Part shown: one piece after another, positions 1 through 64,000 of the stretch
Numbering within the stretch: position 1 is the first letter of the stretch
Layout: each line of letters begins with the position of its first letter
NCBI GenBank assembly: GCA_037200005.1
Contig: JBBCGY010000002.1
Coordinates: forward strand, 310,001-374,000
Reading direction: 5' to 3'
Source of the DNA: Alphaproteobacteria bacterium
Lineage (GTDB): Bacteria; Pseudomonadota; Alphaproteobacteria; UBA9219; RFNS01
Length of the DNA: 64,000 bases
The notes under the pieces: generated by a model
Told to the model about the DNA's origin: nothing
Databases searched by the model: none
The model's input: only the letters and a program-made list of their open reading frames with translations
Program-made: the position numbers and the translations under genes

Positions 1-770
1 TGGGCGGCGATGCGCCCGTTGGCCGCTTCGAGCGCAAACTATGGCGGCGTCCCGATCCGGCGGCGGGCGATGGCGGCGGCGGCGAAATGTCGATCATGCG
101 CGGGCGCGTATTTGAAAAAGTCGGCGTGAATATCTCCACCGTGCATGGCGAATTCTCCGAGGCGTTCCGCGCGCAAATTCCCGGCGCGGCGGGAGACGGA
201 AAATTCTGGGCGGGCGGCATCAGCCTCGTCGCGCATATGCGCTCGCCTTTGGCGCCCGCCGTGCATATGAACACCCGGATGATCGTGACCGGCAAAAGCT
301 GGTTCGGCGGCGGCGCGGATTTGACGCCGATGTTTCCCGAAAGCGCCTCGGCGCAAGATGATGCCGCGCAATTCCATGCCGCGCTGAAGGCCGCCTGCGA
401 CAAGCACGGCGCGGACTACTATCCGCGCTTCAAAAAATGGTGCGACGAGTATTTTTATCTGCCGCATCGCGGCGAGGCGAGGGGCCTTGGCGGGATTTTC
501 TACGACAATCTCAACAGTGGAGATTTCGCGGCGGATTTCGGTTTCACGCGCGATGTGGGCGAGACGTTTCTTGCCGTTTATCCCGCTATCGTCCGCAAGT
601 GCATGGCCGAGCCGTGGACGCCAGAGCAGCGCGAGGCCCAGCTGGTCCGGCGCGGGCGCTATGTGGAATTCAATTTACTATATGATCGTGGCACGGCGTT
701 CGGCCTGAAAACCGGCGGCAATACCGAGGCGATCCTCATGTCGCTGCCGCCGGAAGTGAAGTGGCCTTGA
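1..770 (+). CDS. hemF: Oxygen-dependent coproporphyrinogen-III oxidase, 5' end missing
   Basis: HemF decarboxylates two propionate groups of coproporphyrinogen III using O2, giving protoporphyrinogen IX in cytoplasmic heme synthesis. The reading frame is already open at base 3, so the N-terminus lies outside the window and the ATG at 87 is internal. The visible part carries family hallmarks: the GGGE-MS-MRG-FEKVGVN stretch right after the window edge, the HMNTR segment, [10 protein letters not shown], the DEYFYLPHR region, RGLGGIFYD, and the C-terminal [16 protein letters not shown]. It ends in a VKWP tail, which I recall as usual for alphaproteobacterial HemF, so the 3' end looks complete. 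It meets the next gene tail to tail with 5 bp between. Assignment is very secure. Confidence 0.96.
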
Positions 771-775
771 CGTTA

Positions 776-1096
776 TTACGGGCTGGGCGTGGCAGACCCG
801 GACGCGCTTTTTAAGGCGGCAAGAAAGCTTTTCCTGTCCCATGTCGCGGCTGAGATCGCGACGTTGAAAACGTCAGGCAGCAGACGTTGCTCTTCAAGCG
901 CATCTTTGTATTGCTCGCACTCACGCAGGCTTTTTAAGGGTATTCCTTTTGCCGGGAGTCCGAATCCAGGGCGCGGTATCATTGTCACCGCGTTTCTGCC
1001 GATGTGGAAGCCCGCGATCATATCGCTTTCCGTCTTAATGTAGCTGCCGGTCTTTAGGGGATGAATTCTCACTGATTTTTCTGGCGATACGATCAT
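776..1096 (-). CDS. Hypothetical protein, 106 aa
   Basis: I do not recognise this protein. It starts at an ATG preceded by a clear ribosome-binding site (AAAGGA about 9 bases upstream), which is the main reason to accept it. The product is a small soluble protein with no signal peptide or membrane segment, ending in a Ser/Ala/Pro-rich tail. It converges on hemF, leaving 5 bp between the two stop codons. The next minus-strand gene upstream ends 54 bp before it, so the two could be co-transcribed. No function can be inferred. Confidence 0.55.
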   Translation of the reverse strand: MIVSPEKSVRIHPLKTGSYIKTESDMIAGFHIGRNAVTMIPRPGFGLPAKGIPLKSLRECEQYKDALEEQRLLPDVFNVAISAATWDRKSFLAALKSASGSATPSP

Positions 1097-1150
1097 GGCA
1101 TTTTCCTTTCAAATAATCCGGCGATTGAGCAATGGGTGCTATTTTAATAA

Positions 1151-2323
1151 TCAGCTGTTCGAAGGCAAGGAGTTTGTTGCCGCCGCCCGATTATTCTTGC
1201 GCCGCGGGGGCGTGGGTTCCGGGTTCCCGTATTTAGCGATGATGGCGTCGGTATGCGTCACGAGGCTGCGCATGATTTCAGGCACGTTTTCGTTATGGCT
1301 CATGGCGGCGCTGACACCGGCGTAATTCAGGCGCGATAATTTCTCGGCCGTATCCCGGCTGACGACTATATATTCCTGCCCGGCGGTTTTGCCGTAATGG
1401 CCGGAAGGATTCGCGGGCGACGGCCCCTCGAATAAGTCAATCTGGTTGGTGATTTCCCTGCGGGCGGAGAGCCATTCCCGCCTGAGGCCGGGGATTTTGT
1501 ACAGTTTAGAAGAACCCTGCCGTATGGGCTGAGAGAAATGCGCGTACATCCGGATATCGCCCGGATCGGGATTGCCGTTATTCCGGTCGTCCGCCGTATA
1601 TCGCTGATTCAGCATGAAGGAAATCTGGCTGCGCGTGCCGCCCGGAAGTGTCACGTTGAAAACATTGCCGTCGAGTGCCAGAAGCTGGAAGGGGGCGGTC
1701 AGGGGGTCGTGAATCTGACCCCAGATTTTAAGCTCGTCGGCGCGTTCCAGAATTTTCTCGGGAATATAGGGTTTGTAATCCCGGCCGAGAATATTTTTCG
1801 CCACCTGGAGAAATTTCGCAACGACTTCGGGCTGGTAAAATTGCCTGCGGTTTTGCTCCGACATATCAACGCTGGGACCGCCATCCACGAAATGACGCAC
1901 GTCGAGATTGGCGCGCAAGGGGCAGCGTTCTTTCGGCTGGGTCTTCTTATCCTCTGCCGCATGGAAGTAGGCTCGTTTGACTTTCAGCGACGTCGTGCCG
2001 CGCACGAAAACTTCTTCGCCGCAAGCCTGGCAGGTCGGCTTGACCTGCCATCGTTTGCTCAGGCTGCCTTCGAGTCTTTGGAATGTTTCCAGCGAGACGA
2101 GGCGGCCGAGATTGCTGAGTTTGAATTCTATTTTCTGAACCGCGAAACCGTCCTGCGTCGTCTTGGCTTCGCCAAGTTTTTCTTCGAGCAGCGCGCGTTC
2201 CTTGGCCTGCTCCGTGGCATCGGCATGGCCATAGATGACATACTGCCGGTTATACGCCGGTGTTACGTGCTGGCCGGGAGGGGCGATATGATTGGCTTGC
2301 GACATGGCGCGAGTAAAACCCAT
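1151..2323 (-). CDS. Hypothetical protein with a C2HC zinc-ribbon-like motif, 390 aa
   Basis: Unknown soluble protein. The visible features are a charged helical stretch near residues 35-55 and a possible metal site: Cys98-x2-Cys101, His121 and Cys134, with basic residues between. The spacing recalls the N-terminal zinc ribbon of CoiA-like and other nuclease-associated proteins, but I cannot find a nuclease core, so this is only a structural hint. The C-terminus is a low-complexity Pro/Arg/Asn/Ser tail. The first ATG has a weak GAAAG site; the ATG at 2305 is an alternative. It lies 60 bp downstream of pheT on the same strand and may be read through from that operon. Confidence 0.6.
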   Translation of the reverse strand: MGFTRAMSQANHIAPPGQHVTPAYNRQYVIYGHADATEQAKERALLEEKLGEAKTTQDGFAVQKIEFKLSNLGRLVSLETFQRLEGSLSKRWQVKPTCQACGEEVFVRGTTSLKVKRAYFHAAEDKKTQPKERCPLRANLDVRHFVDGGPSVDMSEQNRRQFYQPEVVAKFLQVAKNILGRDYKPYIPEKILERADELKIWGQIHDPLTAPFQLLALDGNVFNVTLPGGTRSQISFMLNQRYTADDRNNGNPDPGDIRMYAHFSQPIRQGSSKLYKIPGLRREWLSARREITNQIDLFEGPSPANPSGHYGKTAGQEYIVVSRDTAEKLSRLNYAGVSAAMSHNENVPEIMRSLVTHTDAIIAKYGNPEPTPPRRKNNRAAATNSLPSNS

Positions 2324-2383
2324 GGCATTACTTTCGTCAAGAAATGCGGGCGGCGGGTGGAAATAGCCTTGGTTAATGCCGCC

Positions 2384-4795
2384 CTAGCTTCGCAGTGTCC
2401 CGCCCGCGCCTTTGGCGACGGCGGCGACGATGGCGGCGGAGAGCTGTTCAAGCTGCTCGTCGGTCATGCTTTGTTCGCGCGGCTGGAACGTCACCGAAAG
2501 CGCCAGGGATTTCTTGCCTTCGCCTAGGTTCTTTCCGGCGTAAACGTCGAACACATTCACGTCCACGATCATATTCTTGTCGACCTGGCGAATGCATTTG
2601 CCGATCTTGTCGGCGCTTATCTCCGCGTCCACCACGAAGGCGAAATCGCGCTGCACCGGCTGCAGCGCGGCGAGATGCAAGGCGGGCCGCGCGGTCGCCG
2701 AGGCTTTCGGCGAAGGAATATTGCCGAGCCAAATCTCGCATCCGGCCATCGGCTGTGTCGTGTCGATCGCGGCCAGCAGGCGCGGATGCATTTCGCCGAA
2801 GCTCGCCAGAATATTCTGGCCTTGCCGCAGGCAGCCGGAGCGGCCCGGATGGTAATAGTCCGGTGCGTCCGCCGTGATCTGCAAGGCATCGGTCTTCACG
2901 CCGCAAGCGGCCAGCGCGGCAATGGCGTCGGCCTTGGCGTCATAGACATCGACGGCGCGAACCGGCGCGGCCCAATGGCGCGGCGTATGCCCGGCGCGCA
3001 GGGTGGTCGCGGCCAGCTTTTGATCCTGTTCGCGTGCGCCGTGATAGACCGGGCCGACCTCGAACAATCCCACGTCGGGATAGCCGTGATCGGCGTTGCG
3101 CTTCGCGGCCTGCATGAGATTGCCGAGAGTGCTGGGACGCATCATGTCGAGATCGGACGAAATCGGATTGACGAGGCGCAGGCTCTCATCGGGCGCGGCG
3201 AAATGCGCGGCGAGCGGCGACGGCATGAACGACCAGGTCACGGCCTCCAGCAGTCCTTGCGCGGCAAGGGCGCGGCGTGACGATCCGCCCCGGCGCTGCA
3301 GCGCCGTCAGGATTTCCGCTGCCATGTTGCGCGGGAATTGCAGCGGCTCGGCGGGAATGTGATCGTAGCCGTGAATGCGGATGACTTCCTCGACCAGATC
3401 GGCTTCGCCGTGAATGTCCGGACGCCAGCTGGGGGGCCTGCACGGCGAAGCGGCTGCCTTCGTCGGCGACCGTGCAGCCGAGCGCGGTCAGGAATGCGCC
3501 TTTGCTCTTCGGGCCGGACATCGACGCCGACCAGGGTAGCGCCGCGCGTCTTGCGCAGGGCGAGCGCGCGCTGCCATGAAGGCTCTTCGCCCACGATGGC
3601 GAGTTCGGAGGCTTCGCCGCCGCAAAGTTCCATAACCAGCCGGGGTGGAAATTTCCGCGCCGGGCTTGCAAAAGGCGGGATCGATGCCGCGCTCAAAGCG
3701 GTAACGCGCGTCGCTGGTGATGCCGAGCGCCCGTCCGCCGCGCGCCGTGCGTATCGGGTCGAAATAGGCGGAGATCAGAAGAATTTCCGTGGTTCCGGAT
3801 TCGCAACTGGTGCTTTCGCCGCCCATGATCGCGCTCAGTTCCAGCGGTCCGGAGTCGTCGCTGATGATCGTCATGCCGGGCTGCAGCGTATAAACCTTGC
3901 CGTTGAGAAGCTTAAGCTCCTCGCCGCCCTTGGCGAGATGCACGCGCAATTTGCCGCGCAGCTTCGCGGCGTCGAACGCATGCAACGGGCGCGCCAGATC
4001 AAAGGAAACGAAATTTGTGATATCGACCACGGCGGAAATCGGACGCAAGCCTATCGATTCGAGCCGTCTTTTTCAGCCATGCCGGGCTCTCGCCGTTCTT
4101 GATGCCCTTGATGTGCCGCCCAATGATAAGCGGGCAGGCGTCTTTTTCGCCCGGCGGCAGATCGATGGAAAGCTCAATAGGAGTTTTGAAACGTCCCCGC
4201 GACCGGCGCGTCATTGAGGGGCTTTCAGCTTGCCGAAACCGGCTGCCGCCAGATCGCGGGCGATGCCGCGCACGCCCGCGCAGTCGGGACGGTTGGGGGT
4301 CAGCTTGATCTCGATCACCGGATCGTTCAGCCCGGCCCATTCGGCGAAGCTCGCGCCGACCGGCGCATCGGCGGGCAAATCGATAATGAAACGCTCGCCT
4401 TTATCCTCGCCCGCGCCGATTTCGCCCGCGCCGCACAGCATGCCCTGACTTTCGACGCCGCGAATGACGCCCCTTGCCGAGTTTGGCCTTCTGCGCCGGA
4501 ATATAATCGCCAGGACGCGCCAGCACGGCTTTCATGCCCGCGCGGCAATTGGGAGGCGCCGCAGACCACTTGCAGTTTTTTCCGTACCGGTGTCGACGGT
4601 CGTGACTTGCAGCTTGTCGGCGTTGGGATGTTTTTCCGCCGTCAGCACGTGCGCGATGATGAAGGGCGCGAGTTCCTGCCCGCGGTCGGCGATGCTTTCG
4701 ACTTCGAGGCCGATGGCGGTCAGTTTCGCCGAGATTTCTCCGAGCGTCGCGGCCGTGTCGAGATGCTCCTTGAGCCATGAGAGCGTGAATTTCAT
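2384..4795 (-). CDS. pheT: Phenylalanine-tRNA ligase beta subunit, broken by nine +1 frameshifts
   Basis: PheT pairs with PheS in an alpha2-beta2 enzyme that charges tRNA-Phe and edits Tyr-tRNA-Phe. The start ([13 protein letters not shown]) overlaps the pheS stop as ATGA. Recognisable PheT segments follow in order but in changing frames: the EMAP-like tRNA-binding part with HPNADKLQV, the [15 protein letters not shown] block, [12 protein letters not shown], the ERGIDPAF editing region, and an intact C-terminal 313 residues (2384-3325) with the anticodon-binding-like domain. Removing one base from each homopolymer at 3431-3436, 3511-3513, 3642-3645, 4069-4073, 4195-4198, 4218-4221, 4470-4473, 4551-4553 and 4576-4581 restores one frame of about 800 residues, the normal family length. 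All nine changes are +1 and the gene is essential, so sequence error is likelier than real decay. Confidence 0.93.
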
Positions 4796-5889
4796 CGCGG
4801 CACTCCGGGCATGTCGAGCGCCATGAAGCCGTAATGCTTCAGCCAGCGCGCATCGCTCTCGAAGAAGGTGCGCAAATCGGGAATGCCGTATTTCAGCATC
4901 GCCATGCGGTCGATGCCCATGCCGAAGGCGAAGCCCTGGTATTCGTCGGGGTCGATGCCGCAATTGCGCAGAACTTGCGGATGCACCATGCCGCAGCCGC
5001 CGAGCTCCAGCCAGTCATCATAATTGCCGAGCTTCAGCGCGCCGCCTTCGCGCTTGCAGCCGATATCGATTTCCGCGCCCGGCTCGACGAAGGGGAAATA
5101 GGAGGGGCGGAAGCGCGTGGGCAAATCGGCGATGCCGAAAAATTCGCGCGCGAAATCCATGATGCAGCCTTTAAGGTGCGCCATCGTCGTCGTCTTGTCG
5201 ATCACCAGGCCTTCGACCTGATGGAACATAGGCGTATGCGTCGCGTCATAATCGAGACGATAGGTGCGTCCCGGCGCGATGATGCGGATGGGAGGCTTCT
5301 GGTTCAGCATCGTCCGCGCCTGCACCGGCGAGGTGTGGGTGCGCAGGATGGTCGGCTCGCTGCCTTGCGAGGGCAAATAGAACGTATCCTGCATCTGCCG
5401 CGCCGGATGATCGGGCGGAATGTTCATCTTGGTGAAATTCAGATCGTCGCTTTCGATATCCGGCCCTTCGGCGACCGCGAATCCCATCGCCGCGAAGATG
5501 GCGGTGATTTCGTCGATGGTCTGGCTGACGGGATGGACCCGCCCGTCGGTCATCGGGCTTTGCGCGGGGCGCGGCGACAGGGTGATATCGACGCGCTCGG
5601 TTTTCAGGCGCTCGTTGAGTTCGGATTCGGCGAGGGCGGCTTTGCGGGTTTCGATCAGCGCGGTGAGAGCGTCTTTGACGCGGTTGAGTTCCGCGCCGCG
5701 TTCCTTGCGCGTCTCGGGGGGCAGGGCACCGAGCATTTTCATCTGCTCGGTGATCTGGCCTTTTTTGCCCAGCGCGGCGACCCGAAGCTCTTCAAGCTGC
5801 GCGACGCTGGCGGCGGCGGCGATCCGCGCCGCGAGCTCGTCCTGCAATCGCGTCAGGCTATCGGTTTCTTTGAGCGCCGCTTCGGCCAT
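4792..5889 (-). CDS. pheS: Phenylalanine-tRNA ligase alpha subunit
   Basis: Catalytic subunit of the class II phenylalanyl-tRNA synthetase. The N-terminal coiled coil (about residues 1-100) binds tRNA; the catalytic core follows. Motif 2 is seen around [10 protein letters not shown] after [11 protein letters not shown], and motif 3 around [17 protein letters not shown] near the C-terminus. The 365-residue length fits alphaproteobacterial PheS, which is longer than the roughly 330 residues of enteric bacteria. The frame is fully open, in contrast to the adjacent pheT. It lies between rplT (9 bp gap) and pheT (4-bp ATGA overlap), the usual rpmI-rplT-pheS-pheT order; infC, often at the head, is absent here. 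Confidence 0.97.
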
Positions 5890-5898
5890 GATGGAGGC

Positions 5899-6264
5899 TT
5901 ACGCCGCCTTCTTGAGCGCCGCTTGAACTTGATCGACAACCGCCTTGAACGACGCGGGTTCCGTCGCCGCCAGCTCGGAGAGCTGTTTGCGGTCGATTTC
6001 GATGCCGGTCAGCTTGAGGCCGCCGATGAATTTCGCGTAGGTCAGGCCGTATTCGCGGACGGCGGCGTTGATGCGCTGAATCCACAGAGCGCGGAAATCA
6101 CGCTTGCGGTTGCGCCGGTCGCGATAGGCGTAACGCAGCGCCTTTTCGACTTTTTCGATAGCGATGCGGAAATTGGTGCCGCCGCGGCCGCGATAGCCCT
6201 TGGCCAGTTTGACGACTTTTTTGTGACGGGCGTGCGAAGTGACGCCCCGTTTGACGCGTGCCAT
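5899..6264 (-). CDS. rplT: 50S ribosomal protein L20
   Basis: L20 binds 23S rRNA and is needed early in large-subunit assembly; in several bacteria it also represses its own operon through the mRNA leader. The 121-residue product opens with [16 protein letters not shown] and carries the basic helical N-terminal arm ([15 protein letters not shown], then [21 protein letters not shown]) and the globular C-terminal part, at the standard family length. It sits 11 bp after rpmI and 9 bp before pheS on the same strand, consistent with one transcript. Confidence 0.98.
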
Positions 6265-6275
6265 ATCTTATCTCC

Positions 6276-6476
6276 TTATGAATTGCGCAGATAATGAGCG
6301 ATGATGTTATCGCCGTCCGCCTTGAACAAAATCTGACCGGCGCGGCCTTCGCGCTTCATCTTTTGCGATTTGTTGCGGAGCAAATGGCGCTTGTTGGATG
6401 CGCCAGCTTTAACTTTGCCGGTCGCGGTCACGCGAAAACGCTTCTTCGACCCGGAATGGGTCTTGATCTTGGGCAT
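6276..6476 (-). CDS. rpmI: 50S ribosomal protein L35
   Basis: L35 is a small basic protein of the large ribosomal subunit. The start is set at the [14 protein letters not shown] methionine, because that is the conserved family N-terminus and it is preceded by a strong AAAGGA site 6 bases upstream; a start seven codons earlier is unlikely. The 66-residue product is the normal size and contains the typical [10 protein letters not shown] and KMKR elements. It is first in the rpmI-rplT-pheS-pheT operon, with a leader of roughly 90 bases behind a candidate promoter. Confidence 0.97.
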
Positions 6477-6571
6477 GTTTTTTCCTTTCGTTAACAATGG
6501 CGGCCGGGCAATGCCCTGCGGCGGCTCAAAAAATGGCCCCGCAACGCCCGGACGCGCCTGATAGAGCAGCA

Positions 6572-6601
6572 GTTATAGGGGAAAAGTTGCGGAAAGCGCA
6601 A
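6572..6601 (-). promoter_or_regulatory. Candidate promoter of the rpmI operon
   Basis: On the minus strand a TTGCGC box (6601-6596) lies 18 bases before TATAAC (6577-6572), about 95 bases ahead of the rpmI start. The -10 box is 5 of 6 to consensus and the -35 box 4 of 6. The -35 part overlaps the ubiE terminator hairpin. The leader that would result includes a GGGC-ATT-GCCC hairpin. No experimental support; inferred from sequence and position. Confidence 0.4.
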
Positions 6602-6602
6602 C
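6582..6602 (-). terminator. Intrinsic terminator downstream of ubiE
   Basis: Read on the minus strand, a perfect 6-bp stem GTTGCG / CGCAAC with a CTTTC loop is followed directly by TTTT. It lies 34 bases beyond the ubiE stop codon, where a terminator for ubiE is expected. The stem is short, so efficiency may be moderate. Confidence 0.6.
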
Positions 6603-6635
6603 AAGATTACAAATACCGATAAGTCACTGTATTCG

Positions 6636-7406
6636 TTAAAATTTCCAGCCTGAATGAATAGCGGCAATACCGAAACTTACATCAAGCCAGCGGACGCGGG
6701 CAAGCCCGGCCTGCTCCATACGCGCGGCCAAAGCCTGCTGATCGGGGAATTGCCGAATGCTTTCGGCGAGATATTGATAGGCGGCGCGGTCGTTCGCGAC
6801 TTTCTCGCCAAGCCAGGGCAAGACGGAGAAAGAATAGCGGTCATAGATATCTTTGAGCGGCGCGGCGACGCCGGGGCTGAACTCCAGGCAGAAAAACCGC
6901 CCGCCTGGTTTCAGCACGCGAACGACTTCCTTTAAGGCGGTATCGATCAGCGCGACATTGCGCAAGCCGAAGGATATACAGATTTTGTCGAAGCTAGCGG
7001 CGGGGAAGGGGAGATCGGCGGCATCGCCCGTCGTCCAGGTGAAAGCGTCCGGCAACAAGCCGTCATCGAGCATTCGGTTGCGGCCTTGTTCGAGCATTGC
7101 GGCGTTATAATCGCAAATGGTGATTTTGCTTTGTCCGTGGCTGCGCCGATGGAGCCGCCGGGCGATATCGCCGGTGCCGCCCGCGAGGTCGAGGATGCTT
7201 TCTCCGGCGCGCGGCGCGATCATCGCGGCGAACCGGTCTTTCCATAAGCGGTGGACGCCCAGCGACATCAGATCGTTCATCACGTCGTAACGCGCCGCAA
7301 CTTTATCGAATACGCCCCGCACGCGCTCGGCTTTGTTTCCGGCGGTTATATGCTCGAATCCGAACCATTCGGCTTCGGGGTTGGTGCGGTGGCGTGATTT
7401 TGTCAT
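6636..7406 (-). CDS. ubiE: Ubiquinone/menaquinone C-methyltransferase UbiE
   Basis: SAM-dependent C-methyltransferase acting on the benzoquinol (and, where present, demethylmenaquinol) ring in quinone synthesis. The 256-residue protein has the family's VFDKVAARYDVMNDLMSLG opening block, the SAM-binding glycine motif ILDLAGGTGDIA, and the late motif with RVLKPGGRFFCLEFS. The C-terminus, FGIAAIHSGWKF, matches the usual end of UbiE. It is divergent from mutM with a 35-bp gap, an arrangement common in alphaproteobacteria, so the two share a promoter region. The expected neighbour ubiB is not here. Confidence 0.96.
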   Translation of the reverse strand: MTKSRHRTNPEAEWFGFEHITAGNKAERVRGVFDKVAARYDVMNDLMSLGVHRLWKDRFAAMIAPRAGESILDLAGGTGDIARRLHRRSHGQSKITICDYNAAMLEQGRNRMLDDGLLPDAFTWTTGDAADLPFPAASFDKICISFGLRNVALIDTALKEVVRVLKPGGRFFCLEFSPGVAAPLKDIYDRYSFSVLPWLGEKVANDRAAYQYLAESIRQFPDQQALAARMEQAGLARVRWLDVSFGIAAIHSGWKF

Positions 7407-7441
7407 AATGGCTTTCTAGCAATTTAACGGCGCGGTCGCAA

Positions 7442-8269
7442 ATGCCCGAATTACCTGAAGTCGAAACCGTTTGCCGCGGGCTTGAGGCCAAGCTGGCGGG
7501 CGCGAAAATCAAGGACGCCGTGCTGCACCGCGCCGATCTGCGCTTTCCGATGCCCAAGGGGCTGGAGGCGCGGCTGCGCGGGCGGCGGATCGCGCATGTG
7601 CGGCGGCGGGCGAAATATATCGTGATCGAGCTTAGCGGCGGCGACGCGCTGCTGCTGCATCTCGGCATGTCGGGGCGGCTGGTGGTCGGCGCGGCGGACA
7701 AGGCGGCGGAGAAGCACGATCATGTCGTGATCCATTGCGACAAGGGCACGCTGCGCTTCAACGATCCGCGCCGTTTCGGGATGCTCGATCTCTGCGCGCT
7801 GAAAGATTTGCCGGAACATCGATTGCTGCGCGGGCTTGGCGTCGAGCCTTTGGAAAAAGATTTGACGGCAAAGTTTCTCGCGCAAAAATTCAAGGGCAAG
7901 AAAACGCCCATCAAGGCCGCGCTGCTCGACCAGCGGATCATCGCCGGGCTTGGCAATATCTATGTCTGCGAGGCGCTGTTCCATGCCGGAATTTCTCCCT
8001 TGCGCCTTGCGGGCAGCCTGAAACCGGCGGAGATCGCCGCGCTCGTTCCCGCGATCCGCAAGGTGCTGAAGGCTGCGATCAAGGCGGGCGGCAGCAGTCT
8101 GCGCGATTATGTGCAAAGCGGCGGCGAGCTTGGTTATTTTCAGCATAATTTCGCCGTCTATGACCGCGAGGATAAACAATGTCCCGGTTGCCATTGCGGT
8201 AAGCCCGCGATCACGCGCATCGTGCAGAGCGGACGGTCGACTTTCTTTTGCCCTGTGAGGCAAAAATAA
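7442..8269 (+). CDS. mutM: Formamidopyrimidine-DNA glycosylase (Fpg), with an altered zinc finger
   Basis: Base-excision repair enzyme that removes 8-oxoguanine and formamidopyrimidines and nicks the abasic site. The N-terminus is MPELPEVETVCRGLE, with catalytic Pro2 and Glu3. The helix-two-turn-helix region includes LDQRIIAGLGNIYVCEALF. The C-terminal zinc finger reads CPGCHC, then GRSTFFC, then PVRQK: in the canonical finger the last element is C-x2-C, so the fourth ligand Cys is replaced by Arg here. Either another cysteine (the CPGCHC cluster has one spare) fills in, or the finger is weakened, or there is a base error. The next gene starts on the base after the stop codon. Confidence 0.94.
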   Translation: MPELPEVETVCRGLEAKLAGAKIKDAVLHRADLRFPMPKGLEARLRGRRIAHVRRRAKYIVIELSGGDALLLHLGMSGRLVVGAADKAAEKHDHVVIHCDKGTLRFNDPRRFGMLDLCALKDLPEHRLLRGLGVEPLEKDLTAKFLAQKFKGKKTPIKAALLDQRIIAGLGNIYVCEALFHAGISPLRLAGSLKPAEIAALVPAIRKVLKAAIKAGGSSLRDYVQSGGELGYFQHNFAVYDREDKQCPGCHCGKPAITRIVQSGRSTFFCPVRQK

Positions 8270-8806
8270 ATGCCCGATACGTCCGCCATCAATTGCTTCC
8301 TGCCGATCGCGGACCCGAGCGCGCGCCTGTTGATCTTGGGCAGCATGCCCGGCGAAGCGTCGTTGCGCGAACAGCAATATTATGCCCATCCGCGCAATTT
8401 GTTCTGGCCTATCATCAGCGAGATCATGGGCGTCGCGCCGTCTCTGCCTTATGACGCGCGGGTGCAGGCTCTCAAGACGAGAGGAATCGCGCTATGGGAT
8501 GTCCTGGAATCCTGCATCCGCATAAGCAGCCTCGATTCCGCCATCGACCGCGCCTCGGAAAAGCCGAACGACTTCCGGAGTTTTTTCCGCTCGCACCCGG
8601 ACATCGGGCGCGTGTTCTTCAACGGCGCGAAAGCGGAAGAATGCTATCGCCGCTATATTCTGCCGTCTCTCGCCGATGAGTTCCCCACGCTAGAGTACCG
8701 GCGGCTGCCATCCACCAGTCCCGCTCATGCCTCGTTGCGATATGAAGAAAAATTAGAGATTTGGAGAGCGGGTATTGGCGCTCAATTCTCGGTCCGCATG
8801 AAATAG
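8270..8806 (+). CDS. Hypoxanthine/uracil-DNA glycosylase of the HDG (UDG family 6) type
   Basis: The 178-residue product matches the DNA-deoxyinosine glycosylase branch of the uracil-DNA glycosylase superfamily. It shows the GSMPGEASL active-site loop, the YYAHPRNLFWPI motif near residues 40-50, the ALWDVLESC block, and the C-terminal LPSTSPAHAS motif. Enzymes of this group remove hypoxanthine, and sometimes uracil, from DNA in the cytoplasm. It starts immediately after mutM with no gap, so the two repair glycosylases are almost certainly co-translated. The exact base preference cannot be read from sequence. Confidence 0.82.
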   Translation: MPDTSAINCFLPIADPSARLLILGSMPGEASLREQQYYAHPRNLFWPIISEIMGVAPSLPYDARVQALKTRGIALWDVLESCIRISSLDSAIDRASEKPNDFRSFFRSHPDIGRVFFNGAKAEECYRRYILPSLADEFPTLEYRRLPSTSPAHASLRYEEKLEIWRAGIGAQFSVRMK

Positions 8807-8903
8807 GCGAAGGGCGTATGCGGCGCGAGGAAAGCCTCTATCGCGGCGGCATCGTTCTGGATGAGGAGGCGAGTATGCGGGGGCGGCGCCGGGGCCATGC
8901 AAA

Positions 8904-9089
8904 TTACAGTTCGAGTTTTTGTCCGGATTTTATGCGCCGCAGAATTGTGTGCGCGTCTTCGACCGACTCCCTGGCCAGTTCAGGGCTCAATCGAAGCGGG
9001 CGTACAACCATAATCGCCGCATCGTCTCTGAACCATCCGGTCGATTCATGGCCGGTTTCTTCGTCCGCTTGTTTGGGGATGCCGGTCAT
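8904..9089 (-). CDS. Small hypothetical protein, 61 aa
   Basis: Short acidic, soluble protein that I do not recognise. Support comes from a good ribosome-binding site (GGAG six bases before the ATG) and from position: it begins 30 bp after the stop of the giant coiled-coil gene on the same strand, so it could be the last gene of that transcript. There is no signal peptide or membrane segment. The competing plus-strand frame over the same bases has no comparable start signal. Confidence 0.5.
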   Translation of the reverse strand: MTGIPKQADEETGHESTGWFRDDAAIMVVRPLRLSPELARESVEDAHTILRRIKSGQKLEL

Positions 9090-9118
9090 TCTTTTCTCCG
9101 ATATCAGATAGAGCCTGA

Positions 9119-12100
9119 TTAGCTAATCTTCTTCAGCCCCCGTTCGATGCGGCCGACCATGGGGTCGTCGCTGTCGAATTCATCGTCGGCGTCGATATGC
9201 TCGATGACGCTGGTGAGCGAACTGACCAGTTCCTGGCCCTGGCCGCGTATGGATGTGCGCATCGCGTCAGCTTTCTGGCGTAATGCGTCCATCGCGTAGG
9301 AGATCGCCGCAAGCTCGCCGCGAGCCTGCTGCGCGACATGGGCCAGCCCTTCGGCCTGATCCTGCCAGCTCGCGCCGGCATTCTGCACCAGCCCCACCGC
9401 TTGCCGCGTATCCGTCGACAGCCGGTCGATATGCTGCTGCAGGGTTTCGCCGAGTTTCTGCAGTTGAGCGCCGACCTGCTCGGTGGTGTCGCGCGCGGAG
9501 CGGCGGCTGTCTTCCAGTTTTTCCTGCAGCGTGTCCACCTGGCCGATGCTGTGCTCCAGCGTGCCGGTCAGATAATCCTGCGATTGGCCGAGCGCCTCGC
9601 CCGCATGGGTGAGGTGCTTAAGCTGCGCGTCGAAGGTCGCGCCGAAGCCGAGCAGCAATTGCGCCGCTTCCTCGACCAGCGTGCGCAGAGTCTGGGTTTT
9701 GTCCGCGAGATTGGAACTGCCGACCGCCGTCGCCGCGCCAAAACGCTCCAGCAGGCGCTCGATATCGGCATGGGCGTCGAGCGTGACATGGCGCAGTGCG
9801 TTCGCTTGCTGCTCCAGACGTTCGGCGGTCGAGGCGACGCCGCCGTCGATGGCCGCGAGCTGGGTTTGCAGAGTCTGCTGCATCGCGTCGAGCCGCGCCT
9901 TGTATCCCTGACTGGCTTCCAGCAGGCGGTCTTCCGCCTTCTGGCCGAGATCGCCAAGCTGCGTGATGTTTTGCGCGAGAGCCTGGCTGCCGACCGCCAG
10001 CACCTTGCCGGTCGCTTGCGCCTGGCCGTCGAGATACACGATCTTGCCCATGAATTGCTCATGCGCCGCTTCCGCGCCCGAGCGGAGATGGGCGAGCCGG
10101 TCAGCGGCCTCGGCCAGTTGCGTCATGGAAGCCGCCGTTTCCGCGGCCAGCTTGCGCTGCTCCGCCGCGACGGAATCGCCGCCAAGCTGCACCTTCGCCG
10201 TCTGTTCGCTCAGTTGCTCGCCGAATTGCCGCAAGACGCCCGTCGCCTGTTCGACGGTGGCGTCCAGCGCCTGCATCTGCCGGTCGAATCCGGCTTGGCT
10301 CGCCGCCGCCGTGTCGGTGAATTTCCCGGCGCTGCCGTCCAGGAGCCGCAGGGTTTCCGCTGTCTGCTCGCGCAGCAGGGTTCCCGCGTTGGAAATCTGC
10401 TGGCTCGCCTCGGCGATGACGCCGGGCAGCTGGTCGCCCTGCGCGTGAATTTGCGCGGCGGCGGCGAGAAGATCATCGGTATGACCGTCGACTTTCGCCG
10501 CGATGGTCTGCGCCGCCTGCACGGCTGCCGTGCTGTGTTCGCCCAGCCGCTCTAGCTCTTCGCGCAGATGGATGATGACGCCCTGCAATTGCCCGGCGAC
10601 CTGGCCGCCGAGATTCTGCGCCCTGTCTTCCGCGCCCTGCATGGCTTCGAGAATGTTCTTGAGCTGCAGCGCCGCCGTCGTGGTCTGTTCGGCCATTTGC
10701 GCGGTCTGCCGTTCGATCGTGGCGCCGGCGGCGTCGAGCGAGGTTTGCTCCTCGCGCAGCTGCTGGCCGAGATTTTGCAGCCGGGCATGCATGCGCAGGC
10801 CGGTTTCGTCGAGCCTGCCGATCTGGTCGAGGATCGTCTGCACGGTGCTTTCCGTCGAGATGCCGAATTGCAGCGAACTCTTGTCGAGCGCGCCGAGGAT
10901 GTCGGCGGCCTGAGTCCGCAGGCGGGCTTCCGCGCCGTCGATCTGCTCCAGAACTTCCCGCAGTCCCTGGCGCATTTCGCCTTGGGTCTGTTCGCGCAAC
11001 GCCTGATTGTGGTCCGACAATTCTCCGCGAATCTCCGTGTCGCTCTGGCGGATTTGCTCCAGAACCCCGGCGAATTGCCGGGCGGCTTCGGCGCCGCTTT
11101 GTTCGATTTGACTGAGAACGCTGAGATTCTGATCATGCAGGCGCTTCCCGCCCTGATCGGCCTGTTCCAATATCCGCGCCAAGCCGTCGGCGAGAGCCGA
11201 AGCTTCGGCTTGCGTCCGGTTGCGCAGTTCTTCGGCGTGCGATGTGAAGCGGTTCTGCACGTCGGTATTGCTTTGCTGAATCTGCTCGAGAATGTCGGCG
11301 AAACGCTGCCCCACCTGGGCGCCGCTATGCTCGACCTGCCTGAGGATGTCGGTGCTCTCGTCGCGCATATATTCCGCGCCCCTGTCGATTTTTTCGAGCA
11401 ACTGCACAAGAGTTTCGGTGAAGGCCGACGTTTCCGCCGCAGCCCGGCCGCGCATTTCTTCGGCATGGCCGGTGAAGCTCTTTTGCGCTTCGGCATTGCT
11501 GTGCTGAAGCTGTTCGAGAATATCGGCAAGACGTTGTTCCGTCAGATTGCCGCTTTCCTCGATCTGCCCGAGAATTTCGGCATTCCGGCCGCGCAGATAT
11601 TCTCCGCCCCTGTCGATCTGTCCGAGCAACTGCGCAAGAGTGTCCGCGAAAGCCGATGCTTCGGTATGCGTCTGCCCGCGCAGTTTTTGCGCGAAAGTGC
11701 CGAATTGGTCGTGGATTTTCGCGGTATCCCGGTCGATCTGGCCAAGCACGCCCGCGATCTGCTCCTGAATCGCGCCGCCGCTACGGTCGATGGCGCCCAT
11801 GACGCCCTCGGCCTGGTTTTTAAGCCGCGCGCCGCTTTCCTCGAACCGGGCGAGGAGCCTGACGAGGCTCTCCGCCGCGAGTCCGGTTTCTTCCTGCGCC
11901 TGTTCGCGCAGCTGCGATGCATGATCGCTGAGATCGCTGCGGATCTGCGCGGTGTTTTGCCGGATCTGGTCGAGTACGCCGCCCAGTTCCTCTTGGGCAA
12001 GCGCGCCGCTGCGTTCGATCTGCTCCAGAATGTCCGAGCTTTGGCTGCGCAGCCGCTCGCTGCCGCCGTCGAATTGGCCGAGCAATTGAGCGAGGCTTTC

Positions 12101-15100
12101 GGCGAACAAGGCGGCTTCCGTCCGGGCCTGATCGCGCAAGGTTCTGACATGCGACAGAAGCTCTTCGCGGATTTGTGCGCCGCCCTGGCCGATTTGGTCG
12201 AGCGCGGCGGCGGTTTGCTGCTGCACCATGGACGCGCTTTGGCTGATGGCGTCGAGGATTTCCGCAGCGCCGGTTCTGAGCCGCGCATGGCTGCCGTCGA
12301 TATGGCCGGTAATTTGCGCCATGCTGTCGGCGATCCCGGCAGTTTCTTCCTGCACCTGCTCGCGCAGGGCGCGGGCGTTGCCGGCGAGTTCGCCGGTGAC
12401 GGCGATGACGGAGCGGATTTGCTGTTCGGCGCGCTGCGTCTCGGATGCGACGGCCTGCGCTTCGCCGGCGAAGCTCACGCCCGCGTCGCGGACGTCCGCC
12501 AGCGTGGTTTCGGCTTTCTTGTCGAAGCTGGCGAGAGTTTCGGTGATCGTTTGCAGCGCGTTTTGCAGGCGGTCGGCGGCGGATTCCGCCGTGACGGCGG
12601 AATGGCCGTGCGCTCCGGCGAGGTTGCCGAACAGGGCCATGAGATCGTCGGTTTGTTTCTCGATGGCGGATTTGGCCGCCTGCTGCTCGTCGGCGATCTG
12701 CCGCGCGGCGGCGCTCAGCGCGTTCAGCGGCAGTTCGAGAGTCTGTTCGAGCTCGCGCGCCATTTCTCCGGCGACTTGCGCCAGGGTTTCCATTTGCCCG
12801 GCGCGATCCTGAATTTGCAGGGCGCTGGCTTCGGTCAACGCGCCGAAGCGGCCATGCGCTTCCTCGACATTGCCGAGAGCGGCGGCGGCGTGCTGACGCA
12901 GCTGCTCGCTCATGTGCTGCAGGCGGTCGACATTCTGCTGCAATTGAGAGGCCAGGTTCGCGCTTTGCTGTTCCAGCGCGTCGCCGGTCTCGGAACTCTT
13001 CTCGCCGAGCGTCATGATTTGCGCGGTCAGCGTGTTCACCTGCCGGTCGTTCTGCCGGGTCAGCTCGTCGAGCCTCGCGGTCTGTTCTCCGACCGCCTGG
13101 CCGGTGCGCTCCAGCGCCAGCACGGCGGTATCCGCGCTGGCATGCAGCACGTTCTGATGCTGCTGCAGCGCCATGCCGGCCGTTTCGATGCGCGCGAGAT
13201 TCTGCGCGATATTGTCCTGCACTTCGGACGTCAGGCGGCCGCTGTCTTCGCATAGCTGCTTCAACTGGCCGGTGATCTTGGCTCCTACGCCGGAAATCTG
13301 CCATGCGGTGGTCTGCAATTGATCGTTGCCGTGACTGATGACGGTCAGGCGGTCGCGCATGATCTTGTCGAAGCTTCCCATGTCGTTGAGGGAGCGCAGC
13401 ACCAGTTCCTGAAGCTTGGCGGCTTCGCCTTCCAGTTCGCCGGTCAGGCCGGAGGCAAGTTCATGGAACCGTCCGCCCGCGCCGTCCATTTGCGCATAGG
13501 CGGCGTCGGCGCGATCCTTGATCGCCTCGCTCGCCGAAGCGAACTGGCTTTGCAATTGCGCCAATTGCCGCGCCATGGAATCGAGATATTGCTGCAGGCT
13601 GGCCTGGCTCTGCGCGGCGGCGTTTTGCGTCGCGATGCCCGACTCTTGCAATTGTCCGGCGGATTGCCGCGCCGTCGCAACCAGCTGCTCGGCGGTCGCT
13701 TCCATATCGCCGCCGATGCGTTCCAGATCGCCGAAGACGCGTGCTGCGCGCGCGCCGAGGCTGTCGACATTGCGCTCGAGCAGGCCGGATGCGGCGGCCA
13801 GATTTTTCTCCGTGTCGCGTGCCAGCGATGCCTGTTGCTGATGCGCGTTCGTCAGGCGCGATATCATGGAGGATATCGCTCCGTCGCTTTGCGCCGCCGA
13901 GACGCCGATGCGTCCGCTGACCGTCTCGAGCTGTTCGAGAAGCTCGCCGAGCCGCTGCTGCGTCTCGTCGATCTGGGCGCGATGGCTGCCGGTATGAGAG
14001 CTTGCCTGCGCGACGGCGCTTTCGTAATGGCGCGCGGATTCGGCAAGGCGCTGGATTAAATTCTGCGCATCGTCCTGCAATTGCTGCGTGACGGCGTGGC
14101 AACGCTCCATGCTGCCTTCCGCCGTGTCCGCGAGGCCGTTCGTGGCCGCGCGGAGCGTCTCCTGGACATCGCCGGCGGCGCCGACGGCCTTGGCAAGCAA
14201 TCCCGCGAGCGTTTCCCGCTGCTGCGTCATGCGAATGTCGCTGGCTTCTAGGCGGTTGCCGAATTCGTCGACATGACGCTCGATGCTCTTGGCGTGGCCC
14301 GCGAACAGTTCGGCGGCATGCTCGGTCGCCGTCTTGAGTTCCCGCTCGACGACGCTGTAGCGTTCGATGCCTTCGTGAAGCTGTTCCGCGGTCTTCGCCA
14401 ACTGTCCGGGCAGGACATTACCGATCTGCTGCAATTCGTTCGTCCGGCCGGCAAGGTTTTTGCCGCTGCTTGTCAGCGCGGCGCTCGCGGCTTCGGCTTC
14501 GGCTTCGAAACGGGCCAGGGTGGTTTCAAAAGCCTGCCCGGATTGCGCGAGCAGCGCCTGCGTCCGCGCGACGGCGTTGTTGCCGGTTCCGGCGAGCTTG
14601 GCGTTGGCGGACTCGGCTTCGGCAGCGAAGCGGGCCAGAGTGGTTTCAAGAGCTTGTCCCGATTGGGCGAGCAATGCTTGCGTTTGCGCGATGGCGTTTT
14701 CTCCGGTTCCGGCGAGCTTGGCATTAGCGGCTTCGGCTTCGGCGGCGAAACGGGCCAGAGCGGTTTCAAGAGCTTGTCCCGATTGGGCGAGCAATGCTTG
14801 CGTTTGCGCGATGGCGTCCTTCCCAGTTCCCGCCAGCGTGGCGTTGGCGATCTCGACTTCGGCGGTGAAACGCGCCAGGGCGGTTTCAAGCGCCTGTCCC
14901 GATTGCGCGAACAGCGCCTGCGTCTGCGCGGCGGCGTCTTTGCCGGTTCGGTCGAGCGCGATGCTTGCGGTTTCGGCTTCGGCGGCGAAACGATCAAGAA
15001 GGGATTCGAGGCTCTGTTCGGATTCCGCGAGCACGGCTTTGACGGAACCGGCGGCGCTGAGGATATCGATTTCCTGCGACTTCAGATGGTCGCGGAGTTC

Positions 15101-15850
15101 CACGCCGTCAGCCTTGGCGGCAGCGAGGCTCTGCGTCAGGCTCTTGCTGCCGCTGTCGAGCTCCTGAAGCGTTTCGTTCAGCGTCAGGCGCGTGGTATCG
15201 GCGGTGTCGGCGATGCTCCTGTTGGCGCCGCGCAGTTTTTCGACAACTTCTTCAAGCAGCCTCAGCCGGGTGGACAGCATGGAATCGAATTTCTCGGCGG
15301 CTTCGGTGATTTTCCCGGCTTCGTCGACCTGATCCAGGCTGTGGCGGGTGATGTCCTTGACGGCGGCTTTTTCGAGTTCGAGGCGATGGAGAAGACGGGT
15401 GATTTCCTCTTCGCCCGCCGTGCTGCCCTGCCGCAGCAGTTCGAGCTGATCGCGGAGCGCGGCGTTGAATTTCTGCACGCGGTTTTCCGCGATGCTGTGT
15501 TCGCCGAAGATCAGGTTGAGCTGTTTGCGCAGCGGGTCGGTCGCGACCTGGATATCGTTCGCGCGCTGCAGATAGGCGGTGACCATCCATATAAGCGCGA
15601 TCGGCGACGCCAGCGCGGATAGGCCGAGCGCCCAGTTGACCAGCGGCACGCCGCCGAAGCTTTTGGTTTCGCCGCCGGTAAGAAGGGCGGTTGCCACCAG
15701 CACGATCCATACGACCGATAGCGCGAGGCCGATCCAGAACGGGATGGCGGAAAAATTGCGATCCGCCGCCGGAGGCACGGAGATTTTGTAGGTTTTGACT
15801 GTTTTCGTCGTGGCGGGCTTCGCCATTGGCAAGGGTTCTTGCTCAGCCAT
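9119..15850 (-). CDS. Giant membrane-anchored coiled-coil repeat protein, about 2243 aa
   Basis: Residues from about 30 to 95 hold two membrane segments (around FWIGLALSVVWIVLVATALL and ALGLSALASPIALIWMVTAYL), placing a short tail and the very long rest on the same side, probably the cytoplasm. Nearly all the remaining 2100 residues are predicted helical, rich in Ala, Gln, Glu and Leu, with no catalytic motif. Two internal repeat arrays are visible: a 40-residue unit (LAQSGQALET...) and a 76-residue unit (ILEQIE.SG...). The start is set at 15850 because GGAG lies six bases upstream; the ATG at 15856 abuts it. The layout (two membrane spans plus long coiled coil) resembles polarity or cell-division scaffolds such as Caulobacter TipN, but this is analogy only. 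No frame breaks occur. Confidence 0.85.
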   Translation of the reverse strand: MAEQEPLPMAKPATTKTVKTYKISVPPAADRNFSAIPFWIGLALSVVWIVLVATALLTGGETKSFGGVPLVNWALGLSALASPIALIWMVTAYLQRANDIQVATDPLRKQLNLIFGEHSIAENRVQKFNAALRDQLELLRQGSTAGEEEITRLLHRLELEKAAVKDITRHSLDQVDEAGKITEAAEKFDSMLSTRLRLLEEVVEKLRGANRSIADTADTTRLTLNETLQELDSGSKSLTQSLAAAKADGVELRDHLKSQEIDILSAAGSVKAVLAESEQSLESLLDRFAAEAETASIALDRTGKDAAAQTQALFAQSGQALETALARFTAEVEIANATLAGTGKDAIAQTQALLAQSGQALETALARFAAEAEAANAKLAGTGENAIAQTQALLAQSGQALETTLARFAAEAESANAKLAGTGNNAVARTQALLAQSGQAFETTLARFEAEAEAASAALTSSGKNLAGRTNELQQIGNVLPGQLAKTAEQLHEGIERYSVVERELKTATEHAAELFAGHAKSIERHVDEFGNRLEASDIRMTQQRETLAGLLAKAVGAAGDVQETLRAATNGLADTAEGSMERCHAVTQQLQDDAQNLIQRLAESARHYESAVAQASSHTGSHRAQIDETQQRLGELLEQLETVSGRIGVSAAQSDGAISSMISRLTNAHQQQASLARDTEKNLAAASGLLERNVDSLGARAARVFGDLERIGGDMEATAEQLVATARQSAGQLQESGIATQNAAAQSQASLQQYLDSMARQLAQLQSQFASASEAIKDRADAAYAQMDGAGGRFHELASGLTGELEGEAAKLQELVLRSLNDMGSFDKIMRDRLTVISHGNDQLQTTAWQISGVGAKITGQLKQLCEDSGRLTSEVQDNIAQNLARIETAGMALQQHQNVLHASADTAVLALERTGQAVGEQTARLDELTRQNDRQVNTLTAQIMTLGEKSSETGDALEQQSANLASQLQQNVDRLQHMSEQLRQHAAAALGNVEEAHGRFGALTEASALQIQDRAGQMETLAQVAGEMARELEQTLELPLNALSAAARQIADEQQAAKSAIEKQTDDLMALFGNLAGAHGHSAVTAESAADRLQNALQTITETLASFDKKAETTLADVRDAGVSFAGEAQAVASETQRAEQQIRSVIAVTGELAGNARALREQVQEETAGIADSMAQITGHIDGSHARLRTGAAEILDAISQSASMVQQQTAAALDQIGQGGAQIREELLSHVRTLRDQARTEAALFAESLAQLLGQFDGGSERLRSQSSDILEQIERSGALAQEELGGVLDQIRQNTAQIRSDLSDHASQLREQAQEETGLAAESLVRLLARFEESGARLKNQAEGVMGAIDRSGGAIQEQIAGVLGQIDRDTAKIHDQFGTFAQKLRGQTHTEASAFADTLAQLLGQIDRGGEYLRGRNAEILGQIEESGNLTEQRLADILEQLQHSNAEAQKSFTGHAEEMRGRAAAETSAFTETLVQLLEKIDRGAEYMRDESTDILRQVEHSGAQVGQRFADILEQIQQSNTDVQNRFTSHAEELRNRTQAEASALADGLARILEQADQGGKRLHDQNLSVLSQIEQSGAEAARQFAGVLEQIRQSDTEIRGELSDHNQALREQTQGEMRQGLREVLEQIDGAEARLRTQAADILGALDKSSLQFGISTESTVQTILDQIGRLDETGLRMHARLQNLGQQLREEQTSLDAAGATIERQTAQMAEQTTTAALQLKNILEAMQGAEDRAQNLGGQVAGQLQGVIIHLREELERLGEHSTAAVQAAQTIAAKVDGHTDDLLAAAAQIHAQGDQLPGVIAEASQQISNAGTLLREQTAETLRLLDGSAGKFTDTAAASQAGFDRQMQALDATVEQATGVLRQFGEQLSEQTAKVQLGGDSVAAEQRKLAAETAASMTQLAEAADRLAHLRSGAEAAHEQFMGKIVYLDGQAQATGKVLAVGSQALAQNITQLGDLGQKAEDRLLEASQGYKARLDAMQQTLQTQLAAIDGGVASTAERLEQQANALRHVTLDAHADIERLLERFGAATAVGSSNLADKTQTLRTLVEEAAQLLLGFGATFDAQLKHLTHAGEALGQSQDYLTGTLEHSIGQVDTLQEKLEDSRRSARDTTEQVGAQLQKLGETLQQHIDRLSTDTRQAVGLVQNAGASWQDQAEGLAHVAQQARGELAAISYAMDALRQKADAMRTSIRGQGQELVSSLTSVIEHIDADDEFDSDDPMVGRIERGLKKIS
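10900..12330 (-). repeat. About six 228-bp coding repeats (76-aa unit) in the giant gene
   Basis: Within the coiled-coil gene, segments encoding a sequence like SGA..EQ..GVLEQI...TA.I...L..H...LR.QT..E...FAE.L..LL.QID.G...LR....EIL.QIE recur every 76 codons. At DNA level the similar stretches near 11113, 11341, 11569, 11797 and 12025 are exactly 228 bp apart. Copies have diverged, with the pair at 11341 and 11569 most alike. The exact 228-bp spacing implies duplication without net indels. Confidence 0.8.
14470..15040 (-). repeat. Five 120-bp coding repeats (40-aa unit) in the giant gene
   Basis: Near-identical blocks start at 14521, 14641, 14761, 14881 and 15001, exactly 120 bp apart. The copies at 14641 and 14761 are identical over most of 60 bases, implying recent duplication or gene conversion. 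Each unit encodes a 40-residue heptad-like helix (LAQSGQALET.LARFAAEAE.ANAKLAGTG..AIAQTQAL). Copy number could vary between strains. Confidence 0.9.
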
Positions 15851-16022
15851 ATTCATCTCCTGAAATGCATCGCCATCGAAACGAGTTTTCGACCTTAGCC
15901 GCGCGAAGCTGTGAATAAAAGCAATTTACATAGATTCAGGTCTTATCGATAAAATAATCCACAGATAATACAGGGGCATGTCCGGTGGGCTTTGGGTGGG
16001 TTGGGGAATTTCTTTAATAAAA
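15851..16022. other. Intergenic leader between mutS and the giant gene
   Basis: This 172-bp AT-rich gap separates the mutS stop from the start of the coiled-coil gene on the same strand. It contains the GGAG ribosome-binding site (15857-15860) and presumably the promoter. I see no clear intrinsic terminator for mutS and no convincing consensus promoter. Confidence 0.4.
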
Positions 16023-18680
16023 TCATTTAACTAGCGATTTTAACTCATAAATTTCCCGTAACGCGTCTTTTGGGGTTAAGTCGTCCGGATCGAGGTTTTT
16101 GAGACGATCCAGCGCGGGCGATACCGATTCCCGCAGCACCGCCGGGGCCGTGGACGCGGTAAAAAGCGGCAGGTCTTTCGCCGATTCTTTCTGTTCCAGC
16201 GCGGCAAGAAAACTTTCGGCGCGGGCGATGACCGCGGGGGGCAGACCGGCAAGCTTGGCGACATGGATGCCGTAGGAACGGTCGGCGGTTCCGGGCACGA
16301 CTTCATGCATGAAGATAATGTCGTTCTGCCACTCCTTGATTTTCATGGTGTGGCAGGAAAGGTGCGGCAGCCGTTCGGCCAGCGTCGTCAATTCGTGATA
16401 ATGCGTCGCGAACAAGGCCCGTGAGCGGTTCTGGTCATGCAGATGCTCGATCACCGAAGCGGCGATGGCCATGCCGTCATAGGTCGCCGTGCCGCGCCCG
16501 ATTTCGTCCAGGATGACGAAGCTGCGTTCGGTGGCCTGGTTCAGGATGGCGGCGGTTTCCACCATCTCCACCATGAAGGTCGAATGCCCGCGCGCCAGAT
16601 CGTCGGCGGCTCCCACGCGGCTGAACAGCCGGTCGATGATTCCGATTTTCGCTTCCGCCGCCGGGACGAACGATCCGACATGCGCCAGCACGGCGATCAG
16701 CGCGTTCTGGCGCAGGAAGGTCGACTTGCCCGCCATGTTCGGCCCGGTGAGCAGCCACAGGCGCTGCGCATCCTGCAGATCGCAGTCATTGGCGATGAAG
16801 CTCGCGGCGCTGGTTTGCGCGAGCGCCTGCTCCACCACCGGATGCCGCCCGCCCCGGATGGAGAAATCCGCGCCGTCCGTTAAAACCGGACGGCAATAAC
16901 GATGATCCTGCGCCAGAACCGCGAGGCCCGCCGTCACGTCGAGCAGCGCCATGGACGCCGCCGCCATGCGGATGGCCGCGATGCGTTCCATGACCATCTC
17001 GGCGAGATCGGCGAAAATCTGCAATTCGAGTGAAAGCGCCCGCGCCGCCGCTTCGGCGATTTTCTTTTCCAGTTCGCTAAGCTCCACCGTCGTAAAGCGC
17101 GCGGCGTTGGCAAGCGACTGGCGGTGGATGAACAGTTCCTTGCGGTCGTGCAGCTTGTCGGCATGCAACGCGGTGACTTCGATATGATAGCCGATCACCT
17201 GATTATATTTGATCTTCAGGCCAGTCACGCCGCTTTCATGGGCGTAACGCTGCTGCAGGCCGATGACGAGTTTCTGGCCGTCGTCGCGCAGGCTCATAAG
17301 CTCGTCGAGCGCCGCGGTATAACCGGGCGCGATGAATCCGCCGTCGCGGGCGAGCAGCGGCAGATCGTCCTTCAGCGCCCGGGACAGATGATCGGCCAGC
17401 GCGGCGTGATCGCCAAGCCCTTCCATCGCTTCGGCCAGCAAGGACGGCATTTCGCCGCGCGGCATGGCGAGCAAATGGCTGCGCATCGCGGCGGCTTGAG
17501 CCAGCGCGTCGCGCAGCGCGGCAAGATCGCGCGGCCCGCCGCGCTGAAGCGCGATGCGTGCCAGGGAGCGTTCGAGATCGGGACTCTGCCGCAGATTCAG
17601 GCGGAGACGCTCGGCGCTTTCCCGGCGGGCGATGAAATATTCGACGGTATTGAGCCTCGCATCGATCGCCGCGACCTCGTTCAGCGGCGCGGCGAGCCAC
17701 GACGCCAGCATCCGCGCGCCCGCGCCGGTTACGGTGCGGTCGATGGCGGCGAGCAGCGACTCCTTGCGCTCGCCTTTCATATTGCGCGTGAGTTCGAGAT
17801 TGCGCGACGTCGCGGCGTCGATGGCCATGACGCTGCCCTGGCGCACCTGCTGCGGGGGAGACAGATGGCGCAGTTCATGTTTCTGCGTCAGTTCGGCATA
17901 GTCGATCAGCGCGCCCAGCGCGGCGATCTCGGCGCGGCGAAAATCGCCGAAGGCCGTCAGCGTGCCGACATTATATAAGGCATGCAATCTCTTGGCCGCG
18001 TTGGCGCTGTCGAAGCGGCTACGGGGCAGGGGGGTCAGCGCCGCTTTGAACGGCGCGAGGCTCGCATGCATCTCGCGCTCGGCCATGTCGTCGGGCAGCA
18101 GGATTTCTCCGGGCTGCAGCCGCTCGGCCAGCGCGCCGATGTCTTCCGTGCGCAATAACTGGACCGCGGGCCGGCCCGCGGTCAGGTCGAACCATGCCGC
18201 CGCCGTCTCGCCGCCGATTTCGGCGATGGCAAGCAGATGATTATGCTGCCGCGTATCGAGCAGCGTATCTTCGGTCAGCGTGCCGGGCGTGACGATGCGG
18301 ACGACCGAACGCCCGACGATGGATTTCGCGCCGCGCTTGCGCGCCTCGGCGGGGCTTTCCGTCTGTTCGGCGATGGCGACGCGAAAGCCTTTGCGGATCA
18401 GCTTGGCGAGATAGGATTCATAAGAATGCGCGGGAACGCCGCACATCGGAATGTCCTGCCCCTGATGCTGGCCGCGCCGCGTCAGCGCGATGTCGAGCGC
18501 CTGCGACGCCTGCACCGCGTCGTCGAAAAACAATTCATAGAAATCGCCCATCCGGAAGAACAGCAGCGTTCCCGGATGCTGGGCCTTCAGCGCCATATAC
18601 TGCGCCATGACCGGCGTCGCTTCCGGCGCGTCGGGCGGTATGAGATGGAGGGCGGTGGACATCGGCGGCGGATCATCCAT
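16023..18680 (-). CDS. mutS: DNA mismatch repair protein MutS
   Basis: MutS recognises mismatches and, using ATP, recruits MutL for strand-specific repair. The 885-residue length is normal. The mismatch-binding motif appears near the N-terminus as [17 protein letters not shown] (Phe and Glu wedge residues present). The ATPase domain has Walker [11 protein letters not shown], Walker B within [16 protein letters not shown], and the conserved ATHYHELT. The C-terminal helix-turn-helix dimer region follows. The first ATG (18680) gives a short acidic leader before [10 protein letters not shown]; the ATG at 18662 is an alternative. It is divergent from the B3/B4-domain gene with 47 bp between. Confidence 0.97.
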
Positions 18681-18727
18681 AATGGTTCATCAATATGCGA
18701 ACAGGAATTAATCAGGAGCCGGGGTAA

Positions 18728-19408
18728 ATGTCCACCATTGTTCCCATCCGTTTTTCCGTGACGCCTGAAGTGACGGCTCTGGGCGTGAAGGTTGCATGTT
18801 TTGCGGTTTATGGATTGGACAACGCGGCCTATGGCCCGGCGTTCGAATCTTTCCGGAAAAGCAGGCTCGGCGAACTAAAATCTAAATGGGAACGGGCAAC
18901 CTATGCCGAAGACCCGATTCTTAAAGGGTTCAGGCAATTGCATGAAAAGATAGGCAAAACCGGAAAACGATGGACATCGTCGCCGGAAAATCTCCGCCGG
19001 TTATTGCTCGAACTTGAAGATTTTCCGAAAATCAACCCGGTAGTCGATATCTACAATGTCGTCTCTCTGGAAACCGGGCTTGCGCTGGGCGCGCATGATA
19101 TCGCCAGCATCGCGGGAGGCGTGACTTTAAGATTAACGACCGGGTCTGAAAAATTCTGGCCTATAGGCGCGAAGGAAACTGAAAAAGTCAGCGCCGGAGA
19201 ATACGCTTATTGCGACGATGACAATGAAGTCATTTGCCGCATGGAGGTGCGGCAGGTCGAAAAAACCAAAGTCACGCATGAATCGAAAGACATATTTTTC
19301 ATCGTCCAGGGTCATGACGGCATGCCGGAGGCGGCAATTCGCCAGACGGCCGAAAATCTCGCAGGCATGATCACAAGCGATCTTGGCGGAAGGCCGGTTT
19401 ATCTGTAA
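18728..19408 (+). CDS. Free-standing B3/B4 (PheT-like) tRNA-binding domain protein
   Basis: The central part, including [23 protein letters not shown] and the following [12 protein letters not shown], matches the B3/B4 domain that in PheT performs editing of mis-acylated tRNA-Phe. Stand-alone versions (COG3382 type) are found in many bacteria and are thought to act on tRNA or related ligands, though their role is not settled. The product is 226 residues, soluble, and complete, with an ILPIRF-like beta start ([13 protein letters not shown]) and an ending of DLGGRPVYL. It overlaps no other gene and ends 10 bp before acpS, so the two are probably co-transcribed. Confidence 0.8.
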
Positions 19409-19418
19409 TGTCGTAACC

Positions 19419-19817
19419 ATGATCCTCGGCATCGGCTCAGACCTTATCGACATACGGCGCGTTGAGAAAATCATGGTGCGTTATGGCGAACGATTCATGC
19501 GGCGGCTCTTCACCGAGACGGAAATCGCCAAGGCGAACATGCGCGCCAATCCGGTCCCCACATACGCCAAACGCTTCGCGGCCAAGGAGGCCTGTTCCAA
19601 GGCGCTCGGCACCGGCATCAGCGCGGGGGTGTTTTTCCGCGACATGGGCGTGGTCAATTTGCCGACCGGCCAGCCGACGATGCAGCTGACCGGCGGCGCG
19701 CTTGCGCGGCTTCGGGCCATGACCCCGCCCGGCATGACGGCGCGGATTCACCTGACGATCACCGACGAGCATCCGCTGGCCGAGGCGCTGGTCATGATCG
19801 AGGCGGTAAGCCCTTGA
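19419..19817 (+). CDS. acpS: Holo-[acyl-carrier-protein] synthase
   Basis: AcpS moves 4'-phosphopantetheine from coenzyme A to a serine of apo-ACP, activating fatty acid synthesis. The start is placed at [16 protein letters not shown] because this is the conserved N-terminus with the Mg-binding Asp; an in-frame ATG 36 bases earlier lies inside the preceding gene. The second family signature, [16 protein letters not shown], is intact. At 132 residues it is the usual size. It is followed after 65 bp by lepB, a neighbour pair typical of alphaproteobacteria (acpS-lepB-rnc). Confidence 0.95.
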
Positions 19818-19882
19818 CGCCGCGCGGCGGTTCAGCGCAGGTTGCGCCATCATTTCACCACTTTTGCAGCGATATTTAAACC

Positions 19883-20662
19883 ATGGCCGACAGCGCCCTG
19901 AAGCAACCTTCCACAGGACAAGACATGCGTTCCCGCGAAAGCGTGCCCGATACGTTCCGCACCATTCTCTACGCGGTCATGATCGCGCTGGTGATCCGCG
20001 CGCTGGCGTTCGAGCCGTTCAATATTCCCTCAAGCTCGATGGTGCCGGGGCTGCAGGTGGGGGATTACCTGTTCGTCTCGAAATTTTCGTATGGCTACAG
20101 CAGTCTTTCGACGGCCTGGGGCTTGCTGCCGCTCAAAGGGCGGATCGGCGGCCATCCGCCGGAGCGCGGCGACGTGGTGGTGTTCAAGCTTCCCACCGAC
20201 ACGCGTACCGATTACATCAAGCGGCTGATCGGGCTGCCCGGCGAGAAGATCGAGGTAAAATCCGGCGTTGTCTATATCAATGACAAGCCGCTCGCGCGCG
20301 AACGCATCGGCCCGATCATGCTCGAGGACAGGGAAGGGCTGCTGATACGCCCCGCGACCGAGTATCGCGAGAGCACCGCCGAAGGCAAAAGCTATAAGAC
20401 GGTGCAGGAATACGATAACGGCCCGCTCGATAATTTCGGCCCGATCCAGGTTCCCCCCGGCAAATACTTCATGATGGGCGACAACCGCAACAACTCGCAG
20501 GACAGCCGCGTCGCCAGCAAAGTCGGCTTCGTGCCGGAGGAAAATCTCGTCGGCCGCGCGCAGGTCACTTTTTTCTCGCTGACCTCCGACGCCAGCTTCT
20601 GGCAATTTTGGAAATGGCCGTTTGCCATCCGGTGGGAGCGGATGTTCAAGAAGATCGTTTGA
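19883..20662 (+). CDS. lepB: Signal peptidase I
   Basis: Inner-membrane Ser/Lys protease that removes signal peptides from exported proteins. One membrane segment (about residues 32-50, ILYAVMIALVIRALAFEPF) is followed by the catalytic serine in IPSSSMVPGLQVGDYLFV. The catalytic lysine lies in DYIKRLIGLPGEKIEV, and the box with GDNRNNSQDSR is intact. The length of 259 residues fits a one-span LepB. The N-terminal 30 residues are a hydrophilic extension. It sits between acpS and rnc. Confidence 0.97.
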   Translation: MADSALKQPSTGQDMRSRESVPDTFRTILYAVMIALVIRALAFEPFNIPSSSMVPGLQVGDYLFVSKFSYGYSSLSTAWGLLPLKGRIGGHPPERGDVVVFKLPTDTRTDYIKRLIGLPGEKIEVKSGVVYINDKPLARERIGPIMLEDREGLLIRPATEYRESTAEGKSYKTVQEYDNGPLDNFGPIQVPPGKYFMMGDNRNNSQDSRVASKVGFVPEENLVGRAQVTFFSLTSDASFWQFWKWPFAIRWERMFKKIV

Positions 20663-20762
20663 TGGCCCGCATTATAGGGTAGGGCTTAAGGCGCATCTTC
20701 CAGGGTTTCCATAGGAAAAAGTCCCAACCCCTTCAAGAAAATAGCCTTTTTTACGCTGCCGC

Positions 20763-20792
20763 TTGCGATTCCAGGCCCGGGCGCACTAGAAT
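20763..20792 (+). promoter_or_regulatory. Candidate promoter just upstream of rnc
   Basis: TTGCGA (20763-20768) is followed after 18 bases by TAGAAT (20787-20792), a 5-of-6 match to the -10 consensus. The predicted start point would fall at or next to the first rnc ATG (20799), so the transcript would be leaderless, or translation would begin at the in-frame ATG at 20823. Inferred from sequence only. Confidence 0.4.
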
Positions 20793-20798
20793 GCCCCC

Positions 20799-21536
20799 AT
20801 GGGCGAAAGCAAAACCACGATAATGGCGCAAGACAGTGCCGAGTTCACCGAGCGTCTGGGGCACCGGTTCAACCAGCCGCAGGTGCTGCAGGACGCCTTG
20901 ACGCATCCGTCGCTGGCGGGGAAAACGCGGCGCAAGAATGCCGCGACCGCCTATGAGCGGCTCGAATTCCTGGGCGACCGGGTGCTGGGCCTTAGCGTCG
21001 CCTCATGGCTCTATGAATTATTTCCCGACGCCAGCGAAGGCGAGCTTTCCAAGCGCCATGCCGAACTGGTCAACCGGGTGACGCTCAAGAAAATCGCCGT
21101 CGTCATCGAACTGCCGCGATTCCTGCGCGTGGCGCGCGGCGAGCAGGCGGCGGCGCAGCGTAGCCAAACTGTATTATCCGATGCCATCGAGGCGGTGATC
21201 GGGGCGCTTTATCTCGACGGCGGCATGGAGGCCGCGCAGGGCTTCATCCGCCGCCATTGGCAGGTGACGCTCGACCGCCAGGACAAGGCCGAGCCGCCCG
21301 CCGATCCCAAAACCACGCTGCAGGAATGGGCGCAGGCGCGCGGATTGCCGCTGCCTGCCTATAAGGTCGCGGAGCGCGACGGCCCCGCCCATGCGCCGCG
21401 TTTCGTGATCGAGGTCACGGTGCAGGGCCAGCCTTCGGCTAGGGCGGAAGGCCCGTCGAAGCGCGAGGCCGAGAAGCTGGCCGCCGCCGCGATGCTCGAG
21501 CAATCCGGCATGACCGCGGCGAAGAAAAAGGGTTAA
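20799..21536 (+). CDS. rnc: Ribonuclease III
   Basis: Double-strand-specific endoribonuclease for rRNA processing and mRNA decay. The RNase III signature ERLEFLGDRVLGL (residues about 48-60) and the second metal-site block SDAIEAVIGALYLDGG are present. A double-stranded-RNA-binding domain covers about residues 165-240 (DPKTTLQEWAQARG to KREAEKLAAAAML). The first ATG gives 245 residues; the ATG at 20823 would remove eight and fits better with a -10 box so close upstream. In many alphaproteobacteria era follows, whereas here surE starts 8 bp later. Confidence 0.96.
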   Translation: MGESKTTIMAQDSAEFTERLGHRFNQPQVLQDALTHPSLAGKTRRKNAATAYERLEFLGDRVLGLSVASWLYELFPDASEGELSKRHAELVNRVTLKKIAVVIELPRFLRVARGEQAAAQRSQTVLSDAIEAVIGALYLDGGMEAAQGFIRRHWQVTLDRQDKAEPPADPKTTLQEWAQARGLPLPAYKVAERDGPAHAPRFVIEVTVQGQPSARAEGPSKREAEKLAAAAMLEQSGMTAAKKKG

Positions 21537-21544
21537 GTGACGCC

Positions 21545-22342
21545 ATGACCGAAAAAATCCGCTTGCCGCGCATTCTTGTGACGAACGACGACGGCGCCGA
21601 CGCGCCGGGACTCGCGCTGCTGGCCGAAATCGCTTCAGGCTTGGCGGAGGAAGTCTGGGTCGTCGCGCCCGAGCGCGATTGCAGCGGCACCAGCATGATG
21701 ATGGCGCTGCGCGACTCGATCCGCGTCGCGGCCAGGGGCGAACGCCGTTATATCGTGCGCGGCACGCCGGGCGATTGCGTGGTGATCGCGTTGCATCATC
21801 TGATGAAAGACAAACCGCCGCAATTGCTGCTTTCCGGCATCAATGCGGGATCGAACCTGGGCGATGAAGCCAATCTCTCGGGCACGCTCGGCGCGGCGCT
21901 GGCCGGGCTGATGCTCGGCATTCCGTCGATCGCCATCAGCCAGGAATGCGTGCGCGATCAGCCGGTGAAGTGGGAAACCGCGAGAACGCATCTGCCGGGG
22001 CTGCTGCAGATCCTGCTGGGGCAGGGCTGGCGGCGCGATACCTGCCTGTCGGTGAACATCCCCGACGCGCCTCCCGAGCAAATCCGCGAAATCGCCTGGA
22101 CGCGGCAGGCGCAGAAGACCATCGCCGGCATGAGAGTCGATGCGCGCAGCGATTTGCGCGGCGACGCTTATTTCTGGATGGCGCTCGACCGCAAGCCCGC
22201 CGAGCCGGATTCCCTCAGCGATGTCGCGGCGCTGCGCCGCAAGCGGATTTCGGTAAGCTGCATGGGCCTCGACCGCAGCATCGATCCCGGCCGCCGGATC
22301 ATGCCGCTCGATCCCGAAGCGGACGAATATGCCGGAACCTGA
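21545..22342 (+). CDS. surE: 5'/3'-nucleotidase SurE
   Basis: Metal-dependent phosphatase that acts on nucleoside monophosphates and is linked to stationary-phase survival. The metal-binding start ILVTNDDGADAPG is present, as is the GTPGDCV motif and the LLLSGINAGSNLGDEANLSGTLGAA block. The length of 265 residues is normal. It follows rnc by 8 bp and overlaps the next gene by 14 bp, so it belongs to the same transcript. Confidence 0.96.
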   Translation: MTEKIRLPRILVTNDDGADAPGLALLAEIASGLAEEVWVVAPERDCSGTSMMMALRDSIRVAARGERRYIVRGTPGDCVVIALHHLMKDKPPQLLLSGINAGSNLGDEANLSGTLGAALAGLMLGIPSIAISQECVRDQPVKWETARTHLPGLLQILLGQGWRRDTCLSVNIPDAPPEQIREIAWTRQAQKTIAGMRVDARSDLRGDAYFWMALDRKPAEPDSLSDVAALRRKRISVSCMGLDRSIDPGRRIMPLDPEADEYAGT

Positions 22343-22679
22343 ATTCGACACGCGATTGCCGGCCGAGCTTGTCGTCAGCGCTCATATCCGGCTAGCCGCG
22401 CAGCAGGGTGTGCCCATCGTCGTCGTTCGCAAGGGCGATCCGCAAGGCGGCGCTATTCTGCTCAAGATCAACCGGTTGGACGGCACGGCTCATCTTTTGA
22501 CGCAGGTGCGCGCCGACAGCGAACTGGTCTGGTCGCCGCTGCAGGCGCTAGACCCCATGCCGGAAGCCGATGCCGACAGCCTGATGCGCCGTCAGGGCGA
22601 ATTCGATCCGGATTTATGGCTGATAGAGATCGAAGACCGTCAGGGACGGCACTGGTTTCCGGGGAAGCGGGTAACTTGA
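22329..22679 (+). CDS. DUF1491 family protein
   Basis: Small soluble protein of the DUF1491 family, typical of alphaproteobacteria and of unknown function. It has the family's early segment with VVSAHIRLAAQQGVP and VVRKGDPQGGAILLKINR, and the end DPDLWLIEIEDRQGRHWFPG. At 116 residues the length matches. The ATG overlaps the end of surE by 14 bp in another frame, which supports translational coupling. Confidence 0.8.
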   Translation: MPEPEFDTRLPAELVVSAHIRLAAQQGVPIVVVRKGDPQGGAILLKINRLDGTAHLLTQVRADSELVWSPLQALDPMPEADADSLMRRQGEFDPDLWLIEIEDRQGRHWFPGKRVT

Positions 22680-22739
22680 CATGCCGCAAGCCGCCTTTCA
22701 CACTGCCTCTCGTCCCTCATCCGCAAGGAAAGTCCCCGC

Positions 22740-23474
22740 ATGAACACCACGCCCGCCCCTCAGCCCGCTTTGCCGTTATTCTACACTCAGGTTCGTCCGC
22801 TCGACCGGGTTCAGGATGCCGATCTGCGCATTCGCCGGGGAGCGGATTTGCGCTTCACCGCCACCACCAACGCCATTCCGCTGGTGGGCGAGGAATTCCC
22901 GTTCGCGGCCAGCGATTATCCGATCGTCTTTTCTCCCGCGCCCACGCCGGTGCCGGTGGCGGTCGTCGGTCTGGAGCGCGACAAGAACCTGATGGTGGAT
23001 GCCGCCGGCCAATGGATGCGGCGCAGCTATATCCCCGCCTATGTACGGCGTTATCCTTTCATTCTGGTCGAAGACCCGGATAACCAAAAACTGGTGCTGT
23101 GTTACGAAGAGAACGCGCCGCATTTGTCGCCGCAGGGCGAATTGCCGATGTTTGAAAATGGCGAGCCGTCGGAAACGGTCAAGCTGGCGCTCGATTTCTG
23201 CATGGCGCTGCGCGAGCAGGGCACGGCCACCGACGCCTTCGTTCAGGCATTGCAGGCGCAGGAGTTGCTGCAGCCGGCCAATGTCGAAGTCATGGCGGGA
23301 GGCGGCGCCAAAGTGCATATGGACGGCTTTCTGACCATCGACCGCCAGCGTTTCATGGCGCTGCCCGCCGCCGTGATCGCCGACTGGCATAAGCGGCAGT
23401 GGCTCGACCTGGTCTATGCGCATTTCATATCGGGCTTGCGCTGGCAGACGCTGGCGGATATCGCGTCGGCATGA
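22740..23474 (+). CDS. SapC family protein
   Basis: The 244-residue protein fits the SapC family (named after a Campylobacter S-layer export locus; role in alphaproteobacteria unknown). Visible features are the FYTQVRPLDR start, the NAIPLVGEEFPFAASDYPIVF block, the GQWMRRSYIPAYVRRYPFI segment, and a C-terminal part with HMDGFLTIDRQRFMALP. No signal peptide. The stop codon overlaps the yejA start as ATGA. Confidence 0.82.
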   Translation: MNTTPAPQPALPLFYTQVRPLDRVQDADLRIRRGADLRFTATTNAIPLVGEEFPFAASDYPIVFSPAPTPVPVAVVGLERDKNLMVDAAGQWMRRSYIPAYVRRYPFILVEDPDNQKLVLCYEENAPHLSPQGELPMFENGEPSETVKLALDFCMALREQGTATDAFVQALQAQELLQPANVEVMAGGGAKVHMDGFLTIDRQRFMALPAAVIADWHKRQWLDLVYAHFISGLRWQTLADIASA

Positions 23475-25327
23475 TCATGCGGATAATATCGATCCTGCTG
23501 CTGATCCTTGGCGTCGCGATGGGGCAGGCGAAGGCCGCGGAATCCGCTGCCGCGGAGCCGGTTCCTCATTACGGCGTCGCCCTGCGCGGCGAGCCGAAAT
23601 ACGCCCCGGATTTCCAGCATCTCGATTACGTCGATCCGGACGCGCCGAAAGGCGGCGAACTGCGGCTCGGCGCGCAAGGCACTTTCGATACCGTCAATCC
23701 GTTCATCCTGAAAGGGGTGACGGCGGTGGGATCGGCGCTTCCTTTCGATTCTTTGATGGACGCCACCGCCGACGAGCCGTTCAGCCAATATGGGCTGGTC
23801 GCGAAAACCGTGACGATCGCGCCGGATCGCAGCTGGGTGAGCTATGAACTGCGCCCCGAAGCGCGGTTTCATGACGGCCACCCCATCACCGCCGACGACG
23901 TTATTTTCTCTTTCACGATGCTGAAGGAAATCGGCCACCCGCAATATCGCAGCTATTACAAGGATGTCGTGAGCGCCAAAAAGCTGGACGATCACAATGT
24001 AAAATTCACCTTCAAGGACGGAGGCAATACGGAACTGCCGCTGATCATGGGGCATTTGCCGGTCTTGCCGAAGCATTTCTGGGAAGGAAAAAATTTCGCC
24101 ATGACGACCGTGCAGCCGATCCTCGGCAGCGGGCCTTACAAGATCGCCAGCATCGATCCCGGCCACCGCATCGTCTATGAGCGCGTCAAGGACTGGTGGG
24201 CGAAAGATTTGCCGATTAACCGCGGGCGCTATAACTTCGACCGCATCAGCTATGACTATTACCGCGATTCGACCGTGGAGCTCGAAGCCCTGTTCGCGGG
24301 CCGCTATGATCTGCGCACGGAGAACACCGCCAAATACTGGGCGACGGCCTATACCTCGCCCGCCGTGAAGTCCGGCGCCATCATCAAGCAGGAAATTCCG
24401 AACCAGCTGCCGTCGGGGATGCAGGGCTTCGTCCTCAATCTTCGCCGCGAGATTTTTCAGGACGTGCGGGTGCGCGAGGCGCTCGATCTCGCTTTCGATT
24501 TCGAATGGTCGAATAAAAACGTCGCCTACGGAGCCTATAAGCGCACGCAAAGCTATTTCGCCAATTCGGAACTGGCGTCCACGGGACTGCCGGGACGGGA
24601 AGAGCTGGATATTCTGACGCCTTATCGCGGAAAAATTCCCGATGATCTTTTCCTCAAGGAATATAAAGAGCCGGTCACCGACGGTAGCGGCGATAACCGC
24701 GACAATTTACGCCGCGCGACGGACTTGCTGCGGGAGGCAGGCTGGGTCACGGATACCGGCGGTTTTTTGACTGATAAACGAGGCACGACATTCCGTTTTA
24801 CCCTCCTGGACAGCGACACGCGTTTCGAGCGCTGGATTCAGCCATGGCTGCGCAATCTCGAACGGCTCGGCATCAGGGTCGAGTATCGCGTCGTCGATCC
24901 GGCGCAGCTGCAAAATCGCAAGGATCATTTCGATTTCGACGTGATCATCGATGTGTTTCCGCAATCCCTGTCGCCCGGCAACGAGCAGCGGGATTACTGG
25001 ACGTCCGCGAAAGCCGATGTGTTCGGCAGCAGAAATCTCGCCGGCATTCACAGCCCCGTGGTCGATGATCTGGTCGAGAAATTGATCCGCGCGCCAGACC
25101 GTGAATCGCTGATCAATCATTGCCGCGCGCTCGATCGTGTCCTGCTGTGGGGACATTACGTGATTCCGCACTGGAACACGGGGATTCACCGTCTCGCTTA
25201 TTGGGATAAATTCGGCCAGCCTAAGGTTGCGCCGAAATACGGTCTCGGCTTCATGGATACCTGGTGGATCGATCCGGCCAAGGCGAAAGGGCAAGCCGCC
25301 GAACCCGCGAAAGCGCCCGCGCCATGA
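23471..25327 (+). CDS. yejA: Periplasmic peptide-binding protein YejA (ABC transporter, family 5)
   Basis: Solute-binding component of the YejABEF importer, which in enteric bacteria takes up microcin C and short peptides. The start at 23471 gives a clean signal peptide (MIMRIISILLLILGVAMGQAKA) and overlaps the sapC stop as ATGA. Family 5 hallmarks follow: HYGVALRGEPKYAPDFQHLDYVDPDAPKGG near the mature N-terminus, RFHDGHPITADDVIFSF, and the long C-terminal lobe ending in a DTWWIDPAKAK segment. At 618 residues the size is normal. The permease and ATPase genes come 2 kb later, after two unrelated genes. Confidence 0.93.
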   Translation: MIMRIISILLLILGVAMGQAKAAESAAAEPVPHYGVALRGEPKYAPDFQHLDYVDPDAPKGGELRLGAQGTFDTVNPFILKGVTAVGSALPFDSLMDATADEPFSQYGLVAKTVTIAPDRSWVSYELRPEARFHDGHPITADDVIFSFTMLKEIGHPQYRSYYKDVVSAKKLDDHNVKFTFKDGGNTELPLIMGHLPVLPKHFWEGKNFAMTTVQPILGSGPYKIASIDPGHRIVYERVKDWWAKDLPINRGRYNFDRISYDYYRDSTVELEALFAGRYDLRTENTAKYWATAYTSPAVKSGAIIKQEIPNQLPSGMQGFVLNLRREIFQDVRVREALDLAFDFEWSNKNVAYGAYKRTQSYFANSELASTGLPGREELDILTPYRGKIPDDLFLKEYKEPVTDGSGDNRDNLRRATDLLREAGWVTDTGGFLTDKRGTTFRFTLLDSDTRFERWIQPWLRNLERLGIRVEYRVVDPAQLQNRKDHFDFDVIIDVFPQSLSPGNEQRDYWTSAKADVFGSRNLAGIHSPVVDDLVEKLIRAPDRESLINHCRALDRVLLWGHYVIPHWNTGIHRLAYWDKFGQPKVAPKYGLGFMDTWWIDPAKAKGQAAEPAKAPAP

Positions 25328-26001
25328 TCGATGGCGGCGAAGACATGGGTAAGGAAGAACGGGCGCTACGCTACGCATGGCGTGCCTGGAAATCCGAAAC
25401 CAATTTATATTGGAAAAGATTTTTCCATTTCTGGATCGTGACGGTGCTGGCTCTTGCCGGATACTGCGCCGTGATGATGACGCCTGCCGCCCAAGACGAT
25501 GGCGTGCAGAAGAATCTGGGCTTCATCATAAGCTGCGTGGGACTGGTCTTTTCCTATTCGTGGTTCCTGACCAACCGCAACAGCCAGTATATGCAGGAGA
25601 ACTGGCAGGCGCACATCGATCTGCTGGAGGATCACGTCACCGGCCCGCTCAGCAAGACCCGCTATGGCAAAGATGTGGAGTCCTGGGATTTTCTGGAGGG
25701 GTTCGCGCTGACCGCGCGCCCCGTTTCCACTTTCGCCGTCAATCAGGTCTTGGGCCTGTTCGGCCTGGCCGTGTGGCTGACCTGCATGCTGGTCGCGCTG
25801 GGCATCAAAACGCCGGAAGACATCTCCGAAAAATATCTGCCCTATGCGGGCCTGATTACCGCGCTGCTGATCGTTTATGCGATGTACACGGTATCGAAGA
25901 AGCTGGACCTCCATGCGCGCGAGGAAGGCCCGAACAGCGACTATGCAGTCGGCAAGACGGTGCGCAAGATATTCGTCGTTAAATCAGGAAAAGGGGAGTA
26001 A
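25324..26001 (+). CDS. Four-helix membrane protein, RipA-like layout
   Basis: Not firmly recognised. It starts with an ATGA overlap on the yejA stop (a second start at 25345 is possible). Four hydrophobic segments are visible: FFHFWIVTVLALAGYCAVMM, LGFIISCVGLVFSYSWFL, VLGLFGLAVWLTCMLVALG and AGLITALLIVYAMYTV. After the second segment comes NSQYMQENWQAHIDLLEDHV, an acidic linker whose position and style recall the RipA-type octameric inner-membrane proteins, but the match is only by eye. The C-terminus is charged and cytoplasmic by the positive-inside rule. Coupling to yejA suggests a role near the transporter. Confidence 0.75.
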   Translation: MIDGGEDMGKEERALRYAWRAWKSETNLYWKRFFHFWIVTVLALAGYCAVMMTPAAQDDGVQKNLGFIISCVGLVFSYSWFLTNRNSQYMQENWQAHIDLLEDHVTGPLSKTRYGKDVESWDFLEGFALTARPVSTFAVNQVLGLFGLAVWLTCMLVALGIKTPEDISEKYLPYAGLITALLIVYAMYTVSKKLDLHAREEGPNSDYAVGKTVRKIFVVKSGKGE

Positions 26002-26025
26002 TTCTCCCCGCATGTCTGAGAATAA

Positions 26026-27306
26026 TCAGATATGCCGCTGCTTTCGCCCCCGCCCCATCACCGCCGACAGCGCGATGCCGACTCCGATTGCTACCGAAAG
26101 ATCGATCAGTACCGTCAGCGCGAAGGTGACGGCCAGCACGATGCGATCCCGGTGCGAGGCATGGCGCAGATAGCCGGGCAGATGCCTGGCCTCGCTCATA
26201 TTCCAGGCGACGATGAACAATACCGCCGCGAGGCTGGTCAGCGGCACGTATGAGGCCAGCGGTGCGGCCGCCAGCATGATCGCCAGCAGCCAGACGGCGT
26301 GCATGATGCCCGCGACCGGCGAGCGCGCGCCGGAGCGGATGTTGGCGGCGGTGCGGGCGATGGCTCCCGTGGCGGGCAGGCCGCCGAACAGCGCCGAAGC
26401 GGCGTTGGCGACGCCTTGCGCCACCAGTTCGCAATTGGAGCGGTGCTGACGGCCGATCATGCCGTCGGCGACGACGGCGGAAAGCAGGGATTCGATCCCC
26501 GCCAGCACGGCGATGGTGAGCGCGCTCGGAAACAGCAGCCGCATCTGTTCCCATGTCGCATGGGGCAGGGACGGCATGGGAAGTTCGTGAGGAATGCCGC
26601 CGAAGCGCGAACCTATCGTCGGAATTTGCAGATGCAGCGCGAGCGCGAACAGAGAGCTCATGCTGACGGCCAGAAGAAATCCCGGCCATTTAGGAAGATA
26701 TTTCGCATAACCGACAATGACGCCGAAGGTCAGAACTCCTAGCGCGACGGCCATGGGCTGCATCGTCCCTATCGCGGCGAAATAGGCCTGCCATTTGCCG
26801 ATGGGGTCTCCCGGCTCATGGGCGACGGTCAGCCCCATAAACGTGCCGACCTGGCTCGTGGCAATGATGATGGCGATGCCGGCGGTGAATCCCTTGATGA
26901 CGGATTGAGGGATATATTTGACGTAAGTGCCAAGGCCAAGAAGCCCGGCGGCGACCAGCATGAATCCCGCCATCAGCGTCGCCACGATCATGCCGTTATA
27001 GCCGAACTGCTGGATGATGTTGAACACCACCACGACGAAGGCTCCCGTCGGGCCGCCGATTTGCACCCGGCTTCCGCCCAGGGCGGAGATAATCAGCCCG
27101 GCGACGATGGCGGTGATAAGCCCCTTGTCCGGCGTCGTGCCCGACGCGATTGCCAGTGCCATCGCCAGCGGCAGGGCGACGATGGCGACCGTCAGGCCGG
27201 CAAGGGCGTCGTGACGAAAATCGTCAAAATGATATCCCTGGCGCAAGATGGTGAATAGCTTGGGCACCAGAAGGTTCGGCGCATGGTGAGCGGTAGCGTG
27301 TGTCAT
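26026..27306 (-). CDS. SulP-family anion permease without a STAS domain
   Basis: Inner-membrane anion transporter (sulfate, bicarbonate or similar). The SulP core is clear: DALAGLTVAIVALPLAMALAIASG near the N-terminus, then GGSRVQIGGPTGAFVVVV, GFTAGIAIIIATSQV, and the ESLLSAVVADGMIGRQH and GGLPATGAIARTA blocks. The protein stops at residue 426 right after the last membrane segment, so the usual C-terminal STAS domain is missing. The start is set at 27306 (MTHATAHHAP); an upstream in-frame ATG at 27333 is weaker. It lies opposite to and inside the yej cluster. Confidence 0.88.
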   Translation of the reverse strand: MTHATAHHAPNLLVPKLFTILRQGYHFDDFRHDALAGLTVAIVALPLAMALAIASGTTPDKGLITAIVAGLIISALGGSRVQIGGPTGAFVVVVFNIIQQFGYNGMIVATLMAGFMLVAAGLLGLGTYVKYIPQSVIKGFTAGIAIIIATSQVGTFMGLTVAHEPGDPIGKWQAYFAAIGTMQPMAVALGVLTFGVIVGYAKYLPKWPGFLLAVSMSSLFALALHLQIPTIGSRFGGIPHELPMPSLPHATWEQMRLLFPSALTIAVLAGIESLLSAVVADGMIGRQHRSNCELVAQGVANAASALFGGLPATGAIARTAANIRSGARSPVAGIMHAVWLLAIMLAAAPLASYVPLTSLAAVLFIVAWNMSEARHLPGYLRHASHRDRIVLAVTFALTVLIDLSVAIGVGIALSAVMGRGRKQRHI

Positions 27307-27392
27307 GATAACACTATTGTGTTTACCACCCAATTGTAGCCAAAATATGTTTAAGTAAGGTTTACCAATCCTTTCCGCCCTTTCCGCGAGCC

Positions 27393-28508
27393 ATGCTGCA
27401 TTACATCATCCGCCGCTTGCTGTTCATCATCCCGACCTTGTTCGGGATCATGGTGCTGAATTTCCTGATCGTGCAGGCCGCGCCCGGCGGGCCGGTGGAG
27501 CAGGTGATCGCGCAGCTGCACGGCAACGCAGCCGACGCCACGGCGCGTTTCAGCGGCGGTGGCGGCGACGGCGCGCAGACGGGATCGCAGACGACGATGC
27601 AGGGTCAGGCCGATTACGCCAACAGCCGTTATTCCGGCGCGCGCGGCGTCGATCCGGAATTCATCAAGGAACTGGAAAAGCAATTCGGCTTCGACAAGCC
27701 GCTGCATGAGCGCTTCCTGCATATGATGGGCAATTATCTGCGCCTCGATTTTGGCGAGTCATATTTCCGCAACGAAAAGGTGGCCGATCTGGTCATCAGC
27801 AAAATGCCGGTATCGATTTCGCTCGGCCTGTGGACGACGCTGATCGTCTACCTCATCTCCATTCCGCTCGGCATCAGGAAGGCGGTCAAGGACGGCACCC
27901 CCTTCGACGCATGGACCAGCATGGCGATCATCATAGGCTACGCGATTCCGGAATTCCTGTTCGCCGTGCTGCTGATCGTGATATTCGCGGGCGGGCGGTA
28001 TCTCGACTGGTTTCCGCTGCGCGGCCTGGTGTCGGAGAATTGGCACGATCTGTCATGGCCGCAGCGGATTCTGGACTATCTGTGGCATATTGCCTTGCCG
28101 GTCATATCGATGGTGATCGGCGGCTTCGCTTCGCTCACGATGCTGACCAAAAACTCGTTCCTCGACGAAATCGGCAAGCAATATGTCATCACCGCCCGCG
28201 CCAAGGGACTTGAGGAAAAGCGCGTGCTGTACGGTCATGTTTTCCGCAACGCCATGCTGATCGTGATCGCGGGCTTTCCCCAGGCTTTGATCGGCGTGCT
28301 GTTCACCGGCGCTCTGCTGATCGAGGTGATTTTCTCGCTCGATGGGCTGGGATTGCTCGGATTCGAGTCCGCCGTGAATCGCGACTATCCCGTGATGTTC
28401 GGCACGCTGTTCTTTTTCACGCTGTTCGGGCTGGTGCTGAATTTGATCGGCGACATTATGTATATGCTGGTCGATCCGCGCATCGATTTCGAGGAGCGGC
28501 AGTCATGA
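27393..28508 (+). CDS. yejB: Peptide ABC transporter permease YejB
   Basis: Inner-membrane permease of the YejABEF peptide importer. The first membrane segment ([33 protein letters not shown]) is the typical start of this DppB/OppB-like family. The cytoplasmic coupling loop follows the pattern [26 protein letters not shown], which contacts the ATPase. The periplasmic loop after segment one is long and Gly/Ala/Gln-rich, as in YejB. It has 371 residues and overlaps yejE by 4 bp. The 86-bp gap before it carries the promoter. Confidence 0.94.
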
Positions 28509-29530
28509 TCGCGCTGTCTCCCGTCAATCGCGAACGCTGGAGGAAATTCTGCGCCCATCGGCGCGGATTCTGGTCGCTGTGGATTTTTCTGTTCCTGTTC
28601 ACGGTGACGCTGTTCGCGGAATTCATCGCCAACGACCGGCCTTTGCTGGTCTATTACGGCGGCTCGCTGTATGTCCCGGTACTGGTGGACTATCCCGAAA
28701 CCAAATTCGGCGGCGAATTCGGCACCAACGCCAATTACCGCGACGCCTATGTGGCGGATAAAATCAATAAGCAGGGATGGATGCTGTGGCCTCTGATTCG
28801 ATACAGCTACGATACCATCAATTATAATCTCCAGGTTCCAGCGCCTTCGCCGCCGTCTGCCGAGAATTGGCTGGGCACGGACGACCAGGGGCGCGACGTG
28901 CTGGCGCGGGCGATCTACGGTTTTCGCATTTCCGTGCTGTTCGGGCTTACGCTGACCATTTTGTCCTCGATCATCGGCATCATGGCCGGCGCGGTGCAGG
29001 GCTATTTCGGCGGGCTGACCGACCTGCTGCTCCAGCGTTTCATCGAAATCTGGTCGGGCATGCCGGTGCTTTACCTGCTGATCATCATGGCGAGCATGGT
29101 GCAGCCGAATTTCTGGTGGCTGCTTCTGCTCATGCTGATTTTCTCCTGGATGCATCTGGTCGGCGTGGTGCGCGCCGAATTTCTCCGCACCAGGAATTTC
29201 GATTATGTCCGCGCCGCCAAGGCGATGGGAGCGGGCGATATCGCCGTGATGACGCGGCATATTCTGCCCAATGCCATGACGGCGGCACTGACCTATATGC
29301 CCTTCGTGCTGAACGGCGCCATCACGACGCTGACGGCGCTGGATTTCATCGGCTTCGGCCTGCCGCCCGGATCGCCTTCCCTTGGAGAACTGCTCAATCA
29401 GGGCAAGAATAACCTGCAGGCGCCGTGGCTCGGCTTGACCTCATTCTGCGTGATCGCCCTTCTGCTCAGCCTGCTGGTTTTCGTCAGCGAAGCGGTGCGC
29501 AACGCCTTTGATCCGCGCAGGAAAGCATGA
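28505..29530 (+). CDS. yejE: Peptide ABC transporter permease YejE
   Basis: Second permease of the YejABEF importer. It begins with the YejE-type [24 protein letters not shown] stretch, then a membrane segment, a periplasmic loop, and the [25 protein letters not shown] block characteristic of DppC/OppC-like permeases. The coupling loop [26 protein letters not shown] is intact. Length 341 residues. The ATG overlaps the yejB stop and its own stop overlaps yejF, each as ATGA, so the three genes are translationally coupled. Confidence 0.95.
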
Positions 29531-31119
29531 GCCTGCTCGAAGTCGACAACCTCGCGGTGAATTTCACCGGCGGCAACAAAATCGTCGCCGCCGTGCGTGG
29601 GGTTTCGTTTGCGCTCGATCGCGGCGAGACGCTGGGGATCGTCGGCGAATCCGGTTCCGGGAAATCGGTCACTGCCTTGTCGATCATGCAATTGCTGCCC
29701 TATCCCAGCGCCGAACATCCGAGCGGCAGCATAAAATTCCAGGGCCAGGAATTATGCGGCGCTCCCAGAAAAATGCTGGAAAAAATTCGCGGCAACAGAA
29801 TCGCGATGGTGTTCCAGGAGCCGATGACGTCGCTCAACCCGCTGCACACGGTCGAGCGGCAGGTCGCCGAAGTCCTGTTCCTGCATAAAAAAATGTCGCG
29901 GATCGCGGCGCGGGCGCGGGTGATCGAGCTTCTCAGCCTCGTCGGCATTCCGCAGCCGGTGACGCGGCTCGCATCCTATCCCCATGAGCTTTCCGGCGGG
30001 CAGAGGCAGCGGGTGATGATCGCGATGGCCTTGGCGAACGAGCCGGATATCCTGATCGCCGACGAGCCGACCACGGCGCTCGACGTGACGATCCAGGCGC
30101 AGATTTTGCGCTTGTTAAAAGACCTTCAGCAAAAGCTTGGCCTCGCCTTGCTGCTCATTACTCACGACCTCAACATCGTGCGTAAAATGGCGAAGCGCGT
30201 CTGCGTCATGCGGCATGGTGAGATTGTCGAGCAGGGCGATATCGAGCAGGTGTTCACCGCGCCGCGGCACCCCTATACCAGACAGCTTCTCGCCGCCGAG
30301 CCTAAGGGAGAAGCGGTGACGGTCGCCCCGGATGCGCCGGAGATCCTCGCCGCCGATCATGTCAAAGTCTATTTCCCGATTAAGCGCGGCGTGCTTCGCC
30401 GCACGGTCGATTACATCCGCGCCGTCGATGATGTTTCGCTGCGCCTTCGCGCGGGCGAGACGCTGGGGGTCGTCGGCGAGTCCGGTTCCGGCAAGACCAC
30501 GCTAGGGCTGGCGCTGCTGCGCTTGCTGCCGCTCCAGGGGAAGGTGGTTTTCCTCGGGCGCGAGATGACGGCGCTGCCGCGTCACGAGCTTCGCAGATTG
30601 CGCCGCGACATGCAGGTGGTGTTCCAGGACCCGTACGGCAGCCTCAGCCCGCGCCTGACCATTGGTGAAAGCGTGGCGGAGGGGCTGAAGATTCACACTA
30701 TCGGCACGCCCGCCGAGCGCGCCGCGCGGGTGGATGATATTCTGCGCGAGGTCGGCCTGTCGCCTGAAATGAGTGGGCGTTATCCGCACGAATTTTCCGG
30801 CGGCCAGCGGCAGCGCATCGCCATCGCCCGCGCCATGATCCTGCATCCGAAATTCATCGTGCTGGATGAGCCGACTTCGGCGCTGGATATGTCGGTGCAG
30901 GCGCAGATCGTGGATTTGCTGCGCGATCTGCAGCGCAAGCACGGCCTCGGCTATTTGTTCATCAGCCACGATCTTCGCGTCGTCAAGGCGCTCGCGCATC
31001 AGGTGATCGTGCTGAAGGACGGCAAGGTGATCGAAAGCGGCAGCAGCGAGAAAATCTTCGCCGCGCCGGAGCAGAATTACACCAAGGCGCTCATGTCGGC
31101 GGCGTTTAATTTGGAATGA
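29527..31119 (+). CDS. yejF: Peptide ABC transporter ATPase YejF (two fused nucleotide-binding domains)
   Basis: ATPase that powers YejABEF. Two complete ABC domains are fused. The first has Walker A GESGSGKS (about residue 40), signature [12 protein letters not shown] and Walker [13 protein letters not shown]. The second has GESGSGKTT (about 320), [15 protein letters not shown] and [11 protein letters not shown]. Each domain ends with a short oligopeptide-transporter C-terminal motif ([22 protein letters not shown]). At 530 residues it is the normal size for YejF. Confidence 0.96.
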
Positions 31120-31132
31120 TCGAGGGGAAGAG

Positions 31133-32083
31133 ATGAGAGACTGGTATCCCGAGCGCAAGCCCTATGCGACGCATCGGCTGAAAGTATCGTCCCTGCATGA
31201 GCTTCATATCGAGGAATGCGGCAATCCGAAAGGCGAGGCGGTCATATGGCTGCATGGCGGACCGGGAAGCGGTCTTTATAGAAATCACGGGCGGCAATTC
31301 GATCCGGAATTTTACCGTATCATTCTCTTTGATCAGCGCGGCTCGGGGCAAAGCACGCCCTATGCGGACGTCAGGGAGAACACGACGCGGGATTTGATCG
31401 CCGATATCGAGAAAATCCGCGAATATTTTGGAATTTCCCGCTGGCTGGTCGCCGGGCGGTCATGGGGCGCCACGCTTGCGCTGCTCTATGCTCAGGCGCA
31501 TCCGGAGCGCGTCACGGCGCTTTTCCTCGCGGCCATATTTCTGTGCGACACCCAATCCATTCGCTGGCTGTTTCAGGATGGCGCGAGCCGCATTTATTCC
31601 CAGGCGTGGGAGGAATATGTCGCTCTTGTGCCGCCGGAGAAGCGCGGCGACATCATGAAAGCCTATGGTGACATGCTGCTCGGCGAGAATCAGGAAATAG
31701 CGCTTAAGGCCGCTCGCGCCTGGAGCATATGGGAAGGCCATACCTGCAGCGTCTTGCCTGACCCCGGTTTCGTGGCCGATTTCGCAGCCGACAATGCGGT
31801 GCTTTCCCTGGCCAGGCTTGAGCATCATTATTTGAGTCGAGGGGGCTTTGTCGAAGAAGGCCATATTCTAAAGAATGCGCATAAAATCGCCCACATCCCC
31901 GTGAAGATCGTTCATGGCCGTTACGACATGAACTGCACCTATGACAATGCATGGAAGCTGCATCAGGCGCTGCCAAAATCGGAATTGATCACCATTCCTC
32001 TCGGCGGGCATGCGACCAACGATCCGGCGACGGTCGATGCGCAAATCCGCGCGGCGGATGCATTGAAGGCGATGGCGGGGTGA
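31133..32083 (+). CDS. pip: Prolyl aminopeptidase (proline iminopeptidase)
   Basis: Serine peptidase of the alpha/beta-hydrolase fold that removes N-terminal proline from peptides in the cytoplasm. Family signatures are present: WYPERKPYATHRLKVS at the start, LHGGPGSG as the oxyanion loop, IILFDQRGSGQSTP, the nucleophile elbow GRSWGATLALLYAQ, and the C-terminal histidine in LGGHATND. It has 316 residues. The usual elbow is GGSWG, and Arg replaces the second Gly here. It starts 13 bp after yejF, so imported peptides and a peptidase are encoded together. Confidence 0.93.
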   Translation: MRDWYPERKPYATHRLKVSSLHELHIEECGNPKGEAVIWLHGGPGSGLYRNHGRQFDPEFYRIILFDQRGSGQSTPYADVRENTTRDLIADIEKIREYFGISRWLVAGRSWGATLALLYAQAHPERVTALFLAAIFLCDTQSIRWLFQDGASRIYSQAWEEYVALVPPEKRGDIMKAYGDMLLGENQEIALKAARAWSIWEGHTCSVLPDPGFVADFAADNAVLSLARLEHHYLSRGGFVEEGHILKNAHKIAHIPVKIVHGRYDMNCTYDNAWKLHQALPKSELITIPLGGHATNDPATVDAQIRAADALKAMAG

Positions 32084-32093
32084 GCCGCTATCT

Positions 32094-32678
32094 ATGATCC
32101 CCAATCTCCGCGAATTATACGGGCTGCTGGAAAAAGTTCCGCAGCTCGTTAGCACTGATCCGCGCATGGGATGCATCGCGCGGGCGCAGATCGTCGGATC
32201 GCTGCTGCATCAGCGCGGCTTGCGCGTCGGGCGGGCATGGATTTTGCCGATGTTCGAGCGCGTGAATTTTTACGCGCCGCTTTACGACATGAAGGGAAAG
32301 CCGCTGAAGGATGCCGCGCATAAAAGCCGCGCGGCCCGATGGCGTTATCACTGCTCGGCGTGCCTGCTGGATTTTCCCGGCGATTGGGTCGTGGATTTTC
32401 CGTTGTTCGCCGCACCCATCCGCGCCTCGGCGTGGCATGAGGCTTTTATCGAAACGCAAAGCCGGTATGCAAGAGGGCAGGGGATCGAACTGCGCCTTGC
32501 CGTTCTGCCGTTCCATGAGCTGCCGCCGCGCCAGGTGCTGCGCGATAATCCCAAGGCGCAAAAGCAGAACAGATTCCTGACGGTGGAACGGCTGGCGAAG
32601 CTCGTGAGTTTTTCGCCGATAAAAATCCCGCCGGAGCCGGTGCTGTTCAAGCCGAATCCGGTATCTCCGCGCCGTTAA
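32094..32678 (+). CDS. Protein-glutaminase-like cysteine enzyme, no signal peptide
   Basis: The pattern of residues resembles the protein-glutaminase family (a papain-like Cys-His-Asp deamidase that converts glutamine side chains to glutamate). Cys27 lies in MGCIARAQIVGSLLHQRGL, like the D/GCxARAH helix of the family; His86 lies in WRYHCSACLL; Asp101 in WVVDFPLFAAPI, followed by the W of ASAWHEAF. The domain fills residues 20-150 and the rest is a basic tail. No signal peptide is seen, so it would act in the cytoplasm, unlike the secreted enzyme of Chryseobacterium. It follows the peptidase gene by 10 bp. The call rests on motif spacing only. Confidence 0.5.
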   Translation: MIPNLRELYGLLEKVPQLVSTDPRMGCIARAQIVGSLLHQRGLRVGRAWILPMFERVNFYAPLYDMKGKPLKDAAHKSRAARWRYHCSACLLDFPGDWVVDFPLFAAPIRASAWHEAFIETQSRYARGQGIELRLAVLPFHELPPRQVLRDNPKAQKQNRFLTVERLAKLVSFSPIKIPPEPVLFKPNPVSPRR

Positions 32679-32772
32679 CCAAGAAATGAAAGTATTACGG
32701 CGATTGCCTTCCGGCAATTCGGCTGGGTATAGTCGCGCCTATTATGCAATGGCGAATTTACGGGGCAGAAAA

Positions 32773-33234
32773 ATGAGCGGACAAAATCTTGCGATAATTC
32801 TCGATTTCGCGCGCGGCGAGGGTGTCGATCGCAGCCTTCCGGCGCCCTTTTTCAGGGATTTGCATGGAGCGGTTCTTCGCACCGACATAGGGGTCCTGCA
32901 GGCCGGCGCGCTGGCCGCCAGGCTTTTCAGCCACGCCGAAGCCGCCGCGCCGGAATCGGAATTGCGGTCGCACGCTTGCGGCATTATTCGCACGCTTGTC
33001 GCGAAATACCCCATTATCGCCACCGACGACAAGCTGAAGAGCCGGGGGGTGGAAATGTACAGCAATAGCGCGCCGCCCAAGGCCGACGAGGCCAAAGCGA
33101 TGGCAAGGGGCGTGGTTTACGATCTGGTGCTGGCGTTCCAATGCGCGCGGGAAGCGATGCGGGGGCAAAGGATGCCCCGGCAGCCAAATCGCAGCGGCCC
33201 GAGCGAGGGCAATTCCGGGCCAACGCCGGTATAA
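32773..33234 (+). CDS. Hypothetical protein, about 153 aa
   Basis: Not recognised. The protein is soluble, alpha-helical in appearance, and has an Arg/Pro/Ser-rich tail. The start is set at the ATG of MSGQNLAIILDF; in-frame ATGs upstream at 32686 and 32749 would add basic residues that look less like coding sequence. It ends one base before the uvrA stop codon, tail to tail. No metal-binding or catalytic motif is visible. Confidence 0.55.
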   Translation: MSGQNLAIILDFARGEGVDRSLPAPFFRDLHGAVLRTDIGVLQAGALAARLFSHAEAAAPESELRSHACGIIRTLVAKYPIIATDDKLKSRGVEMYSNSAPPKADEAKAMARGVVYDLVLAFQCAREAMRGQRMPRQPNRSGPSEGNSGPTPV

Positions 33235-33235
33235 T

Positions 33236-36085
<2,850 letters not shown>

Positions 36086-36132
36086 GACTTTGTTTACCAT
36101 AATTCATTCTTGTGATGCTATATCTTGTGACG

Positions 36133-37689
36133 ATGTCTGAACCCGAAGAAAAACCATTGACCGCTTATGCCTTGAAACGCCTGCGCCAATTGGCGAAGGG
36201 CAACGGCATCGAGCCGTCCGAAATCACGATAGGCCGGGCCGATGAAAAAGACCTCGGCATTAACGGCCTCATGCGGCTGACCCCTACCGTGGAAGTGCAC
36301 CAGCACCGCCAGTCCTTCAGGCAGTTCACGATTTCCAAGGACGCCAAGGAATTCGCCACCATGGCGGAGCTTATAGCCTATGTATCGCATGAGCAGGAAA
36401 AATACAGCAAAAGCCGGGAATGGTTCAGCGATATTAAAACCGACATCGATGCCAAGCCCGGCAAGGGGTGGGGATTGGATCAGACCCACATCAGCCACGG
36501 CAAAATGGGGGACATGGTCGCTTATGTCGTTGAGCGCTGTCCCCAATGCCATGGCCAAACCGCCGTGCTATGCGATTACTGCGTCGGGCATGGCGTCGTC
36601 CCATGCCAGATTTGTGGCCAGCGGGGGCATGAGGTCTGCTACACCTGTTTCGGCCAGGGGCGGAACCCCAGCGATCAGGAACAGGTTTGCTATACCTGCA
36701 ACGGCACCGGCTATGCCGTCTGCCGCACCTGCCAGGGCCGGGGCACCACCGGCTGCGCCAATTGCCGGGGCAGCGGCAGCGTGCCTTGTCCGCCATGCGA
36801 GGCCACGGGAAAAATGGTCGAATCCGCCGGCATGAAGTTCGGCGCGGATTTGGCCTTCTCCGTCGCCGGGAATGCGGATTTGCCCGCCGCCTTGCGGCGC
36901 GCGCTGGACAAATACGGCATCAAATTCATCATTAACGGCCATGCCGACATCGATTACGGCAGGCCGGAAGACGGGCATACTCTCGGCATGGTGATGCTAC
37001 ATTACATCGCGACGATGGCTTGCTCCGATATGGTGGTGAATTTCGGAAAAGAAAAAAAGCAGATTGTGATTTTCGGCAAGAAGCGCGCGATGCTGGAAGT
37101 GCCGCCGTTCCTGGATAAATCGCTGGCGGAAGGCATCAAGCTTCTCAAGGATGCCGCCAAAGGGCAGGCCGATCTCGATCAGGCCCTCAAGTTCCGCGCT
37201 TTGAACGATGCCTGCCGTCTGGTTCTTTCGGGACAGGGCAGCGGAAAGAATCTGCGCCGCCAATATCCCTACGGGTTGAGCAAGAATGCCGCGGATACGA
37301 TCATCCGGAAGATACGGCTGGCGCTGCGCCGGGCGACGATGCTGGCGCGTTATGCCGCCGCGGGCAGCGCGGTGGCAATTGCGGCGGGGCTTGGGGCGGC
37401 GCTTTATCTCACCCCGGTTCACGGCAGTTTGTCTCCATCGTCCCTGGCATTGACGGCGGAACTGGCGCTGCCGCTGATAGGCGCGGCGCTGGCGTATATC
37501 GCCACGGAAAAAGCCGCCATGATCATCCTGCGCCGGAAATTCCCGGATATCGTTCCTAATGCGCATCATGGCGGTCATATGGCGATCATTGCCGCATTGG
37601 CGGCCTTCCTGGCCCCGTTCGGCATTTCCCTGCTTCGTCCCGAAACCGCCCTTTGGCTGCGGCAGGTCTATGCTTTATTGGGGAGCTAG
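36133..37689 (+). CDS. DnaJ-like zinc-finger protein with C-terminal membrane anchor
   Basis: Not a known named protein. Starting at [12 protein letters not shown], residues 1-130 are a soluble region of unknown fold. Residues about 136-222 carry eight CxxC pairs with the CxxCxGxG-type spacing of the DnaJ central zinc domain (CPQC, CDYC, CQIC, CYTC, CYTC, CRTC, CANC, CPPC). The middle part is unremarkable, with DDs absent and no J-domain HPD motif. Three hydrophobic segments lie at about residues 403-515, so the protein is tail-anchored in the membrane. This suggests a redox or folding-related zinc protein without J-domain partners. The function is unknown. Confidence 0.8.
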
Positions 37690-37723
37690 CGCCAGATGAA
37701 AATAATAACTTGCCAAAAACGGG

Positions 37724-37751
37724 TTGACAGGAGCGGCGGGATTTTTATATC
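37724..37751 (+). promoter_or_regulatory. Strong sigma-70-type promoter for a candidate RNA
   Basis: A perfect TTGACA box (37724-37729) is followed by a 16-base spacer and TATATC (37746-37751). This is the best consensus promoter I find in the window. It lies 35 bp after a stop codon and about 260 bp before the next likely start codon, so its transcript has a long leader or is a separate RNA. Confidence 0.65.
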
Positions 37752-37756
37752 CTGAT

Positions 37757-37935
37757 TGCTCATCCGGTACTCTTTGCCGGACGCGGGATTTGAGGGGCAG
37801 CTTGCACCGCGTTACCAAAGCTAAAGCGCCACAGCCAAGGGGCGGCCTGATTTCATTCGTCAGACCGTCACAGACAACCCTGGCGCTGTGGGCCCAATTC
37901 GACGGTTCGCAGCGCGTGGGGTGACCTTAAATCTC
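37757..37935 (+). ncRNA. Candidate structured RNA (possibly 6S-like) or long leader
   Basis: Downstream of the TTGACA/TATATC promoter no coding frame is convincing, but the sequence folds. TCCGG and CCGGA pair around a 9-base loop near 37764-37782. A longer hairpin joins GCCACAGCCAAGGG with CCCTGGCGCTGTGGGC (about 37828-37890), with an inner stem GGCCTGA/TCAGACC. An extended rod with an open centre and about 180 bases is reminiscent of 6S RNA, but I cannot match conserved 6S residues. It could also be a leader for the three genes that follow. The 3' end is a guess. Confidence 0.4.
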
Positions 37936-37959
37936 CCTCCGTCATTTAACCGTCACCTG

Positions 37960-37979
37960 TAAGCCGAATGTTCGGCTTA
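37960..37979. repeat. Perfect 9-bp inverted repeat
   Basis: TAAGCCGAA and TTCGGCTTA flank a TG spacer. It is either an operator or a hairpin at the end of the upstream RNA; there is no T-run after it, so it is not a standard intrinsic terminator. It covers the ATG at 37968, which argues that the following gene starts later. Confidence 0.6.
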
Positions 37980-38018
37980 TGGCGCAGCGTTTCCGCATTT
38001 GCGGTATGGGGTTTGACG

Positions 38019-38807
38019 GTGAACAGGGTAGAAGAATCAACAGATATCGATTTACATGATGCCGGATTTATTCTGCTTCCTAATCGTGTGGGGCGCATTT
38101 CTATAGCGGCGGCCAAGAAGCAAGATATCAGCGTGCCGCGCCTTGTCGGTGATATCCCTAATCTGCAGGCTTTTTCCATCGGTTCCGACATAACGGATGG
38201 CGGCTTCCTTCTGAAATCACCTGGACAGGATCGCTGTCTGCTTCCGCAGGGCCGCCATGGGGAATATACCCCCTTATTGCCCACTATTCAGCGCATGATC
38301 GATCATGCTTATTCTTGGCCGGATGCAAAGAATAGGTCTTTTATACTGCGCGCATCCCGCCATACCGCCAAAAAGGGCGAACCGCATCAAAAACATATCC
38401 CCGGCTGGCATGATCATATCGCTCAAGGCTCATGCCGCATCCTGGCGGCGTCTGATATTGCCAGCACGCAGTTCAAGATTGCCGGGAAAGAAGTTTCCTT
38501 GCCGGACGGTAAAATCGCCGAATTCGACGAAACCACCACGCACCGCACGCCCGTAATGAACGAGCAGGCATGCCGCACATTCCTGGTTCTTTTGTCCTAC
38601 GAAAAAGAACGCAAGGTTGGCAGAGTCGATTTGACCAATCCATTGGAACGACTCATTGCGGTTCGTCCTTACGCTGTCAACGAAGACAAACTCTATCGTT
38701 CATGGCGTGCGGCTGCCGTGGATGCGCTGGCGCAGCGCAATCGCGTGTCCCTGCCTGTAGCCCGCCGAATGCCCAGCAATAAATTCACCGCTTTGAACGC
38801 AGCTTAG
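38019..38807 (+). CDS. Hypothetical protein, possible cupin/2OG-oxygenase-like
   Basis: I do not recognise it. The start is a GTG (VNRVEESTDIDLHDAG); an ATG at 37968 in frame lies within an inverted repeat and looks unsuitable. The C-terminal half has GWHDHIAQG, then after about 45 residues a segment ending in DETTTHRTPVMNEQACRTFLVLLSY. A histidine pair followed by H...RTF-hydrophobic-strand resembles the metal and cosubstrate sites of double-stranded beta-helix (2-oxoglutarate) oxygenases, but the exact spacing is not confirmed. The gene heads a three-gene run with two further unknowns on the same strand. Confidence 0.6.
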   Translation: MNRVEESTDIDLHDAGFILLPNRVGRISIAAAKKQDISVPRLVGDIPNLQAFSIGSDITDGGFLLKSPGQDRCLLPQGRHGEYTPLLPTIQRMIDHAYSWPDAKNRSFILRASRHTAKKGEPHQKHIPGWHDHIAQGSCRILAASDIASTQFKIAGKEVSLPDGKIAEFDETTTHRTPVMNEQACRTFLVLLSYEKERKVGRVDLTNPLERLIAVRPYAVNEDKLYRSWRAAAVDALAQRNRVSLPVARRMPSNKFTALNAA

Positions 38808-38839
38808 CTTAACCGACATTCAAGATTGAGAGGATTATC

Positions 38840-39802
38840 ATGACGCAGGAACTTTACGGAAAGCCCTATCCGGGCCTCGGCATCACCCAAATTACCGATA
38901 CGACGGACTCCCGCGCGAAGGGCAAGGTGCGGCATGCCTATGTCAATCATGCCGCCCGTCTCGGCCTTCACGGCGATATCGAAGTCAGGGGGGCGAAGAA
39001 TGACGTGAAAATCGGCACCGCGGCCGCCGAATTGCTGACTAACAGGGAGAGGCCAGAATATTTGTTCGTCGCCGTCAATTACGCGCCGCCGGACAATCCC
39101 AACGGCACGAAAGACAATGCCCGCAATGATTTCTATTTCGCCGATCTTGGCAATAAGGCTTTCATCGGCGGAACGAATAACGGTTATGAACTGTCTTACG
39201 TCAAGCCGAAAATCCAATCCCTTTTCCGGCTCACGACGACCAATAAGAAGAAATCGCAATTCCGCTCTCTGGAAATCCTGCCGCAATATCTTCTTGCTTT
39301 TCCCAACGAAAAATTGCGCGAAGATCTTCTCAAGAGCGGAGAACTGGTCGAAGTCAAGGATATCGACAAAGCCGTTCCCTCTGTTCCCGACGTCACGCAT
39401 GTTTACGAGGTCGACAATTTCCGCAATGTGAAGCTTTATGTGTCGGATTCAGACCGCAGACTCATCCAGAAGCTTGCCGGTCAGGTGAATGGATCGCGGC
39501 TCGGCGGCGGCCTGACGGTTCAATTCAGCGACGCCAAGCTGGAAGTTACGCAAAATAGCGGAAATACATGCGACATCGGCAGCGAATTCAAGGCTTCTGC
39601 CACGGAAACACTATTCGCCGCTCCCTTGGGAACCGATCTGGTCGCCTTGCGTTCGAGTTCCACGCTGCCGAGCGGAGGCGATGTTCCCATCATCGCGACG
39701 ATGCGTTTGGCGCCCGCTGAGACCAGGCCGAATTATCGGGTGCCGAGGGTGGGAAACCTGGTGCGCCTGACTGGAGCGCAGCAGCAATATGCCGTTGCCT
39801 AA
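38840..39802 (+). CDS. Hypothetical protein, 320 aa, faint SAM-hydrolase-like pattern
   Basis: A good ribosome-binding site (AGAGGA before the ATG) supports this start. The first half shows a pattern loosely like the SAM hydroxide adenosyltransferase (DUF62) fold: ITQITDTTDS near residue 15, an EYLFVAVNYAPPDNPNGT stretch where that family has VVDPGVG, then FIGGTNNGYELSYV where it has PDNGLL. The likeness is weak and could be chance. The second half is a separate basic beta-rich domain. It is soluble, with no signal peptide. It lies 32 bp after the previous unknown gene. Confidence 0.72.
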   Translation: MTQELYGKPYPGLGITQITDTTDSRAKGKVRHAYVNHAARLGLHGDIEVRGAKNDVKIGTAAAELLTNRERPEYLFVAVNYAPPDNPNGTKDNARNDFYFADLGNKAFIGGTNNGYELSYVKPKIQSLFRLTTTNKKKSQFRSLEILPQYLLAFPNEKLREDLLKSGELVEVKDIDKAVPSVPDVTHVYEVDNFRNVKLYVSDSDRRLIQKLAGQVNGSRLGGGLTVQFSDAKLEVTQNSGNTCDIGSEFKASATETLFAAPLGTDLVALRSSSTLPSGGDVPIIATMRLAPAETRPNYRVPRVGNLVRLTGAQQQYAVA

Positions 39803-39825
39803 ACGCAAAGACTGAGGAAAGCGCC

Positions 39826-40122
39826 ATGACCGAACATAATATTCTTGTCGTTCTTAATAAATCCGCCGGACCTGTTTTGAGGGGCCTTATGGGGGTGAGG
39901 GAATATAAGCCCGATGCGACCGTTGAAGGAATTCAAGCGCTTTTCCGCGATACGTCCGTGGGGATCATGTCGGTGACGCTTCCCCAAGAGGGGGATATTC
40001 CTCAAATTGTCGAATCAAGACTGAATGTTTTGCAAGTCACGGCTGAAAATGTTCCGCGTGCGATGCGCTCTTTGAAGATGGTGCCTGGGGTTTGCTATTC
40101 CTGGCCGCAGACCTGCGTCTAA
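39826..40122 (+). CDS. Hypothetical protein, 98 aa
   Basis: Unknown small soluble protein with a strong GAGGAAAG ribosome-binding site ahead of the ATG. It begins 23 bp after the previous gene and ends by overlapping the stop codon of the opposed penicillin-binding-protein gene by 4 bp. One Cys pair is present near the end (VCYSWPQTC), not enough to propose a metal site. Being last in the run of three unknown genes, it may act with them. Confidence 0.65.
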   Translation: MTEHNILVVLNKSAGPVLRGLMGVREYKPDATVEGIQALFRDTSVGIMSVTLPQEGDIPQIVESRLNVLQVTAENVPRAMRSLKMVPGVCYSWPQTCV

Positions 40123-43100
40123 CGGCTGCCCTCGATCAGCGGCATCAGCGTCGGCGCGAGCATCTTGAGCATTTGCGCGGGCAGGGCGCTGGTGAATTTG
40201 TAGTTGGCGGCTTCTTCGCCCGCGACATAGGCGGTGATCGAGCCGAAATGCCGGTCGCCGATGAAGAACACGAATGTCGCGGTGCGATTCACGACGCGCG
40301 ATGAAATAAGTTTTCCGCTCGCGCCGAATTCATCGAAACGCTGGTCGCCGGTTCCGGTCTTGCCGCCTATCGCTATTTTTTCGCCCTTGGCATTCGCGAA
40401 CGCGCCACTCACCCGCCTTGCGGTGCCGTTCTCCACCACGTCGAGAAGCGCCTTGCGGACTTCGCGCGCGATTTCCGGCACCAGCACCCGCTGGCCGGGC
40501 GTGTCCTGCCGCTTCATCATGGTCTGGAACGGCGTGTTCAACGCGAAATTGACGTAGTTGGCGCGGACCATCGGCATGCGTATCCCGTCATTCAGGATGA
40601 TGCCGATAAGCTCGGCCAGCGCGCCGGGCCGGTCGGCGGAACTCCCGATGGCGGTCGCCAGACTCGGCACCAGATGATCGAACGGATAGCCGAATTTCGC
40701 CCAATCCTGCTGGATGGTCACGAAGGCGTCCTGCTCCAGCATGATGCGGATGCGCGTGTCTTGCGCCGGGGTCGAGGTTTTGAACAGCCAGTTATAGGTG
40801 GCTTGCCGTTCCGCCTGGCTGGCGATCAGCGCATCCTTGCGCGCCGCGCCCGGATATTGCGCCAGATACGAGGCGAGCCACAATTCGAGCGGATGGGTTC
40901 CCGCGATATAAGCCCGGTCGGCCAGATTGTAGCGTTCTTTGGGATAGCTCGCGAAAATCTTCTGCAATTGCTGGTCGGTCGACGGATAATCGGCGCGCAG
41001 TTTGCGCACGAAAGCAACGAAATCTCCGGCATTGGCGGCGGGCCGCACCGAACGGAAAATAACTGCCATCGGCGCCGGGCGTCTTTGGCCGTTTTTCGTC
41101 AGCTTCGCCAGCGCCTCGTCCGGCGATAAATCCTTATAGGCCGTATAGAAACGGTTCAGGTAGACGGCGCCTTCATTGTCGGCAAAGCGTTCGAGGAAGG
41201 CGCGGCGGGCGGGATGATCGGGATCGCCCAGGATATCCTGTTTCGGATTCGGCCCCTGGGTCATGATGTAATTCGCGACATCCCTCATCAGGCGGATGAA
41301 GGGCAGGTTGATGGATTTGCGCACGGCCTCGGCGACGGTGACGGTGCGCCCGTTATCCTTCGGCTCGAAATTATGGAAGTAATGCAGCCCGCCGCCGGTG
41401 AAGAAACCCTCATCCGCGTTCGCCGAATACTGGCGCTGCATGGCATCGGCAAGAATGGCGGGCAGGTTGCGATCCTCATGCGCCGCGAGCCATGTCGTGA
41501 CCCAGCGGGTCAGGTTGTCCGGCGCGTCTTCCGCCATGGCTTTCAGTTCGTCGGAATCGAGAGCGCTGTATCGCGCGCGAAGATCGGCGATGATTTCAAG
41601 GTAGGTGACCAGCGTGCGGAATTTCGCGGTCGAGCCGAGATCGAGCTTGGCGCCGTCATTGAGGTCGAGCGGCTTGTCGAGATTGTCCGCCTGTATCCGC
41701 AGCATGTTGCCCGCCGCGGTGCGCTCGAACATCAGGATGCTCCAGTTGATCTTGGTCGGGTCGCCCTCTTCGTCGAGCAGGCGGAAGCCCGTCAGGCCGA
41801 TCGATTCGACGAAGGCGGGATCATGCAGTTTTTGCAGGAATTCGGTGACTTTCTCCTGAACCGGCATGTCGAGCGTGCTGCCTACGGAGAGGTCGAATCT
41901 ATCCAACTCATATAGATTGGCCATGCCGAAGCTGTTCAGCAGATAGCGCCTGATGGCGTTCGACGCTTTCTGGGCGATGAATGAATTCTGCTCCTGCGCC
42001 GGGGGGACGGTCAGGAAATGCAGCGGAGTCTTGCGCGCGGCGTCGCGCAAGCTTTTCGAAATCACGCCATGGTCCAGCAGCCGGTCGAGCGTCACCGACG
42101 TCAATTGCTCGAGCGCGGCATGATTGCCGAGCAGGTAATAGGAAGGCCGCCGTTCGGCCAGAATCAGCGCCAGGCAATGTTTGAATATCTCGGCCTTGCG
42201 CGGCAAGTAGGCGTCGCTATCGTCGTTCTGCAGCGCCCGCGCCGCGATGTTGATGTCGATGCCGAACCACGCCCACAGCCCGTCGCCCACGCCATTGATT
42301 TCTCCCCATCCCGGACGCGCCGCGAGCGGCGTGGCGTTGAGATAATCGAGCACGATCCTGCGGCTGGTTTTTCGCGTGTCCGGGCCGTCGAGATAGGCGC
42401 GTACGCTGGCCGAGATCATTTGCCGCAGCTTATCCATGATGCCCGTCGTTTGCCCGTTGGGCGAATGGCGGAATTTTTCGATCTGCGTCGCCAGCGTGCT
42501 GCCGCCGCCGAGATTGAGATCGCCCACGAACATCGCGGCCACCTGGCCGAACGCGGCCGCGGCGAACCGTCCCCAGGCCACGGCGGGATTATGCGTCGCG
42601 TAGGGCGAGGACAGCAACTCGCGATTTTCGATGAACAGCAGCGCGTTCGTCAGCACGGGGGGAATATCGTCGAACGAGGCGAAAGTTCGCGCCGGAAAAG
42701 TCGCGCGATGCATGACTTGGCCCTGGCGGTCGAAGATCGTCAGCCCGGCGCTGGTCTTGGAACGATAGATCGGAAAGCCGCCATGCTTGACGAAATCGTT
42801 GAAATTCTTCGACGGACGCATCTGCCATTCGACGTCGAAACCGTCGCTTTTCAGCGATTTGATGAAGAAAGGCAGGTGGGTATAGCCCAACCTTTGATTG
42901 TAAGGGCCGGTTTCCGGGTAGGCGAGATCGGTATTTTCGCCCGGCTCAAGGGCGTAATTCATCGTCGCCGCGTAGCGCGACAGAAACCGCGCTTGCAGCA
43001 CGGAAGTCTTGTTTTCGGCATAAAGCAATACCCCGATCAGGGCCGCGAGGACGAAGCCAAGCAGCCAAAGCCAGAGCCAGAACGGGTGGGGAATGCGCAT
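40119..43100 (-). CDS. Class A penicillin-binding protein, divergent subfamily
   Basis: Bifunctional peptidoglycan glycosyltransferase/transpeptidase on the outer face of the inner membrane. One N-terminal membrane segment (residues 8-26). The GT51 domain shows the catalytic Glu in ALLFIENRELL, where most families have EDRRF, and the second motif GGGSTLATQIEKFRHSPNG, which I recall from a less common subfamily. The transpeptidase domain has the SxxK serine in LDLGSTAKFRTLV, the SxN motif in RKSINLPFI and the KTG box in GGKTGTGD. At 993 residues it is long. All active residues seem present, so it should be active. Confidence 0.9.
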   Translation of the reverse strand: MRIPHPFWLWLWLLGFVLAALIGVLLYAENKTSVLQARFLSRYAATMNYALEPGENTDLAYPETGPYNQRLGYTHLPFFIKSLKSDGFDVEWQMRPSKNFNDFVKHGGFPIYRSKTSAGLTIFDRQGQVMHRATFPARTFASFDDIPPVLTNALLFIENRELLSSPYATHNPAVAWGRFAAAAFGQVAAMFVGDLNLGGGSTLATQIEKFRHSPNGQTTGIMDKLRQMISASVRAYLDGPDTRKTSRRIVLDYLNATPLAARPGWGEINGVGDGLWAWFGIDINIAARALQNDDSDAYLPRKAEIFKHCLALILAERRPSYYLLGNHAALEQLTSVTLDRLLDHGVISKSLRDAARKTPLHFLTVPPAQEQNSFIAQKASNAIRRYLLNSFGMANLYELDRFDLSVGSTLDMPVQEKVTEFLQKLHDPAFVESIGLTGFRLLDEEGDPTKINWSILMFERTAAGNMLRIQADNLDKPLDLNDGAKLDLGSTAKFRTLVTYLEIIADLRARYSALDSDELKAMAEDAPDNLTRWVTTWLAAHEDRNLPAILADAMQRQYSANADEGFFTGGGLHYFHNFEPKDNGRTVTVAEAVRKSINLPFIRLMRDVANYIMTQGPNPKQDILGDPDHPARRAFLERFADNEGAVYLNRFYTAYKDLSPDEALAKLTKNGQRRPAPMAVIFRSVRPAANAGDFVAFVRKLRADYPSTDQQLQKIFASYPKERYNLADRAYIAGTHPLELWLASYLAQYPGAARKDALIASQAERQATYNWLFKTSTPAQDTRIRIMLEQDAFVTIQQDWAKFGYPFDHLVPSLATAIGSSADRPGALAELIGIILNDGIRMPMVRANYVNFALNTPFQTMMKRQDTPGQRVLVPEIAREVRKALLDVVENGTARRVSGAFANAKGEKIAIGGKTGTGDQRFDEFGASGKLISSRVVNRTATFVFFIGDRHFGSITAYVAGEEAANYKFTSALPAQMLKMLAPTLMPLIEGSR

Positions 43101-43328
43101 GAAGGGAATTGCTACCGTAACGCAGAATGGTGAGGTACAAGCCTGTTTTTATTGGAAAAGATAAGCAGTTCGTAAACTGCCTCGGCCAGTATAGGTCTTT
43201 ACGGCGGCAGATTCCAGCAATAGGGCGAGATTCGTCTAAAATCACGCCCATCTTCACTTTTTTTTAAAGCTGCCGGGCGGAGAATCCAGGAATGGCGGCC
43301 ATGGCGGTTGCCAGCATCCGGAGTCGGC
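43101..43328. other. Intergenic region between divergent penicillin-binding-protein and flgB genes
   Basis: This 228-bp gap must carry promoters in both directions. I looked for a sigma-54 or flagellar consensus ahead of flgB and found only imperfect GG/GC spacing. A run of eight T residues (43257-43264) lies in the middle. Nothing else is visible. Confidence 0.3.
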
Positions 43329-43724
43329 ATGGATACGGGCAAAACCGAACTCGTCAAGCTTATTACCGATAAAATGAGCTGGCTCTCCGAACGGCAGCGC
43401 GTGCTGGCGCAGAATGTCGCCAATGTCGATACGCCGCGCTACAAGCCAAAAGACCTTGCGCCGTTCGATTTTAAGTCGACCCTGCAGCAGACCATGGTCA
43501 CGCCGACGATCACGCAAGCCAATCATATCGCGACGGCGCACAAGATGAAGCCGGGCATCAACGTCGTCACCGCCAAAAGTTTCGAGACCCTTCCTTCGGG
43601 CAATGCGGTCAATATCGAAGAAGAAATGATGAAAGTGTCGTCGACGGGAGCGGATTTTCAGGAAATGATCAACGTCCTGAAACGGTGGCAGACCATGATG
43701 CGAACCGCCGTAGGCAGGCAGTAA
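43329..43724 (+). CDS. flgB: Flagellar basal-body rod protein FlgB
   Basis: Proximal rod protein of the flagellar basal body, exported by the flagellar type III system. The start is set at MDTGKTELVKLITDKMSWL. The rod-protein N-terminal signature RQRVLAQNVANVDTPRYKPKDL is clear, and the C-terminal helix ends in VLKRWQTMMRTAVGR, as usual. It has 131 residues. It heads flgB-flgC-fliE. The upstream ATG at 43308 is in frame but adds residues not seen in the family. Confidence 0.95.
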   Translation: MDTGKTELVKLITDKMSWLSERQRVLAQNVANVDTPRYKPKDLAPFDFKSTLQQTMVTPTITQANHIATAHKMKPGINVVTAKSFETLPSGNAVNIEEEMMKVSSTGADFQEMINVLKRWQTMMRTAVGRQ

Positions 43725-43745
43725 GTAAAGAGAGAAGAGGCGTAA

Positions 43746-44159
43746 GTGGCTAACGAATTTAACACGGTGATGGATATCTCGGCGTCCGGCCTCACGGCGC
43801 AGACCGCGCGGATGCGCGTGATCGCCCAGAATTTGGCCAATGCGAATACGACGCCTTCGTCGCCGACCGAGAAGCCTTATCAGCGGCAGATCGTGACTTT
43901 CCGTAATGTGTTCGACAGGGTGGAAGGCGCCCACAAGGTCGCCGTTGCCGGCGTGACGAAGGACAAGAGTCCGTTCGGCAAGCGTTACGAGCCGACCAAT
44001 CCGGCGGCGGACAAGTCCGGTTACGTGCAGACGCCGAATGTGGCGGTACTGGTCGAAACCATGGACATGCGGGCGGCGCAGCGCAATTACGAAGCCAATC
44101 TGACCGTCATCGAGGCGTCGCGCACCATGATGGCGCGGACGCTTGATCTGCTTAAATAG
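43746..44159 (+). CDS. flgC: Flagellar basal-body rod protein FlgC
   Basis: Second rod protein of the flagellum. Starts with GTG (MANEFNTVMDISASGLTAQTARMRVIAQNLANANTT), with a purine-rich GAGAAGAGG site upstream. The ANxNT motif and the C-terminal block VETMDMRAAQRNYEANLTVIEASRTMMARTL (helix for rod assembly) are normal. 137 residues. It lies 21 bp after flgB and 20 bp before fliE. Confidence 0.95.
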   Translation: MANEFNTVMDISASGLTAQTARMRVIAQNLANANTTPSSPTEKPYQRQIVTFRNVFDRVEGAHKVAVAGVTKDKSPFGKRYEPTNPAADKSGYVQTPNVAVLVETMDMRAAQRNYEANLTVIEASRTMMARTLDLLK

Positions 44160-44179
44160 AGTTGGGAGGCTCGGCTTGA

Positions 44180-44494
44180 ATGGTTGCGAATATCATCGAT
44201 GCGGTTTCGGCCTATCGCAAGGCCACCGAGATACCCAAGGAAGTGGCCTCCATCGGAGCCGTCGGGGCTAAAAGCGGCAACAGTTTCGGCGACATGCTGC
44301 AGCAGGTGATCGGCGATTCGGTCGAGCAGTTGAAATCCGCCGAGCAGGTCAGCAGACTCGGCGCGCTAGGCAAGGCCAATCCCGTCGAAATCGCCACGGC
44401 GATTTCCGGCGCGGAAACGACGGTGCAGATGATGGTCACGCTGCGCGACCGCATGATCAGCGCCTATCAGGAAATCACGCGAATGAATGTGTAG
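44180..44494 (+). CDS. fliE: Flagellar hook-basal body protein FliE
   Basis: Adapter joining the MS ring to the rod. The 104-residue product has the family C-terminus with VEIATAISGAETTVQMMVTLRDRMISAYQEITRMNV. It ends the short flagellar cluster; the usual follow-on fliQ, flhB or fliR genes do not occur here, as alr lies tail to tail 25 bp on. Confidence 0.94.
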   Translation: MVANIIDAVSAYRKATEIPKEVASIGAVGAKSGNSFGDMLQQVIGDSVEQLKSAEQVSRLGALGKANPVEIATAISGAETTVQMMVTLRDRMISAYQEITRMNV

Positions 44495-44519
44495 GCGGAT
44501 GGGGCTGGGCGAAGGCTGC

Positions 44520-45656
44520 CTATGCTCCCGCCGCATGCCTGGGTACGCGCGTGGCGATGCCGGTATAGACGTCATAGGGATTGGTGTTCCACCGGCGCGC
44601 GACATCTTCGACTGAAATTTGCCGATCGCCCTGCCGCCCAATGAGGATGGCTTCGGCGCCGGTTATATCGCCGAGACCGCTTAGATCGATCATGCATTGA
44701 TCCATGCAGACGCGGCCGAGAACTTTTCTTTCCTGTCCTTCGATCAGAACTGTGTTGATGTTTTTCGGAACGCGGCGGAATCCGTCGGCATAACCGACCG
44801 GCAGAACGCCGATGCGGCTCGATGACGGCATTGTGTATTCGCTGCCGTAGCCGACGCCGTGATCCGCCGGAAGAATTTTTGTCGACGTAATTCGCGCGCG
44901 CCAGGTCAGGGCCGTCTTGACGCCGTCGGGGATCGCCAGGCCTTCGTCGGGAGGAACGCCGTAGGCGACGACGCCCAGCCTGACCATGTCGTAACGCGCC
45001 TGGGGAAAATAAAGCGATCCGGGCGAGTTCGCGGCATGGATGATTTCAGGCCGGATGCCCACTGCCGCCAATGCCGCAATCGCCTGATTGAACCGGTCGA
45101 TCTGGCGCGGCGTATCGTCGATATCGAGAATATCGGCGGAAGCGAAATGCGTACATAAGCCCGCCAGCTCGATGCCCTCGATCTGTCGCAACTCCTGTGC
45201 GATTTGAACCGCTTCTTCCGGCCAGCAGCCGCCGCGCCCCATGCCGGTATCGATTTCGAGATGCACTCGTATCGGTTTCCGGCCTTTCGGCATTTCGCGC
45301 AAGGCCGTGACATGATCGCTGCGCCAAACAAAAAATTCCAAACCGGCTTGCGCGGCCGTCGCCATTTCCGCGGGCAGCATGCCGCAAATAATCAGGACAG
45401 GGGCGGTGATTCCCATTTGCCGGAGAAGCATTCCCTCCGAAAGGCTGGCAACGCCAAGATAGCTCGCGCCTCCCACCAGGAAGGCGCGGGCGGCATTTTG
45501 ATATCCATGGCCATATCCGTTCGCTTTGATGACGGCCAAGGCCGGGCATCCCGCATGAGCCTGCAGGATTCGGATATTATCGGCTAATTGCGAAGCGTCG
45601 ATATCGACCCAGCAATCGCGCGGAAGCGTGTCGAAGATGTTGAATGGAATCTGCAT
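44520..45656 (-). CDS. alr: Alanine racemase
   Basis: PLP enzyme that makes D-alanine for peptidoglycan. The PLP lysine is in ALAVIKANGYGHG near the N-terminus, and the later blocks HLEIDTGMGRGG, THFASAD, HAANSPGSL and VGYGSEYTMP are intact, as is the metal/carbamate region RVCMDQCMIDLSG. The start is placed at MQIPFNIFDTLPRDCWVDID; an ATG 21 bases upstream is possible. 378 residues. It converges with fliE and lies next to a DUF4167 gene on the same strand. Confidence 0.93.
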   Translation of the reverse strand: MQIPFNIFDTLPRDCWVDIDASQLADNIRILQAHAGCPALAVIKANGYGHGYQNAARAFLVGGASYLGVASLSEGMLLRQMGITAPVLIICGMLPAEMATAAQAGLEFFVWRSDHVTALREMPKGRKPIRVHLEIDTGMGRGGCWPEEAVQIAQELRQIEGIELAGLCTHFASADILDIDDTPRQIDRFNQAIAALAAVGIRPEIIHAANSPGSLYFPQARYDMVRLGVVAYGVPPDEGLAIPDGVKTALTWRARITSTKILPADHGVGYGSEYTMPSSSRIGVLPVGYADGFRRVPKNINTVLIEGQERKVLGRVCMDQCMIDLSGLGDITGAEAILIGRQGDRQISVEDVARRWNTNPYDVYTGIATRVPRHAAGA

Positions 45657-45731
45657 GGCCGTCTTATAGACCGGCATTCGGTCTGAAGCTATAGCCGGGC
45701 GGCTTTTGTTGTAGACGCCGCCCCTGCCGCT

Positions 45732-46316
45732 TTATCTATTGGCGACCATGACGACGGGAGCGTCTTGTTCATCTTCGTCCGATGATTCCGGCGTGAAGAA
45801 TGGGTTGACGGTCTGCGTCTGCGCGGGAGTCGGCTGGGCGTTGCCCGGGCTTACAAAAGGCGTGTTGCCGTGGAATTCCACTTGACCTTCGCCTGTTGCA
45901 GGAGCGGGACCGGCGCCCGACGGCGGATGGAAATTGCGCGTGTCAGGCTGCTGGCTATAGCCCCGCACCTGTTGCTCGGCGGCGGTGGCTTCGTTGATGG
46001 CTTCGATGATTCGATAATAATGTTCCGCATGCTGAAGGTAATTCTCGGCGGCGACCCGGTCGCCCGACGACGACGCATCGCGCGCCAGCGACTGGTATTT
46101 CTCATGCACTTGCCAGGCATTGCCGCGTACGCGGACTTCCGGGCCATTGCTGTCGAAGTTCTGATTGCGGAGCGATGCCGCCGAACGGCGCGCGGGAGGA
46201 CCGCCGTTGCCATGTCCATTGCTGTTGCCGCTACCATTGCCGTTATTGCCGCTGCTCCCGCTGCCACCGGGATGAGGACGACCGCGGCCGCGACGGCCAT
46301 TCGGACCCTGTCTCAT
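45732..46316 (-). CDS. DUF4167 family protein
   Basis: Alphaproteobacterial protein of unknown function, matched by its layout. A basic Gly/Asn/Ser/Arg low-complexity N-terminus (MRQGPNGRRGRGRPHPGGSG) is followed by the conserved helical block VRGNAWQVHEKYQSLARDA and AAENYLQHAEHYYRII (residues about 60-105), then a disordered Pro/Gly/Thr-rich tail. RNA binding has been suggested for such tails, but this is inference. In other alphaproteobacteria it sits near prfA/prmC; here alr follows 75 bp later. Confidence 0.88.
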   Translation of the reverse strand: MRQGPNGRRGRGRPHPGGSGSSGNNGNGSGNSNGHGNGGPPARRSAASLRNQNFDSNGPEVRVRGNAWQVHEKYQSLARDASSSGDRVAAENYLQHAEHYYRIIEAINEATAAEQQVRGYSQQPDTRNFHPPSGAGPAPATGEGQVEFHGNTPFVSPGNAQPTPAQTQTVNPFFTPESSDEDEQDAPVVMVANR

Positions 46317-46597
46317 ATCTTACCCATATCTCTAATGTTGTTAATCAAAAAGCCAGCATGTGGGAGACGCCCTTATCTTGTCAATTCCCGGCGTATTATT
46401 AAATCTTTCCCAAAGCCAGAGGCGTTACATTTGTGCCACCTCTGCTCATTCCGACTGTGGTGGCTAGTATTAGGCGGAAGCAGGCAAAATGCCAACATAT
46501 TTTTTGCACATCTTTTTATGGCGTCTTAACCAATGTTTCGCGGACAAACACCTGGATATGTTTTATGGATGATCCGCGAAATTTTTAGCGGGGCTAT
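46317..46597. other. Intergenic region with candidate DUF4167 promoter
   Basis: This 281-bp AT-rich stretch separates divergent genes. On the minus strand TTGACA (46384-46379) stands 18 bases before CATGCT (46360-46355), a plausible promoter for the DUF4167 gene. Ahead of the prepilin peptidase on the plus strand I see no clear boxes. No gene-like frame. Confidence 0.4.
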
Positions 46598-47341
46598 GTG
46601 AGCGAATTCTGGTCAGTTCTTGCGGGCGGGATATTGGGGCTTGTGGCTGCGGGCGCGGCGACCCATTTGGGTTTGCGCCTTGCCGACCGCATGCCGGGCG
46701 AGAAGTTCTGGCCCGAATGCCTCTATTGCCAGCGTCCGGCCCGGAGTCATGAAATACTGCCGGTTTTCGGCTGGCTGCTGCGCCCGGATGCTTTTCGCCT
46801 GCCTTGCCCTTGCGGACAGCAGCAAAAGCAATGGGCCGTTCCGGCGGCGGAGATTCTGGGCGCTGTCGCCGCGGTGACGGCGGCTTGGATAGGGGGAATG
46901 CATGGGAGCACCCTATGGATGTGCCTTGCATGCGGCCTCTTGCCTGCCATTGCCGTTGTCGATCTTCTGTTCGGCATCATCCCGGATGTTTTCAATGCGC
47001 TGCTCGCGGTGCTGGGATTGGGCTGGCTGCTTTCCGGCGGCGGCGAGCTGACGGTCGGGCTGATGCTCAGCGGCATGATGCTGTTGTTCGGCCTGTTCCT
47101 GGCCTATGGGTACAGCGCGCTGCGGCGCAAGGAGATGCTCGGCCTCGGCGACGTCAAATTTTTCGCGGCGGCGGGATTATGGCTGCAGCCGGCCGTCATG
47201 CCGTGGTTCATGGTCGCGGCGGGCCTGATGGGGGCGGTAAGCGGCCTGTTCTGGAAACGCATGATCGGCGGCGAGCAATCCCCTTTTGCTCCCGCTTTAT
47301 GTCTTAGCCTGTTAGGCTGCCTGCTTTATCAGGCGAGGTGA
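46598..47341 (+). CDS. Prepilin peptidase (A24 family)
   Basis: Membrane aspartic protease that cleaves leader peptides of type IV pilins or pseudopilins. It starts with GTG. Catalytic aspartates are visible: VVDLLFGIIPD in one loop and GLGDVKFFAAAGLWL (GxGD motif) near the C-terminus. The N-terminal loop carries CLYCQRP and CPCGQ, as in PilD-type enzymes with a zinc-binding methylase loop, though shorter. Seven or eight membrane segments. No pilin genes lie nearby, so the substrate is unknown. It runs into murJ with the murJ start 3 bp after its stop. Confidence 0.88.
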   Translation: MSEFWSVLAGGILGLVAAGAATHLGLRLADRMPGEKFWPECLYCQRPARSHEILPVFGWLLRPDAFRLPCPCGQQQKQWAVPAAEILGAVAAVTAAWIGGMHGSTLWMCLACGLLPAIAVVDLLFGIIPDVFNALLAVLGLGWLLSGGGELTVGLMLSGMMLLFGLFLAYGYSALRRKEMLGLGDVKFFAAAGLWLQPAVMPWFMVAAGLMGAVSGLFWKRMIGGEQSPFAPALCLSLLGCLLYQAR

Positions 47342-47343
47342 AT

Positions 47344-48933
47344 ATGTCTTTCGCGCGCGCCCTGTTCGCCGTTAGCGGCCTTACGATCGTCAGCCGTCTC
47401 GCCGGTTTCGCGCGCGACACGATCATGGCGTTCGTCGTCGGCGCGGGGCCGGTCGCCGACGCGTTCTTCGTCGCGCAGCGTTTTCCCAACCTGTTTCGCA
47501 GCCTGTTCGCCGAGGGCGCGTTCAATTCTTCCTTCGTGCCGCTTTACAGCGACGAGAGGCATCGCCATGGCGATAAAGACGCGCAGGAATTCGCGGGCGA
47601 GGCGCTTGCGGTCATGATCGCCATTCTCGTTCCGTTCAGCGCGCTCGTCATTCTCGCCATGCCCTGGCTCATGCACGCCTTGGCGCCAGGTTTCTCCGAC
47701 GAGCCGGAGAAATATCATCTTGCGGTCGGCTTCAGCCAGATCGCTTTTCCCTATCTGCTGCTGATATCGATTGCCGCTTTGCAGGGCAGCATATTGAACG
47801 CGAGGCATAAATTCGTGCCCGCCGCCGCCGCGCCGATCCTGTATAACTGCGTGATGGTCGTCATGCTGCTGGCGGCCTATTGGGGCGGATTCGATATCGG
47901 CTACACGCTGGCCTGGGCGGTGACGCTGGCGGGCGTCGTCCAATGCGGCTGGCTGGTCTTAAGCTGCCGCAAGCATGGCGTGCCGATTCCGCTGCGGCGG
48001 CCGAGAATGACTCCGCGCGTGAAGCATCTGTTCAAGCAGATCGGCCCGGGCGCCATAGGCGCGGGCGCGGCGCAGATCAATCTTTTGATGTCGACCATTC
48101 TTGCCTCCACATTGCCGACCGGCGCGGTGTCTTATCTGTTTTACGCGGATCGCCTGTATCAGCTGCCGCTCGGCGTCATCGGCATCGCGATTTCGACCAC
48201 GCTGCTGCCGATTATGTCCCGGCTGGTGCAGACCGGCGACGAAGACAAAATCCGCCATTATTTCAGCCGCGCGGTCGAGGTCGTGCTGGCTATCGGACTG
48301 CCCGCCACGGCAGGGCTGATCATGGCGGCATCGCCCATCATCAAAACCTTGTTCGAGCATGGCCAGTTCGGCCCCAGTGAGACTGAGGGCACGGCGGCGG
48401 CGCTTGCCGCCTATGCGGTGGGCGTTCCCGCCTTTCTTCTGGTCAAAGTGTTCGCCGCCGGTTTCTTCGCCCGCTACGACACGCGCACGCCGGTCAAGGT
48501 CGCTCTTGTCGCGCTGGCGGCCAATATGGCCGGATCACTGCTGATGATCGGGCCGCTCCAGCATGTCGGCATCGCGCTGGCGAGCGGCGTGGCGACATGG
48601 ATCAATGCCATCCTCCTGCTCTGGTTCCTTCGGCGGCAGGGCAGGGTGCTGTTCGACGATACGGCGCGGCGGCGGATTCCGCGTTTGCTCTTGTGCAGCG
48701 CGCTTATGGCTGGTTTAATCGGTTTGCTCAACAAAGAGCTTGCGGGATTTTTCGTCACCGGCAGCATGCTGATGGAGTTAACGGGCCTGAGCATATTGTT
48801 GGCCGTGGCGCTTCTCGTTTATGCCGCGTTGGTACAGGTCACGGGAGCCTGGCGCTGGCAGGAACTGCCCGGAATGCTCAAACGCTCGCCGGAGACGGAT
48901 CCGGCCGCGGCGGAAATCTCTCCCGAGGAATAG
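47344..48933 (+). CDS. murJ: Lipid II flippase MurJ
   Basis: Moves lipid II across the inner membrane for peptidoglycan synthesis. The start at 47344 ([25 protein letters not shown]) follows a GGCGAGG site; an in-frame GTG at 47338 is less likely. The family N-terminus and [34 protein letters not shown] block are present, then about 14 membrane segments with the [20 protein letters not shown] region. 529 residues, complete, with an acidic C-terminal tail. Ends 16 bp before trpS. Confidence 0.96.
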
Positions 48934-48949
48934 GCAGCAGGATCATCAC

Positions 48950-49945
48950 ATGAAGCGCATTCTTTCGGGCATGCAGCCCACCGGCAATCTTCATCTCGGC
49001 AATTATCTCGGGGCGCTGCGCAATTGGGTGAAGATGCAGGACGGAGCCGAATGCTTCTATTGCGTCGTCGATCTGCACGCGATCACGCTGCCGCAGGAGC
49101 CTGCCGCCTTGCGCGCCGCGATTCGCGATACGGCGGCGGCTTACATCGCTGCGGGAGTCGATCCGGACAAGAGCGTCCTGTTCGCGCAGAGCGCCGTGCC
49201 CGCCCATGCCGAACTGAACTGGATTTTCGCGACGCTGACGCCGCTCGGCTGGCTCAATCGCATGACGCAGTTCAAGGATAAATCGGCGAAAAGCCGCGAT
49301 CTCGAATTGCTCGGTCTCTATGCCTATCCCGTGCTGATGGCCGCCGATATTCTGATCTATAAGGCGACGCATGTGCCGGTCGGCGAGGATCAAAAGCAGC
49401 ATCTGGAACTTGCGCGCGATGTCGCGGGAGCGTTCAACCGCCAGTTCAACACGGATTATTTCCCGCTGCCGGAACCGCAGATTCTGGGCGAGGCCACGCG
49501 GGTCATGTCGCTGCGCGACGGCACCAAGAAAATGAGCAAATCGGACGAATCCGATTATTCGCGCATCAATCTCACCGACGACGCGGATATGATCGCGCTG
49601 AAAATCAGGAAAGCGAAAACCGATACCGAGCCGCTGCCGGACAATCTCGCCGCGCTCGAAAAACGCCCGGAAGCGGATAATCTCATCACGATCTACGCCG
49701 CGCTGGCGGACAAGAAACGGACGGATATCCTGGCTGAATTCTCCGGCAAGCAGTTTTCGGAATTCAAGAAGCCTCTCACCGATCTCGCGGTGGCCAAGCT
49801 ATCCCCGATCACGGCGCGGATGCGCGAACTACAGGCCGATCACGCCGCCATCGATAAAATTCTGCGGCGCGGCGCGGAACGCGCCAATGAACTGGCCGAC
49901 AAGCATATGCGCGACGTCAAGGAGATCGTGGGGCTGTGGTCTTAA
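48950..49945 (+). CDS. trpS: Tryptophan-tRNA ligase
   Basis: Class I synthetase charging tRNA-Trp. The start [26 protein letters not shown] includes the HIGH-like motif (HLGN) and is preceded by AGGA. The KMSKS motif appears as [12 protein letters not shown]. The AND-loop region [14 protein letters not shown] and the CVVDLHAIT block match TrpRS. 331 residues, normal. Its last 29 bases overlap the convergent nudix gene. Confidence 0.97.
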
Positions 49946-50420
49946 GCAATCCCCGGTTTGCGCATTCCCGCAGGAACCAGCGCACGTAATCCATGATCTT
50001 GGGATGGGCGAGCGCGCCCTCGATGCGGTCGTAATATACGGCCTCGCATTCATAGCAGCCGGTGATCGTGCCGCGCTTGTCATGCCAGAAATAGCCGTAA
50101 ACCAGTTCGGTATGATCGGTGAAGTCTTCGGTGACCGCGCCGAGGCTGACGACGTCGGACGGCAGCACGTCCGCGCCAAGCTCTTCCTTCGTTTCGCGCA
50201 CTATGGCCTGCATCGGGCTTTCGCCAGGTTCTATATGCCCGCCGAACATGGTCAGACAGCCCGCGCTTCTGCCCCAATCAGGCGGGCGCTGCTGCAACAG
50301 AATTTTTCCATCCTTGGTCAGCACGACGCAATCGGCGAAACAGCGGACAAAGGCCGTTTGATCGATGCTCGTTAAATCGACCGGGCGAATGGATTCTATA
50401 TCTGTTTGCGCGGGCGTCAT
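49917..50420 (-). CDS. NUDIX hydrolase
   Basis: Pyrophosphohydrolase with a full Nudix box: [24 protein letters not shown] fits Gx5Ex7REUxEExGU (T at one U position). The rest of the 167-residue protein is a single Nudix domain. The substrate cannot be read from sequence. It is the last gene of the lgt-midA-pgeF-nudix run: its ATG overlaps the pgeF stop by 4 bp. Its 3' end overlaps trpS on the other strand by 29 bp. Confidence 0.9.
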
Positions 50421-51187
50421 GTCAGCATGATCGCCGCGATCAGGCTGCCGTTCTTGGCCTTATTCTGCAACGTGTTGCGCCGGTAACTGAAATAAAGATC
50501 GGGACTGGACAGCGTATCGGCGGGCGACGGCGTTATCTGCCGGATGCCGAGCAGGCGCAGCTTCTCTTCCGTCAGGCCGGGCAGGTCGAACATATAATGG
50601 CCTGCACGCGTGGACGGCCTGAAATAGCGCGCATAGTCGGAGTGCTGAACCAAGAAAGGCGCGGGAAATTCCGGCCCGACTTCATAGGAATTCTGCCAGA
50701 TGCAGGGGCCGATGGCGGCGACGATATTCTCCGGCTTCGCGCCCAGGGCGCTCATCGCCGCAATCGTGTTTTCGATCACGCCGGAGAGCGCGCCGCGCCA
50801 GCCTGCGTGAGCCGCGCCGATGATTCCGGCGGCGGGATCCGCAAGCAGCAGCGGAACGCAGTCGGCGGACAGAACTCCCAGCGCGATGCCGGGACGGTTC
50901 GTCACCATCGCGTCGGCTTTAGGGTTCTCGGCCGGATTCCAGATTTCCGTCACCGTGACCGCATCGGGCGAATGGATTTGATGGCAGGTCAGCAGACTTT
51001 CGGCTTCGGCGCCGATGGCGGAAGCAACCCTGCGCCGATTTTCCACGATATTCTCGCGGCTATCGCCATTGCTCCATGCGGTGTTGAGCGAGCCATATTC
51101 GCCTTCGCTCACGCCGCCGTGGCGGGTGAAGAATCCGTGGCGAACATGTTCCAAAGCGGCAAGTTCCCGTGATGTCGTGAACATCAT
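50417..51187 (-). CDS. pgeF: Purine nucleoside phosphorylase / laccase-domain protein (PgeF/YfiH family)
   Basis: This family was long annotated as polyphenol oxidase and is now seen as an amidase or purine nucleoside phosphorylase with a role in peptidoglycan editing in E. coli. The metal site is visible: LTCHQIHSPDAV (His), VLSADCVPLLLAD (Cys) and GAAHAGWRGALSGV (His). The start at 51187 overlaps the preceding stop as ATGA; an earlier in-frame ATG lies inside the neighbour. About 256 residues. Its place next to lgt and midA suggests a housekeeping operon. Confidence 0.92.
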   Translation of the reverse strand: MMFTTSRELAALEHVRHGFFTRHGGVSEGEYGSLNTAWSNGDSRENIVENRRRVASAIGAEAESLLTCHQIHSPDAVTVTEIWNPAENPKADAMVTNRPGIALGVLSADCVPLLLADPAAGIIGAAHAGWRGALSGVIENTIAAMSALGAKPENIVAAIGPCIWQNSYEVGPEFPAPFLVQHSDYARYFRPSTRAGHYMFDLPGLTEEKLRLLGIRQITPSPADTLSSPDLYFSYRRNTLQNKAKNGSLIAAIMLT

Positions 51188-52272
51188 TCCCATCCCGCCG
51201 GCGTTATCTTTGCGTCCGAAACCGCGCAAAATACTTTAAAGAGGGTGCCCATTGCCTCGGGGGCCGTCAAGCGATGATAAGCGGCGGCGATATCCTGCTT
51301 TTGTTCCGGCGTCGCCTGCTCCCCCAATTGTTCGCGGCGCTGCGCGAGGCCCAGGCGGCGCAGAAATTCCCCTTGTTCCAGCAGCGGCCATGGGCGCAAT
51401 CCCGCTTGCGCCGCGATAGCGGCCAGCGCGCTGAAATCGACATGGGCGGTCAGGTCTGCATGGCCCGGATCGCCCAGAGGATCGGCAGCGCGGTGTTTTT
51501 CCAGTGCCTGGAATGTTGGATTTCCGCCCGGCGTTTCATAGCCGTAATCGATCGCCAAAACGGCGCCGCTATGTTCGGCAATATGCGCGGCGGCTTGGCG
51601 CATGACATCCTGCGCCTGAGGCGAGATTTCGGCGATGGCTCCCACTGGCAGCTTTCGCTGTGTCTCGCTCAATAGCATCGCCGCGCTGGGGGCGGGCCTG
51701 CCCATGACCCAAGCCAGCGCGCCGTCCTGAACGCCGACGCGGATTTCGCTCCAGCCCGTCTCATGATGGATGAACTGCCGCACCGGCAGCGCGTCGAAAA
51801 ATTCATTGGCGAGAATAATGGCCGGAAGTTCCGGCAAAGCGCTTAAATGATCGACCCATCGCGGATGATGCTCCACGAGCGCCTTATCCTGCCGTTCCCG
51901 CAAGCTTGCGTTGCTCTCAACGAGGATAACGCGGCATGCTTTCCGGAATCCTTCGGCTTGGACGCTCAGGCGCATGATATCCGCCATCATCGTGCCGCGT
52001 CCCGGCCCTAATTCGCACAAAATAAATTCCGGCGGCTCGCCCATTTGCCGCCAGGTCTTCAGGCACCACAGGGCTATCGTCTCGCCGAACATCTGGCTGA
52101 TTTCCGGCGCGGTGACAAAATCGCCGTCCGCACCCAGCGGATCGCTGTGGCGGTAATAGCCGTATTCCGGATGCTGCAGCGCCAGTTCCATATATTGCGC
52201 GATCGTCAGCGGATTCTTCTCCGCCACGCGCAAAATGATATCGCGCAGCGCAGCGCTTTCCATGCTCTTCAT
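51184..52272 (-). CDS. SAM-dependent methyltransferase, MidA/NDUFAF7 family
   Basis: Homologue of mitochondrial NDUFAF7, which methylates an arginine of complex I subunit NDUFS2. The start MKSMESAALRDIILRVAEKNPLTIAQYMELALQHPEYGYY is the family opening. The GDFVTAPEISQMFGETIALW block and the SAM site LCELGPGRGTMMADIMR follow, then the EFFDALPVRQF motif and LAIDYGYE. 362 residues. The ATG overlaps the lgt stop, giving ATGA. In bacteria the substrate is not proven. Confidence 0.93.
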   Translation of the reverse strand: MKSMESAALRDIILRVAEKNPLTIAQYMELALQHPEYGYYRHSDPLGADGDFVTAPEISQMFGETIALWCLKTWRQMGEPPEFILCELGPGRGTMMADIMRLSVQAEGFRKACRVILVESNASLRERQDKALVEHHPRWVDHLSALPELPAIILANEFFDALPVRQFIHHETGWSEIRVGVQDGALAWVMGRPAPSAAMLLSETQRKLPVGAIAEISPQAQDVMRQAAAHIAEHSGAVLAIDYGYETPGGNPTFQALEKHRAADPLGDPGHADLTAHVDFSALAAIAAQAGLRPWPLLEQGEFLRRLGLAQRREQLGEQATPEQKQDIAAAYHRLTAPEAMGTLFKVFCAVSDAKITPAGWE

Positions 52273-53063
52273 TGCGCCGTGGGGCGCATCGCGCGCCGGA
52301 TTAGCCACAGGCCGAACGCGACCATGGGCAGCGATAGCAACTGCCCCATGGTGATTCCGCCCCACAGGAAGCCGATTTGAGCGTCGGGCTGGCGGAAAAA
52401 CTCGCCGACGATTCTCGCGATGCCGTAGCCGATTAGAAAGACGCCGCTCAAAAGGCCGGGATGCTCCTGCCATCTGGTTTTCTTGGTGATGATGAAAAGC
52501 ACCAGGAATAGCAGCAGTCCTTCCATGCCGGCCTGATAAAGCTGGCTGGGATGGCGTGGCTGATCGCCGCCATGCGGAAAGACCATGCCCCAGGGAATGT
52601 CGGTCGCGCGTCCGAACAGTTCGCCATTGACGAAATTGGCGAGGCGTCCGAGGAACAATCCGATCGGCGTCGCGGCGGCCAGCGGGTCCATGAAACGCCA
52701 GAATCCGATCTTGTGCTTGCGCGCATAGAGCCACGCCGATAGCAAGACGCCCGCCAGGCCGCCATGAAACGACATGCCGCCATGCCAGGTGGCGAGGATA
52801 TCCATCGGGTCTTTGATATAATGATCGAGGTTATAGACCAGCACATAACCGAGCCGTCCGCCCAGCACGACGCCAGCCACCGACCAGGTGACGTAATCGT
52901 CGTAGTTTTTCGGCAAAGGCACCGTCAGCCGGTTGCGCACCAGACTCATGCAATAGCGCCATCCGAACAGGAAAGCGCCGAGATAGGCCAGCGCGTACCA
53001 GCGGACGGCCACGGGGCCGATATGAAATGCTACCGGGTCGATGGAAGGAAAGGGAAGGGCCAT
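52269..53063 (-). CDS. lgt: Prolipoprotein diacylglyceryl transferase
   Basis: Inner-membrane enzyme that transfers diacylglyceryl from phosphatidylglycerol to the lipobox cysteine of prolipoproteins. The signature GRLANFVNGELFGR (with the essential Arg and Asn) is present at about residues 140-155, plus HGGMSFHGGLAGVLLSAWLYAR and the C-terminal GQLLSLPM. Seven membrane segments, 264 residues. It starts the lgt-midA-pgeF-nudix operon and is divergent from the ubiK-like gene with 81 bp between. Confidence 0.96.
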   Translation of the reverse strand: MALPFPSIDPVAFHIGPVAVRWYALAYLGAFLFGWRYCMSLVRNRLTVPLPKNYDDYVTWSVAGVVLGGRLGYVLVYNLDHYIKDPMDILATWHGGMSFHGGLAGVLLSAWLYARKHKIGFWRFMDPLAAATPIGLFLGRLANFVNGELFGRATDIPWGMVFPHGGDQPRHPSQLYQAGMEGLLLFLVLFIITKKTRWQEHPGLLSGVFLIGYGIARIVGEFFRQPDAQIGFLWGGITMGQLLSLPMVAFGLWLIRRAMRPTAQ

Positions 53064-53144
53064 CTCAAAAACACCATGTATATTTATCCGTGAATGTTAT
53101 AGAACCTTCCGACAATTATGCCACATGAAGAATGAGAGGACCCT

Positions 53145-53498
53145 ATGCCCAAGGCTTCGACGCAATTTCTGGAGGATATGGGGCATGTGCTGGCTGCCTT
53201 GCTCGGTACGGCGGTTTCGGCGCGCGGCCAGGCGAGAGGGAAGGCCAAACAAAAGCTGGGGCTGCTTTTGCAGCGGCTGCAGCTCGCCGGACGCGAGGAT
53301 TTCGACGCGCTGCACGACATGCTGAAAGCCGCGCGGTCGGAGCAAGAATCATTGAAGGCGAGAGTCGCGGCGTTGGAAGGCAAAAGCGAGAACAAGGGCG
53401 GCCCGGCAACAGTCAAGGCTCCGATTAACAGAAAATTAAAAACCGGAAAAAATTCTCCCGGCAAGTCGTCGCGCAAGCGGAATAAAGCCCGGCGGTAG
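53145..53498 (+). CDS. UbiK-like accessory factor (DUF526/BMFP family)
   Basis: Small protein with a helical core, QKLGLLLQRLQLAGREDFDALHDMLKAARSEQESLKARVAALE, which matches the coiled-coil of UbiK (BMFP) proteins that help ubiquinone biosynthesis at the membrane. The C-terminus is Lys/Arg/Ser-rich and basic. 117 residues with an AGAGGA site before the ATG. The basic tail is longer than in enteric UbiK. It is followed by the GANTC-rich intergenic region. Confidence 0.72.
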   Translation: MPKASTQFLEDMGHVLAALLGTAVSARGQARGKAKQKLGLLLQRLQLAGREDFDALHDMLKAARSEQESLKARVAALEGKSENKGGPATVKAPINRKLKTGKNSPGKSSRKRNKARR

Positions 53499-53506
53499 CG
53501 CCCTAG

Positions 53507-53687
53507 GATTCTGAAAAGACTCAAAGTTTGAATCACTTGAATCGTTTGGCGGGCATATTCCGCGCCGCTGCTACTGTGACTCAAAGAGCACGCAGGGGAT
53601 TCCGCGTGAATCCAATGATTCACAAGGGCTTGCCGCCGGATTCATCCGTTGATAAGTGATTGTCATCGCGCTCTCGTCGGGGGAATC
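53507..53687. promoter_or_regulatory. Cluster of ten GANTC (CcrM-type) sites upstream of ybjN-proC
   Basis: GANTC sites start at 53507, 53518, 53530, 53539, 53578, 53598, 53608, 53617, 53639 and 53683, the last just before the ATG at 53688. About one site per 256 bp is expected by chance. A perfect inverted repeat GTGAATC-CAAT-GATTCAC spans 53606-53623, and the word GACTCAAAG recurs at 53518 and 53578. There is no gene here. In alphaproteobacteria GANTC is methylated by CcrM in a cell-cycle-dependent way and promoter GANTC sites are read by GcrA, so methylation-controlled expression is an inference. Confidence 0.75.
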
Positions 53688-54194
53688 ATGTCATATAATG
53701 TTTCGGTGGCTCATAGCGGTGTCGCGCACAATCCGCTCGACATCATCGAAGAGATCGTCGTCGCCAATGAATGGCTGTTCGAGCGCAACGCCAATGATGA
53801 ATTGATCGTCGAGCTTTCGGGCCGCTGGTGCCATTACCGGCTGTTTTTCGTGTGGCAGCGGCAAATCTCCGCGCTGCAGTTCTCGTGCCAGTTCGATCTG
53901 AAGGTTCCCGCCGCGCGCAAGAGCAGCGTGCATGATTTGCTCGCCGCCATGAACGGCAAGATGTGGCTCGGCCATTTCGAGATTTGCCCCGACGACGCCA
54001 CGCCGATGTTCCGCCATACTTTGCTGATGCGCGGCGCGCGCGGCGATACGGTGGAGACGCTGGAAGACCTCGTCGAGATCGCGCTGACCGAAAGCGAACG
54101 CTTCTACCCCGCGTTCCAGTTCGTGATCTGGGGAGGCAAGCAGCCCGCCGAAGCCATTGCCTCGGCGATGATCGACACCGTCGGGCAGGCTTGA
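53688..54194 (+). CDS. YbjN domain-containing protein
   Basis: Member of the YbjN family (a fold shared with type III secretion chaperones), often found just before proC in alphaproteobacteria. The start at MSYNVSVAHSGV follows a GANTC-rich region directly; an earlier in-frame ATG at 53649 is inside that region. The WCHYRLFFVWQRQISALQFSCQFDLKVP and HFEICPDDATPMFRHTLLMRG segments are typical. 168 residues. Its TGA overlaps the TTG start of proC. Confidence 0.85.
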   Translation: MSYNVSVAHSGVAHNPLDIIEEIVVANEWLFERNANDELIVELSGRWCHYRLFFVWQRQISALQFSCQFDLKVPAARKSSVHDLLAAMNGKMWLGHFEICPDDATPMFRHTLLMRGARGDTVETLEDLVEIALTESERFYPAFQFVIWGGKQPAEAIASAMIDTVGQA

Positions 54195-54988
54195 AGCCGA
54201 TCATCCTCGTCGGATGCGGCCATCTCGGCCAGGCGATGCTGCGCCGATGGCTCGATCATAACGAAGATTATCATTTCACCGTCGTCAAGCCTTCTCCCTT
54301 GCCGGATGATTTGGCAAGTCATGCTCGCGTGACGTGGGTGGCGGAACCGCCTAATGCCGCCGAAGCAGCCGCCATCATCTATGCCGTAAGACCGCAGCAG
54401 CTTGCCGCGATCCTGCCCGCTTATCGTGATCTGGCGCGAACCTGCCCTAATATTTCCGTTGCGGCGGGCTGGACGCTTAAAAAGCTGGCTCAGTATCTTG
54501 GCGACGCGGCGATCATCCGCACCATGCCGAATCTGCCTGCGCAAATCGGGCTTGGCGTGACGGCGGCGGTCGCGAATGATCGGTGCGATCAAGCCACGAA
54601 GGATTTGGCCGAGAATTTACTTCATGCGACGGGAGAGGTCGCATGGCTCGACGACGAGAGACAGATGGATGCCGTGACGGCTCTTTCCGGCAGCGGCCCG
54701 GCCTATGCCTTTCTGCTCGCGGCGGCGATGGAGGAGGCCGGGATCAAGCTTGGGCTGCCGCAGCCGGTCGCGGGGCGGCTGGCGCGGCAGACGGTTTATG
54801 GAGCAGCCGCTTATATGGTACAAGGCGACCAGGCGGCGGATGAGCTTTGGCGCGCCATGCAGCTGCCCGGCGGTACGACCGAAGCGGCGTTCACGCGCCT
54901 GCTTGCCGCGGACGGCATGACACCGATGATTCTCGAAGCCATGCAGCGCGCCGCCGCCTGCGCCGCGGAGATCGGTCAATCATCATGA
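54191..54988 (+). CDS. proC: Pyrroline-5-carboxylate reductase
   Basis: Last step of proline synthesis, reducing pyrroline-5-carboxylate with NADPH. It uses a TTG start overlapping the ybjN stop (TTGA), chosen because the dinucleotide-binding motif IILVGCGHLGQAMLRRW starts right there. The conserved LPAQIGLGVTA and the signature DAVTALSGSGPAYAFLLAAAMEEAGIKLG are complete. About 265 residues. It is coupled to the next gene by ATGA. Confidence 0.95.
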   Translation: MKPIILVGCGHLGQAMLRRWLDHNEDYHFTVVKPSPLPDDLASHARVTWVAEPPNAAEAAAIIYAVRPQQLAAILPAYRDLARTCPNISVAAGWTLKKLAQYLGDAAIIRTMPNLPAQIGLGVTAAVANDRCDQATKDLAENLLHATGEVAWLDDERQMDAVTALSGSGPAYAFLLAAAMEEAGIKLGLPQPVAGRLARQTVYGAAAYMVQGDQAADELWRAMQLPGGTTEAAFTRLLAADGMTPMILEAMQRAAACAAEIGQSS

Positions 54989-55557
54989 AAAGAAAACCCA
55001 ATCCCGTCCACTTTCTTGCCGCCGCCGCGCTGACGCTGGCGGGCAAAGGCGGCTGGGATTCCGTAACCCCGGAGAAATTGGCGAAGGCGGCCAAAGCGCC
55101 GGTAAAAGCCGCCGCCGAATTCCTGGCCGAACCTGCAAAGACCATGGCGGGTATCGCGGATTTCATCACAGATGAAACTCTCAAAGACTACAGGCACGAT
55201 AACGGCAATGCGCCGCGCGAAGCCTTGTTCGATGTGACCATGCTGCGCTTCGATATGCTGCAGCGCTATCGCGCCGGGATTTCGGCGTTGTTCTCGGCGG
55301 CGATGCGGCAGCCCCGGCTGTCCTGCGCCATCCTGCGCGCGTTGCGTCCCGCCCTCAAAAATATGATGCATGCCGCCAGGATCGATGTCTCATCGGCTGC
55401 CGGAGAATTCAAACTCGCGGGCATGGGAATCGTCTATCTCGCCGCCTTCATGGCATGGCGTCGCGACGATACGCCGGACCTCGCCCGCACGATGGGATCT
55501 CTCGACCGCCGTTTAAGGCAGGCGGAAAACATCATGCAGAATATGAAGCACACATAG
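54985..55557 (+). CDS. TetR/COQ9-like helical protein
   Basis: The N-terminus, AALTLAGKGGWDSVTPEKLAKAAKAP, resembles a TetR-type helix-turn-helix, and the middle, PREALFDVTMLRFDMLQRYRAGISALF, matches the COQ9/TetR C-terminal fold. Such genes often follow proC in alphaproteobacteria and are usually labelled TetR regulators. A DNA target or a quinone role cannot be chosen from sequence. 190 residues, ATGA overlap with proC. Confidence 0.8.
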   Translation: MKRKPNPVHFLAAAALTLAGKGGWDSVTPEKLAKAAKAPVKAAAEFLAEPAKTMAGIADFITDETLKDYRHDNGNAPREALFDVTMLRFDMLQRYRAGISALFSAAMRQPRLSCAILRALRPALKNMMHAARIDVSSAAGEFKLAGMGIVYLAAFMAWRRDDTPDLARTMGSLDRRLRQAENIMQNMKHT

Positions 55558-55686
55558 CAAAGTTATTGTTTTTGCTGGATTTGTTGCGCTATTCTCATCC
55601 GTTCTCGCCGCTAAAAAAGAACGTGACAATTACGCTCGAAAAGAGCATATAGGATCAACCTATTCCCCTGATCAGCGAGGACGACC

Positions 55687-56208
55687 ATGCCTCCCAAAAC
55701 CGCAGCGAACCCGTTTCCTTCGAACCCGTTTCTTCAAAACGACTTCTCGAAATATATGGATATGTCCAAGTTCGCGGATATGCCGAAGCTGTTTCAGGAT
55801 ATGAAAATCCCCGGCTTCGATATGGAGGCTATGCTCAGCGCCCAGCGCAAGAATTTCCAGGCTATCGCTTCCGCCAATCAGGCGGCGGTCGAAGGCATAC
55901 AGACCGTCGTGCGCCGGCAGAATGAAATCCTGCGCCAGACCATGCAGGAAAGCAGCGAGCTGCTGAATCAGGTCATGGCTTCATCGTCGCCGGAAGAAAA
56001 AGTCACCAAGCATGCAGAGCTGACCAAGTCGGTTTTTGACCGGGCGATCGGCAATGCCAAGGAAATCACCGAATTGATGACCAAGGTCAATTACGAAGCC
56101 CTTGAGGTCATCAGCAATCGCGTCGGTGAAGGCCTGGAAGAGCTGCGCGGCATCATGAAGAGCGGCAGCACCGCCGTTGCCAAGTCGGCACGCGCCAAAG
56201 GCGAATAA
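55687..56208 (+). CDS. Phasin family protein
   Basis: Phasins coat polyhydroxyalkanoate granules. The product has the phasin core: FQAIASANQAAVEGIQTVVRRQNEILRQTMQE and FDRAIGNAKEITELMTKVNYEALEVISNRV, largely helical, with a Phe/Pro/Met-rich N-terminal stretch (about 45 residues) before it. 173 residues. No PHA synthase lies in the window, so PHA storage is suggested but not shown. The 129-bp gap upstream holds its likely promoter. Confidence 0.88.
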   Translation: MPPKTAANPFPSNPFLQNDFSKYMDMSKFADMPKLFQDMKIPGFDMEAMLSAQRKNFQAIASANQAAVEGIQTVVRRQNEILRQTMQESSELLNQVMASSSPEEKVTKHAELTKSVFDRAIGNAKEITELMTKVNYEALEVISNRVGEGLEELRGIMKSGSTAVAKSARAKGE

Positions 56209-56221
56209 CGGCTTTATCCTT

Positions 56222-57541
56222 CTAGACCGGCAACCATAAATTCGCCCTGAGTCCGCCCAGCGGGCTTTTCGACAACATGACGTCGCCGCCATGCAGGCGG
56301 GCGATATCGCGGGCGATGGTCAGACCAAGGCCGACGCTTCCTGATGTCGTGTCGCGGGCTTCGTCGAGCCGGACGAAGGGGCGGAATACGTCTTCCCGCT
56401 GCTCGGTCGGAATGCCGGGGCCGTCGTCATCCACATAGACATTCACGATCCTGTCCGACTGCGTCGCCGTCACCACGGCCTGCGTGCCATAGCGCGCGGC
56501 GTTGTTGACCAGATTGGCGAGGCAGCGCTTCATCGCCTGCCGCCGCATGGGGAGCAGGATGGGCCGGTCGGCCTGCAGCGTCACCGTGGGGTTGAGCCTG
56601 CGCGCTCCCGCCACGACTTCCTGCAGCAGCGGGATAAGCTCCACATGCTCCACCGCTTCGCCTTCCTCGCCGCGCGCGAAAGCGAGATAGGCTTCGACCA
56701 TCGACTCCATCTCGGCGATGTCCATTTTCAGCTCGATGCTGGCCGCGTTTTCCGGCATCAGCGCCAATTGCAGTTTCATGCGGGTGAGGGGGGTGCGTAG
56801 ATCATGCGATACCCCCGCCAGCATCGTCGTGCGTTGGGTGATCTGGCGGCGCAGCCGGTCGCGCATGACCAGCAGCGCTGTGGCAGCCTGGCGCACCTCG
56901 ATTGCGCCCTCGGGCTTGAATCCCGATACGTCGCGGCCCTTGCCGAATTCTCCGGCAGCCGAAGCCAGCCGCCGGATCGGGCGTATCTGGTTGCGCATGA
57001 ATACGAGCGCGATGACCGACAGCAGGATGGACGAGCCGATCATCCAGCCGATGAAGATTTCCGTGGTCGGCGTATAGATGCGGCTCTCGGGCGACCGGAT
57101 CGCCAGCACGCCGTCCGGTAGCGCGACATCGATGCCGATTTGCTCCGGCCCCGCCTTCATTTTTACCCGGTAGGGATATTGCAGGCGGTCGTCGAGGGCG
57201 CGCTCCAGATAAACCCGCACCGGCCCCGACCATTCCGGGCCTTTCTCCGGCAGTTTTTTGCCCGGCAGAAACTCGATGGATAAATCCATGTGCCGCTGAA
57301 CGCGTTCGGCGAGCTTTTTCACGCGGGCCGGGCTGTGATCGGCTTGCACGATTTCCGTCACTATGCCGACATCGCCCGCGAGGGCATAGCTGAGTCGGTG
57401 GGTCATCGTCGACCAGTGCCGGTCGAAGAAAACGAATAATGCCAAGGATTGCGCCAGGATGACCGGCGTCACGATAATGACGAGCGTGCGCGCGAACAGC
57501 GTGCGCGGCATCATCCGTTTCAGCAGCTTCGCCCCGATCAT
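56222..57541 (-). CDS. EnvZ-like sensor histidine kinase
   Basis: Inner-membrane sensor kinase. Two membrane segments (residues 18-40 and about 165-185) flank a periplasmic domain; a HAMP region follows (RNQIRPIRRLASAAGEFGKG). The phosphorylated His is in SHDLRTPLTRMKLQL, the N box in LANLVNNAARYG, the G1 box in DDDGPGIP, and G2 in GSVGLGLTIARDIARLHGG. 439 residues, complete. It overlaps the response regulator by 4 bp (ATGA), so they form an operon. The signal is unknown. Confidence 0.94.
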   Translation of the reverse strand: MIGAKLLKRMMPRTLFARTLVIIVTPVILAQSLALFVFFDRHWSTMTHRLSYALAGDVGIVTEIVQADHSPARVKKLAERVQRHMDLSIEFLPGKKLPEKGPEWSGPVRVYLERALDDRLQYPYRVKMKAGPEQIGIDVALPDGVLAIRSPESRIYTPTTEIFIGWMIGSSILLSVIALVFMRNQIRPIRRLASAAGEFGKGRDVSGFKPEGAIEVRQAATALLVMRDRLRRQITQRTTMLAGVSHDLRTPLTRMKLQLALMPENAASIELKMDIAEMESMVEAYLAFARGEEGEAVEHVELIPLLQEVVAGARRLNPTVTLQADRPILLPMRRQAMKRCLANLVNNAARYGTQAVVTATQSDRIVNVYVDDDGPGIPTEQREDVFRPFVRLDEARDTTSGSVGLGLTIARDIARLHGGDVMLSKSPLGGLRANLWLPV

Positions 57542-58275
57542 GCGCCACCGTCCGGAATCAACATATAGCCCTCGCCGCGCACGGTGACGATATACCGGGG
57601 CGCCTTGGCGTCGCCTTCGATCTTGCGGCGCAGGCGGGTGATCTGCACGTCGATGGTGCGGTCGTTCACGGTGGTCTTGCTGCGTTCCGCCAGCTGTTCG
57701 CGGCTGATCGCGATGCCCGGCTCCGCCGCCATGATGCGCAGCAGGCTGGCTTCCATTTCGGTGAGGCGCACGAATTCATTGTCGGTGCGAAGCTCGTCCC
57801 GCGAACTGTCGAATCGCCATTTGCCCAGGCGGATTTCCGGAGCATTTTCGCGTGCCGCGGGCTTCGGCACCCGCCGCAGGATCGCATGGATGCGCAGCAG
57901 CAGTTCGCGGGGCTCGAAGGGCTTGCCGAGATAATCGTCGGCGCCGACCTCGAAGCCGGTGATCCGGTCGCTCGGCTCGCCGCGCGCCGTCAGCAGCAGG
58001 ATCGGTAGGGCGCGGGCCGGGTCTTCCCGGCCGCGCAGATGCTTCGCCAGATCGAGGCCGCTTTCGCCCGGCATCATGACGTCGAGGATCATCAGGTCGA
58101 AAGCCAGCAGTTCCAGCATCGACCGCGCTTCGGCGGCATGGGCGGCGGTCGTCACGACGAATTCATGGTCGGCCAGATAGCGGCGCAGCAATTCGCGCAG
58201 GCGGATATCGTCATCCACCACCAGGATATGCGGCATTTGCCCAAGCGGCTGTTTGGCGGCGAGAGAGGGTTCCAT
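57538..58275 (-). CDS. OmpR-family response regulator
   Basis: Receiver domain (residues about 15-130) with the acidic pair in LVVDDDIRLRELL, the phosphorylated Asp in LMILDVMMPGESGLD, the Thr in LLLTARGE and the Lys in YLGKPFEPREL. The C-terminal winged helix ends in TVNDRTIDVQITRLRRKIEGDAKAPRYIVTVRGEGYML, typical of OmpR/PhoB DNA-binding domains. 245 residues. It is the first gene of the pair with the kinase above. Confidence 0.95.
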   Translation of the reverse strand: MEPSLAAKQPLGQMPHILVVDDDIRLRELLRRYLADHEFVVTTAAHAAEARSMLELLAFDLMILDVMMPGESGLDLAKHLRGREDPARALPILLLTARGEPSDRITGFEVGADDYLGKPFEPRELLLRIHAILRRVPKPAARENAPEIRLGKWRFDSSRDELRTDNEFVRLTEMEASLLRIMAAEPGIAISREQLAERSKTTVNDRTIDVQITRLRRKIEGDAKAPRYIVTVRGEGYMLIPDGGA

Positions 58276-58360
58276 GGCTTATTCTTAACAAGATCGTCGC
58301 CGGGACGCAAAAAACCTTGAGCCTTGCCCCTGTAATCGGGTAAAAGAGCCATTCGGTAGC

Positions 58361-58435
58361 GGGTGCGTAGCTCAGCGGGAGAGCATTACCTTCACACGGT
58401 AGGGGTCACAGGTTCAATCCCTGTCGCACCCACCA
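58361..58435 (+). tRNA. tRNA-Val (anticodon CAC)
   Basis: Full cloverleaf: acceptor stem GGGTGCG/CGCACCC, D arm GCTC...GAGC, anticodon loop TTCACAC with anticodon CAC (reads GUG), T arm ACAGG-TTCAATC-CCTGT, and the CCA end encoded in the DNA. 75 bases. No neighbouring tRNA genes. It is flanked downstream by two hairpins. Confidence 0.96.
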
Positions 58436-58436
58436 C

Positions 58437-58515
58437 CGGTTTTTCTTAGCGAGCGCAGCGAGCTTAGAAAAACCGAGTGTCCGCCATAGCTCCGCGTAGC
58501 AGAGCGACGGCGGAC
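58437..58515. repeat. Two adjacent inverted repeats after tRNA-Val
   Basis: The first hairpin pairs CGGTTTTTCTTAGC (58437-58450) with GCTTAGAAAAACCG (58462-58475), 13 of 14 bases matching, around a GAGCGCAGCGA loop. The second pairs GTCCGCC (58479-58485) with GGCGGAC (58509-58515). No T-run follows on the plus strand, so these may be a processing/termination element or members of a dispersed repeat. Confidence 0.6.
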
Positions 58516-58593
58516 TGGCTGCCTGAATGCACCCTTTCGCCGTCCCGATCTTTTCTAGTAGTCACCCCACCTGATTTCCGGCAAGGTCATCCC

Positions 58594-59508
58594 ATGAAAC
58601 ATCTGTCATTGGCGTTTTTCGCTGTCGCGCTTGCCGTCTTAGGCTTCTCTAGCCCGGTTGTTGCGGCTAATCCCGCAAGCCGTTTCGTCGAAGTCAACGG
58701 CGTCCGGTTGCATTACCTGATCGAAGGCAAGGGCGACCCGGTCGTGCTTTTGCATGGCTATGCGGAAACGAGCCATATGTGGCTGCCGCTTATGGCGGAA
58801 CTTGCCAAGACCCATACGGTCATTGCCCCGGATTTGCGCGGCGCGGGCCAGTCTTCCGCCCCGCCCGACGGATATACGAAAGCCGCGATGGCGCAGGATA
58901 TTCACGCCCTCGTCCAGAAGCTGGGCTACGACCATATCGGCATTGTCGGACATGATATCGGGTTGATGGTTGCCTATGCTTACGCCGCGCAATATCGCAC
59001 CGAAGTCGATCGCATTGCGCTCATGGATGCATTCCTGCCGGGCATAGGCGACTGGAAGAATGTATGGCTGATGCGCGATCTTTGGCATTTCCATTTTTAC
59101 GGCAAGACGCCGCTGGCGCTCGTGAAGGGCCGCGAACGCATTTATTTCGAGCATTTCTGGAACGATTTCGCCGCCGATCCGGCTCATTCGGTGCCCGAAG
59201 CCGACCGCGTATTTTACGCCAAAGCTTATGCGCAGCCCAATCACATGCGCGCGGGATTCGAATATTTCCGCGCTTTCCAGCAGGATGCCGACGACTTTGC
59301 CCGTTTTGCCGAAACCCCTTTGTCGGCGCCGATGCTTGTGCTGACCGGAGAAAAGGCTTCGGGAACGTTCCTGATCGAACAGGCGAAGCTTGTCGACACG
59401 AATGTCGATGGCGTGGTCATTCCCAATTCCGGCCATTGGCTGATGGAAGAAGTGCCGGGCCAGGTCATTCCCCGGCTCGTGGCATTCTTTAGCCGATCCA
59501 AAGGCTAG
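58594..59508 (+). CDS. Secreted alpha/beta hydrolase, epoxide hydrolase/haloalkane dehalogenase type
   Basis: A signal peptide (MKHLSLAFFAVALAVLGFSSPVVA) precedes the hydrolase, so it acts in the periplasm or outside. The fold is marked by VVLLHGYAETSHMW (oxyanion region), PDLRGAGQSSAP, and the nucleophile elbow IGIVGHDIGLMVAYAYAAQ, in which Asp replaces Ser as in epoxide hydrolases and dehalogenases. The catalytic His is in SGHWLMEE. About 304 residues. The substrate is unknown. Confidence 0.85.
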   Translation: MKHLSLAFFAVALAVLGFSSPVVAANPASRFVEVNGVRLHYLIEGKGDPVVLLHGYAETSHMWLPLMAELAKTHTVIAPDLRGAGQSSAPPDGYTKAAMAQDIHALVQKLGYDHIGIVGHDIGLMVAYAYAAQYRTEVDRIALMDAFLPGIGDWKNVWLMRDLWHFHFYGKTPLALVKGRERIYFEHFWNDFAADPAHSVPEADRVFYAKAYAQPNHMRAGFEYFRAFQQDADDFARFAETPLSAPMLVLTGEKASGTFLIEQAKLVDTNVDGVVIPNSGHWLMEEVPGQVIPRLVAFFSRSKG

Positions 59509-59550
59509 GGCCGGCTAGCCGCGCGCCTCTTCTAGAACGCGGAAACGATC

Positions 59551-60777
59551 CTACCGACCCGCCGCCGCGAACTGACGTCCGCCGCTGCCTTCCGGCCTGC
59601 CGCCCCGGCTTTTGCCGCCGAAGGAGCGTCCGCGCTTATGCCGGTTCTGTCCGCCATTAGGCTTGCTGCCTGGTTTGCGCGGAACCGGGATCGTCTTGTG
59701 GGGATTCATCAGGTTATGAATCGCCGCCCATTTCGCTTGATCGTCCGGCGTCACGAGATTGATCGCGGAACCTTCGGCTCCGGCGCGTCCCGTCCGCCCG
59801 ATGCGGTGAATGTAATCTTCCGGGCATTGGGGAAGATCGTAATTGATGACATGCTCGATATGCGGAATGTCGAGTCCGCGCGCCGCCACGTCGGTAGCCA
59901 CGAGAATGCGGTATTTCTTGTCGCGGAAATTCTGGATTACCTTGTCGCGCTTGTTCTGCTGCAGATTGCCGTGAATCGCGTCGGCCTTGTAATCGGCGCT
60001 GTTCAGCTTTTCGGCGAGGCGCTTGCTGCCATGCTTGGTCTTGACGAAAACGATGATCGAGCCGGAACGCTGGTCGAGTTCCTGCAACAGCCGCTGGTGC
60101 TTTTCGATGACGGTGGTCTGGATCATCTCCTGCTTGATGCGGGCCGTGGGCTTGATCGTCGAGCCGATGGCGATGCGTTCCGGATCGCGCAGATATTTGG
60201 CGGAAAGCCGCACGATATCCGCGGGCATGGTCGCCGAGAACATGAGCGTCTGCCGATCCTTGGGCAGGTTCTGCACGATCCTGTCGATCTGCACGCCGAA
60301 GCCCATGTCGAGCATGCGGTCGGTTTCGTCCAGGATGAGGAATTTCGTATTGTTGAGCTTGAGCGTGCCGCGCTGCAAATGGTCGTTGACCCGTCCCGGC
60401 GTACCGACGACGATTTGCGGCCGCTGCGTCAATTGCTGGAATTGCTTGGGCAGGGATTCGCCGCCGATCAGCAGCGCGGTCTTGATCTCCTGAATCGGGA
60501 TCAATTGCTGCAAGGTAGCGCGGACTTGCGTCGCCAGTTCGCGCGTCGGGGTCAGAACCAGCACGAAAGCTTGCGGGTTTTCCATGAGTTTGGCCATCAC
60601 GGGAATGCCGAACGCGCCGGTCTTGCCGGTGCCGGTTTCCGCCGAACCGAGAATGTCGCGCCCCGCAAGCACGAGCGGGATCGCCTGCGCCTGAATCGGG
60701 GTCGGAGTCGTGAACTGCATGCGGGCGAGGGCCTGCAGCAATTTAGCCGGAAGGCCAAAAGTCGTAAAATCTGTCAT
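59551..60777 (-). CDS. DEAD-box RNA helicase, RhlE-like
   Basis: ATP-dependent RNA helicase. The start is placed at MTDFTTFGLPAKLLQALARMQF, after a GGAG site. Motif I AETGTGKTGAFG, motif Ia PTRELATQV, GG, TPGRV, motif II as DETD (family usually DEAD), motif III SAT, then VATDVAARGLDI and HRIGRTGRAG are all present. The C-terminus is a Lys/Arg/Gly-rich tail (RHKRGRSFGGKSRGG) that binds RNA. 408 residues. It lies downstream of a cold-shock gene with a structured leader between, suggesting cold-related control. Confidence 0.93.
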   Translation of the reverse strand: MTDFTTFGLPAKLLQALARMQFTTPTPIQAQAIPLVLAGRDILGSAETGTGKTGAFGIPVMAKLMENPQAFVLVLTPTRELATQVRATLQQLIPIQEIKTALLIGGESLPKQFQQLTQRPQIVVGTPGRVNDHLQRGTLKLNNTKFLILDETDRMLDMGFGVQIDRIVQNLPKDRQTLMFSATMPADIVRLSAKYLRDPERIAIGSTIKPTARIKQEMIQTTVIEKHQRLLQELDQRSGSIIVFVKTKHGSKRLAEKLNSADYKADAIHGNLQQNKRDKVIQNFRDKKYRILVATDVAARGLDIPHIEHVINYDLPQCPEDYIHRIGRTGRAGAEGSAINLVTPDDQAKWAAIHNLMNPHKTIPVPRKPGSKPNGGQNRHKRGRSFGGKSRGGRPEGSGGRQFAAAGR

Positions 60778-60837
60778 GTCATGTCTCCGCTCTAGCGGGT
60801 GCATATGACCGGCCAGATACAAAAAGGTTAAGTTGTG

Positions 60838-60930
60838 CTATCGCCGTTCAAGATCGGCAGGCCACGCCCGGCAACTTCAGCCCGTAAGGGCCGCGAGTCG
60901 CCAAGCGGCCTGCCTACTTGTCCGCGATAG
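60838..60930 (-). ncRNA. Strongly folded RNA element between cold-shock gene and helicase
   Basis: Read on the minus strand the 93 bases form nested pairs: outer CTATCGC/GCGATAG (60930-60924 with 60844-60838), then GGCAGGCC/GGCCTGCC (60914-60907 with 60863-60856), and an inner GGCGACT/AGTTGCC stem that uses a G-U pair. On the plus strand that pair would be an A-C mismatch, so the RNA is probably made from the minus strand. At its base lies a pair of TATAAC words (60941-60930), so a transcript could begin at the outer stem. It would be the leader of the helicase gene, or a small RNA. Not a known family as far as I can tell. Confidence 0.55.
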
Positions 60931-60960
60931 TTATAGTTATATGTATGTCTTAAGCGGCTT

Positions 60961-61173
60961 TTAGGCAGCGTCGACGAGCTTCAAGTCGCCCGCTGATGTC
61001 TTGCCCTTGCTGCTGGTCAGCTCGTAGCTGACTGCCTGGCCTTCTTTAAGGTCGCGCAGTCCCGCGGCTTCAACGGCGCTGATATGAACGAATACGTCCG
61101 AACCGCCCGCGTCGGGTTGAATGAAGCCGAAACCCTTGGTGGCGTTGAACCACTTTACTTTACCGGTAGCCAT
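60961..61173 (-). CDS. Cold-shock protein (CspA family)
   Basis: Small RNA chaperone of the cold-shock domain. Begins [21 protein letters not shown] with the RNP1 motif KGFGFI and the RNP2 motif VFVHIS. About 70 residues, the full fold. The upstream in-frame ATG adds a stretch not seen in the family, so the later start is used. Its mRNA likely has a leader: an 8-bp inverted repeat lies 31 bases upstream. The helicase gene follows on the same strand after 183 bp. Confidence 0.95.
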
Positions 61174-61553
61174 GTTTTTAGTCCTTGTGTTTGTCGTTGA
61201 TTTCCCTGCCACCTGGCAGGGCTATGAGCATAGCGATGGGGCTGGGCCTTTCGGACCAGTCCCAATTAAACTCTTTGACAAACGCAGGGAAAAACGGCTG
61301 GAAGCCACTTTATACGGTATCAAGGCAGTGACGCCTGGATACGAATGCTGGTTAACAGCACAAAGCAGAAGCGCAGAGTTACATCTAGACTTGACGGGAA
61401 TGTATAATGATTATCTCGGATAATGCAACTTAATAATGATGTTCTTTTGATTTCTCAATTGGATATACGTCAACTCGACAAGTCCGTTGACCTTATATTG
61501 TTCCGCTGCCAGACTTCGATCGTGATATTTCCATTAATTAAAGCGTTAGATAT
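61174..61553. other. Intergenic region with an inverted repeat
   Basis: This 380-bp gap separates the cold-shock gene from the divergent sigma-factor gene. It holds the palindrome CCCTGCCA-CC-TGGCAGGG at 61204-61221, 31 bases ahead of the cold-shock start; this may be an operator or a leader hairpin. Closer to the sigma-factor gene the sequence is AT-rich (TTAATTAAAG near 61534). No clear -35/-10 pair and no gene-like frame with support. Confidence 0.4.
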
Positions 61554-64000
61554 ATGGCTGGACGATCGTTTTACAGTCCCCGACGTTTTTCCGCCCGCAT
61601 AGCGCCGGACGTCGAAATTCTGTCCCGCGCGGAAGAGTTCAGGCTGGGCGAGCGCATGGAGAATGGGCGCAAGAAAATCGTCGTCGCGCTGCTGGAAATT
61701 CCTTCCCCTTTTGAAACGATCCGGGCGGCCTATGATGCCGCCGCGGGCCAATCCCCCTCCGCGGTTTTTGTGCAAGACGGCATGGATGAGAAAAGCGCCG
61801 ATCCCGCCAATGAAGGCGAGGCGGATGCCGAAAGGCCCATGCAAAATAATGGGCAGCCGGAGAATATCGATATTGGCGTATTCCGCCGCATTGCCGAATT
61901 GATGGGCCATCATGCCCGGGATTTGAATCGGCGTCTCGAAGCCGGAGCCGGCGGAAAATTTCCGGATGAAACGGAAGAAAAAAAATTCCAGGAAAGAAAA
62001 TCCGAAATCGTCGATTTGGTGAATGACGCAAGGCCGCCGGATTTATGGCTCGGGAACCTCGTCATGCGGCTTGCCGAGACGAAAGCCGGAGAGCCGCTTC
62101 ATGTGCAGCATGCCATCGGCGAGGCGCAGGAGGGAGCGCGCGATCTGCGCAAGGCGCAAGAAGAACTGGTCGAGGCCAATATGCGCCTGGTTGTTTCATG
62201 GGCTCTCAAGCGCGTCGGAAGGAGCCGCCTGGAGCTGGAGGATCTGGTTCAAGAAGGTAATATGGGCTTGATGAAGGCCGCCGGGAAGTTCGATCACCGG
62301 CTCGGCACTAAATTCAGCACCTATGCCACATGGTGGCTGCGCCAAAATATGGGTCGTGCGGATATCGAGCAGGGGCATATGATACGCACGCCCGTTCATC
62401 TGTTTGAATCGGCGCGCCAGGTTAACCGTGCCGCCTCACAGTTGCGGGAAGAATTCGGTCGCGAAGCGACTCCGGAAGAACTGGCGATGAAAACCGGAGC
62501 GTCGCTTAAAAAGATCGAGACGGTTCTTAACCTCGCCAAGGATCCCATCAGTCTCGAAACGCCGACGGGAACAGATCAAGATAAGCGCTTAGGCGATTCG
62601 GTCGTGGATCAAACCACCCCCACACCTTCGCAACATGTTATCAGTACCGAACTGAAAGAACGCCTTGCGGCGGCGCTTATTTCACTTACCTCGAAGGAAG
62701 AGCGCGTGCTTCGCATGCGATTTGGGATGGGCCCGGACGATGACGACGAAATGACTTTGCAGGAGGTCGGCGACAAATTTGACCTTACCCGCGAGCGAAT
62801 TCGTCAGATCGAGGCCAAAGCCCTCAGAAAATTGAGGGAGCAGGCAAAAGCCCTTGGGTTGAAGGATTATGAGGAAACCAGGCCCAGTGAATCCATAACA
62901 AAAACCCGCGAGTCCACGAAAATCTTGCAGGACACGCCGTTTTTCGCCAACGAGGTGCCAGAGCTTCTTGAGGCGCTTGCAAAGAAAGAAATCGATACTA
63001 AGCCTAAGCTTGCCAATGCATTGCTCAAAAGTGGGTTTATTAAAGACATTATGATCGCCCATGGGGCGATTTATACCATGTCTAATGGGAAGGTTCTCAA
63101 TCAACACACTGGTTCGCTTTTTGCCGTCGCCCGGCACGTCGCCGCCATTGCCGAAATGCCCGTCGAAGCCGCCTATGCGCGGCAAATCGCAGCGTTTAAA
63201 CAGGCTCAAGACAATAAAGCCGTAGGACGGCAAAAAGAAATCGCCGCCGATGTCGATCTCAATACGCTTCCTTTCTTTACCGAGAAAGTGCCGGAAGTTC
63301 TGGATGGCCTTGCGCGGCAGGGCATTCTTACGTCTCACGCATTGGCCGAAAAACTCACGGGGCATCAAAATATCTCATTGCCGGCCGCGCATGCCTCGAT
63401 AGAGCGATTTGCGGCGGGCCGAATTTACCAAGCGAAAAAATCGCGATTAACATCGACGGCATCGGCAATCATTACAATTGCTGGCATTGATCCGAACACC
63501 GTTCTTGCCCGTTTGAAGGATGAGCCGGAACCCATCGCTTTGCCGGAGGCCGCGCCGGGGAAGAATAAAACCGGCAACGCGCCGAAGCCCTTCCGCATGC
63601 ATGTCTCGAAACCTGCCGATCCCGGCGCTTTCGTGCCGTCGGCCGATGATTTCGAGCAGGCCATAGCCATGCGCGCGCAAACCCAAGCGGCGCGCGCCGA
63701 GGCCAGAGCGCAAGCCGAGGCGGCCCGTAAAGAGGCCAAAGTCCGAGAGAAGGCCGCGCGCAAGGAGGCCAGAAATTCTTCCGGCACCGCGCAAAAACGC
63801 GGGCGGCAGGGGCATAGCGCCCCCCTCCAGAGCGCAGTTTTCTTCAGAGACAAACAGGAACTTCTCGCCGCGCTGAAGGCGAAGGGGATTGATACCCGGC
63901 CTAAACTTGTTGAAACCATGGTTGCTGCCGGATTTTATAAAAACGCAAAGAGCGCCGCCGTCAATATTCATAGAATGCTGCAAGATGAGATTGTCAGTAC
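61554..64000 (+). CDS. RpoD-like sigma factor with a repeated C-terminal extension, 3' end outside the window
   Basis: The frame is open from 61554 to the window end (815 codons so far). No clear ribosome-binding site precedes the ATG. After about 200 variable residues come sigma-70 regions: region 2 (about 205-275, ANMRLVVSWALK to FSTYATWWLRQNMG), region 3, and region 4 with the helix-turn-helix TLQEVGDKFDLTRERIRQIEAKAL (about 400-425). The region 2.4 word is GHMIRTPVHLFE, unlike the ARTIRIPVHMIE of standard RpoD. A long extension starts at about 440. It has three similar units at about 462, 573 and 761, each with FF-x4-(E/P)ELL-x-AL, a PKL-type helix and a following AxxxIxxM helix, separated by an Ala/Glu/Arg coiled coil. 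The extension is unrecognised. Confidence 0.88.
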   Translation, partial: MAGRSFYSPRRFSARIAPDVEILSRAEEFRLGERMENGRKKIVVALLEIPSPFETIRAAYDAAAGQSPSAVFVQDGMDEKSADPANEGEADAERPMQNNGQPENIDIGVFRRIAELMGHHARDLNRRLEAGAGGKFPDETEEKKFQERKSEIVDLVNDARPPDLWLGNLVMRLAETKAGEPLHVQHAIGEAQEGARDLRKAQEELVEANMRLVVSWALKRVGRSRLELEDLVQEGNMGLMKAAGKFDHRLGTKFSTYATWWLRQNMGRADIEQGHMIRTPVHLFESARQVNRAASQLREEFGREATPEELAMKTGASLKKIETVLNLAKDPISLETPTGTDQDKRLGDSVVDQTTPTPSQHVISTELKERLAAALISLTSKEERVLRMRFGMGPDDDDEMTLQEVGDKFDLTRERIRQIEAKALRKLREQAKALGLKDYEETRPSESITKTRESTKILQDTPFFANEVPELLEALAKKEIDTKPKLANALLKSGFIKDIMIAHGAIYTMSNGKVLNQHTGSLFAVARHVAAIAEMPVEAAYARQIAAFKQAQDNKAVGRQKEIAADVDLNTLPFFTEKVPEVLDGLARQGILTSHALAEKLTGHQNISLPAAHASIERFAAGRIYQAKKSRLTSTASAIITIAGIDPNTVLARLKDEPEPIALPEAAPGKNKTGNAPKPFRMHVSKPADPGAFVPSADDFEQAIAMRAQTQAARAEARAQAEAARKEAKVREKAARKEARNSSGTAQKRGRQGHSAPLQSAVFFRDKQELLAALKAKGIDTRPKLVETMVAAGFYKNAKSAAVNIHRMLQDEIVS

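Follow-up and report, generated by a model that had tools for sequence, protein, structure and literature searches.

The closest described systems are the CcrM/GcrA-controlled promoters of Caulobacter. In these, the stretch that GcrA protects on the methylated ctrA P1 promoter runs from -35 to -10, mutation of GANTC cripples the target promoters, and the mipZ promoter carries two juxtaposed GANTC sites (PMC3667746). Caulobacter ccrM is most probably methylation-controlled itself, and avoidance of GANTC is known in CcrM-bearing Alphaproteobacteria (PMC3973325). An extended GcrA consensus, YGAKTCK, comes from Caulobacter, and rewiring of the CcrM/GcrA targets is seen even among closely related genera (PMC7987155).

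The window, meaning the whole 64-kb stretch of DNA that was analysed, belongs to a genome of 2.36 Mb in two contigs (G000; other G numbers denote relatives). Within it, ten GANTC sites were identified in 181 bp (53507-53687), at 53507, 53518, 53530, 53539, 53578, 53598, 53608, 53617, 53639, and 53683. This array lies between a UbiK/BMFP family gene and ybjN, and these two genes and proC are all encoded on the plus strand. The features of the locus are as follows.

53145-53498, plus strand: UbiK/BMFP family gene, the upstream neighbour (Pfam PF04380, E 8e-15)
53507-53543, unstranded: box A, four GANTC (53507, 53518, 53530, 53539), at positions common to G002 and G003
53575-53592, plus strand: box B, TGTGACTCAAAGAGCACG, with GANTC at 53578; conserved in 23 aligned genomes
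53598-53602, unstranded: single GANTC; G003 has the same site
53606-53623, unstranded: palindrome GTGAATC-CAAT-GATTCAC, the second GANTC-N4-GANTC doublet (53608, 53617)
53630-53635, plus strand: putative -35 element TTGCCG; CTTGC invariant in relatives
53639-53643, unstranded: GANTC between the putative -35 and -10; position shared by 9/24 aligned genomes, G000 included
53650-53658, plus strand: putative extended -10 element TGA-TAAGTG (-10 at 53653-53658); TGnTA invariant
53683-53687, unstranded: GANTC abutting the ybjN start codon, beside a GGGGG ribosome-binding stretch
53688-54194, plus strand: ybjN (Pfam PF10722, E 2e-28)
54188-54988, plus strand: proC, pyrroline-5-carboxylate reductase (Pfam PF14748, E 4e-26), from a predicted start codon

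The initial annotation had described ten sites ahead of ybjN-proC with the last one at the ybjN start codon. Every site was located, and the final one ends at 53687, directly before the ATG at 53688. The palindrome and the repeated word GACTCAAAG that it mentioned are both present. Its statement that no gene covers the array also holds, as the UbiK/BMFP gene ends at 53498 and a minus-strand ORF overlapping the array (53084-53623) was judged to be mechanical and not a convincing gene. A second, 22-bp copy of 53547-53568 on contig C1 lies within an apparent coding stretch and was taken as chance. In the literature collection searched, no paper mentions both GANTC and YbjN.

The density of sites is above chance, as had been claimed. 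In 100,000 first-order Markov sequences matched in composition, ten GANTC were never reached, and the maximum was eight. The rate assumed earlier, about one site per 256 bp, was too high, the genome background being 2.5-3.0 GANTC per kb; the whole window has 185 GANTC versus 319 predicted from dinucleotides, and its next densest 181 bp contains four. The cluster is exceptional because, in the approximately 430 kb of sampled stretches used as background, it forms the densest 181 bp with a runner-up of six sites, and each of 173 sampled intergenic stretches has at most four, so that no equally dense cluster was seen there; genome-wide statements are limited by the completeness of metagenome-assembled genomes and by the sampled background. 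The second densest cluster, six GANTC in 129 bp (G000:C1:1003505-1003633; L198:8505-8633), surrounds the start of an apparent UDP-2,3-diacylglucosamine diphosphatase gene.

Clusters of this kind were also found in relatives from the same order of uncultured Alphaproteobacteria. Metagenome-assembled genomes are among these relatives, and some were submitted under the names Micavibrio or Rhodospirillaceae. Of 30 ybjN loci, 25 have at least five GANTC within 300 bp upstream, and the absence of conservation that would have counted against a role for the sites was not observed. The mean over these 30 loci is 6.1 GANTC per 300 bp upstream of ybjN versus 0.8 in neighbouring DNA. Over 240 bp upstream of ybjN, the 30 genomes together contain 166 GANTC against 31 expected from composition, and the maximum in 2000 simulations of these regions was 54. 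The pattern GA.TC is enriched 8.7-fold over neighbouring DNA, whereas the next best of 256 NN.NN patterns reaches 3.3-fold. In the sampled stretches of G002 and G013 (approximately 100 and 140 kb, respectively), the ybjN upstream cluster is again the densest. Judged by sequence comparison, conservation of the array is order-wide and is not due to chance. Box A sites are present, partly or wholly, in most f3 genomes, and at alignment columns 39, 52, 61, and 102 GA-TC is kept with a varying middle base. A free middle base with GA-TC kept, at box A and at the column before box B, is the pattern to be anticipated if the pentamer is itself important. Outside the order, GANTC counts are 0-4 at ybjN loci from Azospirillum and further groups and 0-6 in class-level genomes. 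Inside it, the cluster appears to be dispensable in some lineages, since G001 and G007 have lost it yet keep both CcrM and ybjN.

The array surrounds a putative promoter. CTTGC and TGnTA are invariant among 23 aligned genomes, with a spacer of 18 bp in 21 genomes and 17 bp in two, and fit the -35 and extended -10 elements of a ybjN-proC promoter with a predicted transcription start near 53665. In most genomes a GANTC lies at or inside this -35/-10 stretch, and GANTC was found at alignment columns 175 and 189 in 13/24 and 9/24 genomes, respectively. Further upstream lies box B, an 18-bp box (TGTGACTCAAAnnnCACG) that contains 11 invariant bases plus CAC (TGTGACTCAAA..CAC) in the 23 aligned genomes, in all of which its distance to CTTGC is 53-54 bp. 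Of the 32 order genomes searched, 22 contain exactly one copy of box B, a looser search of the genome gave one two-mismatch match only, and the box is absent from the class-level genomes and from the outside-group ybjN loci examined, Azospirillum included. Its GANTC always has C as the middle base in the aligned genomes. Box B is probably constrained by another protein because this middle base never changes, and its copy of GANTC may be kept for that protein. In G007, most of box B is retained (TGTAACACAAAAAACACG) and its GANTC is gone. Within one genus, G004/G008 (L029, L030) and G010 (L031) carry the interior of box B in opposite orientations, while the inverted-repeat arms flanking it persist and have changed on both sides.

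The centre of box B is located at about -82 from the putative transcription start. A class I activator of the CRP/FNR type would bind a TGTGA-N6-TCACA dyad near -82.5; in box B, the left TGTGA is invariant in 23 genomes and the right half is weak. A CRP-type dyad with at most one mismatch occurs in 10 of 30 upstream regions (mean 1.87 mismatches, against 3.29 in shuffled sequences; 2 in G000). The distance of box B would suit a class I activator, though the right half-site is weak. The proposal that the region is a protein-binding site stands for a part of it, box B, which looks like a specific protein site. Searches for FNR sites and CtrA sites upstream of ybjN were also performed; the former were rejected and the latter were not supported.

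Both CcrM and GcrA genes were identified in G000. The predicted CcrM (L200:7340-8509, minus strand) contains N6_N4_Mtase (PF01555, 2e-66) and RAMA (PF18755, 4e-16) domains, and GcrA matches PF07750 (5e-41). The commonest spacing in the clusters is GANTC-N4-GANTC, nine bases from start to start (21 cases), and box A includes such a doublet at 53530-53543. A doublet of the same spacing, with the consensus TGATTCnnnnGACTCTTT, is found in roughly half of the ccrM promoters examined in the order (loci L162-L185, e.g., L185 and L167). In its anatomy, this doublet appears to connect the ybjN array with the promoter of ccrM, which is methylation-related. Genome-wide enrichment of the doublet was rejected, since most of the 19 doublets in G000 lie within ORFs; the promoter-placed ones are those of ybjN (two) and ccrM. 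In G013, a doublet similar to that of the ybjN cluster, GAGTCATTTGAATC, is located 43 bp before glmU (L282:1501-1514). YGAKTCK accounts for 19/173 GANTC (11%) in the clusters versus 169/915 (18%) in the background genome, and for one of the ten window sites, with the reservation that this Caulobacter consensus may differ here. A Caulobacter-style GcrA reading via YGAKTCK is not supported by these flanking bases. The under-use of YGAKTCK may reflect an altered GcrA specificity, another reader, or effects of hemimethylation on other proteins.

On balance, we consider that this region is probably a CcrM-methylated, replication-timed sigma70 promoter of ybjN-proC with a second factor at box B. The initial annotation had suggested a methylation-responsive control region, and the conserved clusters, the free middle base, and the putative promoter give this suggestion good comparative support, as do the encoded CcrM and GcrA and the shared doublet at ccrM promoters. 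CcrM would methylate the array sites late in the cell cycle, and passage of the replication fork would leave them hemimethylated. Promoter activity would then be altered by a factor that senses methylation, in the simplest case GcrA with sigma70 but perhaps another protein, and the ten sites could give a steep response. A separate DNA-binding protein, perhaps of the CRP/FNR type, might dock at box B at about -82 and touch RNA polymerase. We only tentatively entertain a more specific possibility, that of a dedicated multi-site methylation switch, maintained throughout the order, whose reader, a non-GcrA protein or a GcrA of changed specificity, would recognise GANTC-N4-GANTC and couple ybjN-proC and ccrM to replication timing.

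The main rival to a methylation-timed promoter is a methylation-blind array of operators that bind a conventional transcription factor and include GANTC only by coincidence (e.g., TGAnTCA). Two box A sites can be read as copies of AAATGAYTCAA in inverted orientation and box B has TGACTCAAA in common with them, the middle base shows a site-dependent bias (Y, R, R, W) and is not fully random, and the under-use of the extended GcrA consensus would also fit such a factor. However, the other conserved sites share the GANTC core only (TTTGAATCG, AAGGATTCGTT, GACTCTTGC), 29 of the 142 GANTC in the aligned region fall outside shared columns, and the same doublet marks the ccrM promoters. Weighing these observations, we regard an operator array as rather unlikely.

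A replication-linked site, such as an origin, a repABC-like element, or a sequestration site of the kind formed by SeqA-bound GATC clusters, is improbable. The E. coli oriC carries clusters of GATC, which the array resembles in density. The repABC loci are also GANTC-rich (PMC11514494, PMC6090056), and box B is single copy. Against this, neither the window nor the relative G002 shows a switch in GC-skew sign at this locus, the best DnaA-box match has a mean of 1.70 mismatches versus 1.89 in shuffled sequences (1 in G000), no parS match was found in the region, the neighbours are ubiK, ybjN, and proC, and the relatives carry dnaA on other contigs. The origin-like role raised in the initial annotation is thus not upheld. 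The DnaA Pfam family was matched in 28 of the 32 order genomes searched and not in G000. The latter genome is approximately 95% complete and reads N over 20 kb (C1:1440001-1460000), and a gap or masked stretch is likely behind the missing DnaA.

A structured RNA leader or small RNA gene with GANTC words as helix halves is very improbable: hairpins can be drawn from the nearly self-complementary GANTC, and the palindrome shows one two-sided change (ATGAATC-CGGC-GATTCAT in G003, with the outer pair altered on both sides relative to G000), but the consensus fold of 23 genomes reaches -0.64 kcal/mol with no covarying pairs, the single-sequence fold has a z of -0.89, the Rfam search gave no match, the box A middle bases vary without compensation, and boxes A and B are probably not transcribed from the putative promoter because it lies downstream of both.

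As a CcrM-methylated promoter region, a dense array at one operon across an order would provide an unusually strong natural test case. The array suggests that site number, and not just presence, is selectable, and that ybjN-proC is a conserved target of methylation timing. The doublet of the ccrM type hints at a reader sensing paired sites about one helical turn apart. Among known systems, the repABC loci of alphaproteobacterial chromids and plasmids also have an unusually GANTC-rich control region (PMC11514494, PMC9040568), whereas the array described here precedes a chromosomal operon, with ubiK, ybjN, and proC as neighbours and no rep genes. The locus is similar to the Caulobacter CcrM/GcrA promoters (mipZ, ctrA P1, podJ) in having GANTC in a putative sigma70 promoter, with CcrM and GcrA present. 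It differs from them in its ten sites, compared with one or few in those described, in its target operon, in flanks that depart from YGAKTCK, and in the additional box B. The ccrM promoter of the same order shares GANTC-N4-GANTC with equal spacing and similar sequence (GATTCnnnnGACTC); it carries one doublet, whereas ybjN has an array, and the box B pattern is found at ybjN only.
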